From Planctomycetota bacterium (GTDB lineage: Bacteria; Planctomycetota; Phycisphaerae; Phycisphaerales; SM1A02), in contig JAAERN010000001.1 of NCBI GenBank assembly GCA_024230295.1, positions 1-64,000 on the forward strand: a stretch of 64,000 nt of DNA, written 5' to 3'. Every line of letters starts with the position of its first letter. The stretch's first letter is position 1. Below the pieces are notes generated by a model, which worked only from the letters and a program-made list of their open reading frames with translations, searched no databases and had not been told where the DNA came from. Of the stretch, positions 1 through 64,000 are shown in pieces. The translations under genes and the position numbers were made by a program.

Positions 1-906
1 GAGCGGACAAATCTGGACGCGCTATTGGTTGGTGCAGAAGACTATGGCCCAGTATTTCGTGATCGTGTCGCGACATGGCAGCGTGATGTGGACTCGGCGC
101 TCCTGAACCGGTATCCGTTCGATGTGACGGGCGTGCCGGTGTTGATAGATCTGATCATGACCGGTAGGCACAAGGAAGCACTGCGAATGGGATCTGAAGA
201 GATCGATGCGAGAAAGCGGGTGCGATCAGTCAGTGATCTGGCGATTGATGAGATCGCGGTACTGATGGCTCCTGACAAGGGCATCGCCTTTAGGGAGTCT
301 GCCCTTGCCGCTGGTTATCCCCAGGTGTTTCAACGTGATGCGATTGATCGAATTCTCTTGGCTGCCAGCGTCGATGAGGCGATGACCGATGAGGACCGTG
401 TATGGCTGACCGACTTTGAGCAGCGGTATCGCGATGCTCGGAGACCACTTCGGAACAGCCATCTGCAGATCGTCCGCGATGGATTCGGCAAGCGGTGGCT
501 GGCCCCTATGCAGCGGCGGCTTGGCGAAGAGGTGTCGTCCGAAGCGACAGATCTTGCCCGCGTGGAGGCACTCCTAGCGGTTCGCGGTCTGGAGCAGGAC
601 TACCTCAGGGCAGTCTGCGAGAGATTCGGTCCCGATCACTGCACTGCACTCAATGGCGGTCGATATCCGCTCTCTGACCCCCCAAAAGGGTGGAATCCAG
701 AGTTTCCAAGCCCACGTGAAGATGATCCGGAGGTAATTCCGCCGGATGCCGGACTCGAGGATCAAGATTTAACACCGGCCAAGCCCAAATCCAATGATGA
801 CCAGCCCGGACCGCCGCCTGAATGGTCTGAGCGGGGGGCGGCAACCAGCCACCCTGCGGCAGAGCCAGATCCAAGCACTCCTGATCCGGACCCTCCCCCA
901 GGTTGA
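1..906 (+). CDS. Unknown protein, 5'-truncated by window edge
   Basis: The reading frame is open from base 1, so the gene starts upstream of the window; a TTG at 25 is only the first possible internal start. About 301 codons are visible. The body is charged and helical. The last ~75 residues are a low-complexity Pro/Asp/Glu tail ending in PDPDPPPG, which looks like a disordered extension. I recognise no enzyme motif. A stretch around residues 95-155 (GYPQVFQRDAIDRIL..., then a D/L-rich helix) resembles residues in the second half of the exported protein at 21678-22973, so the two may be distant members of one lineage-specific family; this is by eye only. The ~200 bases that follow hold no gene I can support. 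Confidence 0.6.
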   Translation, partial: ERTNLDALLVGAEDYGPVFRDRVATWQRDVDSALLNRYPFDVTGVPVLIDLIMTGRHKEALRMGSEEIDARKRVRSVSDLAIDEIAVLMAPDKGIAFRESALAAGYPQVFQRDAIDRILLAASVDEAMTDEDRVWLTDFEQRYRDARRPLRNSHLQIVRDGFGKRWLAPMQRRLGEEVSSEATDLARVEALLAVRGLEQDYLRAVCERFGPDHCTALNGGRYPLSDPPKGWNPEFPSPREDDPEVIPPDAGLEDQDLTPAKPKSNDDQPGPPPEWSERGAATSHPAAEPDPSTPDPDPPPG

Positions 907-1119
907 GCAATAATCCGCATGATCTAGCACACACAGGCAGATTCATCGTAGTATTACTATGGAGGAATCGCCGTAGGCTTGGGGCCACCGAGTGTTTGTG
1001 GCGAAAGTATTTTTCGATGTTAGTGTGATATGGTGGCACATCCATGATTGGCGTTCTGTCTATCTCATGCGGGGGTGATTGAGACCCCAGACAACAAATC
1101 AGTCTTCAGGAGTTTTTTT

Positions 1120-2853
1120 ATGATTTCAACACGACTCGGCTCGGCCGCAACGGAACTTGGACGTCCAGCAACAGTGCTGGGACTCGCAGCCAGTTTGATC
1201 ACCGGTTTGGCGGGTACGGCATCTGGCAGTTATGTGGGTCTTGATACTACGGTTTCGCAGGTTTCGCAGAACGGTTGGGTGAGCAGTGATAATCGGGAAT
1301 TGATGGCTGTGCGTGTCTACGCTGTGTTCAGCAGGGACGCCGACCATGTCAATGGTATTGCTGGAACGCCCGACAATCTTCTGACAATCTCGACCACTGA
1401 CGATGATGGTTTTTACCAGTGCGCTGCGGGCGGCAACGACACCGAAGGGATCAATTCGGCGTTGTACTCGGGTTTCCCATCGCTCAAGTCCGACTCGTGG
1501 GTGACGGTAGGTCTGGAGGATTCGACCGGTAACAACCTCCTTTCAACCGGGATTGACTTTACAGATTTCAATAATGGTGGCGGCATTGTGATCGACAACG
1601 GCATGTGGCTGGTTTCACCAGAAGACGTGCAGGGCGATGGCTCTGCCTCACCTGATGACAGGGTGCTTGTCGGGCAGTTCACGGTTGGACTTGGCGAGAC
1701 CGTCAGTGGCACAATCAATGTGCAGTGGCGGGACACCACTGGGGCTACGGTCTTCGCGACCGCTCAGACCTTCCGGCAGTTGGCGATCTCGCCACTTGCT
1801 CGTGGCGCCGACTTCAATGGTGATGGGAAGGACGACTCCCTGTTCCACGAGTATCTCACAGGCAAGGACTTTGCTCAAATTCGCAATGGCACGGTTGTGG
1901 ATTCATCTGGTTATGTCAGTAGTGGGATCCCGGGCTGGACGCTTCACTCTGTGGGCGACTTCAATGGTGACAATAAGACCGATATGCTTTTCTGGGCATC
2001 TGGTGCCAAGAAGTACTGGGTTGCGTTGAAGAACGGTCTGGTGAATCACACTCTTGGTGGTGGCTTTATCTCATCCAATATTTCGGGCTGGGAACTGCAC
2101 CAGACCGGTGATTTTAATGGCGACGGAAAGACGGACATGTTGTGGTTCAACACCAACAATGACCGCTGGTGGGTTGCCCTCCGGAACGGATTCGGTGTTC
2201 TGGACGGTTTCTATATCGACGCCGGAGTCGGTGATACCTCGGCCATGCCATGGGGCATTGCAGACTTCAATGCCGATGGCATAGACGACATCGTCTGGTA
2301 CACGGCGTCAGACAACCGCCACTGGATCGACATGATGGACGGCACCGGCCATATTGACTTGGGTGGATACATCAGCAGTGGCCTGTCGGGCTGGAACCTG
2401 GAGTTTGTGGCCGACTTCAATGGCGACGGCAACTCCGATCTCCTCTACCACGATACCGGCAGTGGAAAGCACTGGATGGCACTCAAGAATGGTTTGAACT
2501 CTGCTGGAGGCGCCTATGTCTCGAGTGGCCTTGAAGGCTGGAACATCGTGGCTTGCGATGACTTTAATGCAGACGGCAAGGCCGACCTGTTGTATTGCAA
2601 CACTCAGACTGGGAACCATTGGCTTGCCCTCCGTAACGGTCTGGTTAATCACCCAGACGGCGGCGGTTGGATCGGTGGATCGTATCCCTACGCACTTGGT
2701 CGAATTGGGGACTACAACGGTGACGGTTGCGCCGACGTGGCGTGGTTCAAGTCCGATATCGATCGGTACTTCCTCGCGATTCGTTGCGCTTTCTCGAGTC
2801 TGGCATCGGATTGGATGAAAGCTGCGAACGCAGACGACGTGCTCGTACACTGA
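1120..2853 (+). CDS. Secreted FG-GAP/VCBS repeat protein
   Basis: Start is the ATG at 1120, preceded by CAGGAG at 1107-1112; the frame extends upstream to 1048 but without a ribosome site. The N-terminus (MISTRLGS..., then a hydrophobic stretch ending near TASGS) reads as a signal peptide. Residues ~35-225 form a beta-rich domain (WVTVGLEDSTG, GIDFTDFNNGG, DNGMWLVSPEDVQGDG) that recurs at the C-termini of the two proteases at 14732-20381. Residues ~225-570 are about seven repeats of ~50 residues built on DFNGDGKTD-like calcium loops alternating with W/L-rich strands, as in FG-GAP/VCBS beta-propellers of adhesins and extracellular carbohydrate-binding proteins. No catalytic motif was seen. It stands alone and ends at a strong hairpin. 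Likely role: calcium-dependent surface or matrix protein (inference). Confidence 0.85.
   Translation: MISTRLGSAATELGRPATVLGLAASLITGLAGTASGSYVGLDTTVSQVSQNGWVSSDNRELMAVRVYAVFSRDADHVNGIAGTPDNLLTISTTDDDGFYQCAAGGNDTEGINSALYSGFPSLKSDSWVTVGLEDSTGNNLLSTGIDFTDFNNGGGIVIDNGMWLVSPEDVQGDGSASPDDRVLVGQFTVGLGETVSGTINVQWRDTTGATVFATAQTFRQLAISPLARGADFNGDGKDDSLFHEYLTGKDFAQIRNGTVVDSSGYVSSGIPGWTLHSVGDFNGDNKTDMLFWASGAKKYWVALKNGLVNHTLGGGFISSNISGWELHQTGDFNGDGKTDMLWFNTNNDRWWVALRNGFGVLDGFYIDAGVGDTSAMPWGIADFNADGIDDIVWYTASDNRHWIDMMDGTGHIDLGGYISSGLSGWNLEFVADFNGDGNSDLLYHDTGSGKHWMALKNGLNSAGGAYVSSGLEGWNIVACDDFNADGKADLLYCNTQTGNHWLALRNGLVNHPDGGGWIGGSYPYALGRIGDYNGDGCADVAWFKSDIDRYFLAIRCAFSSLASDWMKAANADDVLVH
1220..1780 (+). other. 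Unnamed ~170-residue domain, copy 1 (N-terminal in the VCBS protein)
   Basis: This coding segment matches the C-terminal domain of both tandem proteases (copies at about 14975-15535 and 17690-18245). Shared landmarks in order are VRVYA/VDVYA, FYQ, a W/D-x-VTxG turn, DSSG or DSTG, GID-[WF]-x-DF-x-x-GG, NGTWF or NGMWL, DAQGDG or DVQGDG, and V-x-W-[QR]-DT. Boundaries are approximate. Confidence 0.6.
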
Positions 2854-2877
2854 GTTCGCTGGCTTAAGAGCACATTT

Positions 2878-2954
2878 GCCCCGGCAGGTATCTTGCCCGC
2901 ATCAGATCTAAGATCTGACCCGCAGGCAGGGCTACCCGCCGGGGCCTTTCTTTT
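2878..2954 (+). terminator. Long hairpin followed by T-rich tract after VCBS gene
   Basis: GCCCCGGCAGGTA (2878-2890) pairs with TACCCGCCGGGGC (2933-2945). Inside it lie a second stem and a perfect small hairpin, TCAGATCT-A-AGATCTGA. CTTTCTTTT follows at once. It begins 24 bases after the VCBS stop codon. The shape is that of an intrinsic terminator with an unusually elaborate stem. Confidence 0.7.
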
Positions 2955-3130
2955 GGAGCAGTTCTTCTATGCCCTCAGGACACGCTTCGTGGCCGCTTGG
3001 CCTTGTTGATTGTCGGATCATAGAAAGCAGCGGGATTGTCGATTCGCTTGGTGGTGAGGGGAATCACGAGCTTGCAAGTAAACCATGGGATGGTTCACTA
3101 GGCGATCGGTTGGGCTCCACGCCGGATTCT

Positions 3131-3158
3131 GTGCACTGAGTCTATTGACTCAGTGCAC
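3131..3158. other. Perfect 12-bp inverted repeat with flippase stop codon in its loop
   Basis: GTGCACTGAGTC (3131-3142), loop TATT, GACTCAGTGCAC (3147-3158). On the minus strand the flippase ends AGT GCA CTG AGT CAA TAG, so the stop codon sits across the loop. No T-run follows on either strand, so it is not a classical terminator; it could still act as a 3'-end mRNA stabiliser or a factor-dependent terminator. Confidence 0.6.
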
Positions 3159-4371
3159 TCGTGCTGGCCGTAGCAGCGTTACATCGAGAGTCAGCGGCGA
3201 AGCGTCTGAGGCGCCGAATGTATCTTGCCAGCAGCGCCAGCTCGGCTGCTGCAGTGGCGATGACGGCTCCAGAGATGCCCAATGGAGGCACTAGCGCGAT
3301 GAGAGATACGCCTGTGACAATGAGCGTGACCAAGAGATCGCCCGAGCGGCCGTGCGCAGTGCTGCGATGTTTCAGAACGGATGAGAACGTCAGAGTCACG
3401 AATTGAATTGGAATGAGGAGGCACAGGATGAACAGGAGAGGCATTGCAAAGAGATATTGCATATACCAGAGTATGGGTATGCCAAGAGCAGCAATGCCGA
3501 TGGCAACCATGATTCCCAGTATTGACATATGCATGATTAACTTCCTCGCTTGCGCAAGGAATGCGGTATCGCTCTCGGATGCAGCCCTCATCAAGTTCGG
3601 GAGGCTGGCGGTATCGGCGATGGCGTTGCCAATAAGGCTTGATCGCCGAGGAAGCAGACTCGCGGTATAGAAAATTGCTGCTGCGCCAGGTCCGACTAGC
3701 CCGTACAACATCGGAATCGGAAGGGCTCTGGCTGCCTCGGAGACTGCGATGGCTCTGAGGTACGGAGAGGCACTTCGCAAGGGAGACTTGAGGCACGCAG
3801 TTGTTGTTTGCCTCGTGGGCCAGACGAGTATCAGCATGAGCCCCATAGCGATTGCAGCATTCGCAATGCCGGTCGCAATGCAGATGCCTACCAAATCCAG
3901 TGAGACGGCCATGGTTGCGATGGCGACGCCGAATCTTACAGCGTTTGGGATTGGGATCAGCACCGCTACCCATACGAATCGATCTTCGATCCGACACGCT
4001 GCCGCCAGCATCTGCGTGGGAGTCGCGAGGAGAACGCTTGAGGCGAGCAGGAGCAGTACATACTGCTGCTGGAGGATAATCGGCATGAGTATGAGTATGA
4101 GCAGCAGCGATCCGATGGTAGAAATCGTTGCTGCGCCAGACAGTTTCCTTGCGGCGGCCCTAGCAGTCCCTCGCTGATGAGAAGATTGCCGCAGCAGATA
4201 GTCCGGCAGGCCACCTGGAGCGAGCACCATCCCGAACGTCGTAATCGTGAACGCCGTGACATACAGTCCAAAGTCGGTATCGGGTAGGTACCGGCCATAG
4301 ATCATCAATGCGAGTGTTGCAATTCCCGCCGAGATGCCATGCCCGCCGATGGCGAGTATCTTCGATCGCAT
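3142..4371 (-). CDS. Polysaccharide flippase, Wzx-like (MOP superfamily)
   Basis: This is a 409-residue, very hydrophobic protein with about 12 predicted membrane helices. It opens with a short cytoplasmic end and a helix containing GHGISAGIATLALMIYGRYL, followed by DFGLY, the typical beginning of lipid-linked oligosaccharide flippases and polysaccharide exporters. A conserved-looking loop (DTASLPNLMRAASESD) lies mid-protein. The family moves undecaprenyl-linked repeat units across the inner membrane before polymerisation. It faces away from the polysaccharide operon that starts at 4576, with ~200 bases of shared upstream DNA, and supplies the export step that operon otherwise lacks. AGAGGG about 12 bases upstream may be the ribosome site. 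The exact substrate cannot be told from sequence. Confidence 0.8.
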   Translation of the reverse strand: MRSKILAIGGHGISAGIATLALMIYGRYLPDTDFGLYVTAFTITTFGMVLAPGGLPDYLLRQSSHQRGTARAAARKLSGAATISTIGSLLLILILMPIILQQQYVLLLLASSVLLATPTQMLAAACRIEDRFVWVAVLIPIPNAVRFGVAIATMAVSLDLVGICIATGIANAAIAMGLMLILVWPTRQTTTACLKSPLRSASPYLRAIAVSEAARALPIPMLYGLVGPGAAAIFYTASLLPRRSSLIGNAIADTASLPNLMRAASESDTAFLAQARKLIMHMSILGIMVAIGIAALGIPILWYMQYLFAMPLLFILCLLIPIQFVTLTFSSVLKHRSTAHGRSGDLLVTLIVTGVSLIALVPPLGISGAVIATAAAELALLARYIRRLRRFAADSRCNAATASTSALSQ

Positions 4372-4575
4372 TGTCGGGACACCCTCTTCCGGTTCACGGA
4401 TTGGTTGTAAGTCTTGACGCCCGTGCCTTGAGACGCTGCTGCTTTGATCGCGTCACTGGAATGATCCTGATATCATGGCCGCTCCAGAGGAGGTTCTCTT
4501 TCTTGACCGTGCGACATGTTGCCGCACTTCGATGTAGAACTCGGGACCATGCATGGTACTCATCGGGAGCGACGC

Positions 4576-5619
4576 ATGATGCAGGAACTTGGACACCAGT
4601 CGGTGGCAGGCGAGTCCGGTGGTCTGCAGCCAGGATCCGGGGTAGTCGATGAGCGACACGGCCTACTCTTCCTTGTGGGCCTTCCTCGGAGTGGTACGAA
4701 GCTACTGCGCGATCTGTTGAATCGGCATCGCCAGATTTCCATGCCGCCCGTTGAAGCTGTGTGGATCCCTCGGTTACGAGCCGAGATAGGATCGGGCAGC
4801 CACAGTATGACCAGTGAAGACTTGGCTCGCTTTGATCGGATTGTGGCGTCCTCGGTGTACCGCCTGACATCGCAACGTTGTTCTGTGCCGATTCCATCTG
4901 TATCAGTTGATCTTCCAGCAGGTACGACCCTTGGAGCATGTTTGGAGTGGTTTCTACGTAAGACGCTCGACGCCTGCCATCGACCCAATGTCATAGTTGG
5001 GGACAAGTCTCCATCGCATGTCGCGCATTTGGGGGCATTGAATGAACTCGACCCATCCATGAGGGTGATTCACATTATTCGGGATCCTCGTGATCAGGTG
5101 CGCTCTGCTCGGCTTGCCTGGGGGAAGGATCCGATTCGTGGGGCGGTTCGGTGGAAGCGGTGCGTCATTCTTGCGGAACAGTGGGGGAAGAGGCACACCG
5201 AGCAATACCATCGAGTGTGCTACGAGGATCTATGTGCGGATCCCGAGGCATCGCTTCGGAGAATCCTCACCTTTCTAAACCTCCCCTTTGATGATGTGGT
5301 CCTCTCGCTTGAGAAGCCATCGGAGAACCTTGGAGACACCCAGGGGCGCACCGAGATTGTGCGCGGAAACAGCGGCAAATGGCGCGAGACGTTTAGTTCG
5401 CGAACCACGAGCCGGATTGAGGAAATTGCGGCTCCTGTTGCAAGGTCAGTGGGATATGACATCGACGGCGAGGGGAGAGATCCTAGTGGGCTGGAGACGC
5501 GGTGGCGTCAGGTCATGGATGCGTTTTCGCTTCTTCGATTCAACATCAGACACCACGGCCCTATTCGTGGAGTGAGGGAGTGGAGATCTGCGATCCGCGA
5601 TCGGATGGCGAATGTGTAA
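4576..5619 (+). CDS. Sulfotransferase family protein
   Basis: 347 residues from the ATG at 4576 (GGGAG at 4565-4569); ATGs at 4579 and, without a ribosome site, 4516 are alternatives. Near residue 30 is GLPRSGTKLL, the 5'-phosphosulfate-binding loop of PAPS-dependent sulfotransferases. About 150 residues later VIHIIRDPRDQVRSA matches the 3'-phosphate-binding strand-loop. A late segment (CYEDLCADPEASLRRI) is also typical. The enzyme would transfer sulfate from PAPS to a hydroxyl or amine. It is the first gene of the plus-strand polysaccharide operon and overlaps the next gene by 8 bases (ATGTGTAA), so the likely target is the exported glycan or its precursor (inference from context). Confidence 0.85.
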   Translation: MMQELGHQSVAGESGGLQPGSGVVDERHGLLFLVGLPRSGTKLLRDLLNRHRQISMPPVEAVWIPRLRAEIGSGSHSMTSEDLARFDRIVASSVYRLTSQRCSVPIPSVSVDLPAGTTLGACLEWFLRKTLDACHRPNVIVGDKSPSHVAHLGALNELDPSMRVIHIIRDPRDQVRSARLAWGKDPIRGAVRWKRCVILAEQWGKRHTEQYHRVCYEDLCADPEASLRRILTFLNLPFDDVVLSLEKPSENLGDTQGRTEIVRGNSGKWRETFSSRTTSRIEEIAAPVARSVGYDIDGEGRDPSGLETRWRQVMDAFSLLRFNIRHHGPIRGVREWRSAIRDRMANV

Positions 5620-6991
5620 GTCATCGATTTCGCTGGCGGACCGGATCTCGAAGTTGATCCTTCCCTTGATACTTTTTGCCAGTGTTGGAGATGCTGTTAT
5701 AGCTGCAACTGCAGGTGATACAGGAGGGGGTGGCGTACATTTGGGGCCGATGATTCGTGGCTTCATCTACTTGCTTGCCATGGCGGCGCTGACTTTTCGG
5801 ATCAGGTGGGGGTGGCCAACGCTGGTTGCTGTCATTCTGGTGATTCTGATATCAGGAATGGCGTTGGTGCGGGGTGTGATGTGGGGATGGGATCCGCTGC
5901 TTCTGATCTCCGAGGTGCAGTGGCTCTTTCGAGTGACATTCGGCCCAATCGTGTTGTTGGCCATACTTGATGCGGTTCGCCGAGGCGTTGTTTCTTCAAA
6001 CTCCATCATGAGAATAACGGTCTGGCTGGTTGTGATTGTGTCGCTGCTCGTAATCGTCCCTTCGCTACTGAGCTTCGGACGGCAGACCTACTCGTGGGGC
6101 ATCGGGAATACCGGACTGTTGATTGGCCAGAATGAAACCGGCTTAGCGTTGGCTGTAGCGATTCCGCCACTGTTGTGGCTTGGATTCACGCGATCGAAGG
6201 TAATGCTTGTTCCATATGCCTTTGCCTGTTTCGCATCCACCATGTTGGGAACTCGCTTCGGACTTGTTGCGCCCGCCTTGCTCACATGTGGCACAGTCAT
6301 AGTGTTGCTGCGCGGACAATTTTCATTCAAGTCGTCCGGTCATGGGAACTCGGCAATCTTGTCCTGGTGGCTGGGTGGCGTTGCGCAATTGATCTTGGTC
6401 ATCGCGGCAGTCGGTGTAACAGTCTATCTAGCGAACGCCTCGCCTCATCAATTCCGTAAGCTCGAGCGGATGCTCAACGGCGACGTCAATCGTGGTGCAA
6501 TTGCCGAGCCCGCTATTCAGGAACTTATGAGCAGCCCCGATCTCCTATGGAGTGTTGGCCCAGGCAGGGCGAGCGTTCAATATGGCTTGGCGCAGCGAAT
6601 GAACTCTGAGGATGAACTGCGTGCAATTGAAGTTGACTGGATCGATCTTGCCGCCGGCATCGGGGCGCCAGCAGCAATGTTCGTCGGAGCATTGATTTTG
6701 ACGACGATGGGGATCTGGTGCGCCGTATGGATCGCGAGTGGTTCCATGCTGCTTGGCATCGGATTGCTTTCTGCTGGGGCATACATGACACATGCGGTTC
6801 TGGCTGGGCACGCGATTGGATCGGTGATCCCATCGACCATGCTGGCGCTGGTAATCGGGTGGATGGTGAGCCGCCTGAGGGCTCCATGGTCGCGTGTATC
6901 TTGGGAATCCGGAGCAGTCCGTGTGCGAAATCGTTGCCTCGGCGATGGCCAACTCTCATGCACGTATGGATACGAGGTGAGGAGAGCATGA
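5612..6991 (+). CDS. Wzy/O-antigen polymerase-like membrane protein
   Basis: 459 residues with about 10-12 membrane helices separated by short loops and one larger extracytoplasmic region (~residues 270-335: ANASPHQFRKLERML ... WSVGPGRAS). That layout, with WSVGPGRA preceding the last helices, resembles Wzy-type polymerases and O-antigen ligases, which act on undecaprenyl-linked glycans at the outer face of the inner membrane. There is no strong family signature, so polymerase is inferred from topology and neighbours. The start codon overlaps the sulfotransferase stop; the stop overlaps the glycosyltransferase start (ATGA at 6988-6991), implying translational coupling. A second O-antigen-ligase family protein lies at 9681, so the two probably divide polymerase and ligase roles. 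Confidence 0.65.
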   Translation: MCKSSISLADRISKLILPLILFASVGDAVIAATAGDTGGGGVHLGPMIRGFIYLLAMAALTFRIRWGWPTLVAVILVILISGMALVRGVMWGWDPLLLISEVQWLFRVTFGPIVLLAILDAVRRGVVSSNSIMRITVWLVVIVSLLVIVPSLLSFGRQTYSWGIGNTGLLIGQNETGLALAVAIPPLLWLGFTRSKVMLVPYAFACFASTMLGTRFGLVAPALLTCGTVIVLLRGQFSFKSSGHGNSAILSWWLGGVAQLILVIAAVGVTVYLANASPHQFRKLERMLNGDVNRGAIAEPAIQELMSSPDLLWSVGPGRASVQYGLAQRMNSEDELRAIEVDWIDLAAGIGAPAAMFVGALILTTMGIWCAVWIASGSMLLGIGLLSAGAYMTHAVLAGHAIGSVIPSTMLALVIGWMVSRLRAPWSRVSWESGAVRVRNRCLGDGQLSCTYGYEVRRA

Positions 6992-8091
6992 CAGGGCCTG
7001 AGCGTCCATTTCGCGTTGTTGTGATGGGTACAACGCCCGAGAGCCCGTTCGGAGGAATGGCGTTTGCGATTGCGGGGTTTCTGAACGTGCTGGATGTTGG
7101 TGAGATTGAGTGGAAGTTCATTGCGACCCATGACAGTGGTTCTCGCTGTGGGAAAGTGATTCCTTGGCTGCGCTCATTGCCGCGGCTTGTGGCATGTCGA
7201 TTCGGCTTCCGCCCGGATGTCGCGTGGGTACACAGTGGCGCAGCTCCATCAATGATCCGAATCGCCTGCGTGGCTGCGGTATGCCGATTGCTCGGTGTCC
7301 CAGTGCTCTGGCATCTGCACTGCCCCACAGTTGATTGGTGGCTCGATGGACCATGGCGCCGGCTTGCATTTCGGATGATGACCTGTCCTGCCACCAAGTT
7401 CGCGGTAGTCGTTCCATGGTGGACGCATCGGATGGCGGCGGTGGGGATCAAGAAGAAGGCAGTCGCGATTCCCAATGTGGTTGAGCGGGACCTCGTTGAT
7501 CGGTCTGAGAAACCCAGGGCATCCTCTGGTTCTGGCGAATGCGTTTTCTATACCGCCTGCAGGCTTGTCGAGGGCAAGGGAGCGGACCGGCTGATTCAAG
7601 CAGTGGCAAGGTGTACACAGCCTTTGCGAGTCGTCATAGCTGGCGATGGGCCCCAGCGGCCCGCGTTGGAAGCCCTCATCGGATCGCTGGAACTGCAGAG
7701 CCACGTTGAGTTTGCTGGTTGGCTTAAGAGTGATCAGTTGCAGGGGATTCGTGACAGCTCAGATGCATTTGTACTCGTCTCAACCCTCGACTCATTTGGC
7801 ATGGGCTATATCGAGGCGGCTGCGTCGGGCTTGCCTGCGATTGGGGCTCGTTGGCAGGCGATCCCCGACGTCGTGGCTGATGGCGAGGTCGGGATTCTTG
7901 TTGATCCGGACGATATCGATGCGTTGGCTGGTGCTATGGACGAACTCGCTGCAGATCCGGATCTGAGGGCGAGAATGGGGGCGGCCGGGCAGGACTCAGT
8001 ACGCCAGCATTGGTCGCCGGAAGCGAGGGTGGGGGTGCTCAAAGAGGAAGTCGCACTACTGGCGAAAAGACGGCCGTCTGGTGTGGTGTAA
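6988..8091 (+). CDS. Glycosyltransferase family 4 (group 1)
   Basis: 367 residues from ATG 6988, which overlaps the previous stop and has GAGGAGAG just upstream; the frame continues upstream to 6718 but that part lies in the shadow of the previous gene. The N-terminal half has FGGMAFAIAGFL and a Rossmann-like region with VPVLWHLHCP. The C-terminal half carries the GT-B retaining signature: ACRLVEGKGADRLI, VIAGDGPQRPAL, then STLDSFGMGYIEAAASGLP with the EX7E-type acidic pair, and DGEVGILVDPDD. It would add a sugar from a nucleotide-sugar donor to a lipid-linked acceptor at the cytoplasmic face. It is the only obvious glycosyltransferase in the locus, so other sugars must be added by enzymes encoded elsewhere. 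Confidence 0.88.
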   Translation: MTGPERPFRVVVMGTTPESPFGGMAFAIAGFLNVLDVGEIEWKFIATHDSGSRCGKVIPWLRSLPRLVACRFGFRPDVAWVHSGAAPSMIRIACVAAVCRLLGVPVLWHLHCPTVDWWLDGPWRRLAFRMMTCPATKFAVVVPWWTHRMAAVGIKKKAVAIPNVVERDLVDRSEKPRASSGSGECVFYTACRLVEGKGADRLIQAVARCTQPLRVVIAGDGPQRPALEALIGSLELQSHVEFAGWLKSDQLQGIRDSSDAFVLVSTLDSFGMGYIEAAASGLPAIGARWQAIPDVVADGEVGILVDPDDIDALAGAMDELAADPDLRARMGAAGQDSVRQHWSPEARVGVLKEEVALLAKRRPSGVV

Positions 8092-8254
8092 ACATCGTCT
8101 ACGCGGCGTCTTCTCGTCAGCAGTTCCCGGGGTTGTGAAGTGGGTATCTTGTCGCTGGATTCTTCAGATGTGGGCTACGCCGACCATTGGCGGTTGCCCC
8201 AAGACGTTGGCACATGACCAGCTTCGTGCAACACCAATCCAAGTGGAGCGGCGT

Positions 8255-8278
8255 ATGAGTGCAAAGGATGCAAAGTGA
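8255..8278 (+). CDS. Possible 7-codon leader ORF before the Wzz-like gene
   Basis: ATG AGT GCA AAG GAT GCA AAG TGA, with GGAG six bases upstream. Its stop overlaps the GTG (8275) that is one candidate start of the Wzz-like gene (GTGA). This could be a leader peptide coupling translation or simply chance; nothing beyond the ribosome site and overlap supports it. Confidence 0.2.
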   Translation: MSAKDAK

Positions 8279-9684
8279 CCATGAGTGAAGATCAGCAGGG
8301 TAGGGGCGACCAGGTAACTGGCGTGAACATGCTCGCCGTGATCGTTGCCGTAAGGCGGCGATGGTGGCTCGTTGTTGTCGTGACTGTTCTGAGCGTTCTG
8401 ATTTCGATCCCAGTCGGTGATGTTGTTGACGGTGAGAGTCAGGATGTTCACATCGCGATCGATCTCGGCCAAGTTCCATGGCGGATGAGCGAAAGGGGCA
8501 CTCCGCATTGGGAACTTGCGCCTGTGATTGCGCAGCAAGACGACACCTTGTCGGCCATCGACTGGGTAATGGAATTGTCGTTCGCCGAGTTCAACAGGAA
8601 TCGGATTGAGCGAGGTGAGAAAGTGTGGAGGAAACTGCGATGGCAGGCATCCTCTGCGGGGCCTGGTCTTTTTAAGATCACGAGTGAGGTGCCTGTTCAG
8701 GACGGTCAGGATGCGGTGGATCTCATGAGCGATGCCGCTAACTTATTTATTGCCACGCTCAAACTTGCCGAAGAGCAACAACTCGCCATCATTGATGGCG
8801 ACATCGTGCGGATGCAGCAGGCGTTGGACTTGCTTGATGCTGAGTCTCGGTTGCAGGCAGAGGCTGCAGAAATTCTGCAACACCAGCGGCAGGCTGAAGC
8901 GAGTCAAGCCAAACTCAAGGATGAAGTACTCATTGCAAGGGCTCGAGCAGAGCTTGAACAAGCAAAGATCGAGGCGGAGGCAACACTGAAGAATCACGAA
9001 GCCGCCTTGGTGGCGGCGCGGGTGAGTAGAGAAACGCTGCTTCTTTCACAAGAAATGCTGAAGGGCCGAATCGACCAACTCGACACGTTGCTAGCGGATT
9101 CCAAGGCAAGTACCGCCACACTCATGGAGTATTCGAGAACGGCTGAGACGTCAGCGGCGGCTGAATTGCTCGTGCTTGCTATGGCGAGTTTGGACGACCG
9201 GCACTCAAGATGGATCGGTGAGCGCTATCAAGTGTTGACGGAGTTGACCGTTGAACTGCCGGTTACGTTGGCGACGCTGGACAGTCGAATAGCGATGCTC
9301 AATCAGGAGATTGAGGCGCAACGCGTCATATGCTCGGCGACAGAGCATCAGTTGCTGGCGGAACCGGTGGTTCGCCGCTTTGATGTGCGGGAGGCGGAAC
9401 TTGGCGCTCGAACTGCCGAAGTTCTCGGATCCGGTGTCGTGGCAAGCATCGCAATGGAGAACGAGTCGACGAGGAAGCAGCTTCTGGAGCTTGTAGAACT
9501 TCGACGACTGTCAACGCCTGTGTCAGTCGTTGGTTCAGGTGCTTTCCTTGGCACAATATCAAGGCCAATTCCAATTGTGGTCATCTGGGTTCTTGCAGCG
9601 CTGGTCGGATGTCTAATCGGAATCAACGTCGTTGTCTTTTCGGCGATCTTGAGCTCCGCAGATGAACGAGCTTCTTTCGGATGA
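8275..9684 (+). CDS. Wzz-like polysaccharide co-polymerase
   Basis: 469 residues from GTG 8275; an ATG two codons later (8281) is equally possible. One membrane helix lies near residues 25-50 (WWLVVVVTVLSVLISI) and another near the C-terminus (IPIVVIWVLAALVGCLIGINVVVF). Between them is a long periplasmic region with a coiled coil at about residues 165-300, rich in A/E/L/Q/R (ARAELEQAKIEAEA). This two-helix-plus-coil plan is that of Wzz/GumC-type chain-length regulators, which set polysaccharide length with Wzy. No cytoplasmic tyrosine kinase domain follows the second helix. It lies 183 bases after the glycosyltransferase and overlaps the next gene by ATGA. Confidence 0.75.
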   Translation: MTMSEDQQGRGDQVTGVNMLAVIVAVRRRWWLVVVVTVLSVLISIPVGDVVDGESQDVHIAIDLGQVPWRMSERGTPHWELAPVIAQQDDTLSAIDWVMELSFAEFNRNRIERGEKVWRKLRWQASSAGPGLFKITSEVPVQDGQDAVDLMSDAANLFIATLKLAEEQQLAIIDGDIVRMQQALDLLDAESRLQAEAAEILQHQRQAEASQAKLKDEVLIARARAELEQAKIEAEATLKNHEAALVAARVSRETLLLSQEMLKGRIDQLDTLLADSKASTATLMEYSRTAETSAAAELLVLAMASLDDRHSRWIGERYQVLTELTVELPVTLATLDSRIAMLNQEIEAQRVICSATEHQLLAEPVVRRFDVREAELGARTAEVLGSGVVASIAMENESTRKQLLELVELRRLSTPVSVVGSGAFLGTISRPIPIVVIWVLAALVGCLIGINVVVFSAILSSADERASFG

Positions 9685-11045
9685 CATTGGCCACTTCGCG
9701 GGCCAAGGTTGGTGTTGGAAACAGTGGCGGTTTGGAGGAAGCTGCGCGGGCGGATCCTATTGGCCACTCGGTACAGGCGATTATGGCTGGAGTTTGTATT
9801 GGGCTGCTTCCGGTCACCGTTGCTGGTGCCACTATTGCACTGATTGTTCTGTTGATCTATGCGATTCTCCGGTTGCACTGTACGGGCGCGATCAGTTGGG
9901 CTTTGCTTCGACGACCAGTCATGGTCGCGAGTTTTGGGTTGGCCGTGTGGTGGGCGGTGACGACTCTGTGGTCGCCCACCCCTTGGTACGGTCTTGAACA
10001 TCTACGGGCGCTTCGCTGGCTGATCCTTCCTGTCCTTGTTTGGCCAGTCATCGATCATCGCGATTACTTTATAATTTGCGCCTTGTGCGGGATCGCAGTA
10101 CTCAATGTGTCACAGTTGGTGGAGGCTGCCGCTCAGTATGCGGAAACTGGCCGATTCGCTGACCGGGCTGGGGGATTAATGACCCACGAGCCCTACGCCG
10201 GCTTGTGGTCACTTGTCGGTATGTTCGGTTGGCTTGGCCTAGTGATGGCCGGACGAAGATGGTGGCGTCTTGCGGCTGGGATAGGATTCTGCCTCGCGAC
10301 AGTTGGCTTGCTGATTGCGGGAGGCCGAGCAGCGTGGGTCGCCACAGTGATTGCGGGCGGCGTAATGCTCCCCATCCTCTGGCTTCGATGTCCGGTGTAT
10401 CGACGGTGGATTCTGATTGGCACCGCTCTGGTGCCACTCTTGATTCTTGCTGCGTGGCCGGTGTTCGGTGCGCCCGCAGAGAAGATCTTTGCCCACACGC
10501 GGTACGGGGTTAGAAAGTTCATTGAAACGGGCAACCCTGCCGGGCACCAGATGATTCGACTGCTCTGGAACAAGCGGGCGCTGGTCTACTGGACATCAGC
10601 ACCCGTGCAGGGTGTCGGGCTTGGCGGGTTCTCGGCGCTCATTTTGCAGGATGATGTGCTTCGGGACACGAGCAGGGACGCCACGCGGAGCGATAAGTCC
10701 AATGATCCGAACTGGAGGGGATACGTCGCCGAGCATCCGCACAACACCTATGTTGTAGCACTTTCAGAAACGGGCCTGATCGGATTCGGTTTGCTTGCGA
10801 TTATCCTGATCGCCACTTGGCGGCAGTGCTGGAAGGCTATTTCATCAGATGGTTTCGGACTACTCCAATTTGGATGGTTTCTGGCTTGGCTCGTAGCGGC
10901 GGCATTTGACTGCTTCATGTATGCAGGACAGACCATCAGCCTGCTCGCAATGATCATTTCGCTGTCTTTGACTGTGCCGGTGGCCGACCGCCTTTGGGTA
11001 GATCGTAGATTGATTTTGAACAGTGGTCCGCCGTTGCCGGAGTGA
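9681..11045 (+). CDS. O-antigen ligase family membrane protein
   Basis: 454 residues with about 11-12 membrane helices. A large loop after helix ~8 (FARTRYGVRKFIET-like region) leads to VGLGGFSALIL and then EHPHNTYVVALSETGLIG, the HPHN(xx)L-type motif typical of the Wzy_C/O-antigen ligase domain. Such proteins join or polymerise undecaprenyl-linked glycans at the periplasmic face. The ATG overlaps the preceding stop (ATGA at 9681-9684). It closes the plus-strand polysaccharide operon; the oxoprolinase follows within 25 bases. Which of the two Wzy-like proteins is polymerase and which is ligase cannot be decided by reading. Confidence 0.82.
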   Translation: MTLATSRAKVGVGNSGGLEEAARADPIGHSVQAIMAGVCIGLLPVTVAGATIALIVLLIYAILRLHCTGAISWALLRRPVMVASFGLAVWWAVTTLWSPTPWYGLEHLRALRWLILPVLVWPVIDHRDYFIICALCGIAVLNVSQLVEAAAQYAETGRFADRAGGLMTHEPYAGLWSLVGMFGWLGLVMAGRRWWRLAAGIGFCLATVGLLIAGGRAAWVATVIAGGVMLPILWLRCPVYRRWILIGTALVPLLILAAWPVFGAPAEKIFAHTRYGVRKFIETGNPAGHQMIRLLWNKRALVYWTSAPVQGVGLGGFSALILQDDVLRDTSRDATRSDKSNDPNWRGYVAEHPHNTYVVALSETGLIGFGLLAIILIATWRQCWKAISSDGFGLLQFGWFLAWLVAAAFDCFMYAGQTISLLAMIISLSLTVPVADRLWVDRRLILNSGPPLPE

Positions 11046-11070
11046 ACCTGCGTGCTGCGGGTCTCTTGTA

Positions 11071-14000
11071 ATGCAGACAGACGCCAATCCAAACAACTCC
11101 AACCAGATTCAAGGGCGGTGGCATGTCGCGATCGACCGGGGGGGAACATTCACTGACGCCATCGCATCACGAGATGGCGAAGTTCGGGTCGCTAAGGTTC
11201 CCACAATCGATTTATTGAATGGCCTAGATGCCGGTCTCAGGGCAATCCGCAAGGTGTTGGGAATCTCGGATGAAGTCGATCTTGATGATCAGTTATTGGC
11301 GAGTATCCGACTCGGGACGACGGCTGCCACAAATGCGCTGCTAACTCGTTCAGGTGAGCCGACGACATTAGTCCTCACGGCGGGGCTTCGTGATCTTCCG
11401 GTCATCGGAGATCAGGCTCGTCCCCAGCTCTTTGATCTTGACATCGTGCGTCCTGAACCGATTGCGTCGCAAGTTATTGAGGCGGTCGAGCGAGTTGGTG
11501 TGGACGGCGTAGTTATCACACCGCTCGACGAGATCGCGTTGCGGAGCGAACTTCTTATGGCTCTGAGTTCGGGATGCACGAGTCTCGCAGTTTCACTCTT
11601 GCATGGATGGCGGCATGATGTACATGAGCGTCGTATTGCCGAGATAGCAGCTGAGATCGGATTCACTGAAGTCGTGACCAGCCGCATGAGCCCACTCCCA
11701 GGATATGTGGCGAGGATTGATACGGTGGCGCTAGATGCGAGTCTGACGCCGGTCTTGCACGCCGCGGTTCGCGAGACGGCTTCGTCGATCCATGGCGTAT
11801 CGGTTCGCTGCATGCAGAGTAGTGGCGGGCTTGTTGAGCCGGAGGCGTTTCGCGGATGCCGCGCGGTGCTGTCGGGGCCAGCCGGTGGACTTGTTGGTGC
11901 CGCAGGAGAGGGGCATCGGCACGGATTCGATCGCGTGATCGCGCTGGACATGGGGGGGACCTCGACAGACGTTTCGTGGTGTTCCGGAGAACTTGAGCGT
12001 GACACCGACGCAGTAGTCGGCGGACTGCGTGTGCGCGTGCCCATGCTGCGAGTTCACACTGTGGCGGCGGGTGGTGGCTCGGTGTGTCAGACAAAGAGTG
12101 GTCGGTTGCGTGTCGGCCCCGAGAGTGCTGGCGCGGCACCAGGCCCAGCGTGTTATGGCCTTGGCGGTCCAGCAACAATCACTGATTGTCACGTCGTACT
12201 CGGGCGATTGCCGGTAGCGGCCATGCCATCGGTGTTCGGGCTCAGTGGCGATGCCTGTATTGATCCATCAGCGTCGTGGCAGGCGATTGAAGCGATGAGC
12301 GGTTCGACATCGCAGGGCGTGCCCCAGGTTGCGGCGGGGTTCCTTGACGTGGCGGTTGAATGTATTGCCGGTGCGATTCGCCAAGTGTCGATTGAACAGG
12401 GGCATGACGTTCGTCATGCGGTGGTGTGCGCATTTGGTGGTGCCGCTGGGCAACTTGCGTGTCGCATTGCGTCGAGGCTCGATGTGGATCAAGTGCTGAT
12501 ACCTATTCATGCGGGCGTGCTGTCTGCACAGGGAATATCCATCGCTGAAATTGCAGCGGTTCGAAGCAGCGGTGTCGGATGTGATCTCGGCGATCTTGAT
12601 CAATTGAACGAAGTCGTTCGGGGTCTTCGCGAGGAGACTTCCGAAGAACTCACAGACCAAGGTGCTGATATTGACAGGGTTGAAGTGACGGTTGCAGTCC
12701 GCGGCCATCGCTGGGATCGGACCATTCCGATCTCTTTGGAAGATCCAGCCTCCATGGATTTGGCATACCGACAGGCTTGTCTGGAGCGGTTTGGCTTTGA
12801 AATCCATGGGCCGTTGGTTGCAGAATCGGTTGAAGTGCGGTCCGTTTCGGCTTCTGCCCACCGCGTGACCGCAGCGCCGTCCTCGCGGGAATCGCTCGGT
12901 GGAACGACACGTATGTGGGTGGACGGGGAGTGGCGAGATGTCGGTGTGGTTTCGGGAAGTTGCGTCGATCGCATCGATGGCCCCGCCGTAGTTGTCCAAG
13001 ATGGCGCGACTATCGTCTTGGAACCGGGCTGGCAGGCGAGCCGTCACCGGGAGGGAGGCTTGGTGTTGTCTCGATGCCGAGCGGCGGCCCCTCCTGAGTT
13101 CGACGCCACAACCGCCGCTGGCATCGAAATCGCCAACCGACGCTTCTTGTCCATCTGCCGAGAGATGGGGACGGTCTTGCAGCACACTGCCTGCAGCGTC
13201 AATGTGAAGGAGCGGCGTGACTACTCCTGCGCAGTTTTTGACGCGGATGGCAGGCTTGTTGCCAATGGGCCGCATATGCCAGTGCATCTTGGATCAATGG
13301 GGGAGAGCGTTCGCCGTGTGCTGCAGGTGCATGGTGACCGCATGCTTTCGGGTGATGTCTTTGTCGATAATGATCCGGCCTTCGGTGGGACGCACTTGCC
13401 CGACCTGACTGTAGTCTCGCCGGTGTTTCATGGGAAGCAATGTGAGTATGTTGTTGCGAGCCGGGCGCATCACGCCGACGTTGGCGGAACAACGCCGGGG
13501 TCGATGCCCTCAGACTCATCATCTTTGAGTGAAGAGGGCGTGGTGTTCAATGCGGAATACCTCGTGCGTAGCGGTGAGTTCTTGGAAGAGCGTATGCGTT
13601 CTCAGCTCTTGGGAAGCCTCTGGCCTGCTCGGCAGCCGGACGTCAACATTGATGACTTGAGAGCGCAGGTCGGTGCCAACATGCGAGGCATGCGGCTGCT
13701 CGATGCAATGCGGTTGGAACTGAGTGGGGCAGGAATGGCAGCCGCTATGGCTGCAGTCCGCCATAACGCTGCAGCGTGTGTTCGGGAGGCGCTTCGAAGC
13801 CATGGTGGGGGGGCATTTGAGTCAGCCATGGATGATGGCGGTGTCGTGCGAGTCCACGTGCGGCCGGCTGCTGATCACACCATTATTGACTTTAGTGGGA
13901 CGAGCTCGCAGCGGCCGGGGAACACCAATGCGCCTCTTGCTGTGACGCGATCTGCAGTGCTCTATGTGCTCCGATGCCTCGTCGCCGATGATATTCCGCT

Positions 14001-14637
14001 CAACGACGGGTGTATGGATTCGATCAAGCTCATTGTTCCTGATGGCAGCATGCTCTCGCCTAGGCAAGGGGCGGCCGTCGTTGGTGGAAACGTCGAGACA
14101 AGCCAGATCATCGTAGACGCGTTACTTGGTGCGTTTGGAGTGCAAGCCGCATCGCAGGGGACAATGAACAACCTTACGTTTGGCGATGATTCGCATCAGT
14201 ACTACGAAACGATCTGCGGAGGCTCTGGCGGTGGAGCGGGTTTGGGTTCGCCCTTCTGCGGGGAGGCGGCGGTACACACACATATGACGAACAGCCTGCT
14301 CACAGATCCCGAGATTCTCGAAGACCGGTTTCCGGTTCGATTGGAGCGTTTCTGTATTCGGATCGGATCGGGAGGATCAGGGCGGTTTGCCGGAGGTGAT
14401 GGGGCCATACGGCAGATTCGATTCCTCAGCCCAATGCAAGTGTCATTTCTGGCTGGTCGCAGAATCGTGCCGCCGCACGGGCTCAAAGGTGGCGGTGATG
14501 GCGCTGTGGGATCGCAATGTCTAATTCATAGGAACGGTCGCGTGGAGCAGCTTCCAGGTTCCTTTCGGAAGGAAGTCGTTGAGGGGGATACTTTGCGAAT
14601 CGAAACGCCCGGCGGCGGGGGATGGCTGGCAGAGTGA
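11071..14637 (+). CDS. 5-oxoprolinase / hydantoinase HyuA-HyuB fusion
   Basis: 1188 residues from ATG 11071; the frame is open to 11023 but that part overlaps the previous gene, and neither start has a clear ribosome site. The first half is HyuA-like: [44 protein letters not shown] (actin-like ATPase phosphate loops). The second half is HyuB-like: [82 protein letters not shown]. Its length matches ATP-dependent 5-oxoprolinases (~1200-1290 residues), which open 5-oxoproline to glutamate; hydantoinase activity is the alternative. Only 25 bases separate it from the polysaccharide operon, so it may be co-transcribed, but I see no functional link. Confidence 0.9.
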
Positions 14638-14661
14638 TCTTCGGATAGGAAACCCCAGTAC

Positions 14662-14702
14662 AAAAAAAGCAGCCGCCGATCCCGAAGGGGACCGGCGGCT
14701 GC
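14662..14702 (-). terminator. Intrinsic terminator between convergent genes
   Basis: GCAGCCGCCG (14669-14678) pairs with CGGCGGCTGC (14693-14702), with further pairing inside. On the minus strand the stem is followed by seven T, 30 bases after the stop of the first protease gene. On the plus strand it follows the oxoprolinase stop by 31 bases with a weaker CGTTTG tail, so it may serve both directions. Confidence 0.85.
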
Positions 14703-14731
14703 CGTTTGACACAGAGGATCGGATCGTCAGC

Positions 14732-17236
14732 TCAGTCGCCGCAACCAAACTCAGCGATAGTCGCCAGAAGGTCGTCGACGTCGTATGTGCTTCCGAATCC
14801 GTTGATGATCGCGAGGATGTCATCGACGTCGACATCACCGTCGCCGTCCAAGTCATTCTCGCATCCGCTTTCGCACTCATCAGGGACCCCGTTGCCATTG
14901 GAGTCTTCGCTGGACCCATTGGCAATGTCGCAGGAGTCCGGATTGCCGTTGAGATTGCAGTCAAGCTCACCGTTGTAGGTGATCGTTGTCGAGGCAGTGT
15001 CCTGCCATGTGACGTTGACGCCATCGCGACCTTGGAAGAGCGCCTCGAAGAGAACCTCCGAGGAGTGCTCCATGGTTGTGAGACGGGCAATCAAGACACC
15101 ATTGAGGATGGCGCAGTCGCTGTTTGTGAAGGAAGCGCCATCGCCCTGGGCATCGGTCGGCAGGCAGAACCATGTTCCGTTGCCAGCGCTCAGGGTTCCA
15201 CCAGCTTCGAAGTCGGCCCAATCGATACCGATGTTGTTGAGGGCGTTTTCGCCATACGGGTTGCCCGAAGAATCCAGGCAGCCGATGGTGACGCGACTGT
15301 CCCACTCCAGATCAGGAGCGAGCGGGAAGAAGTCAGGATTGACTTCCTGGCTTGTTGGACCGCCATACCCATCCTGATAGAAGCTGGTCGAAGAAGCGAC
15401 CGTTTTCTGCTGCAGGCTGTTGCCTGCGACAGCATCGAGCCGCCAACCGTCGGGAAGTTCTGCGTATACGTCAACCGTGTAGCAGGACTCGCCAGTTGAG
15501 AGCAGATCAGTGCCGACCACGCTCCAACGGATGTTGAGGTCGCCAGATCCGCAGGGGTTGCCAGAGCAGTCGCTGCCGTCACCGAGGTACGAGCCGCCTG
15601 CATCGCTGCATTCAGTCGAGGTGTACTCGGCGCAGCTTACGCCGATGCAGCAACCGCCGGTCGGATCGGGAGCGCACGGGTCATTGGAGCAGTCCGTGTC
15701 GTCGCCGAGGTAGGTGCCAGTGCAAAGCGCTTCTGTTGTGACTGAGCAAGTCGTATCGACGCAGCAACCACCTGTTGGGGTGGGATCGGCACAGTTGACC
15801 GTTCCGCACGTCTGGCCGGGTTGCCAGTCGCCACCCGCGTTGGTGCAGGAGGGCTCGGAGACCGTATAGCAACTGCCGTTGAGGCAGCAGACGCCACCGT
15901 TGCCGCTGCCGTCGTACGGATTGAGTGTGTTCAAGAAAGTCGAGCCAGTTCCCGCGGGATCGAGGTACGAACTCATCATGTTCCATGACAGATAGAGCGA
16001 CTTTCCGTAGTAGTCATCATCATCATTCGTGCAGAATGCGTTTCCGCAGCACAACGCGCCGATGACCTGATGGCTGCTGTTGAAGAGGCCCGAGCCCGAG
16101 GAACCGTAGTAGGTGCGGCCCTCGTCCCAATTGATGCCCCAGTACTGGCCGTTGGTATATGAATTTTGCACGGAGGAGATCCGCTTCTCGGCCGTATTTG
16201 GATGGTGAATACAAACTCCATTCGAAGCGCCCGAGTTGGAGCGATTCCATCCGGCGAAGGTGATTTCCCAGTCAGGATTCGGATCGTTGGTCAGGCGAAT
16301 CAGGCAGAAGTCCGTCGTACTGTTGCTCGTCAGATAGGTCGAGCCTGACGTAGTGCTGTTGTAGTTGCCATTTCCGTTGTTGCCGCTGGAGCCCCCTGTC
16401 CGGCAGTAACTGTTCTGGTGATTCCAATACACCACGATCGATTGGTCATTGCCGGCCGAGATTCCACAGTGATCCGCTGTGAGGAAGTAGGGGGTTTGAT
16501 CTTCGTTGCTGTTGTTGAGCATCGTGCCTGAGCATGTCCACTGGCCATTGAGGGTGTAGACGCCCGCAGCAGGAATCTCATCCCACCAGTCATCACCGAG
16601 TGGGCACTCGACGTCAATGTTGCAACTCTCAGAAGATCCGCGAGTGTGACCTTTCCATTTTTCGGGAGCGCCTAGTCCGCGGTAGCCTTCGTTGATTGCA
16701 CTAATGGAAAAGCCATCGATGAAGGCTTGGCGATCGTCGGAATCGACCGACGCTTCGATGACGACTTCTTCGCCATGAATCACGCGGGTCCAGTACTCGC
16801 CACTGGCCGGATTATCCTGTGACGTCAATGTATTCATGACATCGAGACCGTCTACGGAATAGATCGTGAGTTCGGCTGAGTCAGGCAATTCGAATGTGCC
16901 GAAGCCAAAGTTGATGTGATAGGCACCCGGCGAGAGGACTCGGAGCCTCCACATCATTCTGCCGTCTGGCAGAAACTCCCAAGTGCCGCGGTCTAAAGGG
17001 GAGACCTCGACCTCGTTCGCAACGGCGAAGCGGGGCACGAGGCTGAGTTCGTTGCGGCGAAGATCGTCCTCATCCAGCCACTCATAATTGGGGCCAGCCA
17101 GTTCGATGAGTTCAACAACATCGGTGGGGAGATGCCCTTGGTCAAGACCCCAAGTCGAGGCTTGAGCACATGTAGCACTTGCGAGGCCAGCGGCTACAGC
17201 CACCGCCTTGAAGGACGTATACGATCGTTGACGCAT
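14732..17236 (-). CDS. Secreted lysyl-endopeptidase-like serine protease with dockerin-like tail
   Basis: 834 residues from the ATG at 17236 (GAGGAG six bases upstream; the longer frame adds 16 residues). Signal peptide MRQRSYTS...ATCAQAS. Residues ~27-185 are a beta-rich pro- or binding domain. The S1-type protease domain (~190-420) has all three catalytic positions: His256 in TADHCG, Asp309 in TTDFCL, Ser380 in GSSGSG, with IVVYWNHQNSYCR as in Achromobacter protease I-type enzymes. Three six-cysteine repeats follow (15551-15898), then the ~170-residue domain shared with the VCBS protein, a NPDSCDIA/GNGVPDECE calcium linker, and a dockerin-like tail (DLDGDGDVDVDD) ending FGCGD. Lys-X cleavage is inferred from family only. 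A paralogue lies immediately upstream. Confidence 0.88.
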   Translation of the reverse strand: MRQRSYTSFKAVAVAAGLASATCAQASTWGLDQGHLPTDVVELIELAGPNYEWLDEDDLRRNELSLVPRFAVANEVEVSPLDRGTWEFLPDGRMMWRLRVLSPGAYHINFGFGTFELPDSAELTIYSVDGLDVMNTLTSQDNPASGEYWTRVIHGEEVVIEASVDSDDRQAFIDGFSISAINEGYRGLGAPEKWKGHTRGSSESCNIDVECPLGDDWWDEIPAAGVYTLNGQWTCSGTMLNNSNEDQTPYFLTADHCGISAGNDQSIVVYWNHQNSYCRTGGSSGNNGNGNYNSTTSGSTYLTSNSTTDFCLIRLTNDPNPDWEITFAGWNRSNSGASNGVCIHHPNTAEKRISSVQNSYTNGQYWGINWDEGRTYYGSSGSGLFNSSHQVIGALCCGNAFCTNDDDDYYGKSLYLSWNMMSSYLDPAGTGSTFLNTLNPYDGSGNGGVCCLNGSCYTVSEPSCTNAGGDWQPGQTCGTVNCADPTPTGGCCVDTTCSVTTEALCTGTYLGDDTDCSNDPCAPDPTGGCCIGVSCAEYTSTECSDAGGSYLGDGSDCSGNPCGSGDLNIRWSVVGTDLLSTGESCYTVDVYAELPDGWRLDAVAGNSLQQKTVASSTSFYQDGYGGPTSQEVNPDFFPLAPDLEWDSRVTIGCLDSSGNPYGENALNNIGIDWADFEAGGTLSAGNGTWFCLPTDAQGDGASFTNSDCAILNGVLIARLTTMEHSSEVLFEALFQGRDGVNVTWQDTASTTITYNGELDCNLNGNPDSCDIANGSSEDSNGNGVPDECESGCENDLDGDGDVDVDDILAIINGFGSTYDVDDLLATIAEFGCGD
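14975..15535 (-). other. Unnamed ~170-residue domain, copy 2 (C-terminal in protease 1)
   Basis: Encodes the segment from LNIRWSVVGTDLL through VTWQDTAST. It is near-identical in pattern to copy 3 in the paralogue and clearly similar to copy 1 in the VCBS protein (GIDWADFEAGG, NGTWFCLPTDAQGDG). Confidence 0.6.
15551..15898 (-). repeat. Three six-cysteine protein repeats in protease 1
   Basis: Consensus by eye: G-x-C-C-x(3-6)-C-x(6-8)-C-x(3)-G-G-x-[YW]-x-x-G-[DQ]-x-x-x-C-x(3-4)-C, six cysteines per ~37 residues. One example begins GGCCVDTTCSV and closes near YLGDDTDCSNDPC. Confidence 0.75.
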
Positions 17237-17438
17237 TGGTTTCTCCTCTATGCGGTCCGCAGAGACTTCGTAAGGGTTCCACATGTACGGTCCGTGTCAA
17301 CATGAAGTCCGTGGACTAAGAAAATCGGTTCCAAAACGTCCGAGATTCTATCGGAAACTGGCCATTTTCTCTGTGATCGGCTCCTGGTGGGAGGAACGAT
17401 GTTGGATTCTGCGGAGGTTGATTGAGCGAGCGTGGGGG

Positions 17439-20381
17439 TCAGCCGCCGCAGCCGAACTCGGCCAGCAAGCCGAGGAGGTCATTGACCTCGTAATGCTCCG
17501 GATACCCCGCGATCAATTCCAGCAGATCGTTGATGCTGGTCATGCCGTCGCCATCGAGGTCCCATTCGCAGCCACTTTCGCACTCGTCCGGGACGCCGTT
17601 CCCGTTGTCGTCGTCGCTCTCGCCGCTCGCGATGTCACACGCATCTGGATTGAGGTTGCCGTTGCAATCCTTCTCGCCCATGTATTTGATATACGTGCTG
17701 GCGGTGTCCTGCCACACGAGATCATCGTTGTCGCGACCCTGGAACAACGCTTCGAACAGGATCTCGGAGGTGTGCTCCATTGTGGTGAGCCGCGCGATCA
17801 GAACACCACTGTGATCATTACACACGCTGTCGGTGAAGGTTGCGCTTGCGCCCTGCGGATCGGTGACGAGGCAGAACCACGTGCCATTGTCGGCACTCAG
17901 ATCTCCGCCGGCTTCGAAGTCTGTCCAGTCGATGCCAATGTTATTGAGCGCATTCTCACCGTACGGATCTCCAGAAGCATCCAGACATCCGATCGTGACG
18001 CGGCTGTCCCACCTGAGGTCTGGGGCGAGTGGGTAGAAGTCGGGATTGACCTGTGCTGACGTCGGACCGCCGTAGGTGTCCTGATAGAAAGACGTCGTTG
18101 TTGCAATAGTCTTCTGTTGCAGTAAGTTTCCCGCGACGGCGTCGAGCCGCCAGTCTCCTGGAATCTGCGCATAGATATCGACGGTATAGGATGGATCGCC
18201 GGTAGAGAGCAGGTCTGTTCCGATGACTTTCCATCGGATCTTGACATGGTCACCGTTGTCGGTATCGCAGGGGTTATCTGTGCAGTCAGTTTCATCACCG
18301 AGGTAGTTGCCTCCGGTGGCTTCGCAGTCGGTCTCGGTTCCGACCTCGCAATTGCCGCTCAGGCAGCAGGCTCCGACAACCGGCGCGTCGCAGGGGTTGC
18401 CAAAGCAATCGGTGTCATCGCCGAGGTACGTGCCTCCATTCAAGGCACAATCTGCCACTGATCTGACTTCGCACGAGATGCCGAGGCAACATCCGCCAGT
18501 GGGATCGAAGGTTCCCGAGTAGGTCACATTGAGCGTTCCAGCGCCGGTGCCACCTTGCCAACCGCCCAATCGAATCCAATAGGTCTGGGCACTTGTGACC
18601 TCGATGCCGAGAATTTCGCTGTGGTACGACTGGCACGCCGAGTTCTCCTCGCCATCCCCATTGCATGAGATTTGCACGAGGTTATCGCAGGATGTGCCTT
18701 CATAGAGCACCATCGATGTGTCATAGGAGTTGGAGTCACACGTGTCCAGATTGAGCGTTCCAACGCCCGGCGACTGCCATTTGAACCAGTGGTCCGGGCT
18801 GTTGTCCCAGTCCAAGAATGTGTTCGTGCATTGTGATTCGTCCGGGTCTCCAAATTCACTGTCGGAGGCGTCGGTCGTATCAAACGCATTGGCGCCAGCA
18901 GCAGCGACGATGGATGTATTGCAAGTGTCACCATTGAACGGATTGCAAGGATCGCCTGCACACGTCACGTAATCACCCAGATACGTTCCGCCGAGAAGCA
19001 GACACTCGTGTTCTGGGATATATGAACACTCTTCTGCGAAGCAGCATCCACCCTTAGGATCGTCTGATCCAGCCGGGACCAGCGTGTCGATGCCGTTCGG
19101 ATTGGATCCGTCTGGATCGAGATAGCTTCCAAGCACCGACCAGGCTCCAGCAAAACTGCGGCCGTAATAATCATCGTCGTCGTTATAGCAATAGGCATCG
19201 CCACAGCAGAGCTGCCCGATTGCGCGGTGATTGGAATCGAATAGGGGCGAGCCGTTCGAGCCCTGCGCCGTTCTGCCTTCAGCCCAGTTGACTCGCCAGT
19301 ATTGACCTTCGTTGGCGGTCACATCCGGGAAGCTAATACGTTTATCGGCGGCCTCGGGATGGTGGATGCCGGCGCCATTCTCTGCGGAATCCAATCTCGA
19401 CCATCCGGCGAAGGCGACGCCCCACGAGACATCGGGACTCGTGTTCAGTTGCACCAAGGTGGCGTCGTGCTGGCCGTTGCTCTTGAGATACGTCGTGCCG
19501 CTGCTGTACTGAGAAAAATCACCGTCGCCACTGCTACCGCTGTCATCGTCCCCTGGCGTTCGGCAGTAGGAGTTTTCGTGATTCCAGTAGATGACGACCG
19601 ACTGATCATTGTTCGAACGAATACCACAATGATTCGCTGTCATGAATAATGGTCGCTGGTCGCCGAGCGTGTTGTTTACCATGAAGCCAGTGCAGGCCCA
19701 ATACCCCTGTACGGTGTAGACACCGACCGAGGCGATTTCATCCCGCCATGCGTCGCCTTCCGGACAGGCAGTGTCGATGTTGCAGGACTCCGAACTGCCC
19801 CGCACTCCGCCGCCAAAGCCGCGGAAGCCTTCGTTGATTGCTGTGAGAAGGACGCCGGATTGGAATGCAGGTTGATCTACGGGGTCAAGTGTGGCTTCGA
19901 TGACGACTTCGTCGCCATGAACAATTCTGGACCAGTAGCCACCAACCGCGTTCCGGTCCACCGATGTCAGCGGCCCGAGGATATCGCCGCCATCGAGGCT
20001 ATAGATGTGTACGACCGCGGAACGGGGGAGATCGAACTGCTCGAACCCGAAGTTGAGGTGCGCTGCTCCCTCTGAGAGCACCCTGAGTCGCCACATCACA
20101 TCGCCATTTGGAAGCCATTCCCAGGTGCCATCGTGGGAGGGGGTAAGGGATACGGTGTTGGGCTCGGCAAAGGTTGGGGGGAGACCTTGTTCATTCCGGC
20201 GAATATCTCGGGCTTCAATGGCCGAGTAGTCGGGACCGGGGAGTTCGATCAGTTGGATAGCATCAAGTGGGAGATTTCCCCCCGTCAGTCCATAGGGCAG
20301 CGATGCCGCGGCAATGCCACAACAGGTCACGGATCCGACGACCAAGCAGGCCGCGGTTGCGACCGATCTCAATGGTGTCAT
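17439..20381 (-). CDS. Secreted lysyl-endopeptidase paralogue lacking the catalytic serine
   Basis: 980 residues from the ATG at 20381 (GAGGAGAG ~11 bases upstream; 16 more codons are possible). Signal peptide MTPLRSVATA...GIAAAS. The architecture parallels its downstream neighbour: N-terminal beta domain, S1-like domain, Cys-rich repeats, shared ~170-residue domain, calcium linker, dockerin-like tail ending FGCGG. His251 (TANHCG) and Asp306 (HDATLV) are kept, but the nucleophile position reads GSNGSP: Asn376, codon AAC at 19254-19256. This predicts a catalytically dead protease, perhaps a binder or inhibitor. Between its first and second Cys repeats it carries an extra ~140-residue pre-peptidase C-terminal (PPC)-like beta-sandwich (about 18520-18940: SPDHWFKWQSPG, YDTSMVLYEG, YWIRLGG) missing from the neighbour. 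The intergenic gap of 202 bases shows no clear terminator. Confidence 0.85.
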   Translation of the reverse strand: MTPLRSVATAACLVVGSVTCCGIAAASLPYGLTGGNLPLDAIQLIELPGPDYSAIEARDIRRNEQGLPPTFAEPNTVSLTPSHDGTWEWLPNGDVMWRLRVLSEGAAHLNFGFEQFDLPRSAVVHIYSLDGGDILGPLTSVDRNAVGGYWSRIVHGDEVVIEATLDPVDQPAFQSGVLLTAINEGFRGFGGGVRGSSESCNIDTACPEGDAWRDEIASVGVYTVQGYWACTGFMVNNTLGDQRPLFMTANHCGIRSNNDQSVVIYWNHENSYCRTPGDDDSGSSGDGDFSQYSSGTTYLKSNGQHDATLVQLNTSPDVSWGVAFAGWSRLDSAENGAGIHHPEAADKRISFPDVTANEGQYWRVNWAEGRTAQGSNGSPLFDSNHRAIGQLCCGDAYCYNDDDDYYGRSFAGAWSVLGSYLDPDGSNPNGIDTLVPAGSDDPKGGCCFAEECSYIPEHECLLLGGTYLGDYVTCAGDPCNPFNGDTCNTSIVAAAGANAFDTTDASDSEFGDPDESQCTNTFLDWDNSPDHWFKWQSPGVGTLNLDTCDSNSYDTSMVLYEGTSCDNLVQISCNGDGEENSACQSYHSEILGIEVTSAQTYWIRLGGWQGGTGAGTLNVTYSGTFDPTGGCCLGISCEVRSVADCALNGGTYLGDDTDCFGNPCDAPVVGACCLSGNCEVGTETDCEATGGNYLGDETDCTDNPCDTDNGDHVKIRWKVIGTDLLSTGDPSYTVDIYAQIPGDWRLDAVAGNLLQQKTIATTTSFYQDTYGGPTSAQVNPDFYPLAPDLRWDSRVTIGCLDASGDPYGENALNNIGIDWTDFEAGGDLSADNGTWFCLVTDPQGASATFTDSVCNDHSGVLIARLTTMEHTSEILFEALFQGRDNDDLVWQDTASTYIKYMGEKDCNGNLNPDACDIASGESDDDNGNGVPDECESGCEWDLDGDGMTSINDLLELIAGYPEHYEVNDLLGLLAEFGCGG
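17690..18245 (-). other. Unnamed ~170-residue domain, copy 3 (C-terminal in protease 2)
   Basis: Encodes VKIRWKVIGTDLL through LVWQDTAST. It is highly similar to copy 2, including LQQKTIATTTSFYQD, LAPDLRWDSRVTIG and NGTWFCLVTDPQG. Confidence 0.6.
18267..18497 (-). repeat. Two six-cysteine protein repeats in protease 2
   Basis: Adjacent repeats of the same type as at 15551-15898 (GGCCLGISCEV... and GACCLSGNCEV...). A further single repeat of this type lies at 18946-19055 (GGCCFAEECSY...), on the other side of the PPC-like domain. Confidence 0.75.
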
Positions 20382-20891
20382 CCTCAGATCTCTCCTCGAG
20401 TACCCACCCCAATGCCCCAATGGGTTCAATCCTACCGTGGATTGTGCGGGTCATGACTCAGGGTTCGCCTCGCTGCACCCAAAGGATGCCACCAAGGCGG
20501 AGGATTGCGAAGAAGATTCGCTCAGCATATTCCGCTCAGAGCCCTCCTAGTCGCTACAGGGCGATCAGTCCCCTTGCTGATTAGTGGTTTTCGGGCACCG
20601 GCCACGGGAGGATCAGGGGTCTTGGTTTCGTGGGGAGGTCCGCTTTTGATGAGATATCGGTACATCGCATTGCAGAACTAGCAGGGGCGCTCAATTGTGG
20701 ACAGGCACCTAAGTCGGAAACCGCTTGATGGCCCCTGCAGCCTGCCCCAGGCGCTGTTGGTGATACTCGTTTGATTCCAGTCCCTCCGCGATGGGGCACG
20801 AGCTCGACGTTCCTACTGAAATTTTAGAGATTGGCCTAGGCAGCCCCCATGCGCTACCCGGTGCCTCCTCCCGGTGCAGTAGTCTTCCGCC
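20382..20891. other. 510-base gene-free stretch between divergent genes
   Basis: It separates the protease pair (minus) from the inositol monophosphatase gene (plus). No reading frame here looks like a protein. The only structure I see is the long hairpin at 20681-20738. Promoters for both flanking genes should lie here, but I cannot place them. Confidence 0.5.
20681..20738. other. Structured 58-nt element, possible cis-regulatory or small RNA
   Basis: GCAGGGGC (20681-20688) pairs perfectly with GCCCCTGC (20731-20738). Inside, TCAA pairs with TTGA and GTGG with CCGC, and the tip holds AGG-CA-CCT. It is too short and has the wrong internal layout for a tRNA; no T-run follows on either strand. 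Class unknown. Confidence 0.3.
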
Positions 20892-21659
20892 ATGATCGAA
20901 GTCAGCGAGCGGGAGGTTCAGATGGCGACCAGTGCCGCGGCTGCGGCAACGGCCGTCCTGCGAGACTGTGGGCGAGACATCAATGCCGAATCGGGGCGGG
21001 ACATCAAGGCCCAGGCTGACCTCGATGCAGAGGCAGCAATCCTGAGTGTGCTTCGAGATGGAGACCTTCCGGTCCTTTCCGAAGAGCAAGGCGCAGATGC
21101 CCGCTTTAGCCTTGACCAAGATGGCTGGATCATCGATCCGCTCGACGGCACCATGAACTTCATCCGTGGGATTCCGGTGGCGTGCACCTGCATCGCGCTG
21201 TGGAAATCTAGCAGGCCGGTGCTTGGCGTAATCTACGAACACGGTCGCGATGTGCGTTGGGTTGGCGGGCCGTCTATTCCAACAACATGCAATGACGTGC
21301 CATGCCACGTTGGCTCAGCGGCCAGACGTGACGATGCCGTTCTTGCAACCGGTTTCCCCCGAGGCCTTGATTTCAGCGCCGAATCCATGGCGGCGTACAC
21401 CAACCGCATGGCAGCGTATAAGAAGGTCCGAATGATCGGCTGTGCCGGGCTCTCTCTTGCTTGGACTGCCGGTGGTCATATGGACATCTATCTTGAAGAT
21501 GACATCTTCCTATGGGATGTCGCTGCCGGGCTCGCGCTTATTGAAGGTGCAGGAGGCACGGGGCGTTTCACTCCCATCGACAGCATGTGGCGGACCAGTG
21601 TGGTGGCCGGAGTATCCGAAATCGTGGATCTGGAGCGTGAAGGATCTCTGCGCGACTGA
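20892..21659 (+). CDS. Inositol monophosphatase family phosphatase
   Basis: 255 residues. The Li-sensitive, Mg-dependent phosphatase signature is clear: SEEQG (~residue 73), then IIDPLDGTMNFIRG (metal-binding Asp pair) and near the C-terminus FLWDVAAGLALIEGAGG. DIKAQADLDAEAAI matches the N-terminal 'xKxDxxxxD' region. The family covers inositol-1-phosphatase, 3'(2'),5'-bisphosphate nucleotidase (CysQ) and fructose-1,6-bisphosphatase activities, and sequence alone does not decide between them. A CysQ-like role would fit with the PAPS-using sulfotransferase at 4576, because it recycles PAP, but this is inference. No tight operon partner. Confidence 0.85.
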   Translation: MIEVSEREVQMATSAAAAATAVLRDCGRDINAESGRDIKAQADLDAEAAILSVLRDGDLPVLSEEQGADARFSLDQDGWIIDPLDGTMNFIRGIPVACTCIALWKSSRPVLGVIYEHGRDVRWVGGPSIPTTCNDVPCHVGSAARRDDAVLATGFPRGLDFSAESMAAYTNRMAAYKKVRMIGCAGLSLAWTAGGHMDIYLEDDIFLWDVAAGLALIEGAGGTGRFTPIDSMWRTSVVAGVSEIVDLEREGSLRD

Positions 21660-21677
21660 AGTCGCATCGCCGCATCA

Positions 21678-22973
21678 TCAAGGATGGATCATTCGCTGTC
21701 TCATCGCTTTATTGGCAGTCGAACGTCCGACGATCTTTTGAAGTTGCCGGTATGTCTTGTGGTCTATCGTCTCTTGACGGGCGTCGAGCCTTTTGAGGTG
21801 GTCCAAGGTCTTGGACGTGTCCGCCCAGCTCGGATCGAGTTCTGCGCGGGCTTGGGATCCAACCGCCGCCAGTTCCTCGTGCCCGTCAATCTTGAGCAGG
21901 ATTGCAATCTGTGAGGTTCGTAGCGTCTTCATCTGATCTGCATGATTCTTCTGGAGGTCCTCGACCTCTTTGCGATCATCTACAGCCTCCGCCAAGCAGT
22001 ACTCAAGTGCACGCTCGACTTTGGTTGGTCGAAAACGATCAGGAAATCCCATTCGCATGGCGAGATCGCGAATCTGTTCTCCTCTTGCCCCTCCCATGCG
22101 CTGGCACATCAGGTTGAGGTGCTTGAGCGTGCAATCCCGCACGTCGCGACGTATCACCAGGAGGGCCACTTGCTGGCGGGCGTCTGGGCGGGGAACGGCC
22201 GAATGGTCATGCTGGCTTCGAGTTTTCAACGCAACGTCAATTTCATGTCGCCACTCGCGCATCACGGGTTCAACGAGCGAGAGCTCTTCGGGCGACATGT
22301 TTGGATGAATCCGGAGGATGACCGTGTCAAGGTTGAGATGTTCGCCACCGAGATGGCCGGCTCGGAGGAGCCAGCGTCTTGTGAATTTCCGAGTCAGTGC
22401 TGCCCAGCGATCTTGCTGCTCCGGTGTGAGCAGAAGGCGTACATCGCCTTCAAACTGTTCGATCAGTGACATTGAATTTCTATCGAATGTCTTTGAAGTG
22501 CGATCGATGTACTCAGGATCTGCCTGAAAGAGCCGCATTCTTGAGTCGCCGGCTGCTCTGGCCTGCTCCAGCAGATCCGTACGTGAGGCCTTCGCAGCGA
22601 GGAGTTGCTCGTGCAGGTTCGGGGCCTCTCGTTTGTCGGCAGTCTTGATCGCTTCCTCAAGCTGACTCACCGCCCGGGTCGCTTCTGCCGAGGCCTTGGC
22701 GGCTTCTTGATACGCGTGCCGCGCAGCCTGAATGGCCTCGGCGTCTTTGGATGTATTCTGGCCAAGTTCGACCGAGTACCCATCCAATAGCCGCATCCAC
22801 TGTCTGGCAAAGTCGTCTACGAGTTGGAGAACGATGTATTTCTGGTCTGCGAGATCAAGCTCAAGGTGTTCGATGATGATGGCGGCGTCGGCAGGTGTGT
22901 AGGGCGGTGCATTGATCGGCGTGGGAGCACGCCCTGCGGTCGCGACAAGCAGGATGAAAACGAGTGGATTCAT
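21678..22973 (-). CDS. Exported helical protein of unknown function
   Basis: 431 residues from the ATG at 22973 (MNPLVFILLVATAGRA, a plausible short signal peptide). The frame runs 87 codons further upstream, but that part has no signal and crosses the start of the divergent STAS gene. The mature part is almost all helix: residues ~60-140 are Ala/Glu/Lys-rich coiled coil (QLEEAIKTADKREAPNLHEQL), and LLTPEQQDRWAAL near residue 180 resembles the LTPEQ motif of Spy/CpxP-like periplasmic proteins. I recognise no enzyme motif. Residues ~310-370 (MGFPDRFRPTKVERALEYC) resemble part of the truncated gene at 1-906. It is convergent with the inositol monophosphatase gene, 18 bases apart. Confidence 0.65.
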   Translation of the reverse strand: MNPLVFILLVATAGRAPTPINAPPYTPADAAIIIEHLELDLADQKYIVLQLVDDFARQWMRLLDGYSVELGQNTSKDAEAIQAARHAYQEAAKASAEATRAVSQLEEAIKTADKREAPNLHEQLLAAKASRTDLLEQARAAGDSRMRLFQADPEYIDRTSKTFDRNSMSLIEQFEGDVRLLLTPEQQDRWAALTRKFTRRWLLRAGHLGGEHLNLDTVILRIHPNMSPEELSLVEPVMREWRHEIDVALKTRSQHDHSAVPRPDARQQVALLVIRRDVRDCTLKHLNLMCQRMGGARGEQIRDLAMRMGFPDRFRPTKVERALEYCLAEAVDDRKEVEDLQKNHADQMKTLRTSQIAILLKIDGHEELAAVGSQARAELDPSWADTSKTLDHLKRLDARQETIDHKTYRQLQKIVGRSTANKAMRQRMIHP

Positions 22974-23042
22974 CGCTGGAGTATAGGCGGATTCGCATAT
23001 GCCCAGACTCTCAGTTGATGCTGCGCACAGCGGAGAATTCGC

Positions 23043-23070
23043 TTGACTTGGAACCAACAACGGATATCTT
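23043..23070 (+). promoter_or_regulatory. Candidate sigma-70-type promoter for STAS gene
   Basis: TTGACT at 23043-23048, a 16-base spacer, then TATCTT at 23065-23070, about 48 bases before the STAS start codon. Five of six and four of six matches to the housekeeping consensus; planctomycete promoters are poorly known, so this is tentative. Confidence 0.3.
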
Positions 23071-23118
23071 CGATTTGGCGTCGCGTCACGGGGGCGCGGG
23101 GCCGAGGGGAGTTGGTCG

Positions 23119-23466
23119 ATGCAGTTGGCACATCTAAGCGTCGGAGCGTGGCCTGCGTGGGCTGAAGTCACACGACTTGGGGCTGTGCTGAAAGTGCGGT
23201 GCTTGCCGTGCGACTTCGTAGAACCAGATCGCATTCAACGCTTTCATCGACTTGTGCAGCGAGAGATCAACTCGGGCGCAGATCGTATTGAACTTGATCT
23301 GACGCTCAGCGAAATCGCCGATACGAAGCTTGTCGCTTTGCTCGTTCTGGCGCATCGGAGGGCTCGGCGTCAAGGTGTCGAGCTTCGCGTGAATGCATCC
23401 GACCATATTCGTTCGCTCGTGGCGATCTGCCGATGCCAAGGGCTGCTCATAGAGCCGGTCGCCTAA
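23119..23466 (+). CDS. STAS-domain protein (anti-anti-sigma factor-like)
   Basis: 115 residues, ATG preceded by GGGGAG eight bases upstream. After ~30 residues the pattern strand (RIELDLT), short loop (IADTKL), helix (VALLVLAHRRARRQG), strand (VELRVNA), helix (IRSLVAICRCQGL) is that of a single STAS domain as in SpoIIAA/RsbV. In those proteins a Ser following Asp at the start of the central helix is phosphorylated; here the same place reads D-T-K, so Thr would be the acceptor. No switch kinase (RsbW/SpoIIAB) or phosphatase gene is adjacent, so the partner is unknown. It is divergent from the exported helical protein, with a possible promoter at 23043. Confidence 0.65.
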   Translation: MQLAHLSVGAWPAWAEVTRLGAVLKVRCLPCDFVEPDRIQRFHRLVQREINSGADRIELDLTLSEIADTKLVALLVLAHRRARRQGVELRVNASDHIRSLVAICRCQGLLIEPVA

Positions 23467-24046
23467 CAGAAGGTTGCGTCGGACCTACGGAGTTGATCCG
23501 CGCGGTGCAGTATCGGAGTGTGCGATTCCGATCGTCTCGGCGCGTTCCGCCAGTGTCTCAGTGGAACGGAGGATCCTCTTGACTGAAACCTGCCATTCGG
23601 CAGCATCTTCATCGCGGCCAAGCGCAGCGGAAGCTGTTGCGCCTGCAATGGCAGCGAGGAAGTGTTCGCGGCGATAGCTCTCATTGCTGAGCGGAATGCC
23701 TGCTCCAAGGTCCGCCGCGTGCGATACTTCGGCGAGTGCTTCCTCGAAGTGGGCGATCCTTGCCAGTGCGGCGGCAAGTTTGCTGGAGCGCGGGCTGCCG
23801 ACGGGCTATTTATCTGCTTATTGAGCAACAGGCCATATAAAGAGGTAAATTGCTCGTCAGATCGAAGGTGTCATTGAATGTGCTTAGGCGGACCCTCGGT
23901 GTGACTAGTCCTCCCGCCGGGAGGGGGTAGGATGTACGTCATCCACCGAGACGCCGTTTGGGGGTGGATACCATGTGTTCCGGCTCGGGTCAGGACGCCA
24001 AATGCGTATTGGCTCGCTTGGCGCAGGCGTGGCAAGGAGGTTCTCG
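23467..24046. other. 580-base stretch with only a possible gene remnant
   Basis: This interval between the STAS and metalloprotease genes holds the minus-strand frame at 23485-23805 described separately. It also holds small hairpins near 23910-23945: CCTCCCG-C-CGGGAGG and GGATG-TACGT-CATCC, ~100 bases before the metalloprotease start. No complete gene is supported. Confidence 0.45.
23485..23805 (-). pseudogene. Possible 3' remnant of a helical/TPR-like gene
   Basis: A 107-codon open frame reads ...LAAALARIAHFEEALAEV..., then LSNESYRREHFLAAIAGA and AALGRDEDAAEWQ, ending at TAG (23485-23487). Its composition, Ala/Glu-rich helices and strong third-position G/C bias look genuinely coding, unlike the competing frames. 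Yet the frame opens after an in-frame TAG (23806-23808) and contains no ATG, GTG or TTG near its start. Either the 5' part has been lost or frameshifted, or an unusual start is used, or it is chance. Upstream DNA is AT-richer (TTTATATGG on this strand). Confidence 0.35.
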
Positions 24047-25201
24047 ATGCGGATGAGCATGATGCGATTGTTCAATCATGGCGGTGCTAGCCGATTAGGA
24101 GCCATCATTGCCGTGTGCACTTGCGGCTCACAATTACTCAATGCGGCGCCATGCGGATCTGTACCTGATCGCGACGCGAGAGAACGAATGCAGCGATACC
24201 TTGAAGATGGTCGATGGGCCGAGGCTCGCGACTATCGATGGCAGGACACCCGTGCCGGCGTCGTTCAACTTCGCGTCGCCTTCCATGTCATTCGCGAAAG
24301 CGATGGCAGCCACGGGCTCTACCAGCCGGACATGCACATCGATGAAATGCTCGAGTATGCCAATGTCAATCTAGCAGGCGCCGGTATCGAACTCGTCAAG
24401 TTCGGGGATACATTGTTTGTTGACAACAACGAGTTCTACACTGTTCGATATGACTACGGTTACAGCGACGAGGTCAATTCGCTTCGCAGTATCGATGTTG
24501 TCGACGGGGCGATCAACGTCTATATGGTTCCCGACTTTGGTTGGCCGAGCGGTATTTCCAGTTACCCATCGTCGAGTGTCCAGGGCATCGTAATGTCCAA
24601 CTATGCCATCCCATGGTATGGCGATACTACGACGTTCAGTCACGAGGTTGGCCATTACCTGCATCTCTATCACACGCATGAAACGCGCTGGTTCGACTAC
24701 GACACAGACCCACCGGAGGGCTGGTGGGGTCTTGAGTGCACCGATGGGAGCAATTGCGGTGTTGCCGGTGACTATCTGTGCGACACGCCGGCAGACCCAA
24801 AGTTAGACGAGTACACAAACGTCAACTGTGAATGGTCCGATCTCCCCGCCGATCCTTGTGGGACAGGTGTTCCCTATGCGCCCGATGAGACGAATCTCAT
24901 GAGTTACTCCAGTTCCGTTTGCAAGTCGCAGTTCTCATGCGAGCAGCTCAGTGTCATGGCGTGGTCAGCGCGAACCGAGCGGACCGACCACTTGATCGGG
25001 ACGACGACGCCCTGCCTTGGTGACATTCAAGCCGACTGCGAGCACGGCACGGCGCCGGATGGCATCGTTGATCTTTACGACTTGACTGTGGTCTTGAACA
25101 ATTGGGGAAGTGAGCACGCTCCTGCGGATATCGATGGCGATGGCACGGTTGCCATCGCCGACCTGCTGCTTGTCATGATCAACTGGGGCCCCTGCTCCTG
25201 A
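24047..25201 (+). CDS. Secreted M43-like zinc metalloprotease with dockerin-like tail
   Basis: 384 residues from ATG 24047, which has AAGGAGG at 24034-24040; the frame runs 24 codons upstream. Signal peptide follows MMRLF, ending near QLLNAAPCG. The catalytic helix is HEVGHYLHLYHTH (His199, Glu200, His203, His209), followed by GDYLCDTPADP and the Met-turn NLMSYSS, the layout of the pappalysin/cytophagalysin family M43. The usual Gly at position 8 of HExxHxxGxxH is His here. Cysteine pairs around ECTDGSNC, DLPADPCG and CKSQFSCEQ should form family-type disulfides. The last ~60 residues are dockerin-like (GIVDLYDLTVVLNNWG, DIDGDGTVAIADLL) ending NWGPCS. Predicted extracellular endopeptidase; substrate unknown. 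Confidence 0.87.
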   Translation: MRMSMMRLFNHGGASRLGAIIAVCTCGSQLLNAAPCGSVPDRDARERMQRYLEDGRWAEARDYRWQDTRAGVVQLRVAFHVIRESDGSHGLYQPDMHIDEMLEYANVNLAGAGIELVKFGDTLFVDNNEFYTVRYDYGYSDEVNSLRSIDVVDGAINVYMVPDFGWPSGISSYPSSSVQGIVMSNYAIPWYGDTTTFSHEVGHYLHLYHTHETRWFDYDTDPPEGWWGLECTDGSNCGVAGDYLCDTPADPKLDEYTNVNCEWSDLPADPCGTGVPYAPDETNLMSYSSSVCKSQFSCEQLSVMAWSARTERTDHLIGTTTPCLGDIQADCEHGTAPDGIVDLYDLTVVLNNWGSEHAPADIDGDGTVAIADLLLVMINWGPCS

Positions 25202-25343
25202 GCAGCGAATCGGCCCGACTGGCAATGCATCTGCCTATGTAGCAATGAGTTGCAGAGCGATAGCGTTGTAGCCCGTTGCCATGCGACGAGATAAAGTTCC
25301 CGTCGGGTCGATGTGCGTGCGGGTAGGGTGCCCGGACCGATCC

Positions 25344-26246
25344 ATGCGAGTCGTCATTGTTGCCAATCCAGTGTCTGGCCGCGGCCGCGCCCGTAAGCGG
25401 AGCGCCGCGCTGGCGGCGGTGCTTGAGTCGCGGGGGCATGAGACCGTTCTGGTTGCCAGTGAGCCGCGAGACGCGACAGAGTGGCTTCCATGTCATCTTG
25501 CGGGCGCCGATGCGGTTGCGGCTGTCGGTGGCGACGGCACTGTGCGGTCAGTGTCGAAGGTTCTGGCTGAGGCGCGCATACCGATCGTGCACGTGCCGCA
25601 GGGGAACGAGAACCTCTTTGCTCGTTCGCAGGGCATGGGCCGCCAACTCGCCGACACCGTTGCGTCGATCGAGGACGGGAAGCGTCACTTCGTAGACATG
25701 GCCGAAGCCAATGGGCAGGCGATGCTGCTGATGGCCTCGATCGGCTTCGACGCCGAAGTCGTTGCTGATGTGGCTGCTCGGCGAAAAGATCGTGTGTCCA
25801 GTTGGCTCTATGTCCGCGCGGCGCTCCGCACGCTTCGCGGGTGGATGCCCCCCGAACTCACGGTGCTCGTGGACGGCGAACCGGTTGTTTCGGCGAAGCA
25901 AGGGTGGGTCGTAGTCTCGAATGCGCGTCAGTACGCTGGGCGTCTTGATCCTGCCCCGATGGCGGTGATGGATGACGGGCTGCTCGACATGACGTTTTTC
26001 CCCGTCGCCTCAGCGGCGCAGATGCTGCGGTGGCTTCTCCGGTGCCGGCTGGGAAGGCAGGTGGGGGCGACTGGATATGTCCATCACCGGGTCAGCCGCC
26101 GGATCGAAATCAACTGTGCCGCCCCGGCGACATGGCAACTCGACGGCGATCCACCGCCGGATGGCTCGCCGGTGCTGGTGGATCGACTGGAGGTTTCACT
26201 GGCGTCCAAGCGGCTGCCGGTCTTGACGCGATCCTCGGTTTCCTGA
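25344..26246 (+). CDS. Diacylglycerol kinase-family lipid kinase
   Basis: 300 residues from ATG 25344 (MRVVIVANPVSGRGRA); the frame extends upstream to 25281 without a ribosome site, and none is obvious at 25344. The catalytic-domain signature is complete: NPVSGRGRA near the start, AVGGDGTVRSV (nucleotide-binding GGDG), VPQGNENLFAR in place of the common PxGTxNDFAR, and MASIGFDAEVV. The C-terminal beta domain contains WVVVSNARQYAG and LLDMTFF. The family (DagK/YegS/BmrU) phosphorylates diacylglycerol or related lipids with ATP at the membrane. The GNEN in place of GTxN is notable but still compatible with binding. No operon partner. Confidence 0.85.
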   Translation: MRVVIVANPVSGRGRARKRSAALAAVLESRGHETVLVASEPRDATEWLPCHLAGADAVAAVGGDGTVRSVSKVLAEARIPIVHVPQGNENLFARSQGMGRQLADTVASIEDGKRHFVDMAEANGQAMLLMASIGFDAEVVADVAARRKDRVSSWLYVRAALRTLRGWMPPELTVLVDGEPVVSAKQGWVVVSNARQYAGRLDPAPMAVMDDGLLDMTFFPVASAAQMLRWLLRCRLGRQVGATGYVHHRVSRRIEINCAAPATWQLDGDPPPDGSPVLVDRLEVSLASKRLPVLTRSSVS

Positions 26247-26456
26247 AAGCAGCACTTCCCGACCGTTGACGGGATCACGCTTGCAGCAGATCGGTGGTCC
26301 TCTCTCTGACGGGAAGGGGCCATTTTGAGGTCGCAACACCCCTCCAGAAAGGGTTTTGCGTTCAGATCACCATCAAGAGTCAGGATTCGGTTGATTCTCG
26401 GCTGTTAGGGAGTAGGGTGGCGGGGGAGTCCTCTTATTGAAGTGGAGAGTTGTGAC

Positions 26457-27176
26457 ATGCGATTAGATCTAATCCGACCAGTTGCCGCGATGGCGGTGCT
26501 TGCAATTTCTGGACTGGCTTTGGCTGGACCAACCTTTGATGAGCCCCCAGGGGGCGATGCCGGTACTGGCCGGGATGATGCTAAGGATGTCAAGACTGAC
26601 AACGGCGGTTCGGTTGGCATGATCACAGGTTCGCTCACGGGGACGAGCCCCCTCAGCGGCTATGGTGACTACCAGGATGTCTACCGAATCTTCATCGCCG
26701 ATCCGATGACCTTTCGCGCCGAGACCTACGGCGATATCGGGGGCAATCACCCGCTGCACAATCCCATGCTCTTCCTCTTTAACGAGGCAGGGCAGGGCAT
26801 CATGGCCAACGACAACCTCGATGACAACAACACCATGTCCAAACTGGTGAATCAGGACGCCAACGGCCAGCCGATCTTCAACGATGCAGGCATTTACTAC
26901 CTCGCCATTACATCGGGCCCCAGCGAAGCGCTTGTCGACATCGCAGGCGAATCCGTGCCGCTGTTCGGTCTGGGAATTCCCGGAAATGATGTGGGCATCA
27001 TTCTTCCTAGGACGCAATACTCGGACCACCCGTGGTCAGGCTGGACAAATCCGGACTTTGAGAATTTCGGTGACTACGAAATCGGCCTCGGTGGTGTTGT
27101 GTCAATACCGGTACCTGCGACGGGCGCTATCGCCCTGATCGGACTGGCTGCTATCGGGGGCCGCCGCCGCCGTTGA
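26457..27176 (+). CDS. Secreted protein with PEP-CTERM-like sorting tail
   Basis: 239 residues from ATG 26457 (GGAGAG six bases upstream). Signal peptide MRLDLIRPVAAMAVLAISGLALA. The mature part begins with an Asp/Gly-rich stretch (EPPGGDAGTGRDDAKDV) and a beta-rich body (DVYRIFIADPMTFRAET, MLFLFNEAGQGIMANDN, YYLAITSG) resembling PPC-like bacterial extracellular domains. The C-terminus is IPVPATGAIALIGL followed by AAIGGRRRR: a VPxP-type motif, one hydrophobic helix and an Arg cluster, as in PEP-CTERM proteins processed by exosortase-like systems. No exosortase is in the window. The 3' end overlaps the convergent kinase gene by 26 bases. Confidence 0.75.
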   Translation: MRLDLIRPVAAMAVLAISGLALAGPTFDEPPGGDAGTGRDDAKDVKTDNGGSVGMITGSLTGTSPLSGYGDYQDVYRIFIADPMTFRAETYGDIGGNHPLHNPMLFLFNEAGQGIMANDNLDDNNTMSKLVNQDANGQPIFNDAGIYYLAITSGPSEALVDIAGESVPLFGLGIPGNDVGIILPRTQYSDHPWSGWTNPDFENFGDYEIGLGGVVSIPVPATGAIALIGLAAIGGRRRR

Positions 27177-29727
27177 TTTCGGTGGGTGGCGTTGCAAGTT
27201 GTGCGTGCTGCGCTGCCGACTCGCTGTCGCCGCGAGCTTGCGCGATCTTACTGAGTTGCATATGACACTTTCTTGTCTGAGGGCTCTGGGCTCCAGTGAT
27301 GTCTGAGAAGGTTGTCAGCGCCATCACCGTCTGATCTCTGGCTTCGGCCAATTTGCCTTCGGCGAAGAGGAACATGCCCCTCAACCTCGCAACTGCCGCG
27401 GTGGACTCGCCAGGTCTGGCGGAGTCTGCCTCCTGCAACAGCAGAGTGTCTGCCTGGTCGAGATTGCCACGCAAGATCTCGAGTTCGATTTCAATGAGTC
27501 GTTCATCTCGCCGCGCAGGGTGGTTCGGCCCGAGATGCCCGGCTCTCAGCGAGCGGGCCCGATCGAGATGCACCTTTGTGGCATTTGGATCACCCAGAAG
27601 GATCGCAAGCCGAGCAAGCGCCGCCTCGGTATTGGCGGTACTGACCGTGTTGCCTTGAATCTCCTTGATGCGTCGAGCTTCCAGCAGGGTCAGGTGCGCA
27701 ACCTGTAGTCGGTTGAGCCGCGAGAGGCAATCGCCGATGTTGTGGCTGACCGCCGCGACCCTCCAATCTCGCGTCGGGTCCGAAGACTCCACTTCGAAGA
27801 TGGCGAGTGCTTCCCTCAGCAAGGGCAATGCTTGCTCGGGTCGATTCGTCACGTGCCCAACTGCCATCCCATTGAGAATGTTGCTCAACGCGATGTTCCG
27901 CCGTTTTCGCACCGCATCAGTGGTCGCCTCTGCGAGCAGTTCCCTGTGCCGAAGAAGTGCCTTCTCGAGCAGGGCGTCTGCCTCTTCGGTTTCGCCCAGT
28001 CGTCGCAGCGATGCTGCGAGGTGGTGCATTGTCTCGGCAGTCGCCTCGCTGAGCGGCTCGATTCTCTGCCGATGCGCAAGCGATGCATCGTAGTCGCTCA
28101 CAGCCGAGGCGTAATCTGCTCGCTTGTAATACATCCGTCCTCTGTTGTGCAGCAGCTTTCCGGCAATAGCGGATGGATTGACAGGATCGAGGTCAATGGC
28201 TTCCGCTGCAGCAGCGAAGGCCTTAGCAGCCTCATCGAATCGCCCGCCGCTGACGAGGTTTTGCGCGAGATCCAGTCGAACCGCCGCCGCAATGGCCGGG
28301 TAGTCGGAGAGGTCCGATCCCACAACCTCGATCCATCGCTGCATCATGTCTCGCACACTCGATGCCGCGACGGGCCGATCTACATTCTCGGTGTCGGCAG
28401 CCCCAAGCACTTTAGAGACCATGCCCACCGTACCCATGAGCCGTTGATTTGCTTCGGTCGCACGATTCCACGCAACAAACATCGTTGCGCCGAAGATGGC
28501 AAGCGTTGCGACACCTGCAGCTGCCACGCCCACTGGGATCCAGTGACGTCGCAGGAACTTCCTCGCGACGTACCACGCGTCGTCCCGCCTGGCTTCGATC
28601 GGCTCGTGGTCGAGCCAGTGGTGAAGATCACGCGCCAGGTCAGCCGGGCTCTGATAACGCCGATCAGGGTCGCGATCGAGCGCGTGAAGCAGAATGGTCT
28701 CGAGGTCTCGATTGAGGGATGGATCAACGGATCGCGGGAGCGTCGGTGTCGATTCGGCGATCGTGCGGATGACGTCGGCGATCGAGCCCTCCAGAACGAA
28801 CGGGCGGGTACCCAACAGCGACTCGTAGAGAATGACGCCAAGCGCAAAGACGTCTGTCCGAACGTCGATTCGATCAGGATCTCCTGAGACTTGTTCAGGC
28901 GATGCGTATGCGAAAGTCCCCATGAACTCGCCCGCGGTTGTCACTTCGACACGCGACGAGTCCCACTCGGAGTTGTCGACCGGCTTGGCAAGTCCGAAGT
29001 CCAGCACATGCGGTGCGCCTTCAGAGTCGACAAGGATATTGTCCGGCTTGAGATCACGATGGATGACGCCTTTCTGGTGCGCAGCGACGACGGCGTCACA
29101 TGTGCGGGCGATGAGCGCTGCAATGAACCGCTGTTTCTGATCTCGATCCTCAGGTGCGGAACGATCGAGCCAAGTGTCCATGGTGTCGCCGTCGACGTAT
29201 TCCATGGCAAGCCAGGCACGCCCGTCGGGCGTCGTGCCACTGTCGTAGACAGTGACGATTCCGGGATGCTTGAGCGAGGCCACCATTTCGACTTCGCGTT
29301 CGAAGCGAATCAACTGCCGCTCGGATGCGAAGGCGCCTCGCAGCAGCACCTTGAGCGCTACTCGGCGCCTGGTGGCCTGTTGTACGGCGAGAAACACAGC
29401 TCCCTGAGCACCGCGGCTGATCTCGCTCTTGATCTCATATCCGGCGGCTTCCGGAGCCTCGACGATCGACTTGTCACCGAAAACGCCTGCTCGGTGCGCC
29501 TCGGCGAATTCGTCGAGAAAACGATCTTCGGAGTTTTGTTCCGGGGCAGACCTTACAGTGGCATCGACGTCCGTCTGCATCGTTCGCAGGCGTTTGAGCT
29601 CGGCCGCGACCGACCCATCGTCTTCCTCGTTGAGCCACCGCATGACGTCCGCCGTAATCGTGCCGTCACGCGCGATGGCGCGAAGTTCTTCATCTGTTGG
29701 TCTTCGAGGAGAAGGGGACGGGCTCAC
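27151..29727 (-). CDS. Membrane Ser/Thr protein kinase with TPR-like sensor domain
   Basis: 858 residues from GTG 29727, which overlaps the sigma factor stop (GTGA). Kinase domain ~97-370: glycine loop SRGAQGAVF, Lys126 (VALKVLL), HRDLKPDN 223-230, DFG 243-245, SPEQ activation segment, RTDVFALGVILYE. One membrane helix (~396-420) follows; the remaining ~430 residues are alpha-helical repeats with TPR spacing (LHNRGRMYYKRADYASAVSDYDA and similar) and would be extracytoplasmic. The first ~95 residues contain a helical region that may bind the sigma factor. Coupled ECF sigma/PknB-type kinase pairs are common in Planctomycetota, where the kinase is thought to regulate the sigma factor. The signal sensed is unknown. 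Confidence 0.9.
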   Translation of the reverse strand: MSPSPSPRRPTDEELRAIARDGTITADVMRWLNEEDDGSVAAELKRLRTMQTDVDATVRSAPEQNSEDRFLDEFAEAHRAGVFGDKSIVEAPEAAGYEIKSEISRGAQGAVFLAVQQATRRRVALKVLLRGAFASERQLIRFEREVEMVASLKHPGIVTVYDSGTTPDGRAWLAMEYVDGDTMDTWLDRSAPEDRDQKQRFIAALIARTCDAVVAAHQKGVIHRDLKPDNILVDSEGAPHVLDFGLAKPVDNSEWDSSRVEVTTAGEFMGTFAYASPEQVSGDPDRIDVRTDVFALGVILYESLLGTRPFVLEGSIADVIRTIAESTPTLPRSVDPSLNRDLETILLHALDRDPDRRYQSPADLARDLHHWLDHEPIEARRDDAWYVARKFLRRHWIPVGVAAAGVATLAIFGATMFVAWNRATEANQRLMGTVGMVSKVLGAADTENVDRPVAASSVRDMMQRWIEVVGSDLSDYPAIAAAVRLDLAQNLVSGGRFDEAAKAFAAAAEAIDLDPVNPSAIAGKLLHNRGRMYYKRADYASAVSDYDASLAHRQRIEPLSEATAETMHHLAASLRRLGETEEADALLEKALLRHRELLAEATTDAVRKRRNIALSNILNGMAVGHVTNRPEQALPLLREALAIFEVESSDPTRDWRVAAVSHNIGDCLSRLNRLQVAHLTLLEARRIKEIQGNTVSTANTEAALARLAILLGDPNATKVHLDRARSLRAGHLGPNHPARRDERLIEIELEILRGNLDQADTLLLQEADSARPGESTAAVARLRGMFLFAEGKLAEARDQTVMALTTFSDITGAQSPQTRKCHMQLSKIAQARGDSESAAQHAQLATPPTEINGGGGPR

Positions 29728-30329
29728 AGGCCATCCTCATCAAACGCCGCCTCCAACGTCTGGACGGTATCCCGAAGTTTGGCCGCAACCCTGCTCTTGG
29801 CGAGATAGATATCGTTCTCGGTCATATTGAGTTCGGCCGCGATATCCGTAACGGGGCGGTGATGGAACACGAGCATTTCGAATGCGCGGATCGTGCGGTC
29901 GGCCATCTTGGACGTCGACTGGAGCTCGATGAGCGCCTCGCGAAGGATGACCTGTCTTCGCTCGTTCGACCAGAGATCGTCGAGCTCAGCCTCGGTCGGC
30001 ATTGTGACGAGCGCAGACTCGCCGCGGTATTCTTTTCGTACGCCGCGTTTGCGATGCATGTCCGCAATCTTGGTGCGGGCGATCGCCAATATCCATGATC
30101 GCATTCGGCCCCGATCCCGGTCATATTTGCCGCTGCGGTATTCGGAAAGTACGCGGAGCATGGTCTCCTGCGAGACATCTTGGGCGTCTTGGTCGCTCAG
30201 GCCCAGTCGCCGGGCAAGCCCTGTGATGATGGGCCGGTATCGGCGGTCGAGCAACTCCCATGCGGCATCGCCATCATCGGCATTGAGCCCATTGAGGAGC
30301 GCGGTGGTCGTGTGCGTGACATCCAGCAT
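29724..30329 (-). CDS. RNA polymerase sigma factor, ECF subfamily
   Basis: 201 residues; start at 30329 with TTGGAG eight bases upstream. Region 2 is clear: AWELLDRRYRPIITGLARRLG, then DAQDVSQETMLRVL (the conserved acidic 'DAED/DxxQ' core) and RGRMRSWILAIARTKIADMHRK. After an acidic linker, region 4 is LIELQSTSKMADRTIRAFEM with VTDIAAELNMTENDIYLAKSRV as the DNA-reading helix-turn-helix. No anti-sigma gene is next to it; the coupled Ser/Thr kinase probably plays the control role. It lies 32 bases downstream of pheA in the same orientation, so it may be expressed from the same transcript. Confidence 0.9.
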   Translation of the reverse strand: MLDVTHTTTALLNGLNADDGDAAWELLDRRYRPIITGLARRLGLSDQDAQDVSQETMLRVLSEYRSGKYDRDRGRMRSWILAIARTKIADMHRKRGVRKEYRGESALVTMPTEAELDDLWSNERRQVILREALIELQSTSKMADRTIRAFEMLVFHHRPVTDIAAELNMTENDIYLAKSRVAAKLRDTVQTLEAAFDEDGL

Positions 30330-30361
30330 GGTCCGAACTCCAAGGTACCCGACCCGGGCAG

Positions 30362-31444
30362 TCAGAGTACGCCGTCCGCCATGGGGTAGGAGCCCAATAC
30401 ACGCAGGAGGACGCAGTGGGCTTCGGCATCCTCGATGGCGGTAGCCATGTGAGGTTCGTCGCGATGAGCGTCGGCGTCGATGAAGAAGGTGTATTCCCAG
30501 TTTACGCGGCCGCTCGGCCGTTTGTCGATGTGGCTCAGGTTGATTCCGGCGTCCCGGAAAACAGCCAGTACATCAACGAGCGCCCCCGGAGCGTGCTTTG
30601 TCACAAACATGATGGAGGTGCGGTCGTTTTCAGTTGGTTCGGGTCGCTGTCTTCCTAGTACAAGGAAGCGCGTGACATTGTCCGGCTTGTCGCCGACTCG
30701 TTCGGCGAGAACATTGACGCTGTAGATCGATGCGGCAAGTCGAGATCCGATTGCAGCGGTCCCGTTATCTCGTGAAGCCAGTTCCACGGCAGCAGCAGAC
30801 GAGGCCGTTGGAAACAACTCAATGCCTGGGAACTGCCGCTGCAGCCACCTGCGACATTGACCGAGTACTTGCGGTTTTGAACCGATGCGCGTGATCTTGT
30901 CGCGACTGCAATTGGCAAGCAGGCAGTGCGAAACTTCAATAAGCGATTCGGCGCACACGCCGACTTCGTATTCGACGAATGCATCGAGCGTGTCGGTAAT
31001 GCCACCGACGATGGAGTTCTCCCACGGAACGAGTCCATAGTGCGCGGTGCCTGCGATGACCTCGCGGAACACGGCATCAATATCTTGAGACTCGGTAACT
31101 TCGACAGAACTGCCGAAGTGCCGGTTTGCCGCCACGTGGCTGAACGACCCGGGTGGTCCGAGGTAGGCGATTCGCAGGCCTTGCTCAAGGCTAAAGCTGC
31201 CCGACATGAGCTCCCGCCAAATAGCTTCCAGCGTTCTGCCAGACAAGGGGCCGGGGTTCATCGATCGGATTCGGTCGATGACGGCTCGTTCTCGGTGCGG
31301 CGCATACACAGGTGTGCCATCCCCTCGCTTCACGCGGCCAACCTCTTCGACAACCTCGGCCCGCTCACTGAGCAGTTTGATGAGCGCGGCGTCGAGGGCG
31401 TCGATCCGAACTCGAAGCGTGTCGAGATCCTGTGGTTCGCTCAT
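30362..31444 (-). CDS. pheA: Bifunctional chorismate mutase / prephenate dehydratase
   Basis: 360 residues from the ATG at 31444, overlapping the transporter stop (TCAT = ATGA). Residues ~5-90 form an AroQ-type chorismate mutase (LRVRIDALDAALIKLLSERA, HRERAVIDRI). Residues ~95-275 are prephenate dehydratase: LGPPGSFSHVAA, GLVPWENSIVGG, and the catalytic-site TRF motif in DNVTRFLVLG. The C-terminus is an ACT domain (GALVDVLAVFRDAGINL, then SHIDKRPS where the family usually has ESRP) expected to bind phenylalanine for feedback inhibition. The enzyme converts chorismate to phenylpyruvate. Neighbours: an MFS transporter upstream and the sigma-kinase pair downstream, an unusual association. Confidence 0.93.
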   Translation of the reverse strand: MSEPQDLDTLRVRIDALDAALIKLLSERAEVVEEVGRVKRGDGTPVYAPHRERAVIDRIRSMNPGPLSGRTLEAIWRELMSGSFSLEQGLRIAYLGPPGSFSHVAANRHFGSSVEVTESQDIDAVFREVIAGTAHYGLVPWENSIVGGITDTLDAFVEYEVGVCAESLIEVSHCLLANCSRDKITRIGSKPQVLGQCRRWLQRQFPGIELFPTASSAAAVELASRDNGTAAIGSRLAASIYSVNVLAERVGDKPDNVTRFLVLGRQRPEPTENDRTSIMFVTKHAPGALVDVLAVFRDAGINLSHIDKRPSGRVNWEYTFFIDADAHRDEPHMATAIEDAEAHCVLLRVLGSYPMADGVL

Positions 31445-32688
31445 GAAGTGGGCTCCTGGGTCGGGCAGTCTGGCCGGGCAAACAAGAGCATACCGATCGC
31501 GCCAGTCGCCACGAAGATTGCAAGGACGGCGAAGGCCGCCTGGAATCCTCCGAACACATCGGTCAGCCAACCGGTGAGCAGGGGGGTGACCAAACCCGAG
31601 ATCGAGAAGAAGGTCACCATGATCCCCGTGGCGGTTCCGGTGCTTTCACGGAAGAGGTCCGTGCAGATCGAGTAGTAGGGAGCGTTGGCTGCCATCGAGA
31701 AGCCAACTCCCAGTGAGATCATGAGAATGGCAAGCGTTTGCGAGTGCACGAAGATCATCGGTATGAAACACAGGGCTCCGAGCAGTTGAAAAATCCAGAT
31801 CGGGTGGACGCGGGCGCTGCGAATACTTCGAGTCTGGATCATGCGGCGGTCCGAATACCAACCGACGAGCGGTATGAGGACACATGCAAGTCCCCAAGGC
31901 AGGGTGCTGAACCATCCGATGCTGGCTAGGTCCATCTGCCATGTCTGCTCGAAATACCCCGGGATCCAGGTGATGCCGAACCAGAGCACGTACCCGAAGG
32001 CGAAGAATGACCACGAGGTCGCCAGCAGTGTTGGATTACGAAGAAGTCGCCACCACGGAACTCGGTTCGCGTCGGCTGCGCTGCGTGAGCGGGGAATGCG
32101 GTAGATCACTTGCACCGCGACGCCAAGTATGGCGCTGCCAATGGCCAGAACAATGAAGGCGTTCCGCCAATTGATCCATCCGATGAGATGTGAGAGCAGC
32201 GGACCACCGAGAAGCAGTGCCACTGGGACGCCGAGCAACATGATCCCGACCGAGCGGCTGGTCAGGCGAGGAGGTATCCAGTCAGCGGCCGCCCGATTCA
32301 TTGCAGGGAAGTTGACGCCTTCGCCGAGTCCGAGCACGAAGCGTGCGGTCAGAAATAGCGCCCAGATCTCCACCATTCCCGATGCCGCTATCGCGGCCGA
32401 CCAGACAAGGAGCCCGATCGTCCAGACGAGCCGGGTGCCGAAGCGGTCAAGCAGTACGCCGCTCAGGCAATTGACGAACAAGGTGCCCAAGGCGAAATAG
32501 GAGATGGCCAGCCCGAAAGACGTATTGGTGAGGCCAAAGTCCTTCTTGATGGGCTCGATGGCGAACGAGATCACCATCCGGTCCGAATAGTTGACAAGGC
32601 ACAGGGCAAATGCCAGCACGGTGACCGCCCATGCACGCTTCGAGAGTGATTGTGTGGCTGCGGAAATAGCCCGAACTCCTTGCCTCAT
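31441..32688 (-). CDS. MFS transporter, anion:cation symporter type
   Basis: 415 residues from the ATG at 32688; a GTG at 32712 in the same frame is an alternative, but it leaves only 15 bases to the divergent recQ. Twelve membrane helices are predicted. NYSDRMVISFAIEPIKKDFGLT in the first helix-loop and LLDRFGTRLVWTIGL after helix 2-3 match the ACS family (hexuronate/glucarate-type GudP/ExuT carriers). GLGEGVNFPAMNRAAADW is the characteristic G-x-G-E-x-x-x-x-P segment. The substrate is probably an organic anion; nothing adjacent identifies it. The stop overlaps the pheA start by 4 bases, so the two are translationally coupled. Confidence 0.85.
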   Translation of the reverse strand: MRQGVRAISAATQSLSKRAWAVTVLAFALCLVNYSDRMVISFAIEPIKKDFGLTNTSFGLAISYFALGTLFVNCLSGVLLDRFGTRLVWTIGLLVWSAAIAASGMVEIWALFLTARFVLGLGEGVNFPAMNRAAADWIPPRLTSRSVGIMLLGVPVALLLGGPLLSHLIGWINWRNAFIVLAIGSAILGVAVQVIYRIPRSRSAADANRVPWWRLLRNPTLLATSWSFFAFGYVLWFGITWIPGYFEQTWQMDLASIGWFSTLPWGLACVLIPLVGWYSDRRMIQTRSIRSARVHPIWIFQLLGALCFIPMIFVHSQTLAILMISLGVGFSMAANAPYYSICTDLFRESTGTATGIMVTFFSISGLVTPLLTGWLTDVFGGFQAAFAVLAIFVATGAIGMLLFARPDCPTQEPTS

Positions 32689-32727
32689 TTTCCGGAATGA
32701 GTCTGCTACCACGATACCCTAGCCTTC

Positions 32728-34557
32728 ATGCAGGGATGCGGCGGAGAAGGTACCGGGGCGTTCGATCGGATCAAGGATGTGATCCGACATGTCTGGGGGT
32801 GGGACTCACTTCTGTCGATGCAGCGTGAAGGAATCGAGGCGGCGCTGGCCGGGCGAGACTCTCTGCTTGTACTTCCTACAGGGGGCGGGAAGTCGCTCTG
32901 TTATCAGGTCCCGCCGCTGGTGGCTGGCGGGCTGGCCGTCGTGGTTTCGCCGCTCATTGCTCTGATGCGGGATCAGGTGGATGGGCTTCAGCAGGTTGGT
33001 GTTGCCGCAGCGTGCCTGCACGGAGACATGGACAAAGGCGACCAGCACGATGTCATCGCATCAGCCGAACGCGGAGATCTGCGGCTCCTGTACGTGACGC
33101 CGGAGCGGCTGCTCATGCCGGGGTTCCTGTACACGCTTGAGCAGGTCGACCCTCGTTGGATTGCGATCGACGAGGCGCACTGCATCAGCCAGTGGGGGCA
33201 CGACTTCAGGCCCGAGTATCGGCGGCTTGCGGAAGTTCGCTTACGAATACCAAATGCATCGATGCACGCATGCACTGCGACTGCTACGACGCGTGTGCGT
33301 TCGGACATTCTCACCCAACTGGGTCTGAGCGATCCACTCGTATTGGTTGGTGACATTGACCGGCCAAATCTCACGTATCGCGTCACGCCTCGAACCGAAG
33401 CGAAGCGGCAGGTTGTGGAGGCGCTCTCACGCAATCGAGGGCAGGCGGCCATCGTGTACTGCGCGACGCGCAAGCAAACCGAGACGATGGCCCGCTCGCT
33501 GAAATCTGCGGGGCTCTCTGCCGCTGCCTACCACGCAGGACTGGATCAATCGACACGAGGCCGTGTACAGGACGACTTTGCTGCGGAACGAATTGATATC
33601 GTCGCCGCCACAGTTGCATTCGGCATGGGCATCGACCGCTCCGACGTTCGCTGCATCGTTCATGCATCGATGCCCGACAGCCTCGAGCGGTATCAGCAAG
33701 AGACCGGCCGCGCCGGCCGCGACGGCCTTCCTGCCGAGTGCGTGCTGCTCTTTTCGGGTGGCGATGCGGCTCGGTGGCGGATGTTGCATGAGCGACCTGA
33801 GGATGAAACACTCCTTCCCTTCCGCGGTGAGATGTTGGAGGCGATGCAGTCCTACTGCGCCACGGCGCAGTGCCGACGCGCGATGCTCGGTCGGCACTTC
33901 GGGCAGCCACGAGATGCGAGTGGTTGCGGCGCCTGCGATGTGTGCCTCGGCGAGGTCCGCGTGATCGAAGACGGGACGACGATCGCGCGCAAGATTCTCT
34001 CTGCAGTCGCCCGGACGGGGCAGCGGTACGGCGCCGGCTACATCGTGGATGTGCTGCGGGGAACCGGTATGGATCAGGTTATGCGGCGACGCCACGATGA
34101 ACTCTCGGTCTTCAAGTTGCTGCCGCACCTCTCAAAGGGCGAATTGACCGATCTCGTGTGGCAACTGGTTCATCTGGAGTTGCTTCGCCGCTCAGCGGGG
34201 GAGTATCCGGTTCTGCATCTGACGGAAACGGGTGTGGAACTGATGCGTGGCCATGCGGAGGTGACCCTGATCGCTCCTCCGAAGCGACCCGTCCGCGGGG
34301 CGGCTGGCGAGAAGGCTTCGTGGGAGGGCGTGGACCGTGACCTGTTCGAGCACCTGCGGCAACTGAGGCGAACGCTCGCGACCGAGAGGGGGGTTCCTGC
34401 CTACGTCGTGTTCGGCGACGCGTCACTTCGGGACATGGCGGCGAGGCGTCCGGACTCTGCCGAAGCCATGCTCGAAATCAAGGGCGTGGGGGATCGCAAA
34501 CTGGCCGAGTATGGCGAGGCCTTTCTGGCGGCCATCGCGGCGTGGAATCCCTCCTGA
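32728..34557 (+). CDS. recQ: ATP-dependent DNA helicase RecQ
   Basis: 609 residues, about the E. coli length. Superfamily 2 motifs are intact: TGGGKS (Walker A, 51-56), VVSPLIALMRDQV (Ia), IDEAHCISQWGHDFRPEYR (motif II and the RecQ aromatic-rich loop, DEAH at 148-151), TATATTRVRSDI (III), IVYCATRKQTE (IV), VAFGMGIDRSDVR (V), QQETGRAGRDG (VI). A RecQ zinc-binding region follows (CATAQCRRAM ... CGACDVC), then a winged helix and a C-terminal HRDC-like domain (LRDMAARRPDSAEAML, IKGVGDRKLAEYG). It unwinds DNA 3'-5' in recombinational repair. No ribosome site is seen upstream of the ATG. Confidence 0.95.
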   Translation: MQGCGGEGTGAFDRIKDVIRHVWGWDSLLSMQREGIEAALAGRDSLLVLPTGGGKSLCYQVPPLVAGGLAVVVSPLIALMRDQVDGLQQVGVAAACLHGDMDKGDQHDVIASAERGDLRLLYVTPERLLMPGFLYTLEQVDPRWIAIDEAHCISQWGHDFRPEYRRLAEVRLRIPNASMHACTATATTRVRSDILTQLGLSDPLVLVGDIDRPNLTYRVTPRTEAKRQVVEALSRNRGQAAIVYCATRKQTETMARSLKSAGLSAAAYHAGLDQSTRGRVQDDFAAERIDIVAATVAFGMGIDRSDVRCIVHASMPDSLERYQQETGRAGRDGLPAECVLLFSGGDAARWRMLHERPEDETLLPFRGEMLEAMQSYCATAQCRRAMLGRHFGQPRDASGCGACDVCLGEVRVIEDGTTIARKILSAVARTGQRYGAGYIVDVLRGTGMDQVMRRRHDELSVFKLLPHLSKGELTDLVWQLVHLELLRRSAGEYPVLHLTETGVELMRGHAEVTLIAPPKRPVRGAAGEKASWEGVDRDLFEHLRQLRRTLATERGVPAYVVFGDASLRDMAARRPDSAEAMLEIKGVGDRKLAEYGEAFLAAIAAWNPS

Positions 34558-34613
34558 TTCGCTGATATCTAGGGCAAGCACTTGCATCTAGGCCCATCAT
34601 GGTGTCGTATAGA

Positions 34614-34628
34614 GGGGGAGAAACCCCC
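34614..34628 (+). other. GGGGG-AGAAA-CCCCC hairpin in leader of deiminase gene
   Basis: A perfect 5-bp G:C stem with a 5-base loop lies 31 bases before the start codon of the peptidylarginine-deiminase-like gene and 57 bases after the recQ stop. No T-run follows, so it is unlikely to be an intrinsic terminator. Confidence 0.35.
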
Positions 34629-34658
34629 GTGGGGTCTTGAACTCGAGAGGAGCCTGTG

Positions 34659-36284
34659 ATGAAGTGCCAGAGACTCGGATTCGTGGTTGCAGCCGCCATG
34701 CTTGGCGGCGGCGTGAGCATGGCCGCGGATCAGCCGGTGCTGCAGGATGGTTCTCTTCAATTCCCGGAAGGGGCAGCGATCCCGAAGTCATTGACGCCCG
34801 TCGAGGCCTCATGGATTGAGCGTCATCCCCTTGGTGCTGGACGAGTCGCAACGGCCCCGCCGGTCGGACCCATTCGAGCCGCAAGTGAGTATGAGCCGAT
34901 GGCTGGCATCCTTCTGGCTTGGGAGGGCGGCAGTTCCTATACGAATATCGTTCGGCAGATGGCTGTGCAGATCACGACGACTGGTGAGGCCGATGTCTTC
35001 GTCGCCTGTGACAGCAACAGTGAGGCCAACACGGTCACGTCAACGCTGTCCAGTTATGGCGCGAACATGAGCCGCGTCCACACCGTTGTGCGGTCGACCG
35101 ATACGATCTGGATTCGCGACTACGGGCCGAGGTATGTCTTCGAGGGCGACTGCCGCGCTATCGTTGACCATGTCTACAACAGACCAAGGCCAAATGACGA
35201 CGACTACTCCTCGTACTTCAAGAACATTGTCGGTCATGCCTATTACGAGCACGACCTGGTGCACGGTGGTGGCAACTATCACTTGAATTCAAACGGTGTT
35301 TCCGCTGCAACGGAACTTATCCTCAACGAGAATCCAGGGATGAGCGAGGCTCAGATCGTCGATGTCTGGCGAAACTTCCAGAATGTCGAGACGCATATCC
35401 ACGATGCGTTCCCCACCTCGGTTGACTCAACGCAGCACATCGACATGTGGATGCAGATCTTCGATGACACATCCATCATCATCAGCGACTGGCCTGACGA
35501 CAGCGGCAGTATCCAAGATCAGATTTGCGACGGTGCTACTGCGTACTACGAGGCGCTTGGCTGGACGGTGTGGCGCACGCCCGCCTTCGACTCCGGCTGG
35601 ACGCATTGGACCTACACGAACATGGTGCTATGCAACGATCTCGTGCTTCTTCCGAAGTATTCAGAGATTTCAGATACCTACGACACGCAGGCCCTCAATG
35701 TCGTGCAGGCGGCCATGCCTGAGCGGCAGGTTGTGCAGATCACATGTGACAATCTCGCCAACTCGGCTGGGGTCATGCACTGCATCTGCATGCACTTGCC
35801 GGCCCATGCCGGCGGTGTGAATCCGACGACCTGCGTTCGAACGCCCAGCGGCGGCCAGTACGATCCGGGCGATGTTGTTCCCGTGTCGTGGATCTCGGAC
35901 GACGATGAATTTGACGTCGTCAATGTAGACATCGAGTTCTCGGCCGACGGTGGCAGTTCATGGTCGACTGTGGCGAGCGGCACGGCCGATGACGGCGCCT
36001 ACAACTGGACGGTTCCGGATGTGGCGACTGACAATGGCTTGCTCCGAGTGCTCGGACGCGATGGCGACGGCAACGTTGGTGGTGACACCAGCGGCGTCTT
36101 CGGGATCGAGGGCACGACTGTCCCGGGCGACGTTGATGGTGACGGCGTGTGCGGTGTCAACGACATCCTGCTCGTGGTCGGATTATGGGGACCGTGTGCG
36201 CCGCCATGCCCAGCCGATCTTGATGGCGACGGTGAAGTCGGCGTCGATGACATGCTGCTGATACTTGGATACTTCGGCGGCTGA
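34659..36284 (+). CDS. Secreted peptidylarginine-deiminase-like enzyme with dockerin-like tail
   Basis: 541 residues from ATG 34659 (AGGAG six bases upstream; the preceding GTG is too close to it). Signal peptide MKCQRLGFVVAAAMLGGGVSMA. Residues ~75-385 carry the bacterial PAD / agmatine deiminase fold: IWIRDYGP (catalytic Asp), LVHGGGNY, QHIDMWMQI (catalytic His) and GVMHCICMHLP (nucleophilic Cys). A secreted member with signal peptide is closer in style to Porphyromonas-type PAD than to cytoplasmic agmatine deiminase, but the substrate (peptidyl-arginine, free arginine or agmatine) is not shown by sequence. A Ig-like/fibronectin-like domain (WISDDDEFDVVNVDI, YNWTVPDV) and a dockerin-like tail (DVDGDGVCGVNDILLVVGLWGPC; DLDGDGEVGVDDMLL) follow. 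Confidence 0.85.
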   Translation: MKCQRLGFVVAAAMLGGGVSMAADQPVLQDGSLQFPEGAAIPKSLTPVEASWIERHPLGAGRVATAPPVGPIRAASEYEPMAGILLAWEGGSSYTNIVRQMAVQITTTGEADVFVACDSNSEANTVTSTLSSYGANMSRVHTVVRSTDTIWIRDYGPRYVFEGDCRAIVDHVYNRPRPNDDDYSSYFKNIVGHAYYEHDLVHGGGNYHLNSNGVSAATELILNENPGMSEAQIVDVWRNFQNVETHIHDAFPTSVDSTQHIDMWMQIFDDTSIIISDWPDDSGSIQDQICDGATAYYEALGWTVWRTPAFDSGWTHWTYTNMVLCNDLVLLPKYSEISDTYDTQALNVVQAAMPERQVVQITCDNLANSAGVMHCICMHLPAHAGGVNPTTCVRTPSGGQYDPGDVVPVSWISDDDEFDVVNVDIEFSADGGSSWSTVASGTADDGAYNWTVPDVATDNGLLRVLGRDGDGNVGGDTSGVFGIEGTTVPGDVDGDGVCGVNDILLVVGLWGPCAPPCPADLDGDGEVGVDDMLLILGYFGG

Positions 36285-36299
36285 TTGGCTGCCGGTTCG

Positions 36300-36761
36300 T
36301 CACGGAGCCTCGCGCAGCTTGCCCGAGAGAACATAGTCGAGGATTTGTACGACCTGTTCAGGTGTGCGGCATACGGCCTGCGCTGCTGCATCAACTTCCT
36401 TGAGGGCGTGGTCAAGTTGCTCATCATGGAGGGTGACCAGCGATATGCCCGCTGCAACAGCCAATCCTGCATCGAAAGCAGCGTTCCACTGTCGATACTT
36501 CTCACCGAACCGAACGACGATGAGGTCGGCCGACGCAATGGCCGATCGCGTTCGGATGGCATTAATGCCAGCTCCGGTGCGGTCGTGCCAGAACGGTGTG
36601 GGCTGATCGCCGAGGATGGCGGCGCCGCATGCATCGCTGTCTTCATGGATGGTGACGGGTGATACCAGATCCACATCCAAGTGCAGCTCGCGGATACCAC
36701 TTGCGATGGCATCACGCCACGCCGAATGAATCTCGCCTGCCAGATACACGGTGAACGCCAC
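36300..36761 (-). CDS. ytoQ: YtoQ family protein
   Basis: 153 residues from GTG 36761. It opens FTVYLAGEIHSAWRD, the hallmark of the YtoQ family (nucleoside deoxyribosyltransferase-like Rossmann fold), followed by SPVTIHEDSD, FWHDRTGAGINAIRTR, SADLIVVRFGEKYRQWNAAFDAGLA and ISLVTLH. The second half resembles the substrate-cleft region of nucleoside 2-deoxyribosyltransferases, but no activity is established for the family as far as I know. It lies 6 bases after greA on the same strand and is surely co-transcribed. Convergent with the deiminase gene, 15 bases apart. Confidence 0.8.
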   Translation of the reverse strand: MAFTVYLAGEIHSAWRDAIASGIRELHLDVDLVSPVTIHEDSDACGAAILGDQPTPFWHDRTGAGINAIRTRSAIASADLIVVRFGEKYRQWNAAFDAGLAVAAGISLVTLHDEQLDHALKEVDAAAQAVCRTPEQVVQILDYVLSGKLREAP

Positions 36762-36767
36762 GCCGGG

Positions 36768-37235
36768 TCAGTCCAGTATCTCGACGATTTCGAAGGTGCG
36801 CGCACCCTGTGGGAGGTCAACTCGAATGGTCTCGCCGACCTTGGCCTTGAACAGAGACTGTCCGAGGTTTGATCCACTGGTGACTTCGAGGTATTCCATA
36901 TCGAAGCGGCCGCTGCTTTCGCCGACGAGTTTGTAGAGATCCTCGTCGTCGGTATCGGTGTCTCGAAGCTTGACCATACTGCCGAGGAAGACCATGCCGT
37001 CGGGCGTATCGGCGGGATCAGCGACCACTGCGGTGGCGAGTTTCTCTTCGATCATCTTGATCTTCGCCTGGTTCATTCCCTTGTCCTCGCGGGCGGCGTG
37101 GTACTCGGCGTTCTCCTTGAGATCTCCGAGTTCGCGAGCCTTCGCGATTCGATCGGTGATCTGAGAGTCGGCCTGATGCCGATTTGCCAGTTCAGCCTCG
37201 AGAAGTTCCTTTTCCTCGGCGGTGATGTATTCCAT
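36768..37235 (-). CDS. greA: Transcription elongation factor GreA
   Basis: 155 residues. The N-terminal coiled coil contains RIAKARELGDLKENAEYHAARED with the tip acidic residues (D and E in GDLKENAEYH) that reach into the RNA polymerase secondary channel to stimulate transcript cleavage. The C-terminal FKBP-like domain runs from VFLGSMVKLRDTDT to TFEIVEILD. Length is typical (~158). The 5' leader holds a textbook terminator hairpin with its T-run ending only 12 bases before the start codon (see 37248-37278). ytoQ follows 6 bases downstream. Confidence 0.93.
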   Translation of the reverse strand: MEYITAEEKELLEAELANRHQADSQITDRIAKARELGDLKENAEYHAAREDKGMNQAKIKMIEEKLATAVVADPADTPDGMVFLGSMVKLRDTDTDDEDLYKLVGESSGRFDMEYLEVTSGSNLGQSLFKAKVGETIRVDLPQGARTFEIVEILD

Positions 37236-37247
37236 GGGAGGGACTCC

Positions 37248-37278
37248 AAAAAAGGGCCGTCCCGGCTCAACCGGGACG
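37248..37278 (-). terminator. Terminator-like hairpin in the greA leader (possible attenuator)
   Basis: On the minus strand CGTCCCGG-TTGAG-CCGGGACG is followed by GCCCTTTTTTGGAG and then greA. The 8-bp G:C-rich stem plus six T is a strong intrinsic terminator shape. Because it lies between any upstream promoter and greA, polymerase must read through it to express the gene; GGAG right after the T-run is the probable ribosome site. Confidence 0.7.
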
Positions 37279-37463
37279 CTTCGCGCCGAGTGTGGCGACC
37301 TGAAGCCGTTCCGTCAAGCCGTCATCCGGAAATCCTTTGGACGAACCCTTGCAGCAGGGTTTTTGCTGCCATCCCCGTCCCCTGTAGACCGCTTGAGTGG
37401 GCCGATTGGCCACGTGCGGACGCCTCGATGCAGCATTGGTCAGCATGCACGATCATGGAGGGC

Positions 37464-38399
37464 ATGCGGCTCGCAGCAATCGATGTCGGGACACAGAGCG
37501 TCAAGCTCTCGGTCGGCAAGGTGATGCCCGATGGGACGATTCACATCATCGACCGTCATCGGATGACCGCCCAACTGTCGATGAGTGAGGCCACAGGAGT
37601 AATCGGTGCAGATGCCATCAACCACGTGGCGGAGCGCGTCGCGGAGGCATGTGATCGTGCTCGCTCGCTCGGCGCTGCCAGAATCTGCGTGGTTGGCACC
37701 AGCGCTCCGCGTGAAGCGGTGAACGCGGCTGCGCTTCAGGAGGCGGTTGCGGCAGCGTGCGGAGTCGACCTGCGGTTGATCACGGGAGAAGAAGAGGCCA
37801 GATTGGCCTGGGATGCGGTATCGAGTTCACTTGCTGATGATGAGTCCGCCGCGCTCGTCGATGTCGGCGGTGGCAGTACCGAGGTCGTGTTCGGCCAGGG
37901 CGCGAGTATCGGGTTTGCGGTCAGCATGCCAATGGGAGCGGTTCGGTGTGCCGATCGCTTCGCATTGCGCGAGCGTGTAAGTCCGGAGGCCCGCCGTGAA
38001 CTTGAGCAGTGGATCGATCAGTGCCTGCCAAGAGCGGGTGTGCCGAGAGGTGAGGGTGTGGGGCGAGTGTTTGCAACCGGCGGCACTGTGACGGTGCTCA
38101 CAATGTTGGCGCGGACTGGAATGAAACTTCCTCATGATCAGCAGTCGCTGGCAGGCAAGGTGGACGGGGCGACGCTCACGACACCGTGCATTCGCGAAAC
38201 AATTGAATCACTTGCTTCGATGAACAGCCAGCAACGCGCTGCAGCGACTGGTCTCTCGACACTCCGATCCGAAGTGATCACTCCCGGCGGCCTTATTCTG
38301 GACCGCGTACTTCGGTGGATCGGCGCCGAAGCGTGTGAAGTACGCGAACTCGGTCTTCGTGATGGCATGCTGCGGCGGATGGCCGCCGATGCAATGTAA
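37464..38399 (+). CDS. Ppx/GppA family phosphatase
   Basis: 311 residues from ATG 37464 (GGAGG is only 2 bases away, so ATG 37455 or another start is possible; the frame runs up to 37098). MRLAAIDVGTQSVKLSVG is the actin-like phosphate-1 loop, where most members read DIGSNS/DxGSNT; here it is DVGTQS. LVDVGGGSTEVVFG is the phosphate-2 loop, SAPREAVNAA matches the T/S-[AS]-x-RxA-x-N motif, and VFATGGTVTVL the adenosine loop. The family hydrolyses polyphosphate or pppGpp to ppGpp; the short ~310-residue form lacks the C-terminal HD-like domain of E. coli Ppx/GppA. It diverges from greA. Confidence 0.85.
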   Translation: MRLAAIDVGTQSVKLSVGKVMPDGTIHIIDRHRMTAQLSMSEATGVIGADAINHVAERVAEACDRARSLGAARICVVGTSAPREAVNAAALQEAVAAACGVDLRLITGEEEARLAWDAVSSSLADDESAALVDVGGGSTEVVFGQGASIGFAVSMPMGAVRCADRFALRERVSPEARRELEQWIDQCLPRAGVPRGEGVGRVFATGGTVTVLTMLARTGMKLPHDQQSLAGKVDGATLTTPCIRETIESLASMNSQQRAAATGLSTLRSEVITPGGLILDRVLRWIGAEACEVRELGLRDGMLRRMAADAM

Positions 38400-38418
38400 G
38401 GATCACCCAGCCGCGGCA

Positions 38419-39024
38419 CTACCCGTGCCAGAAGGGCCTGCTGCCGAGGGGTCGATGGTCAATGGCGTTTCGTGGGGCAGGACATACCTGAACGCAGACG
38501 CCGCAGCCTGTGCAGTGTCCGGGGTCGATGATTGGTCGCTGCTCTGCGTCGACACTGATCACACCATCAACAGGACACTGGTCTACGCACAGTCTGCATG
38601 GTTGACCACGCCAGGCAAGGCAGGCGATGGCGTCCACTCGCGCTGTTGCCATTGTCAGCGGTAACTCGGATCGCAGTACGCCTGGTTCACAGGCGGTGAT
38701 GCACGGCGTGTCACTGCACATGACGCACGACTGGCGAATGGCATCGATGAACGGAGTCCCCGCACGCCTTTCGCCGCTCTCAGGCGGTGCCCACCGAATG
38801 GCTTGAGGCGGGCAGGCAGTCACACAGTCGCCGCATCTGGTGCACGAAGCGAGAAACTGTCCTTCCGCAACCGCGCCGGGTGGCCGCTGCAAAAGTGTGA
38901 GAGAGAGGTCCTGTTTGGCAACGCCGCGGCCGGCTGCGGCTCCTCGCCTTGCTGCTTCTTGGATTGGCCGAAAGAGCTTGCCGCGGAAGAAGTCGCGGCG
39001 TGTCATGTTCGGTTCTTTCGGCAT
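38419..39024 (-). CDS. Ferredoxin-type 4Fe-4S protein, NapF-like
   Basis: 201 residues from the ATG at 39024; ATG 39006 is an alternative. Four cysteine clusters are visible: CTRCGDCVTACP, CVMCSDTPCITACEP, CRLCVDQCP and CTGCGVCVQVCP, enough for up to four 4Fe-4S clusters as in NapF/NapG/MauM-type proteins. The N-terminus reads MTRRDFFRGKLF, a twin-Arg-like motif, but no hydrophobic stretch follows, so export is doubtful and a cytoplasmic NapF-like role is more likely. No nitrate reductase or other redox operon is adjacent; the divergent neighbour is an MFS transporter. Function beyond electron transfer or cluster assembly is unknown. Confidence 0.82.
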   Translation of the reverse strand: MPKEPNMTRRDFFRGKLFRPIQEAARRGAAAGRGVAKQDLSLTLLQRPPGAVAEGQFLASCTRCGDCVTACPPQAIRWAPPESGERRAGTPFIDAIRQSCVMCSDTPCITACEPGVLRSELPLTMATARVDAIACLAWRGQPCRLCVDQCPVDGVISVDAEQRPIIDPGHCTGCGVCVQVCPAPRNAIDHRPLGSRPFWHG

Positions 39025-39094
39025 GGCCCCAATGGTATCGCCAGTGAGCATGTGGCTTCTGAGGTGGGTGGGTTGGACTGTTACTATCGCGGCC

Positions 39095-40369
39095 ATGGCA
39101 GAGCCACGGCATGGCGCATATCCGGCAGGGCGTCGCCGGGCTTGGTTGTACTGGTCCCTTCCGGCGATCTTCTTTCTGTATGAGTTCATGCTTCGGGTGT
39201 CGCCGAGCGTGGCTGAGCAGACCATACAAACTGAATTCGCCGTGACTGCCGGAACCTTCGGATTTGCCATGGGCCTCTACTACTACTCGTACGCGCCGAT
39301 GCAATTACTCGTCGGAGTGCTGCTTGATGCGTTTGGCAGCCGGCGCCCGTTGGCGGTGGCGTGTCTCGTCGCTGGCGCTGGCGCCGCATTGTTTGCGATG
39401 GCAGGATCGATCGAAATGCTTGGCGGGGGCAGATTCCTTGCGGGCCTTGGGTCATCCGTTGCCTACGTGGGCACGATCTACGTGGCGAGCGTCTGGTTTC
39501 CAGCGACGCGTATTGCGCTGCTGGCCGGCGTCACAGCAGCACTCGGAATGACCGGGGCGATTGCCGGTGAGACGCTGCTTGTGTGGGTCGACGGATCGTT
39601 TGGGTGGCGAGAAGTCATGTGGGGATTCGCGATTCTCGGCGGCTTGATCGGTATCGGTATCTGGCTGGTGGTTCCCCGACGGCCGGCCTGGCTGGAGATT
39701 CGGGTGTCTGCGTCTCGGGAGGCGCATGGAAGCAGTGTGTTCTGCGGCCTCTGGTGTGTTCTCCGAAACAAGCACACGTGGATTCTCTCTGTGGTCGCCG
39801 GCTTTATGTACTTGCCCATCGGAGTCTTTGCCGCCATGTGGGGCGATCGGTATCTCGCAGAGAGTCTTGAGATGGGGGCGGCCCCCGCAGCGAATGCGGA
39901 CGCCATGATGTTTGTGGGCTTTGGGATCGCGGCGCCGCTGCTCGGCTGGTTCTCCGACCGAACAGGCAGACGACGCAGTGTGTTGCTGATCGGCACAATC
40001 ATCGGGCTGATTGGCACCATCGGCGTGCTGCTTGTGCCTCCATCGATGGCGTGGCCCTGCTTCCCCTTGCTCTTTGTGGTTGGCTTCGGTATCGGCGGAA
40101 TCGTGATTGCCTTTCCCTTCGCCATGGATCTGAACCCGTACCACGCTCGCGGCGCGGCGATCACGTTCCTCAACTTCTTTCAGATGCTGCTTGCCGGGGT
40201 GGGGCAGTGGGTCGTCGGCTTGCTCTTGGATATGGGAAGTAACGATGCCATTGCTGGGCAATACTCCCAAGAGGACTTCCAGAGGGCCTTTCTGATTCTT
40301 CCGGCGGGGCTGGTTGTGGCGATCGTGCTGCTGCTGCTGCTGCGAGAGCCATCGAGGGTTGATGATTGA
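39095..40369 (+). CDS. MFS transporter
   Basis: 424 residues from ATG 39095; the frame extends upstream to 38840, but that part lies antisense to the ferredoxin gene. Twelve membrane helices are predicted. FFLYEFMLRVSPSVAEQTIQ in the first helix and LLDAFGSRRPLAVACLV after helix 2 fit the major facilitator superfamily; DRTGRRRSVLL is the equivalent motif A in the second half. A central hydrophilic loop lies near residues 195-220. Sequence resemblance is to broad organic-anion or nitrate-type MFS carriers; no substrate can be named. The 70-base gap to the divergent ferredoxin gene is a likely shared promoter region. Confidence 0.8.
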   Translation: MAEPRHGAYPAGRRRAWLYWSLPAIFFLYEFMLRVSPSVAEQTIQTEFAVTAGTFGFAMGLYYYSYAPMQLLVGVLLDAFGSRRPLAVACLVAGAGAALFAMAGSIEMLGGGRFLAGLGSSVAYVGTIYVASVWFPATRIALLAGVTAALGMTGAIAGETLLVWVDGSFGWREVMWGFAILGGLIGIGIWLVVPRRPAWLEIRVSASREAHGSSVFCGLWCVLRNKHTWILSVVAGFMYLPIGVFAAMWGDRYLAESLEMGAAPAANADAMMFVGFGIAAPLLGWFSDRTGRRRSVLLIGTIIGLIGTIGVLLVPPSMAWPCFPLLFVVGFGIGGIVIAFPFAMDLNPYHARGAAITFLNFFQMLLAGVGQWVVGLLLDMGSNDAIAGQYSQEDFQRAFLILPAGLVVAIVLLLLLREPSRVDD

Positions 40370-40424
40370 CTTGGTTCTCGGGTGTGTCATACTGGGGAAG
40401 TGGGGGGAGCGAGGAGTCTTCCCG

Positions 40425-41903
40425 ATGCGATTCGGTGCAGTTGGCGTTGCGTGCTTGGTGGTATCCACAGGGGCTGTGATGGCCTTTGATGCAGCCGAGA
40501 CGCAGGAGATTCAGACGGGGCAAATCGACATCATGCGGGTCGTCGTGTCTCCCTCCAAGGGAACCTCGACGGTCACCGAACTCCGAGGCGCGTGCCCTCC
40601 GGAAATTGCCACGCATACCGATTCGGACTTTGGTCAAGGCCAATATATAATTCAGGCTGGATTTGCGCAGGGGGAGGCCGCTGGCGCATCCTGGACGCTG
40701 CCGATCGATCGGTTCCCGCTCAGGTTTGATTCCGCCGAGATCCTGTTCGCCACGTCAAACGCCTCGCAGGCGACGACAACGCAGTGGGGAGTCGAGATTT
40801 GGCAAGGCACGCCGAGCAACGGGGTCAAACTTGCTGGGTTCGAGTCGGACGACATCATCCTGCCGCATCTCACGATGCCACCAGGAACATCCGCCACGAT
40901 CATCCAGTTCATGATCGACCCAGACGACGCGGAGCAGATCTACATCAGCGACAACGGGACACATGCATACACCGTGGCGTTCAGGGTCATCGCGCACAAC
41001 CAGCCAGGCAACCCATGTATTTCTTCTCCTCCGATCTCGGCCAACGCATTCCCGACGACCGATATCAGCGGGCTCGATTCTCCCACGGGCAATTGGATTG
41101 ACATGGTGACCGGCTCCTTCTGCGTGTGCGGTCAGGGATGGAAGACATTTCAGCAGTTGCCGAGCCTGTGCACCCCCAATGGAGACTGGGTGCTTCGCTC
41201 GACTTACACGCCGTATGGATGCAACCCTGGAAGTGGCGCATGCTGCATGGCCGACGGCTCGTGCGAGAACAACACCGAGGACGCGTGTCTGATCGATGGC
41301 GGAACCTATGAGGGCGACGACAGTGATTGCGGCTCCACATCTTGCCCGCAGCCCCAAGGGGCCTGCTGCCTAGAGGACACCGGAAACTGCGTTGACTCGG
41401 AGGCAGATGTGTGCGCCGCGTTCGACGGCGTCTGGCACTACGGTGAGTCGTGCGGCTCCTATGTCTGTTTCCCGGAGGGCGCATGCTGTCTTCTGGATGG
41501 CAGTTGCCTCGATGCCCAAAGCCCCGAGACCTGCGATTCAGCTGGCGGCACCTTCCGCGGTGACGGAACAATGTGCGATACCGAGGATTGCCCAGCTCCG
41601 ACGAGCTGGTGCTGTACGGGTGATGGTGGCGACTGCTTCAACGGACTGGAAGAGGCCGACTGCATCAACTTTGGCGGCGTGTGGGGACCCGCTGGTGAGA
41701 CTTGCGACGATTCAAATGACTGCGATCTCAGTTCAGATTGCCCGGCCGATATTGATGGCTCGGGCGATGTCAGCGTGGACGATGTACTCGCTGTTCTGAG
41801 CGACTGGGGATCAACAGAACCATCGCCTGCAGATGTCAACGGGGATGGTGTTGTCGGCGTAGACGACTTGTTGGCAGTGATCGCCGCATGGGGCCCATGC
41901 TGA
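40425..41903 (+). CDS. Secreted Cys-rich repeat protein with dockerin-like tail
   Basis: 492 residues from ATG 40425 (GAGGAG eight bases upstream; the frame begins at 40314 inside the MFS gene). Signal peptide MRFGAVGVACLVVSTGAVMA. Residues ~25-265 form a beta-rich domain with few cysteines (SAEILFATSNASQATTTQWG, ANAFPTTDISGLD), with no recognised family. Four six-cysteine repeats follow (41235-41723), then a dockerin-like tail of two Asp loops (DIDGSGDVSVDDVLAVLSDWG, DVNGDGVVGVDDLLAV) ending AAWGPC at the very C-terminus. No catalytic motif is seen. It is probably a structural or binding component of the extracellular matrix (inference). Confidence 0.75.
   Translation: MRFGAVGVACLVVSTGAVMAFDAAETQEIQTGQIDIMRVVVSPSKGTSTVTELRGACPPEIATHTDSDFGQGQYIIQAGFAQGEAAGASWTLPIDRFPLRFDSAEILFATSNASQATTTQWGVEIWQGTPSNGVKLAGFESDDIILPHLTMPPGTSATIIQFMIDPDDAEQIYISDNGTHAYTVAFRVIAHNQPGNPCISSPPISANAFPTTDISGLDSPTGNWIDMVTGSFCVCGQGWKTFQQLPSLCTPNGDWVLRSTYTPYGCNPGSGACCMADGSCENNTEDACLIDGGTYEGDDSDCGSTSCPQPQGACCLEDTGNCVDSEADVCAAFDGVWHYGESCGSYVCFPEGACCLLDGSCLDAQSPETCDSAGGTFRGDGTMCDTEDCPAPTSWCCTGDGGDCFNGLEEADCINFGGVWGPAGETCDDSNDCDLSSDCPADIDGSGDVSVDDVLAVLSDWGSTEPSPADVNGDGVVGVDDLLAVIAAWGPC
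41235..41723 (+). repeat. Four six-cysteine protein repeats
   Basis: Same repeat type as in the two proteases: GACCMADGSC..., GACCLEDTGNC..., GACCLLDGSC..., SWCCTGDGGDC..., each closing with GG-x-[YFW]-x-G and two more cysteines. Together with those at 15551-15898, 18267-18497 and 18946-19055, ten copies occur in three genes. Confidence 0.75.
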
Positions 41904-41947
41904 CGGCATCGTTGCTTCGGGGTGATGTTGTCTGGTCGAGCCGAGTT

Positions 41948-42682
41948 TCAGCGGCGGCGGCGACGTCGGCCAAGCGTGCCGGCTGCGAGTACGGATAGCA
42001 GGGCTGCGCCGGGTGCCGGTACAAACGCGACGGCACCCAACGAAATGACATGATCGTCAGGGAACTCGATCGTGTCCGCGGTCTCCCATCCGCCCGATCC
42101 GGTGAATGAAATCAGTTGGACGAAGTCGATCTGAAAAAGGCCCAGATCGATCAGTTGCATTTCGGCCGTCTGCCCGTCAAGCATGCTTGCCAGAGCGAGT
42201 GCCTCATAGCTCAGCCCCTGCTCCCATTGGAAGGCACCGCTACCGGACATGAGTTCATCGCCAGCGGGAGAGACCGACCAGTTGCCGCCCGAGTTGAGAT
42301 TGACCAGGCTCGTATCCTCATTGCCTGACCAAGCCAAGCTGACGCCCAGCAAGGAGAGTGGAGGGATTCCGTCGCTGAAGCCATCGTCCCCGTCGAACAG
42401 TGATACGAGCGTGAGTCCACGCGCCGTGTTGGCGGCGAATATCGTCAACCGCCGCTCAGTCTCGATGCCGTTGGCAATGAGTGTGTCATTTAAAGTCTGC
42501 AAGTCTGAGGTCGTAATGAACGAGCCAGCCTCTGCAAACATGCTGGGGAGTGTTCCAGCGATCAGATCAACATCGCCGTCATCCGTCTGGATGGTGACGC
42601 CGTTGCCAGCAAGCGTGCTTGACGCGATCGCCATGGCTGTCGTGATTGCCATGTACCCGAACGTCTGTCTGATAGTGGTCAC
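41948..42682 (-). CDS. Secreted protein with PEP-CTERM-like tail
   Basis: 244 residues from GTG 42682. Signal peptide MTTIRQTFGYMAITTAMAIASSTLA. The mature body is beta-rich (LTIFAANTARGLTLVSLFDGD, LLGVSLAWSGNEDTSLVN) and has no family I know. The C-terminus is FVPAPGAALLSVLAAG-TLGRRRRRR: a VPAPG motif, one hydrophobic helix and an Arg run, the PEP-CTERM/exosortase sorting layout. It therefore belongs with the protein at 26457 as a presumed exosortase substrate, while most other exported proteins here use dockerin-like tails. Convergent with the Cys-rich protein gene. Confidence 0.75.
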   Translation of the reverse strand: MTTIRQTFGYMAITTAMAIASSTLAGNGVTIQTDDGDVDLIAGTLPSMFAEAGSFITTSDLQTLNDTLIANGIETERRLTIFAANTARGLTLVSLFDGDDGFSDGIPPLSLLGVSLAWSGNEDTSLVNLNSGGNWSVSPAGDELMSGSGAFQWEQGLSYEALALASMLDGQTAEMQLIDLGLFQIDFVQLISFTGSGGWETADTIEFPDDHVISLGAVAFVPAPGAALLSVLAAGTLGRRRRRR

Positions 42683-42934
42683 TTCTCTTACTTCCCTCAG
42701 GTCTATCCGGCACAGATCACTCCCTCGGAGAAATCATTAAACCATTGGCATTGAGCCGGATACGAGCCTTAATACCATACAGCACGCGTGGCTGGGCTCC
42801 AAGAGGACATGCGGTGAATTTGCGGTGAGGGATCCTAGATTCCGCAGAATCCATTCAATTGTCCAGAGAACATCAAGGAAACGAGGTTCTGAGGCCCCTG
42901 AGATCCTCATTTGCAGTGGCAGGAGGCGATGGCT

Positions 42935-44365
42935 TCAGAGCAGGGGGCTGAGAAGACCAGCCAGATTGTGGACCAGCCGCTGCGAGGCTGATTGGTTGAG
43001 CCACTTGGCGGTATCAACGCTCCGGGATTTGGCGAGATAACTCATTTGCAGGAAGCGAAGCTGGCCGGCGAAGTCCGGGCACCATCCCAAGAGGCTGACT
43101 TCGAAGTTGAGTTCCAAGCTCCGGCGGTCCAAGTTGGCTGAGCCGATCATGAATAGTTTGTGATCGACGGTCATCGTCTTTGCATGCAGTAAGCCTTGCT
43201 CAAACTCACGAATCTCCACGCCAGCGTGAATCAAACGTTCGTAGTGGCTGCGACTTGCCAATGAGATGAGATGCGAGTCATTCCGAGCCGGAACAATGAG
43301 GGTCGTGTTTACACCCCGGAGCGCTGCCCCGCGAAGCGCCGATTCCGTTGCGGCGTCTGGAACGTAGTAGGGGGTCGTGAGCACGAGATCCTCTCGTGCT
43401 GAGTAGAAACATGCTTGAAGCACTTGTGTCAATGCTTCGTTGTTGAAGTTTGGACCTGTTCCAATGACTTGGCAGCAAGCGGATCCAGCCGCACTGGTTG
43501 TATGACTGTGTTGGATTTGCTCGCCTGTGTTGACACGCCAGTCCTCTACATACAGTGCCTGCAAGTCATAAACGGCAGGCCCTCTCATTCTTGCCATACA
43601 GTCGACCCATGGGGCATATCGTGCCTTGGGAGCAAAGGCTGGAGATGCGATATTTCGACTGCCCACCCATCCAATCGCATCATCAATGACGGCAATCTTG
43701 CGGTGATTGCGGATGTCGAGGCGAGCGAGCGCAACGCGGATCAGTCGGGCAGGCAGCATCTCAACAACTTGGACGCCATGCGATTCCATGGTCCTGCGAA
43801 GATCAGATCTGAGGTAGCTGCGAGATCCAACGGAATCAACAAGAAGTCGTACCGTGACGCCTCGCTGGGCTGCTCGAGAAAGCGCTTCGCCAACCCGCTG
43901 TCCTGTCGCATCGTCAAGGTAGATGTACGTGAGCACATGAATCGAGTTTGTGGCCGCGTCAAGGTCACGCTCAAAGTCATCTGCAAACGCCTCAGGTGTT
44001 CCGCAAAGTTCCAATGCGTTCCCGCCAGAGACATCTGTTTCACTGACTGCTCCGGCCAACGAAAAGACACGGTCATACGGTGCCGGAACCTCGGCGTGGA
44101 GCCCCAATAGAAGATCGTTTTGTAAACGGCCCACAGCGCACTCCGCATGAACTCGTGCAAGGGTTCGACGTCGCTTGCCTGCAATTCTTGGTGCGCCGAG
44201 GAACAGGTACGCGACCGCTCCTACGAATGGGGCCAGCACGATGAACACAATCCATGCGAGTCGCGCGTCGCTGGTGCCTTGATGCCGAAGCAAGAGAATT
44301 GCCACGAACCAGACAACCACCCCAATGTGGGCCAGCAGCACTAGGGTGGGTACTACGGTGTGCAT
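42935..44365 (-). CDS. cls: Cardiolipin synthase, phospholipase D type
   Basis: 476 residues. Two N-terminal membrane helices (VVPTLVLLAHIGVVVWFVAI; WIVFIVLAPFVGAVAYLFLG) precede two HKD motifs: NHRKIAVIDDAIGWVGSRN and LLHAKTMTVDHKLFMIGSANLDRRS. That is the standard bacterial ClsA plan; the C-terminal LLSPLL is also typical. The enzyme joins two phosphatidylglycerols to cardiolipin at the inner membrane. In the first motif the region after HRK has ID-D rather than a single Asp, still giving HxKx4D. The gene follows ftsQ on the same strand after a 91-base gap that contains a hairpin. Confidence 0.92.
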   Translation of the reverse strand: MHTVVPTLVLLAHIGVVVWFVAILLLRHQGTSDARLAWIVFIVLAPFVGAVAYLFLGAPRIAGKRRRTLARVHAECAVGRLQNDLLLGLHAEVPAPYDRVFSLAGAVSETDVSGGNALELCGTPEAFADDFERDLDAATNSIHVLTYIYLDDATGQRVGEALSRAAQRGVTVRLLVDSVGSRSYLRSDLRRTMESHGVQVVEMLPARLIRVALARLDIRNHRKIAVIDDAIGWVGSRNIASPAFAPKARYAPWVDCMARMRGPAVYDLQALYVEDWRVNTGEQIQHSHTTSAAGSACCQVIGTGPNFNNEALTQVLQACFYSAREDLVLTTPYYVPDAATESALRGAALRGVNTTLIVPARNDSHLISLASRSHYERLIHAGVEIREFEQGLLHAKTMTVDHKLFMIGSANLDRRSLELNFEVSLLGWCPDFAGQLRFLQMSYLAKSRSVDTAKWLNQSASQRLVHNLAGLLSPLL

Positions 44366-44400
44366 GGTCTCATGGTGCTAGCGTCAGCGGTTCTTTGCAA

Positions 44401-44430
44401 GTCCTCCCGTGCCAAATGGGGGGAGGACTG
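44401..44430. other. Inverted repeat between ftsQ and cls
   Basis: AGTCCTCCC (44401-44409) and GGGAGGACT (44422-44430) form a perfect 9-bp stem with a 12-base loop. On the minus strand it lies 25 bases after the ftsQ stop and 35 bases before cls. No T-run follows. It could be a weak terminator or a leader structure. Confidence 0.45.
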
Positions 44431-44455
44431 AGTGCAGTCGGTGTGAATGCCATGT

Positions 44456-45325
44456 CTACCGCTGCACGACATGAGATGCCATCGTGAGGTCGATCTCGCC
44501 CGTGTGATGCTGGTCAACGCGTCCGTGATTACGAAAGGCCGACTCGAGGCGAAAAATCTTGCGGGTGGCAAGAGCCTCAAGGGGTGTTTCTTCACCCGGG
44601 GCGGCGCCCCATCTGATTCGAGTTGGCAGGTCCGTGATCAAGACAAGTGACCCGGTGCGGTCATAGTCCGAGAGATCTATGGTTTCGATTTGGCTTGCCC
44701 AGTCACGCCCCTCAAGTAACTCGTGGAGCCGAAGCGCCGCAGCGAGATCATCGCCTTGCCAGGTTCGGGCGGCCCGGCTTGGCCGGTTGCTGCGAGGGTT
44801 CGTAATCCGGATGATGTGAGGTTCTTCAGCCATTCGAGTTCCCTCTGGGAGGGGGCGTCCAACTCCATCAACGACCACTTCGCCGTAGGCGTCTTCAACA
44901 ATGGCCACTGGGGAGAGGAAGGTCGCCTCAATCTCAATGTCGCCATCCGCCGCTCTGCGGACCCGCTGAATATCTTCAAACCAGCCGGATCGATTGAGTG
45001 CGTCGTGGATTGCTGCGAGATCGCCTTGGGATGGAGGGGACTCGGGCAGCTGACGGGACGCAATCCGCCCGAGATGCTCAACGAGGGAGCCTCCGACCCA
45101 GTCCGGCGTTTCTATGAAGCGGATTTCGGAGGCAGCAGGGGCTGTTTGGAGGGCAATCGCTCTCAGGCGAGGCGTGGCCACCCCGAGGATGACGAAGAAC
45201 GCTGCGATCAGCATCCATGCGCCAGTATCTCCACGGAAGCATCGTGGCAGTCGTCGAAGCCCCTCTGTGCTCTGCCGCACAAGCTTGGATAGGAATGATT
45301 GATTGCGGCGAGGTTTTCGGCCCAT
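44456..45325 (-). CDS. ftsQ: FtsQ-like cell division protein
   Basis: 289 residues. A basic cytoplasmic N-terminus (MGRKPRRNQSF) is followed by one membrane helix (AWMLIAAFFVILGVA) and a periplasmic POTRA-like region (ALNRSGWFEDIQRVRRAADGDIEIEATFLSPVA is the usual 'V..v.V.r..P..lv' strand) with EVVVDGVGRPLPEG, the 'lvD..G..f' motif of FtsQ/DivIB. Identity rests on this plan and on its place after murC-murB-ddl, the order of division-wall clusters. FtsQ links FtsA/FtsZ-side proteins with FtsL/FtsB in the divisome. Sequence divergence is high, as expected for the family. Confidence 0.75.
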   Translation of the reverse strand: MGRKPRRNQSFLSKLVRQSTEGLRRLPRCFRGDTGAWMLIAAFFVILGVATPRLRAIALQTAPAASEIRFIETPDWVGGSLVEHLGRIASRQLPESPPSQGDLAAIHDALNRSGWFEDIQRVRRAADGDIEIEATFLSPVAIVEDAYGEVVVDGVGRPLPEGTRMAEEPHIIRITNPRSNRPSRAARTWQGDDLAAALRLHELLEGRDWASQIETIDLSDYDRTGSLVLITDLPTRIRWGAAPGEETPLEALATRKIFRLESAFRNHGRVDQHHTGEIDLTMASHVVQR

Positions 45326-45339
45326 GAGCGCACTGCAGC

Positions 45340-45365
45340 CTCCTGCGGCACCATTGCCGCAGGAG
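45340..45365. other. Perfect 10-bp hairpin in the ddl-ftsQ gap
   Basis: CTCCTGCGGC (45340-45349) and GCCGCAGGAG (45356-45365), 6-base loop. On the minus strand the 3' arm is immediately followed by GCTGCAGTGCGCTC and the ftsQ ATG, so the only purine-rich ribosome-site candidate (AGGAGG) is partly inside the stem. No T-run follows. Confidence 0.55.
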
Positions 45366-45374
45366 AACTATCGG

Positions 45375-46301
45375 TCAGTCACGCCGTGAAACCGCAGTCC
45401 GGCTGGCGGATCCACGTGCAGCGGCCGCCATTCCAAGACGGTGGCAGATTTCTGGCATCGAAAGTCCAGATGCTCGGGCGGCCATTGGAAGGAGCGAGTG
45501 GTCTGTGAAGCCAGGCATTGTGTTGACTTCGAGCATCCAACACCCGCCGCTGTCGACAAGAAAGTCCACTCTGGCAATATCTCGGACTCCCAGCCTCTGG
45601 CACAGAACTTGGGAAGCCTCAAGCATGGCCGATGCAACACCTGCCGGTAGATCGGGGTCGATGTCGTAGCGGGTGTCATTGCGAGTGTACTTTGCTTCGT
45701 AGTCGTAGAGTCCATCGGCCGGGATGATCTCGATGATTGGGAGCGTCTCATTGCCAAGCAAGCCGACGGTCAACTCTCGCCCTCGGATCCAGGACTCCAC
45801 CAATGCCGAGCCTCTCAGAGTGGTCATCTGCTGGGCGGCTTGACTCAGCTCGTCCTGGGTTGAGCAGCGATGCAGGTCAATGCTTGATCCGTCGTCATTT
45901 GGCTTGACGATTGCCGGCGGGTTGAAGTCGATCGATTCGCCCTGCTGGGCCAGTACCCAACTCGGCGTTTGGATGCCGAGCTCTTGGGCCTTGTGTTTGA
46001 CCAGTGACTTATTCATGCATACTGCTGCGGTTGCTGCGGTAGAACCGACAAAGGGGCGGCCATCCTGCTCGAGCAGCGTTTGCAGTGGACCCCCCTCGCC
46101 CCAAGGGCCATGCAGAACAGGGAAAATTACATCGGCCGGGATTTCAGCAATCTCTCTTGCAGTTGCGAGACCTATGACTCGCTCGCACACGCACCACCCA
46201 GCCTCAGTAAGCGCTGCTGCAACAGCTGCGCCGGATGCAAGGCTGACCTCGTGTTCGGCATCAGGCCCGCCCATGAGGACTGCAATGGAGAGTTTGCTCA
46301 C
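45375..46301 (-). CDS. ddl: D-alanine--D-alanine ligase
   Basis: 308 residues, near the DdlB length, from GTG 46301 overlapping the murB stop (GTGA). ATP-grasp features are clear: VLMGGPDAEHEVSLASG, FPVLHGPWGEGG (family usually HGxxGEDG), IVKPNDDGSSI, ARVDFLVDSGG and LEVNTMPGFTDHSL. It joins two D-Ala for the peptidoglycan stem peptide in the cytoplasm. The W-for-G-type change near HGPWGEGG is within family range. It lies third in the murC-murB-ddl-ftsQ run, 49 bases before ftsQ, with a hairpin in the gap. Confidence 0.93.
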   Translation of the reverse strand: MSKLSIAVLMGGPDAEHEVSLASGAAVAAALTEAGWCVCERVIGLATAREIAEIPADVIFPVLHGPWGEGGPLQTLLEQDGRPFVGSTAATAAVCMNKSLVKHKAQELGIQTPSWVLAQQGESIDFNPPAIVKPNDDGSSIDLHRCSTQDELSQAAQQMTTLRGSALVESWIRGRELTVGLLGNETLPIIEIIPADGLYDYEAKYTRNDTRYDIDPDLPAGVASAMLEASQVLCQRLGVRDIARVDFLVDSGGCWMLEVNTMPGFTDHSLLPMAARASGLSMPEICHRLGMAAAARGSASRTAVSRRD

Positions 46302-47239
46302 GCGCGCCCCCCTCGAGACCAGATAACGACCTCCGGATCGAGCGTGATACCACGGCGATCAGCGACGGTATCTCGTACGTGGTTGATCAGCCGCCGGATA
46401 TCGGTCGCGCTGGCCCCGGGCTCGCTCACGATGAAGTTCGCGTGTTGATCACTCACAATGGCGCCGCCGATGCGGCACCCCTTGAGTCCAGCCTTGTCGA
46501 TGAGCTCACCTGCCGAAATTCGATCGCCGGTCTCTGGATCGGTGGGGTTTCGGAAGGTGCACCCTGCGCTCTGGTCGGCCATCGGCTGGCTGGCTCTCTT
46601 CTGCTGGAATATGTCCTTGACTCGTTCAGCGACCGCAATGGGATCATCTTCATCAAGTTCCAGCGTGCATTCGAGAATGACTCCTGGAGGAAGGTCACTG
46701 CCGCGATAGCGAAATCCCATGGCTGCTGCATCCAAGTGTCGTACCTCGCCGTCGAGTGAAAGATGGGTGATCGTGCGAAGACGATCGCTGATTTCGCCCC
46801 AAGCCCCACCTGCGTTCATGCGAACGGCTCCGCCCAGCGTTCCAGGTATGCCTGCCATCATTTCGAAGCCTGTGAGTCCGCGGCGCTTTGTGTCTTGGAC
46901 CAATCGAAAAAGGTCTGCTCCCGCTCCAATTTGCGCCGCACCAATGGCACCGCCGGCCGAGTAGCGAACGCGTCGAAAGTGTTCATTGTCCAGTTTGACG
47001 ACGATGCCGTCGATACCGCTGTCATCGACGAGTAGATTGGCGCCGCCACCGAGAATCCGCAAGGGGACGTCCTGCGCGCGGCAGCGCGATACCAGTTCAA
47101 TCACCGCCGCATCGGTGTGAGGGGAGACCAGAATGTCGGCGCGGCCGCCGATCCCGTACCAAGTCATGGCGCCAACCGGCGCGTCGAATGTGACGTCAAT
47201 GGCCAGCCCGCCGAGAAGTGATGAACGTGAAATCGTCAT
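46298..47239 (-). CDS. murB: UDP-N-acetylenolpyruvoylglucosamine reductase
   Basis: 313 residues. FAD-binding PCMH-type domain: TWYGIGGRADILV, LRILGGGANLLVDD, AGADLFRLVQDTKRRGLTG, FEMMAGIPGTLGGAVRMNAG with the GxxxRMNAG catalytic-region motif, and CTFRNPTDPETG near the Ser/Glu proton-donor region, GCRIGGAIVSDQHANFIV. It reduces enolpyruvyl-UDP-GlcNAc to UDP-MurNAc with NADPH. The position usually Ser in the 'GSxFKNP' motif reads GCTFRNP, the Cys variant known from some type I/II enzymes. Overlaps murC and ddl by 4 bases each side. Confidence 0.93.
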   Translation of the reverse strand: MTISRSSLLGGLAIDVTFDAPVGAMTWYGIGGRADILVSPHTDAAVIELVSRCRAQDVPLRILGGGANLLVDDSGIDGIVVKLDNEHFRRVRYSAGGAIGAAQIGAGADLFRLVQDTKRRGLTGFEMMAGIPGTLGGAVRMNAGGAWGEISDRLRTITHLSLDGEVRHLDAAAMGFRYRGSDLPPGVILECTLELDEDDPIAVAERVKDIFQQKRASQPMADQSAGCTFRNPTDPETGDRISAGELIDKAGLKGCRIGGAIVSDQHANFIVSEPGASATDIRRLINHVRDTVADRRGITLDPEVVIWSRGGRA

Positions 47240-48690
47240 GGCGCCGCATCCATGAAGTCGCGAGCGATGGTCCAGACTGGTCCGGCGCCCATGACGACCA
47301 GCAAGTCACCGTCTCGCAGTTCTCTCTCGAGGGTCTCCACGATCTCGCCGAAATTTTCGATGTGACGAGCTGAAACGCCTCGCTCCAACAAGCGATCGAC
47401 CAGATCATTCGCGCAGATGCGTTTGCGTTCCGCTTCCGAGTCTCGTACGAAGTAGATCTCCGGAACGATGACTTCGTCCGCCGCCGCAAAGGACTCCGCG
47501 AACTGATCGATGAGAAATCGCGTGCGGGAATGCTGGTGTGGCTGGAATACGCAGATCAATCGCTCAGGGGATTCCGCGGCTCGGAGTGCGCGAAGCGTGT
47601 TGTCGATCTCGGTCGGATGGTGTCCGTAGTCTGTAAACACAGTGACCTCGCCAGACTCAACTCGCCGCACTCCCAGTCGCTCCATTCTTCGCTCAAGGCC
47701 TTGGAAGCGGCTTGCAGCGTCCGCCGCGGTGTCCCACTCTGTGCCGAGTTGGTGGGCGAGTATGACCGCGGCGGCGGCATTGAGCGCGTTGTGTGCCCCC
47801 GGCATCGTGTTGGTCCACTGCGTGACCCACATCCCGTCTCGGAGAATGCCAGCTCGCCGTGCTGCAGCATCCCATGCCACCTGATAATCAGCTTCAGGGT
47901 TGAACCCGAACGTCGATACGTGGCAGGAGAGCGATGGGGTGATGCGCTGCCGCCGCGCACCCTCGTGTGCGATAAGCAGCGATCCACCGTGCTCCGCTGG
48001 CGGAATCAGTGCTGCAAATGTTGCAAAAGCCTCAATGATTGAATCGAGGCTCTTGTACACATCCAGATGATCTTCTTCGAGGTTGTTGATCAAGCCGACA
48101 GCAGGGCAGTGCCGGTGAAATGATCGATTGAACTCACATGCTTCGGTGATCAGAATTCCAGGTTCGCCTTCAAGAGGGCCGATTGGTATCGATCCACTTC
48201 CAAGTCGGCTGCCGCCACCGATCTGCTCGCAGTTCGCTCCGATGATGAATCCTGGGTCGAGCCCTGTGTCAAGAAGGATCCACGCCAGCATGGCGGCAGT
48301 CGTACTCTTGCCGTGTGTGCCTGCGATGCTGACACCGAGTCGCTGCTGCTGCACCATGCCAAGCCCCTCGGCGTAGGAGTACATCCTGATGCCGCGGTTC
48401 TTCGCGGTGATCCACTCCGGGTGATCCGGCGGGATTGCAGCCGAGGCGATGACGACGTCGACACCATCAGGCAGTGCATCCTCTCCGTGGCACACCCTGA
48501 TGCCTTCAGACTCTAGAGCCAGAGTTGTGTCCGTTGAAGCCTGGTCCGATCCGGAGACGCAGAGGCCGTGGGAGGCGAAGATTCGGGCGAGCCCGCACAT
48601 GCCACATCCGCCGATCCCAATCATCCAGACCGTGGCCCCTGGCTCAGGGAACTCATAGCGGGCAGTCGATTCGATGGACTCAATCGGCAT
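47236..48690 (-). CDS. murC: UDP-N-acetylmuramate--L-alanine ligase
   Basis: 484 residues. The N-terminal Rossmann part has MIGIGGCGMCGLARI and SAAIPPDHPE; the central ATPase has SIAGTHGKSTT (P-loop at 124-130), the EACEFNRSFHR and NLEEDHLDVY metal and carbamoyl-lysine regions, and YGHHPTEIDNTLRAL leading the C-terminal domain with CVFQPHQHSRTRFL. This is full-length and intact. It adds L-Ala to UDP-MurNAc. First gene of the murC-murB-ddl-ftsQ run; the divergent NtrC-type regulator begins 61 bases away. murG/ftsW that usually precede murC are not next to it. Confidence 0.95.
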   Translation of the reverse strand: MPIESIESTARYEFPEPGATVWMIGIGGCGMCGLARIFASHGLCVSGSDQASTDTTLALESEGIRVCHGEDALPDGVDVVIASAAIPPDHPEWITAKNRGIRMYSYAEGLGMVQQQRLGVSIAGTHGKSTTAAMLAWILLDTGLDPGFIIGANCEQIGGGSRLGSGSIPIGPLEGEPGILITEACEFNRSFHRHCPAVGLINNLEEDHLDVYKSLDSIIEAFATFAALIPPAEHGGSLLIAHEGARRQRITPSLSCHVSTFGFNPEADYQVAWDAAARRAGILRDGMWVTQWTNTMPGAHNALNAAAAVILAHQLGTEWDTAADAASRFQGLERRMERLGVRRVESGEVTVFTDYGHHPTEIDNTLRALRAAESPERLICVFQPHQHSRTRFLIDQFAESFAAADEVIVPEIYFVRDSEAERKRICANDLVDRLLERGVSARHIENFGEIVETLERELRDGDLLVVMGAGPVWTIARDFMDAAP

Positions 48691-48751
48691 TGGTGGAGTC
48701 TAGCGATGGCGACCGGCGGGAACAGGGCGGTGGCCGGTATCCTTTGCTCGC

Positions 48752-50134
48752 ATGAGCCAACGAGATCTCCACAACGTCGTACATGCCCAGATTCTCGTCG
48801 TTGACGACGAAGCCGAACATGCAGACACAATGGCCGAAGCTTTGCGGCGGCTTGGGCACGTCTGCACGATCGTGACGTCGGCTGCTGCCGCCGAGGAGGA
48901 GCTGACGTACGGCAACTTTGATGTCATTATCACCGATCTTTCGATGGAGACCGAGGACGCTGGGCTTCGAGTGCTCTCGCTCGCTCGAGAGCATCAGCCC
49001 GACGCCGAGTCGCTGATGGTGACGGCACACGGCGATGTGGCGACGGCGAAGGCGGCTCTACAGGGGGGAGCCTACGACTTCATTGAAAAACCGCTGGATC
49101 TCGATGTGTTCCGAAATCTGGTGCAGCGGGCCGTGGAAACGGTCAGACTTCGTGATTCCAACACTCGGCTACAGAGTCAGGTCGAGGCCGCGTGGGGGTT
49201 TGAGGGAATCATCGGAGACTCGCCAGCCATCCGAAAGGTTATCGCGACGATCCGACAGGTTTCGCCAAGCAACATCCCCGTACTTATTACGGGCGAGTCG
49301 GGTACGGGCAAGGAACTTGTTGCTGAAGCCATCCACAACCAATCGAAGCGGTCGGGAAAGCGGTACGTCACATTCAACTGTGCCGGTCAAAGTGAGAGCC
49401 TCTTGGAAGATCAATTGTTCGGCCACTCGCGGGGCGCGTTTACCGGAGCCGAGCGTGATCGAGAAGGTGTGTTCGAGTACGCTGACAAAGGGACGCTCTT
49501 TCTGGATGAGATCGGTGACATGCCGTTGACCATGCAGTCCAAACTGCTTCGAGTATTGGAGAGCGGGGAGGTCATTCGGCTGGGTACCAACGCGGCACAA
49601 CATGTCGATGTTCGATTCGTCAGCGCGACGAATCGAGATCTCAAGTCGCTGATCGATGAGGATGGGTTTCGGGAGGATCTCTACTTTAGAATCAACGGTG
49701 CTGAAATCCATCTGCCACCACTGCGTGAACGACGCGAGGACATCCCTGTTCTGGTCAATCACGCAGCCGGACGATTTGCGGCGGAACTCGATCGGGATGT
49801 GCCGACGTTTTCCGAGCCCGCGATGTTGCGGCTCGTGTCCTACAACTGGCCAGGCAATGTGAGGCAGCTCTTCAACGTCGTACAGCGGATGATCGTCATG
49901 ATCGAAGGATCCAAGATTGATGTGGGTGATGTGCCAGATGACATCAGACTGCACGATGACGACGAACATCTGCATCTCGGGAGCCTTGCAGGCATCGGAT
50001 TGGAGCGGCTCGAAAAAGAGGCGATACGGCAAACGCTCGTAATGACCGGGGCCAATCGCGAGCAGGCAGCTGAGATTCTGGGGATCGGGGAACGGACTCT
50101 GTACCGGAAACTCAAGGAATACGGTTTGAAGTAA
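48752..50134 (+). CDS. Sigma-54-dependent response regulator, NtrC family
   Basis: 460 residues. Receiver domain ~12-130 with phosphoacceptor Asp62 (IITDLSM), the KP motif (FIEKPLDL) and Thr/Ser at TAHGD. The AAA+ domain follows: Walker A GESGTGKE (181-188), GAFTGA (228-233) which contacts sigma-54, Walker B LFLDEIGD, and LYFRINGAEIHLPPLRERREDI. The C-terminal Fis-type helix-turn-helix is NREQAAEILGIGERTLYRKLKEYGL. It would activate sigma-54 promoters on phosphorylation. No histidine kinase is adjacent, so its signal is unknown. The start has no strong ribosome site. Confidence 0.93.
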   Translation: MSQRDLHNVVHAQILVVDDEAEHADTMAEALRRLGHVCTIVTSAAAAEEELTYGNFDVIITDLSMETEDAGLRVLSLAREHQPDAESLMVTAHGDVATAKAALQGGAYDFIEKPLDLDVFRNLVQRAVETVRLRDSNTRLQSQVEAAWGFEGIIGDSPAIRKVIATIRQVSPSNIPVLITGESGTGKELVAEAIHNQSKRSGKRYVTFNCAGQSESLLEDQLFGHSRGAFTGAERDREGVFEYADKGTLFLDEIGDMPLTMQSKLLRVLESGEVIRLGTNAAQHVDVRFVSATNRDLKSLIDEDGFREDLYFRINGAEIHLPPLRERREDIPVLVNHAAGRFAAELDRDVPTFSEPAMLRLVSYNWPGNVRQLFNVVQRMIVMIEGSKIDVGDVPDDIRLHDDDEHLHLGSLAGIGLERLEKEAIRQTLVMTGANREQAAEILGIGERTLYRKLKEYGLK

Positions 50135-50157
50135 TCGTTTGTAGAGCGGCTGGTACT

Positions 50158-50937
50158 TCAGTCATCTGCGTTGAAGATCACACTCTTGCATGTAAGACTG
50201 CCCTCGGCCTTTGCCAGTTCAGTTGAGGGTACTCGGACAAGCCGGAAGCCGCGTGCTTCCAGGCGTCCGGCAGTGTGTGGGAATTGCTCTGGGAACAGAA
50301 TCGCTTCATCGATTCGGATGGCATTGCCTGCAAAAGGCTCGTCCGGGTGGACTTCGATAATGTCGAGGCCGTGAAAGTGAGTCACATCAAGCCAGTGGGG
50401 GTTGGCGAGTACAACGCCGTCTCCGATATATGTCGCGGCTGTTTTGAGGTGGAGTGCGCCCGGAATTGGAACTCCCTCGACGCGATATCCATGCGGCTCA
50501 AGAAGAGACTTGAACTGATCGAACCCCGCTTGGTTGGTTCGTGTTGACAGGCCGACATAGATAGTCCGCTCGGCTTGCATGACGTCGCCGCCCTCAAGTG
50601 TGCCGGGCGGTTCAATTCGTGCGATAGGTCTGTGCTGCGCGATCACGTTCAGAATGCTCTCAACCTCTCCACGCCGCGATTCGGCTCCGGGCCTAGTCAG
50701 GACGGCAATTTCATCGACGACGACAGTAATGTCCTCGACAAATACTGCATCGGCGTGCTCGTGGAGTGAGTCCAACTCGACGATCGTGACCCCCAGATCC
50801 TTCATGGCGGCGACATATTTGCTGTGCTGGTCAACCGCGGTAGCGTGGCAGATCGGTTCACGGTCCATGTGCGTGAGTTCACAATCGTGGATGGATTCGC
50901 TGACGGGGCGGGTGATGGCGATCAACATGGATGGCAT
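50158..50937 (-). CDS. Dimethylarginine dimethylaminohydrolase (DDAH)-like
   Basis: 259 residues, the family's usual length. Amidinotransferase-fold features: ITRPVSESIHDCELTH at the start, VFVEDITVVVDEIAVLTRPG (acidic substrate pocket), PPGTLEGGDVM, ALHLKTAATYIGDG (catalytic His) and the C-terminal KAEGSLTCKSVI with the nucleophilic Cys. DDAHs hydrolyse methylated arginine to citrulline and methylamines; related enzymes act on other guanidino compounds, so the substrate is not proven. It is cytoplasmic (no signal peptide). Convergent with the NtrC gene and divergent from the metallophosphoesterase with only 55 bases between. Confidence 0.85.
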   Translation of the reverse strand: MPSMLIAITRPVSESIHDCELTHMDREPICHATAVDQHSKYVAAMKDLGVTIVELDSLHEHADAVFVEDITVVVDEIAVLTRPGAESRRGEVESILNVIAQHRPIARIEPPGTLEGGDVMQAERTIYVGLSTRTNQAGFDQFKSLLEPHGYRVEGVPIPGALHLKTAATYIGDGVVLANPHWLDVTHFHGLDIIEVHPDEPFAGNAIRIDEAILFPEQFPHTAGRLEARGFRLVRVPSTELAKAEGSLTCKSVIFNADD

Positions 50938-50992
50938 GGTACTTGACCCTGTGATTCCTTCGCAGCGAGCCGAAATCTGTCACAATCGGTGC

Positions 50993-52933
50993 ATGCTTGC
51001 CATAACAACGACAGTAATCATGCTTGCGATCGCCGCATCGCAAGAGGGAACATCGGAATCCTCACGCGAGATCTTGACGGATCGGCAGAGCCTGCTTCTG
51101 CTTGAGACGCCGCTTGAAGATGATGCGTTCGTCTTTGCCGTCTACGGGGACCGAACAGGAGGCCCAGCCGAGGGAATCGAAGTGCTGCGGCAGGCTGTGC
51201 GGGATACCAATTTGATCGATCCCGATTTCGTAATGACCGTCGGTGATCTGGTGCAGGGATACAACGCTCGCCCCGAGTGGATGGCCCAGATGACCGAGTA
51301 TCGCAGCGTGATGGCCGACCTCGATTGCCCATGGTTTCCTGTTGCTGGAAACCACGATGTTTACTGGCGAGGCCCGGGGCGTCCTCCGAACGAGCACGAG
51401 GAAGACTACGAAGCGTTCTTTGGACCGCTCTGGTATGCGTTCGATCACAAGGGATGCCGGTTCATCGTGCTGTATACGGACGAGGGAGATCCTGACACTG
51501 GTATCAAGACGTTCTCGAAACCTGAGGCGCAGCGCATGAGCGATGCGCAGCGAAATTGGCTTCAAGGTGTCTTGGACTCTGCTGCCGACAAGCGGCACGT
51601 GTTTGTTTTCTGTCATCACCCGCGATGGCGGGAGGGTCGATATGGCAACGACTGGCGGAGTGTGCATCAAATGCTCCGCGAGGCGGGAAACGTTACCGCC
51701 GTGTTCGGAGGCCATGTGCACAAGATGCTTCATGATGGCTTTGTCGATGGGATTGAATATCAGACGCTTGCCACGGTCGGGGGGCGACTTGCTGAAACCA
51801 GTATTGCTCAGGGCCTCCTCCATCACATCAACTTTGTGATGGTGCGGGATGACGGAGTTGCCATTGCGGCGATTCCGGTTGGAGATGTCATTGACCCGCG
51901 CGAAATGACAGCGGAGCACATGGCGATGATCGATCGCGTGATATCGGCATCACCAAAGAGTGACAAAGAGTTCGTGGTGGGGCCAACGGGTCGGGTCGAG
52001 GTCGAAATCCCTGTTCGCCTCACAAATCCGACCGATGCGCCTTTGACTTGGACTTTTGAAGTCGAGGGTGAGGACCCTCGGTGGGGCGTCAGACCAGACC
52101 ATCTGCACGAGACGATTGCTGCCGGCGACGAGGTCGTCGTACCCGTTCGAATATCACACGAGGGCCCACTGGATGAGGCGTGGCGATTTCCGAGGCTTGT
52201 GTCCTCTGCGCTGATTCGCTCTGGCGATCGAGAATGGTATGTGCCTGCTCAGCCGCACGTGATACAAGGAGTCCCTGATGGAATAGTCTCTGCGGGAGCA
52301 GGTGGCTCGCTGCGACTCGCTGGTGGAAGTGATGCCGTGCTCATCGACAGCGGGCAGATACCGCTGCCCGATGGCCCGTTTACATTGGAGGCTTGGGTAA
52401 AGCCATCCGATCTCGGTGGCCGCCGAGCCTTGATGGCGAAGACCGAGTCGTCTGAATACGGCCTGTTTGCGAGCGACTGGCGGCCGCAATTTCATGTTTG
52501 GCTGGACGGCTCCTATCGAACAGCCTCGTCGGATGCAAAGCTTGAGCCGTCCATCTGGCAGCATGTGGCGGGTGTGTTCGACGGTGAAGAGGTCCGTCTG
52601 TACATCAACGGCACGCTGGTGGGACGTATCGAGGGCTCTGGGAGTCGGGGGATGAATGACCTTCCACTTATTGTTGGTGGCGATCCAAACGAGCGTGGTG
52701 GGGCACAGTCCGGAATGACGGGCTGGCTCGATGATGTTCGCCTCTCGTCGGTGGCGAGATACGCCGGCGACTCCTTTGTGCCGTCTGAGCGACTCGCGGT
52801 CGATGAGGACACGCTGATTCTGCTGCCATTTGGCAAAGCAGCAGGCCCGTTTGCCATCGATGCATCAACACACAATGCATACGGACTGCTTCATGGCCGA
52901 GCCGCCATTGATGGAGCCGCTACTCGAGAGTGA
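50993..52933 (+). CDS. Secreted metallophosphoesterase with LamG-type domain
   Basis: 646 residues from ATG 50993 (MLAITTTVIMLAIAAS, a short signal peptide); the frame runs back to 50579 antisense to the DDAH gene. Calcineurin-type phosphoesterase motifs: VYGDRTGG (DxH position reads GDR), VMTVGDLVQGYN (GDxx), PVAGNHDVYW (GNHD), FCHHPRW and FGGHVHKM (GHxH). After a Pro/Val-rich linker with Ig-like character (~300-420), a concanavalin-like LamG domain runs ~435-615: PFTLEAWVKPSD, WQHVAGVFDGEEVRLYINGTLVG, GWLDDVRLS. The first metal motif lacks its His, which may weaken one metal site. Role: extracellular phosphatase or glycan-bound esterase (inference). Its end overlaps the convergent pseudopilin gene by 14 bases. 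Confidence 0.82.
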   Translation: MLAITTTVIMLAIAASQEGTSESSREILTDRQSLLLLETPLEDDAFVFAVYGDRTGGPAEGIEVLRQAVRDTNLIDPDFVMTVGDLVQGYNARPEWMAQMTEYRSVMADLDCPWFPVAGNHDVYWRGPGRPPNEHEEDYEAFFGPLWYAFDHKGCRFIVLYTDEGDPDTGIKTFSKPEAQRMSDAQRNWLQGVLDSAADKRHVFVFCHHPRWREGRYGNDWRSVHQMLREAGNVTAVFGGHVHKMLHDGFVDGIEYQTLATVGGRLAETSIAQGLLHHINFVMVRDDGVAIAAIPVGDVIDPREMTAEHMAMIDRVISASPKSDKEFVVGPTGRVEVEIPVRLTNPTDAPLTWTFEVEGEDPRWGVRPDHLHETIAAGDEVVVPVRISHEGPLDEAWRFPRLVSSALIRSGDREWYVPAQPHVIQGVPDGIVSAGAGGSLRLAGGSDAVLIDSGQIPLPDGPFTLEAWVKPSDLGGRRALMAKTESSEYGLFASDWRPQFHVWLDGSYRTASSDAKLEPSIWQHVAGVFDGEEVRLYINGTLVGRIEGSGSRGMNDLPLIVGGDPNERGGAQSGMTGWLDDVRLSSVARYAGDSFVPSERLAVDEDTLILLPFGKAAGPFAIDASTHNAYGLLHGRAAIDGAATRE

Positions 52934-53414
52934 TGAAACCCGTGTCGGGGTCGACGGTGACCAGTCGATCGGCTTCGCCGACTGCTACGCTCAGTGTGCG
53001 GTGTTCGCCGCCTGGAATCTCAAGGCCGCCGAGCGGATCGAACACAATTAGTTCGCCCGCAGGAGAGATCAACGCACCATCGCACACGGAAGCTCGTCCA
53101 ACACCGCAGCGAACTGCAAGTGATCGCCCCTGGTGGCCATCATCAAAGGAATCGATCAGAGGTACAAGTGGTGTGTTTGCATCGGCAATTCGCCACCCAT
53201 AACCATCTGCGTCGATGATGAGCGCAACGCGAAGGCCTGGGTGCGATACAGCAAGCATCTGGGCATGCTCCAGATCGGACGAGAGTATTCTCGCAGTCGT
53301 GTCTGCGATGACGGAGTCCTGCTCCATTGCAGTGGGAATGACCGCTGCGGCGATAACCGCCAGCACGACCACGACGATCATGAGTTCAATGAGTGTGAAA
53401 CCTCGCCGCATCAC
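52920..53414 (-). CDS. Minor pseudopilin, GspH/FimU type
   Basis: 164 residues. The N-terminus MMRRGFTLIELMIVVVVLAVIAAAVIP is a complete type IV prepilin signal: short basic leader, cleavage after Gly, Phe+1, Glu+5 and a hydrophobic helix. The globular part contains DLEHAQMLAVSHPGLRV and VDPDTGFITLE, in the style of GspH/FimU. Last gene of the minus-strand pseudopilin run; it overlaps the previous gene by ATGA (53411-53414). A prepilin peptidase and assembly ATPase are needed but not found in the window. Confidence 0.8.
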   Translation of the reverse strand: MMRRGFTLIELMIVVVVLAVIAAAVIPTAMEQDSVIADTTARILSSDLEHAQMLAVSHPGLRVALIIDADGYGWRIADANTPLVPLIDSFDDGHQGRSLAVRCGVGRASVCDGALISPAGELIVFDPLGGLEIPGGEHRTLSVAVGEADRLVTVDPDTGFITLE

Positions 53415-54937
53415 GGATTCCCCTCGGCATCAGCTGCCGCAAGGGCTGCGCTTTCCCATGCGTCGACGTTGCCACCAAATCGGGTCAGACAAGTGTGTAC
53501 CGGAAACGGTCGAGCCACCCACCACCCGTCGATCGGAGCCGCGATGATGGTGCCATCGGGGCGGTCCAACAAGTTGTTGAGGCGATCGATCATGTCTTCG
53601 CGGGCGAATTGATCCAAGCCACCATCCCGAACGTCCATGAGATCGAGGTGATCGACGACATCGGTCAGGGCGGCCAATCCAATTCCGCTCTGAGCTTGGT
53701 GGTTGTAATAGAGGCGGGTGCCTCGCCGCATGGCGATCGTTCGGCCAGCAAGTCGGCCTGTGATCGTTGAACGATCGATGTCGATATCCGCGTGTGGCGC
53801 TTCGATGACTGCTTGAACGAGGCTCTTGTTCCCAATATTCCATTCGCCCGGCGGCGCCTCTTGTGGTGCCACGATATGGATCTGCTCTGGATTGCTCCAT
53901 GTGATGTGCCGTTGCCGCCATATCGATCCACGGGGTGAGTCTTCCTGGGGTCCACCGATCACAGCCTTGTCGATATGGGCATCGCCCGCCAGTACGATCG
54001 TCAGCGAGACACCGGGCGCAACCTCAATTCGACTATCGCGATTCATCCACAAATTCCCAGGAATGCTCAGCGTGCAATCCGCAGTGACATGGAGTGCCCC
54101 ACCGCGGTAGATGTCGAGGTCACCATCGACTTCGAGATCTCCCGTGACTGTCAGAGATTCCCACGGCCAGATCGCCAGCCCAAGGCGATCGTTGTCAGCA
54201 TTTTCGCTGTCGATTTCACCGGTTCCGAGATCCATCGACGGCAAGTTGATTGCATCTGGCCCGATGAGACCGAGGACTGTCGGTAGTGCCGCTTGATTGC
54301 CCGCATCCCATCCTCCGAACCCGGATGCCACCGGTGTATGCAGGCACAGATCTCCAGATCGCAAATCCCTCGCGGCCCGCCCGGAGATGGAGACATTTCC
54401 CATGCTGCCCATTGCGCGGGTACCGCGGCCGGATCCTTCCCAAGAACGGATTCGTGTATTCCCTGAGATTGACAGCTGGCCGCTGGCGAACACTGTGTAG
54501 CCCGAGAGATCACCGCGTGAACCACCGTCAAAGGGGTGGACCGTGGCGAGCGCAGACGCCTCCTGCATCATGCCATCGGCCCAGGCGGTTGCATCGATTC
54601 GTACCAGCGTCGTGCCATCGGTAGGCGGCAATCCGGTTATATCGTCCAGAAGACGAACATCTACGGCCCCATACCCAAGTGGATGGTCTTGGAGAATCCA
54701 ACCATCGCTATGTGAAGTTTGCCAAGGAGCCTCGGACTCTAGGATCGCCGACGCGAGTTCCAATGCAGCCTGCGCAGTGGATCGGGCGGTTGCTGCACGA
54801 CTTGCGTTGACCGCGACAAGGGCCGAGTTATCCATGGATGCGAGCCATCCAAGCATGAGCGTCATGGCCGTTGCCATAGCAATCAGAACCATCAGCATGG
54901 CAGCACCCCGGCGAGAGGTGCGTCGTCGAATTGTCAT
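53411..54937 (-). CDS. Large PilX/GspK-like minor pseudopilin
   Basis: 508 residues. The start RRTSRRGAAMLMVLIAMATAMTLMLGWL has a basic leader, Gly cleavage site and hydrophobic helix but no Glu at +5, which is typical of PilX/GspK. The following ARSTAQAALELASAI stretch matches the PilX N-terminal domain. The remaining ~420 residues form a beta-helix-like passenger with repeated strands (SGYTVFASGQLSISGNTRI, VTGDLEVDGDLDIYRGGAL, TITGRLAGRTIAM) and no known catalytic motif. Presumably it sits at the pseudopilus tip. Overlaps both neighbours by 4 bases. Confidence 0.7.
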   Translation of the reverse strand: MTIRRRTSRRGAAMLMVLIAMATAMTLMLGWLASMDNSALVAVNASRAATARSTAQAALELASAILESEAPWQTSHSDGWILQDHPLGYGAVDVRLLDDITGLPPTDGTTLVRIDATAWADGMMQEASALATVHPFDGGSRGDLSGYTVFASGQLSISGNTRIRSWEGSGRGTRAMGSMGNVSISGRAARDLRSGDLCLHTPVASGFGGWDAGNQAALPTVLGLIGPDAINLPSMDLGTGEIDSENADNDRLGLAIWPWESLTVTGDLEVDGDLDIYRGGALHVTADCTLSIPGNLWMNRDSRIEVAPGVSLTIVLAGDAHIDKAVIGGPQEDSPRGSIWRQRHITWSNPEQIHIVAPQEAPPGEWNIGNKSLVQAVIEAPHADIDIDRSTITGRLAGRTIAMRRGTRLYYNHQAQSGIGLAALTDVVDHLDLMDVRDGGLDQFAREDMIDRLNNLLDRPDGTIIAAPIDGWWVARPFPVHTCLTRFGGNVDAWESAALAAADAEGNP

Positions 54938-55575
54938 GGTTCACTCTCCTCGGGTGGGTCATGGAGTCGAACAGAGTCGCCGAGGCAGTGCTGTACAAGC
55001 ACACCGGAGACATCCAGCTCGTATGCGGCGTCTATGGTTCGGGTATTCATGGCGGCTTCCCGCCGGACACGGGCTGATCCAAGCATCGGGGCGGTGAAGG
55101 CCCATGAATCCAGACCCGAGACCAGATCTATGTGAAGGTCCCGAACGCCCGACAGTGCTCTAAGCGTGTCAAACTCACTCCACCAGTCGATTCCTGCTGG
55201 ATCTGAGTAGGGATCTTCAATGGCCACGCCTTCGGAATCGACAAGCCACGCGATTCTCAATGCACCTCGACCGGACTCCCAATTGAGCCAACGGACTTCC
55301 GTGCCGTCGATGACGTCGTCCCCGTCGGCGTCTTCAAGCCACAAGACCAGACGAGTGGGTTCCAAATCAAGCAGGCACCGCGCACGTGTGAGATACGAAG
55401 ACAGCCGGGCTTGGGCGAGGCTTGCTCGCAATACAGAAGTACGCGCGTCATGCTGTTGGGCCATGCCAACGGTCAACGCGGACATCATGCTTGTGACACC
55501 GGCACCGACCAGCCCCATCACGCCAACGGCGAGAAGCACCTCGAGCAACGTCATGCCACGACGGTTTCGAGTCAT
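54934..55575 (-). CDS. Minor pseudopilin, PilW/GspJ type
   Basis: 213 residues. The prepilin signal is MTRNRRG-MTLLEVLLAVGVMGLVGAG, with Met at +1 and Glu at +5 after cleavage. The globular region has QARLSSYLTRARCLLDLEPTRLVLW and EVRWLNWESGRGALRIAW, in the style of GspJ/PilW proteins (pairs of beta strands ending in LRIAW). It overlaps the neighbour on each side by 4 bases (ATGA), so all four genes are translationally coupled. Confidence 0.78.
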   Translation of the reverse strand: MTRNRRGMTLLEVLLAVGVMGLVGAGVTSMMSALTVGMAQQHDARTSVLRASLAQARLSSYLTRARCLLDLEPTRLVLWLEDADGDDVIDGTEVRWLNWESGRGALRIAWLVDSEGVAIEDPYSDPAGIDWWSEFDTLRALSGVRDLHIDLVSGLDSWAFTAPMLGSARVRREAAMNTRTIDAAYELDVSGVLVQHCLGDSVRLHDPPEESEP

Positions 55576-56132
55576 GGTGCAACCTCCGCAAGCGTGCGAG
55601 GCACAGGGACGAAGCGGACAAGTTTGGTCAGGGTTTGTTGCTCACTATTCACGGCCTCGACCGTGATTTCCACTCCGGCAATGGCCGTCCTAAGTGGCGG
55701 TGGGATCATCTGCATGTGCCGTTCTGCCGAGACTCGGAGTTCGATCCCTTGGTAACCCAGCGGCAGCAGTGGGAGGGCGATTTCGCGACCGGCTCGGATT
55801 TCACCGGATCCCTCGTTATGCCCGTCCCAGCCACCGGAACTCGCCGGATCGGTGAAGTGGCGAAACCATGCGTCTTCCGAGCTGAAGGATTCCGCATCGA
55901 TGCCGGTGACTCGGGACATGAGCATTTCGGAGGCCAGCGCCGCTGAAATCGATCGGCGGGCTTCTTCAGACTGAGCGCGACCCGCCGACATGGCAGACAT
56001 GACCGCCGTGACGACCACAACGAGTACCACGATCGCCAGCAGGGACTCAAGCAGCGTCAGCCCGCGACGGGGCCGGGGAGACTGCGTGGCAACCTGCACC
56101 GAGGGTGCGGTCGTTGAGGAGAGGTTCGGCAT
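55572..56132 (-). CDS. Minor pseudopilin, PilV/GspI type
   Basis: 186 residues from the ATG at 56132 (an ATG at 56156 adds 8 residues; neither has a strong ribosome site). A leader of ~24 residues, longer than usual, precedes RPRRG-LTLLESLLAIVVLVVVVTAVMSAMSAGRAQ, with Leu+1 and Glu+5. The short globular domain (EITVEAVNSEQQTLTKLVRFVPVPR) fits GspI/PilV. First gene of the pseudopilin run, divergent from lptF. The four genes (I-, J-, K-, H-like) are the minor set expected to prime a type II secretion or type IV pilus-like fibre. Confidence 0.75.
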   Translation of the reverse strand: MPNLSSTTAPSVQVATQSPRPRRGLTLLESLLAIVVLVVVVTAVMSAMSAGRAQSEEARRSISAALASEMLMSRVTGIDAESFSSEDAWFRHFTDPASSGGWDGHNEGSGEIRAGREIALPLLPLGYQGIELRVSAERHMQMIPPPLRTAIAGVEITVEAVNSEQQTLTKLVRFVPVPRTLAEVAP

Positions 56133-56277
56133 GTACTCAGTGTCGGATTCATCCAAAGCTGCCCACAGCCATCCATGCAGTTCCTGAGTGGAGAGCGAGT
56201 ATCTAGGCCGGATAATTGGAAAAAAGAAGTCTCTTGGGGCCGAGACATCAGGGGTTCACGTCGGGGATACTGCCGAT

Positions 56278-57906
56278 ATGCCGTTCCGGCTCACCACATA
56301 CACCGCTATTGAATTGCTCAAGGTTGTCGGCTTCACGGCCGTAGTTTTGGCTGCAGTTACCGCGTTTGGGGCTGTCATCAAGCCTTTGGCGGGCGATTCG
56401 CCAATATCAGCTGCGCAAGCGATCAAGTACGTGGGCTTGTCGCTCATACCCATGATGCAGTACGCCCTGCCATTCGCAGCGGGGTTTGGCGCGACCATCG
56501 TCTTCCATCGAATGGCTGCTGACAATGAAATCGTCGCAATGGCTGTTGCAGGGCTGAGCTATCGGACGATCCTTCTGCCGGTCATGTCGCTGGGGGTTAT
56601 TTTAATCCTTCTCATGGTCCTGCTGGTTCAAGGGGTCATTCCGCGGGTCTATGCCTTGATGGGCCGCGTCATAGCGGGCGACGTGACGGCGATTCTCGAG
56701 CACGCCGTGGCTACTGGAAAGCCGGTTCGGTTCGGTGACATGGAGATTTGGGCCGAATCGATGCGTCTCATCGACAAGCCCGAGGATGGAACCGCGGATG
56801 AGCGGATCGAGTTGCGGCGAATGATGGTGGCGAGGCTCGGCCCCGGCGGCGCGATCGAGTCGGATATCTCGGCGGCCGGCGCTGTCCTTGACTTGTATGA
56901 ACGTGAGGGCATTGTGCTGATTCGGATGGCCATGGACGATGCGGTGTCATGGGATTCGGCGGCGGGTAATCTTCGAGGATTCCCCAGGCTGGAACCGACC
57001 CACGCAGTTCCGGTTCCGCTGCCCGAGCGAACCGAACCGATGGCCATGACTCGATCAGAGTTGCTGGCTGTTGACCGGGATCCGTCACGATTTCCGGCGA
57101 TCCATAAGCAATACGACCAACTGGAGTCCGCACTTCGGCAGATGTACCAGCGTGAGGCCGTGGCGGATTCTCTGAGTGAGACCAGTCAAGTGCTGCTGCC
57201 GGTGGAGGACCGCTCTGGCCATGTATGGCGAGTCCAAGCCGAGGGGCTTAGGAACGGGACGTTGGTGGGGAACAAGGCGATCGGTGTGGTGGTTGATGAA
57301 CTCGACTCCACTGGACGAGCAATTCGGCGATTCGAACCAAGGAAGTCCGAGTTGGTTGTAGAGGGCGGTGGTATCGACGGTCAGGACAGGCGGTTGGTAC
57401 TGCGGATGGCCGATGTCCGGGTCTTGGATCCACCGGACGCAGAGCGTCCCAACCATCGATCCTCCGTGTTGATCGGAAACCTCAAGCCGTTTGTTGTGCC
57501 CGATGATGTTGACTCAGAAACACCTGCTCAGATTCTGGCCAAGGCGGAAGCGGCAGCACCACACTCGGCAAGCGTCAAGGGTGTACTTCGCCGTATTGAT
57601 AGAGAGGTCACCCAACTCCATGGGCAGATCGTTAGTCGATTGTGGCGGCGGTGGGCGATCGCAGTGACGGCCGGACTGCTTCCTCTCCTTGGGGCGATAC
57701 TGGCCCTCAATATGAGGCACACTCAGCCACTGACGATATACATCCTTGCGTTTCTCCCAGCGCTGCTCAACCTCGTGCTCATTACGGGCGGGGCAATCTT
57801 CATGCGGCAGGGCGATGAAGGAATGGGGCTAGCCATCATGTGGAGTGGCAATATGTTCTTGGTACTGTTTGCTGCTGTCGGATGGTGGAGGCTTGCGCGG
57901 CATTGA
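56278..57906 (+). CDS. lptF: LptF/LptG family permease (extended), LptF position
   Basis: 542 residues from ATG 56278; the frame runs 30 codons upstream without a ribosome site. The membrane plan is that of YjgP/YjgQ: three helices at the N-terminus (LLKVVGFTAVVLAAVTAFGAVI; PMMQYALPFAAGFGATIVF; ILLPVMSLGVILILLMVLLV), a periplasmic region, and three at the C-terminus (WAIAVTAGLLPLLGAIL; IYILAFLPALLNLVLI; NMFLVLFAAVGWW). The FHRMAADNEIVAMAVAGLS segment is the family's coupling loop. At 542 residues it is ~175 longer than E. coli LptF, all in the periplasmic part. With LptG and LptB it moves lipopolysaccharide toward the outer membrane. Confidence 0.85.
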   Translation: MPFRLTTYTAIELLKVVGFTAVVLAAVTAFGAVIKPLAGDSPISAAQAIKYVGLSLIPMMQYALPFAAGFGATIVFHRMAADNEIVAMAVAGLSYRTILLPVMSLGVILILLMVLLVQGVIPRVYALMGRVIAGDVTAILEHAVATGKPVRFGDMEIWAESMRLIDKPEDGTADERIELRRMMVARLGPGGAIESDISAAGAVLDLYEREGIVLIRMAMDDAVSWDSAAGNLRGFPRLEPTHAVPVPLPERTEPMAMTRSELLAVDRDPSRFPAIHKQYDQLESALRQMYQREAVADSLSETSQVLLPVEDRSGHVWRVQAEGLRNGTLVGNKAIGVVVDELDSTGRAIRRFEPRKSELVVEGGGIDGQDRRLVLRMADVRVLDPPDAERPNHRSSVLIGNLKPFVVPDDVDSETPAQILAKAEAAAPHSASVKGVLRRIDREVTQLHGQIVSRLWRRWAIAVTAGLLPLLGAILALNMRHTQPLTIYILAFLPALLNLVLITGGAIFMRQGDEGMGLAIMWSGNMFLVLFAAVGWWRLARH

Positions 57907-57908
57907 TC

Positions 57909-59024
57909 ATGTCAATACTCGATAGGCACATCGCTGGCAGGATCCTGTTGAACTTTGTTCTACTCTTCGCAGTACTGTTTCTGTTTGCATCGACAATCGA
58001 TGTCATCCTGAATCTCGATGAGTTCACGAAGCTGGCGAAGAAAGCATCAGGGGAGGATGCTTCGTGGATCACCCAATTCGGCATGACGCTCGGATATGCC
58101 GCGAACTACCACTTGCCACAGTTCTTTCAGTTCTATGCATGGCTCTATGGGATTGTGCTGGTAGGGGCCGCTGGCTTTACTTTGGTGCAGATGAATCGTT
58201 GCCGCGAGTTTGTGGCAATCGTTGCGTGCGGGGTGAGCCTGCGAAGGCTGGCAATGCCTTTCTTGTGCATTGCAGTCGGTCTGAGTGCGATTCAGATTCT
58301 GAATCAGGAACTCGTGCTTCCTCGTGTGGCACCGCTCCTGCTTCGCTCGCACAGGCATGCCAGCCAGGATTCGGTTGATGCGTACCCTGTTCGATTCACC
58401 GATGACGCTGCGGGTACGCTGCTTCAAGCGGCATCCTTTGATCCTGGAACCGGGCGTCTTCGCGACCCGAGTTTCATAGCTCGTGACTCTCAAGGACGAA
58501 CAACGGGCCGTTGGTGGGCAAAGTCGGCGGACTGGAATGCGGCAGAGTTCGCATGGGATCTCACGGATGGGCAGCAGGTAGAAATTGAACCTGATGGCAG
58601 GGGGTCGAGTCGTGCGAAGCCAGCAGACCAAGTAAAGACAGACCTCTCTCCGACTCGCCTCGCGATGCGGAGGTACGGACAAGTGGCCAGCATGCTCTCG
58701 CTGGGGCAGATTTCGGACATGCTTGAGTGGCCCGACTCTAGGGAAGCCCCGGCGCTGCGGCGGAGTGCGATGACGAGATTCTCGGTGCTGGTTCTGAATA
58801 TCCTCGTGCTCATTATTGCGATTCCGTTCTTCCTCGATCGAGTGCCGGGGGGGCTCTTCGTCAAGTCAATCAAGTGTGCTGGCCTAGTGATTCCGTTGTA
58901 CTTCACAGCGGCGGGCATCATGTTGATACCGATTCCGGGGATTGGCTCGCTCCTTGAGTCAGTACTGCCGGTTCTGGTGCTGCTGCCGGTGGCACTTCTT
59001 CGGGTGGGCGGGATCAAGACCTGA
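57909..59024 (+). CDS. lptG: LptF/LptG family permease, LptG position
   Basis: 371 residues, the normal family length, starting 2 bases after the lptF stop (ATG 57909). RHIAGRILLNFVLLFAVLFLFASTIDVILNLDEF is the family's first helix; LPQFFQFYAWLYGIVLVGAAGFTLVQM and EFVAIVACGVSLRRLAMP correspond to the coupling helix region. Three more helices (FSVLVLNILVLIIAIPFFL; FVKSIKCAGLVIPLYFTAAG; SVLPVLVLLPVALLRVGG) close the protein around a ~170-residue periplasmic jellyroll. Partner of the upstream gene in lipopolysaccharide transport; the LptB ATPase is not in the window. Confidence 0.87.
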   Translation: MSILDRHIAGRILLNFVLLFAVLFLFASTIDVILNLDEFTKLAKKASGEDASWITQFGMTLGYAANYHLPQFFQFYAWLYGIVLVGAAGFTLVQMNRCREFVAIVACGVSLRRLAMPFLCIAVGLSAIQILNQELVLPRVAPLLLRSHRHASQDSVDAYPVRFTDDAAGTLLQAASFDPGTGRLRDPSFIARDSQGRTTGRWWAKSADWNAAEFAWDLTDGQQVEIEPDGRGSSRAKPADQVKTDLSPTRLAMRRYGQVASMLSLGQISDMLEWPDSREAPALRRSAMTRFSVLVLNILVLIIAIPFFLDRVPGGLFVKSIKCAGLVIPLYFTAAGIMLIPIPGIGSLLESVLPVLVLLPVALLRVGGIKT

Positions 59025-59258
59025 TCAGTCACTCTGTCGGGGAATCGCATCGGCCGCCCGAGATTCCCGGACCTTACAAACCAGTCGAATGCTCGTTGGA
59101 GTCATTGGGCACATTGGGCCGACATAGGATCGCCGGCATGAGGGGAACTCATGCAGGCTTCGTTCCATCGTTGTGGTCGGTGATAGAGCGAAGGGCAGGA
59201 TGCCCGCCCGGTGCTGGACCGGGTTCGCAGCGGAGGCGCGGCCACGAGAGGCGAGCGA

Positions 59259-59711
59259 ATGCACGTCCAAACGACACGGTTCGGTACTGTCGATGTTGGT
59301 GATGACCGACTAATCGATTTTCCGACGGGCTTGCTCGGATTTTCGAGCTTCACACGATTTGCGCTCCTTCAGCCCGATGATGACGGGGTGTTCTACTGGC
59401 TCCAGTCCGTCGACTCGCCGGATCTAGCCTTCGTCGTGACGGATCCAAGCCGTTGGTGCGAGGACTACGAAGCGAGTGTCCGACGAGAGCACATGGACTT
59501 ACTTGATCTTGAACAGGTCGAGGATGCCCGTGTATTCGTCATTGTCAACAAATACGACGACTCACTGACGGCGAATCTCCAAGGCCCCCTGGTTGTCAAT
59601 CTTCGAAACAGACGTGGCATACAGATTGTCCTCTCAGATCAGCGGTGGACGACGCGGTGGGAGATTGCTCGGCTTCAGCAGCCGGCATCTCCACAACGCG
59701 CAACAGCCTGA
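59259..59711 (+). CDS. fliW: Flagellar assembly factor FliW
   Basis: 150 residues from ATG 59259 (GAGAGGCGAG upstream). RFGTVDVGDDRLIDFPTGLLGF is the diagnostic FliW N-terminus, followed by FYWLQSVDSPDLAFVVTDP and LQGPLVVNLRNRRGIQIVL. FliW binds flagellin and, in the absence of flagellin, sequesters CsrA, coupling flagellin level to translation. Twenty-eight bases downstream is csrA, the classic pairing. No flagellin or other flagellar gene is in the window. Confidence 0.92.
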   Translation: MHVQTTRFGTVDVGDDRLIDFPTGLLGFSSFTRFALLQPDDDGVFYWLQSVDSPDLAFVVTDPSRWCEDYEASVRREHMDLLDLEQVEDARVFVIVNKYDDSLTANLQGPLVVNLRNRRGIQIVLSDQRWTTRWEIARLQQPASPQRATA

Positions 59712-59739
59712 TCCACCCCGAGACGCGAAGGAGTATGAC

Positions 59740-59955
59740 ATGCTTGTGCTGTCACGCCGCCGAGAAGAGTCCATTGTCATTGGCGAAGACATTCAGATAA
59801 CCGTCGTGGATATCCGAGGCGACAAGGTCCGCCTAGGCATCGATGCGCCGGCTGCCATCTGTGTTCATCGGAAGGAATTACGGGACGCGATCCGCCGCGA
59901 GAACGAACACGCCACTGCGATGCCCGATCTGCCCGTGATCAAACGCCCGGCCTGA
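59740..59955 (+). CDS. csrA: Translational regulator CsrA
   Basis: 71 residues from ATG 59740 (AAGGAG eight bases upstream). The sequence MLVLSRRREESIVIGEDIQITVVDIRGDKVRLGIDAP is near-canonical; VHRKELRDAIRREN continues the family helix. Arg near RRREES and the C-terminal R/K-rich helix are the RNA-binding surfaces. It binds GGA motifs in leaders and changes translation. Slightly longer than E. coli CsrA (61), with a ~12-residue tail. It lies directly after fliW. Confidence 0.95.
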   Translation: MLVLSRRREESIVIGEDIQITVVDIRGDKVRLGIDAPAAICVHRKELRDAIRRENEHATAMPDLPVIKRPA

Positions 59956-59979
59956 TGTGGCGGCTATGAACGGTGACGC

Positions 59980-60195
59980 TCAGTGTCCGCCGCACCCGCA
60001 GCCGCCTCCGCAGCAACCACCTTCTCCGTTCCCGGAGCTCCGCTGAGGCGCATCAACCGAAAACAGGCTCTGCACTCTCTCAAATACCCTCCCTTTGCCG
60101 TCAGGATCGTCCACAGGCGAGTCTGCTTCTCGCATCGGTCTGAGGAGCGTGAGCAGTGTCCCGTCTTCAACGCAGCGGTATTCGTAGAGTGGCAT
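59980..60195 (-). CDS. FmdB-like small protein with degenerate zinc ribbon
   Basis: 71 residues. MPLYEYRCVEDG matches the FmdB/CxxC-CxxC-SSSS family start (MPxYEYRC-xx-CG), but the second Cys is Asp (C8-V-E-D) and the second CxxC pair is absent, so a normal Zn knuckle cannot form. The tail is Gly/Cys-rich, EGGCCGGGCGCGGH, giving a possible separate metal-binding end. It lies 11 bases after the cystathionine gamma-lyase/synthase gene and is the last gene of the transsulfuration operon. Function unknown; thiol or metal buffering is possible (inference). Confidence 0.65.
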   Translation of the reverse strand: MPLYEYRCVEDGTLLTLLRPMREADSPVDDPDGKGRVFERVQSLFSVDAPQRSSGNGEGGCCGGGCGCGGH

Positions 60196-60206
60196 AGGAG
60201 GCGTCC

Positions 60207-61409
60207 TCAGATGGCTTCAAGGGCGGACTGCAGATCCGCGATCAGGTCGCGGACATCTTCGATCCCGACGGAGAGCCGCACGAGCGAGTCATTGATACCC
60301 AGTGCCGCCCGATCCTCTGCTGGGACCGATGCGTGAGTCATAATTGCTGGATGATTGGCCAGCGACTCGACTCCGCCGAGCGACTCAGCCAACGTGAAGA
60401 CGTCGAGTGACTCCAAGAATCGGCGACATCCGGCGAGATCGCCGTCAAGTTCGATAGTGATCATGCCGCCACCAACTGGAGTCCCATCAATCTGCATTTG
60501 CCGCGCGGCCAACTCGCTCTGTGGATGGCTGGAGTGTGTTGGGTACACGACCAGACGGACCTTGGGATGCGAGGAGAGCATCGCAGCGATCTGTGCAGCA
60601 CCTTGGCAGTGTGCACGCATTCTGATGTCCAGTGTTTTTATTCCTCGAAGAACCAGGTAGCTATCGAATGGCCCCAGAATCGAGCCCACTGAATTCTGAT
60701 GAAATCGAATTGTTTCGGCGAGTTGCGGGCAACCAGTGACGAGGATCCCGCCGACAACATCGCTGTGTCCGCCGAGGTACTTTGTGGCGGAATGCATGAC
60801 GACGTCAAAGCCGGAGGCGAGCGGTCTCTGCAGGATTGGCGTCGCGAATGTGTTGTCACAGGCGCACAGAATTCCCCGATCTTTCGCGATGGCGGCGATT
60901 GCTTCGAGATCTGCCAGTTTCAGCATGGGATTGGTTGGCGTCTCGACCCAGAGCAGCTTCGTCTCCGGCGTAATGGCCGCTTCGACCTCATCGAGTTTCG
61001 AGAGATCTGCAAAGTTGAAATTCAACCCTTGTGAACGGGCGCGAACTTGCCTGAAGAGTCGGTGCGTTCCGCCATAGAGATCGTCCATGGCCAAGACGTG
61101 ATCACCAGCGGTGAGCGTGTCAAGCAGGCAGGAAATGGCCGCAAGGCCACTTGAGAATGCGAAACCGCCAAATGAAGCATCCGATGACTCGCATAGCGTC
61201 GACCCTTCAAGCCGGGCGATCGAACGCTCCAGTGCATATCGGGTGGGGTTGTGGCTTCGCGTGTACTCGAAGCCAGCATGCTCGCCTGGCGATTGCTGCG
61301 CATACGTCGAACTCAAGTAGACGGGGGGCATGACAGCGCCCGTGGTTGGGCAGGGCGATTGTCCGGCGTGAACGGCCATGGTTCCCATGTGAGCGGATGG
61401 AGTTGTCAT
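60207..61409 (-). CDS. Trans-sulfuration PLP enzyme (cystathionine gamma-lyase/synthase or beta-lyase)
   Basis: 400 residues. Cys/Met metabolism PLP family signature: YTRSHNPTRYALERSIARLEG, FSSGLAAISCLLDTL, GDHVLAMDDLYGGTHRLF, VETPTNPMLKL, CDNTFATP and the Schiff-base Lys210 in HSATKYLGGHSD. The set of active-site residues is common to gamma-synthase, gamma-lyase and beta-lyase; the adjacent cystathionine beta-synthase favours gamma-lyase (cystathionine to cysteine). Start at 61409, one base after the CBS stop, so expression is coupled. Confidence 0.87.
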   Translation of the reverse strand: MTTPSAHMGTMAVHAGQSPCPTTGAVMPPVYLSSTYAQQSPGEHAGFEYTRSHNPTRYALERSIARLEGSTLCESSDASFGGFAFSSGLAAISCLLDTLTAGDHVLAMDDLYGGTHRLFRQVRARSQGLNFNFADLSKLDEVEAAITPETKLLWVETPTNPMLKLADLEAIAAIAKDRGILCACDNTFATPILQRPLASGFDVVMHSATKYLGGHSDVVGGILVTGCPQLAETIRFHQNSVGSILGPFDSYLVLRGIKTLDIRMRAHCQGAAQIAAMLSSHPKVRLVVYPTHSSHPQSELAARQMQIDGTPVGGGMITIELDGDLAGCRRFLESLDVFTLAESLGGVESLANHPAIMTHASVPAEDRAALGINDSLVRLSVGIEDVRDLIADLQSALEAI

Positions 61410-61410
61410 G

Positions 61411-62814
61411 TCAGGTGCTCATCTTCTTGCGGAGATAGTTGATGAGATCGATTCGAGTAATGAGGCCAAGGTACTGGTCTTGGTCAACAACGATGGCAAT
61501 ACGATCTCCTTGGAAGATCGGCAGAAGGGATTCGACTTGCAACTCTGGCGATACAGTCTGGAGTTTCGTACTCATGTAGTCCGACACAGGGCTTGCGAAT
61601 GCAGTGGTGTCCCGAGTGACAGCGAGGAGAACATCTGACTCATCCAAGATTCCGAGGATGTGTCCATCTTCATTCAATACCGCCATCTGGCTGACGTCGT
61701 ATAGCCTCATCATTTTGACTGCTTGTGCAATCGGAACGTTCGGTGTGAGCGTGAAGTCTTCTTTCGATTCGTGGCGTCGGCCAATGAGATCACGTAGGTC
61801 GTTGGTCATCGGATCCGAGAGGAAACCTTGGTCGCGCATCCAGTGGTCATTGAACATTCGGCTCAGATACTTCGATCCGTGATCGCATACGAACGTCACG
61901 ACGGTGAGCGGTTCCGTTTGTCTTCTACACCAAATCATCGCGGCGGCGAGCAGGGTTCCTGTTGAAGACCCGCCCAAGATGCCTTCACAGCGAAGAAGAT
62001 CCCTGGCGGCCAGAAATGTGTCACAGTCCGACACTGCAATCGCCTCAGTGATAATGTCCAAGTCGGCAACATCTGGGACAAAGTCCTCGCCGATACCTTC
62101 CACCAACCAACTTCCGGCTTCGACCATCTCGCCGTCGTTGATGAGCGGCGTAAGCATGGATCCTTCCGGATCAGCCAAGATGATCTTCAGATTCGGATTT
62201 CTTGACCTGAGATAGGCCCCCGCACCGGCCAGCGTGCCACCAGAGCCAATACCGCCGATGAATGCGTCAATCTGGCCTTCAGTCTGCGCCCAGATTTCAG
62301 GGCCCGTTGTTTCGGCATGCGCCGTTGCATTGGCGGGGTTCTCGAACTGATTGACGTAGAACCCCCCATTGTCAGAGGCGATTTTGGCCGCGATCTCCTG
62401 GTAGTACTCAGGATGCCCTTTTTGAACATCCGATCGAGTGATTGCAACTTCGGCACCGAGTGCTCTGAGATGTGCAATCTTGGCCTCACTCATCTTGTCC
62501 GGGACGACCACAGTGACGTGATATCCGCGCAGTCGGCCAACGAGTGCCAAGGCAATCCCAGTATTTCCAGCTGTCGCTTCAACAATGTGCCCGCCTGGTT
62601 GAAGTGTGCCAGCGGATTCGGCTTGATCGATCATCGAGACGGCGATGCGATCCTTGATCGAGTTGCCCGGGTTCTGGCTCTCAAGCTTGAGAAGAAGTCG
62701 ACAAGGACCTGTGTCCAACTTGGTAACTTCGATCATTGGCGTGTTGCCGATCATTGATTCCAAGCCAATGAAGACGGGGGGCGGTACGACTGAAGGGGGG
62801 GGCAGTTTGGTCAT
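61411..62814 (-). CDS. Cystathionine beta-synthase with C-terminal CBS domains
   Basis: 467 residues from the ATG at 62814; the frame runs 18 codons upstream without a better start. The fold-type II PLP catalytic domain has SQNPGNSIKDRIAVSM (Lys54), EATAGNTGIALALVG, FIGGIGSGGTLAGAGAYL and GGSSTGTLLAAAM. Two CBS domains occupy ~residues 340-467 (VKMMRLYDVSQMAVLNEDGHILG; LLPIFQGDRIAIVVDQDQYLGLI), likely the S-adenosylmethionine-responsive regulatory part. There is no N-terminal heme motif. It condenses homocysteine with serine to cystathionine. First gene of the CBS - gamma-lyase - FmdB-like operon. Confidence 0.9.
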   Translation of the reverse strand: MTKLPPPSVVPPPVFIGLESMIGNTPMIEVTKLDTGPCRLLLKLESQNPGNSIKDRIAVSMIDQAESAGTLQPGGHIVEATAGNTGIALALVGRLRGYHVTVVVPDKMSEAKIAHLRALGAEVAITRSDVQKGHPEYYQEIAAKIASDNGGFYVNQFENPANATAHAETTGPEIWAQTEGQIDAFIGGIGSGGTLAGAGAYLRSRNPNLKIILADPEGSMLTPLINDGEMVEAGSWLVEGIGEDFVPDVADLDIITEAIAVSDCDTFLAARDLLRCEGILGGSSTGTLLAAAMIWCRRQTEPLTVVTFVCDHGSKYLSRMFNDHWMRDQGFLSDPMTNDLRDLIGRRHESKEDFTLTPNVPIAQAVKMMRLYDVSQMAVLNEDGHILGILDESDVLLAVTRDTTAFASPVSDYMSTKLQTVSPELQVESLLPIFQGDRIAIVVDQDQYLGLITRIDLINYLRKKMST

Positions 62815-62931
62815 GGGCGGGCATTGTATCTGTTGGACTGCGACTTGAGCTTCTCTTTCATGGGCCAAAACGACCGAATCGAGACGAGCAAGCTCGTCCC
62901 GATTCGGGAAACACTCAATGAACTGAGAAGA

Positions 62932-64000
62932 TCAATCTCCGAGGAACGTACGGCCACGGACGCCGTCAATCTCGTGTGTGTGGAGTCCACAACTTCCGGT
63001 GTGATCTCCCCAGAAGCTGTGCGCGAGCATGTAGACATTGACACCGTCAGGGGTCTTGCGGTGGAACAGGCCATCTTTGGCCTGCCCGTCGGGGTCATGC
63101 AATTGACTTCCGCCAGCAACAATCACATCATCCTGCTTTGCCTTACTGAGGGAGACGGTCCGGGTTGATCCATCGAACATCGCCATGACAGGCTCGGACT
63201 CGTAGTGCGCGTTGAATGCGAATTGGGAGCATCCGTTGTAGTTGAATCCATGATCTTCATCTTCGGGATCGAAGAGTGTGCCTGCGAATTTCGGTGCAGA
63301 AGCGCAGTCCCATGGGTTGTTCTGCAGCATTGGGTACTCGCTGATGAACGACTTAAGGTTGGCATACTTTGCCATGCCTGTAGTCGGCTGGCGGAAGCCT
63401 CGGGCCATGGTCATCGGGTCGCGCCAGTTGTCTCTCTGGTAGACCTTTGGATTGACCATCGCAGATGGCGAGAAGCAATAGGTGCTAGGCAGGCCGCGAA
63501 GGGGTGCTGTTCCACCACCAAGATAGTTGCAGCTTCCTGTCCACTTGAGGTCCTCAGAAACGTCGCACATGTCGTAGCCGCCCTTCCAGCAACCGTTCTT
63601 TTGGAGGACATCGATGGCGGTTGTGTCTTTGGGGGCGTAGAACATGCTGGCTGTTGGCCCGCCCAGGTCGGCGGAGATCTGGTAGGTATTCGTGAATCGC
63701 CACGCACCCATTCCGGCATCTTTGAGTGCGAGTGGGGTACCCGGAGTCTTGATTTCAGAATTCAGGCTCTCGCCGCCGGGGTTGCTTTGATGCCACGTAT
63801 ACGGTGCCACCAATTCGCAAGTGCCTGAGCCGCCCCACGCCGCGGAGTAGTTTTCGCCGCCAGAGCCCCAGTTGACGCCAACGCTCTGGTCCAAGTACCC
63901 GTTTGCAGCTGTGGCACCAGTCCAGTTGGCAAGCGCGTCCCGGAAGGTGTAGTTGTTCGCAAATGCTGGCATGACTGAAGCGGCGGGGTTGGTGATCGCC
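62932..64000 (-). CDS. Prepilin-like secreted protein, 5' end beyond window
   Basis: The frame stays open to the end of the window (AITNPAASVMPAFANNYTF...), so the ATG at 63972 is internal and the N-terminus, probably a prepilin signal helix, lies outside. About 355 residues are visible, rich in Cys, Trp and Gly (CWKGGYDMCDVSEDLKWTGSC, DPEDEDHGFNYNG). Near residue 280 HYESEPVMAMFDGSTRTV resembles the H-X9-DG motif that ends many planctomycete prepilin-type proteins, here with 10 residues between His and DG. Prepilin family is thus probable but unproven without the first exon-end residues. It follows nothing in this window; the gap to the CBS gene is 117 bases. Confidence 0.65.
   Translation of the reverse strand, partial: AITNPAASVMPAFANNYTFRDALANWTGATAANGYLDQSVGVNWGSGGENYSAAWGGSGTCELVAPYTWHQSNPGGESLNSEIKTPGTPLALKDAGMGAWRFTNTYQISADLGGPTASMFYAPKDTTAIDVLQKNGCWKGGYDMCDVSEDLKWTGSCNYLGGGTAPLRGLPSTYCFSPSAMVNPKVYQRDNWRDPMTMARGFRQPTTGMAKYANLKSFISEYPMLQNNPWDCASAPKFAGTLFDPEDEDHGFNYNGCSQFAFNAHYESEPVMAMFDGSTRTVSLSKAKQDDVIVAGGSQLHDPDGQAKDGLFHRKTPDGVNVYMLAHSFWGDHTGSCGLHTHEIDGVRGRTFLGD

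Follow-up and report, generated by a model that had tools for sequence, protein, structure and literature searches.

Two adjacent lysyl-endopeptidase-like genes

The window, a stretch of 64,000 nucleotides from contig JAAERN010000001.1 of an uncultured Phycisphaerales bacterium (Planctomycetota), contained two adjacent genes for lysyl-endopeptidase-like proteins, here called the upstream and the downstream copy. The genes and their parts were placed as follows, all on the minus strand:

17439 to 20381, minus: upstream lysyl-endopeptidase-like gene; likely start ATG at 20379 to 20381, frame open up to a TTG at 20429
20304 to 20381 (approximate), minus: signal-peptide-like N-terminus of the upstream protein, MTPLRSVATAACLVVGSVTCCGIAAAS, assessed by eye
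19800 to 20300, minus: pro-region of the upstream protein; C-terminal residue Arg210 (19800 to 19802; TTG-based numbering), followed by GSSESC
19080 to 19799, minus: lysyl-endopeptidase-like domain of the upstream copy, with Asn for the nucleophile (phmmer E-values of 4e-46 against 1arb and 9e-48 against 4nsy)
19629 to 19631, minus: catalytic His (CAT), retained
19464 to 19466, minus: catalytic Asp (GAC), retained
19254 to 19256, minus: Asn codon AAC at the position of Ser194 in Achromobacter protease I
19170 to 19172, minus: S1-pocket Asp (Asp225 in Achromobacter protease I), retained
18501 to 18935, minus: insert domain of the upstream protein, residues 499 to 643 approximately
17442 to 18251, minus: tail module of the upstream protein, with the dockerin-like motif DLDGDG at its end
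14732 to 17236, minus: downstream lysyl-endopeptidase-like gene with complete His-Asp-Ser; likely start ATG at 17234 to 17236

Both frames were uninterrupted, the upstream one for 996 codons (17439 to 20429, minus strand) and the downstream one for 850 codons (14732 to 17284, minus strand), in line with an earlier note according to which the upstream gene has no stop or frameshift. The 2 proteins were 52% identical over residues 16 to 481. Two further lysyl-endopeptidase copies with a complete triad were identified on contigs C147 and C135 of the same genome.

The upstream product is a putatively secreted multi-domain protein that consists of a signal peptide, a pro-region, the lysyl-endopeptidase domain, Cys-rich repeats, the insert domain and the dockerin-like tail, and its precursor is presumably exported. 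The Arg-GSSESC sequence represents a maturation-type junction common to the orthologues of the upstream protein. The insert domain was present in all upstream orthologues, including that of genome G004, and missing from the downstream copies, while the tail module was common to many proteins in the source genome and in the genus. No Pfam match was obtained in the C-terminal half of the upstream protein, including the insert domain and the tail module, neither of the 2 proteins was matched in NCBIfam, and scans for promoters and terminators gave no useful signal. The tail module contained about 185 residues, followed by DCNGN..DACDIA..NGVPDECE and the dockerin-like motif, and the genomes of the genus each encode dozens of proteins that carry it.

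The gene order around the protease genes agreed with that in genomes G001, G002 and G004. Two neighbouring genes were also noted: a gene at 23975 to 25201 with a dockerin-like tail and a weak match, under the Pfam cut-off, to M43-type (pappalysin-like) metallopeptidases, and a 518-codon frame at 21678 to 23234 with no Pfam match, which has relatives in the corresponding position in G001, G002 and G004.

Replacement of the catalytic serine

The upstream protein contained the motif GSNGSP (minus strand, 19245 to 19262), in which the Asn was encoded by AAC at 19254 to 19256. Counted from the ATG at 20379 to 20381, the 3 residues at the catalytic positions were His251, Asp306 and Asn376, and the corresponding residues of the downstream protein were His256 (16469 to 16471), Asp309 (16310 to 16312) and Ser380 (TCG, 16097 to 16099, minus strand). 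The earlier note had reported the same residues, H-D-S/N spacings of 55/70 in the upstream and 53/71 in the downstream copy, and a Ser-bearing copy next to the Asn copy, all of which were reproduced here.

Alignment to Achromobacter protease I (lysyl endopeptidase, PDB 1arb) placed the upstream Asn opposite Ser194 with no gaps, and His57, Asp113, Asp225 and all 6 cysteines of the reference enzyme were retained. The S1-pocket Asp225 and the 6 cysteines, which form 3 disulfides in Achromobacter protease I, aligned in both window copies, and the protease domain of the downstream protein likewise matched 1arb (E-value 2e-46) and Lysobacter LysC. A model of the upstream domain, built from 26 sequences and with a mean pLDDT of 92.6, superposed on 1arb with a Z-score of 38.9 and an rmsd of 1.1 A over 239 residues (42% identity), and on the structure of LysC from Lysobacter enzymogenes (4nsy) with a Z-score of 39.4, which agrees with the earlier view that the fold is preserved. 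Other differences from these enzymes were also observed. His210 of Achromobacter protease I was replaced by Cys and Trp169 had no counterpart in either of the window copies; relative to both Achromobacter protease I and LysC, the mature N-terminus of the upstream protein was preceded by Arg rather than Lys, and a long Cys-rich and dockerin-like C-terminal half was added. In both window copies (19800 to 19802 and 16640 to 16642) and in their orthologues, Arg occupied the inferred boundary between the pro-region and the mature protein, and this junction, together with the Cys that replaces His210, suggests a specificity that may be other than strict Lys cleavage.

The upstream protein thereby displayed the chymotrypsin-like fold and the sequence signature of lysyl endopeptidases of the Achromobacter protease I type, but the His-Asp-Ser triad was incomplete, with His and Asp retained and Ser replaced by Asn. 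It is a homologue of lysyl endopeptidase that is not classed as an active member. No alternative Ser was apparent at the nucleophile position in the alignment. Given the mechanism of serine proteases, catalysis has very probably been lost.

Azurocidin, or heparin-binding protein (PDB 1a7s), is a natural inactive homologue of the S1 type. It was among the structural matches of the upstream model (Z-score 19.0) and likewise has an S1 fold and lost catalysis; azurocidin has an established non-catalytic role, whereas the resemblance of the upstream protein concerns fold and missing catalysis only. Prokaryotic serine protease homologues (SPHs) that lack catalytic residues have been counted previously, 42 of 966 in 91 genomes (PMC2605481), and the kind of protein observed here is therefore not new. 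As in the SPHs, the protease fold of the upstream protein is intact and a catalytic residue is substituted, and an essential catalytic residue is missing from an open frame. Searches of the open-access literature returned nothing on planctomycete members of the lysyl-endopeptidase family, nor on lysyl endopeptidases that are inactive.

Distribution of the substitution and selection on the gene

Homologues were gathered from 181 genomes belonging to the family and from 392 others sampled throughout the phylum, which after removal of duplicates gave 206 domains, 205 of them readable at the nucleophile position. Ser was present in 204 of these 205 planctomycete domains, the sole exception being the upstream Asn protein, itself included in the count; many of the domains are related and so do not represent independent trials, yet the residue is plainly near-invariant. 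The catalytic Asp was found in all surveyed domains and the catalytic His in every readable one. Side-by-side lysyl-endopeptidase genes, as counted from gene coordinates, were identified in 13 other genomes of the family (G001, G002, G008, G026, G084, G085, G086, G089, G093, G094, G174, G175 and G177), with Ser in both copies throughout. The survey of related genomes for neighbouring Asn/Ser copies that the earlier note had suggested thus returned none, and since all other tandem pairs are Ser/Ser, there is no conserved pair of an active and an inactive copy. A row of 6 lysyl-endopeptidase-like genes, all with intact Ser, was seen in a distant planctomycete (G354:C1:2334052-2346273, L218). Plasmid records contained only remote homologues, about 30% identical, and a search for a second genome of the source species found none.

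The nearest orthologues of the upstream protein were 4 proteins from the same genus with 63% to 74% identity, all with Ser, encoded by AGC in G001, AGT in G002 and G008, and TCG in G006. The upstream copies of these 4 genomes and the source genome formed one clade in the domain tree (99/96), and the source genome paired with G001 in the rpoB tree (97/95). Because G001, the closest relative, uses AGC, a single G-to-A transition from AGC to AAC is the simplest route to the Asn codon. Conservation of the inactive state among orthologues is not part of the SPH definition, but it is needed to claim a selected role, and all 4 domain-bearing orthologues had Ser. Unlike a conserved inactive lineage, the loss in the upstream protein is a singleton within an otherwise invariant family. 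Among positions invariant in 33 close homologues, the upstream protein departed uniquely at 4, which were the nucleophile and changes of V to T, V to I and E to D; the latter 3 do not suggest decay.

A codon model of the protease domain in the 5 upstream orthologues gave an omega of 0.054 on the source branch and 0.055 on the rest (p 0.95), and an omega of 1 was rejected for the source branch (p 1e-5); since synonymous sites were saturated, as indicated by the branch lengths, this shows only that most of the branch had normal constraint, and the power to detect a late change is low. With G002 as the outgroup, 26 unique substitutions in the protease domain were assigned to the source lineage and 14 to G001 (p 0.08), as compared with 35 and 40, respectively, in the C-terminal part. 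Relaxed selection on the upstream protease domain was established neither by the codon model (p 0.95) nor by the relative rates (p 0.08). The nucleophile loss looks recent because relaxed constraint was not seen on the source branch, although synonymous sites are saturated. Both analyses are compatible with a substitution near the end of the branch, and neither shows or excludes selection for a non-catalytic role. The weak excess of 26 versus 14 substitutions would point to a loss that is somewhat older.

In G004, the gene orthologous to the upstream copy (L060:8278-10143, contig C163, minus strand) was a 622-codon frame with a signal-peptide-like start followed by Cys-rich repeats, the insert domain and the tail, and contained no pro-region and no protease domain. 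The protein was 55% identical to the upstream protein over residues 448 to 996. The stretch was free of Ns, and the gene was located between an intact downstream-type gene and a gene for inositol monophosphatase, in the same order as in the window. In the rpoB tree (midpoint root, support 88/91), G004 was grouped with species whose copy keeps the domain, with the domain-bearing G008 outside, so that the pattern is more simply explained if G004 lost the domain, although the direction of change depends on this single-gene tree. The protease function of the upstream gene would then have been lost twice in different ways, by the Asn substitution in the source genome and by deletion of the domain in G004, and in both cases the C-terminal half stayed.

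Origin and fate of the Asn-bearing protein

The upstream protein is probably an enzyme that has died in this lineage only, and not an inactive partner conserved alongside its active neighbour. The reading that we favour, with some confidence, is that the nucleophile was recently lost by a single-base change and that the protein persists because its proteolysis is dispensable, with lasting selection on the C-terminal half. The ancestor would have been an active protease common to the genus, in which a putative change from AGC to AAC in the source lineage, recent relative to the divergence of the species, converted the nucleophile to Asn and should have abolished the acyl-enzyme step. The loss may have been tolerated as 3 other intact copies (the downstream copy and those on C147 and C135) are present and proteolysis by the upstream copy was presumably dispensable. 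The exported precursor would have its pro-region cut off at the Arg junction by another protease, for example the downstream neighbour, and the Asn form could do no more than accommodate a Lys or Arg side chain in its S1 pocket, leaving proteolysis to the 3 copies with full triads. The tail module probably serves to place the protein either on the cell or outside it, and would be the likeliest target of lasting selection.

According to the earlier note, the Asn form was instead selected for a non-catalytic role, such as binding substrates or the active neighbour. Its description of a kept fold, an active neighbour and, very probably, lost catalysis holds, and purifying selection on the protease domain along the source branch, as well as the intact frame, S1-pocket Asp and disulfide cysteines, would be expected of such a pseudoprotease. 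However, the purifying selection may wholly predate the change, and a recent loss accounts equally well for the uninterrupted frame and the preserved fold, since the omega of the protease domain is the same on the source branch as in the active orthologues. The proposed selection is also at odds with the restriction of Asn to one genome, with 4 orthologues having Ser and Ser/Ser in the 13 other tandem pairs, and in the other case of lost catalysis, that of G004, the whole domain was discarded and no fold was retained for binding. We consider this explanation unlikely.

Equally improbable is that the real gene encodes Ser and that the Asn reflects an error of sequencing or assembly, or a mixture of strains. 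The source is a draft genome of 180 contigs, AAC is one base from AGC, and the substitution is unique in a domain that otherwise evolves like an active one, but consensus errors of this type are rare per base, the 996-codon frame has no other sign of error, and the gene order agrees with that in 3 related genomes. That the upstream protein is still active through another nucleophile, such as one of the Ser residues that flank the Asn in GSNGSP, is highly implausible, since both flanking residues also occur beside the catalytic Ser in active homologues, the alignment has no gap, and the backbone superposes closely on 1arb.

If the favoured reading of a recent nucleophile loss is right, the event is of an ordinary kind: a dead enzyme in a single lineage, real and neatly documented. 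It is nevertheless a clean and datable case, in which a nucleophile invariant in 204 homologous domains was lost in one, beside a sister gene that is active, while in another species the same gene dropped the entire domain. It also cautions that an inactive and an active copy found in tandem in a single genome do not necessarily form a functional pair that is conserved. More tentatively, the upstream gene may be in the course of changing from a protease gene to one for a surface protein with a structural or binding function, by 2 routes within a single genus: a point mutation of the nucleophile in the source genome and loss of the whole domain in G004. If so, a transition from enzyme to non-enzyme would be visible in progress in bacteria.
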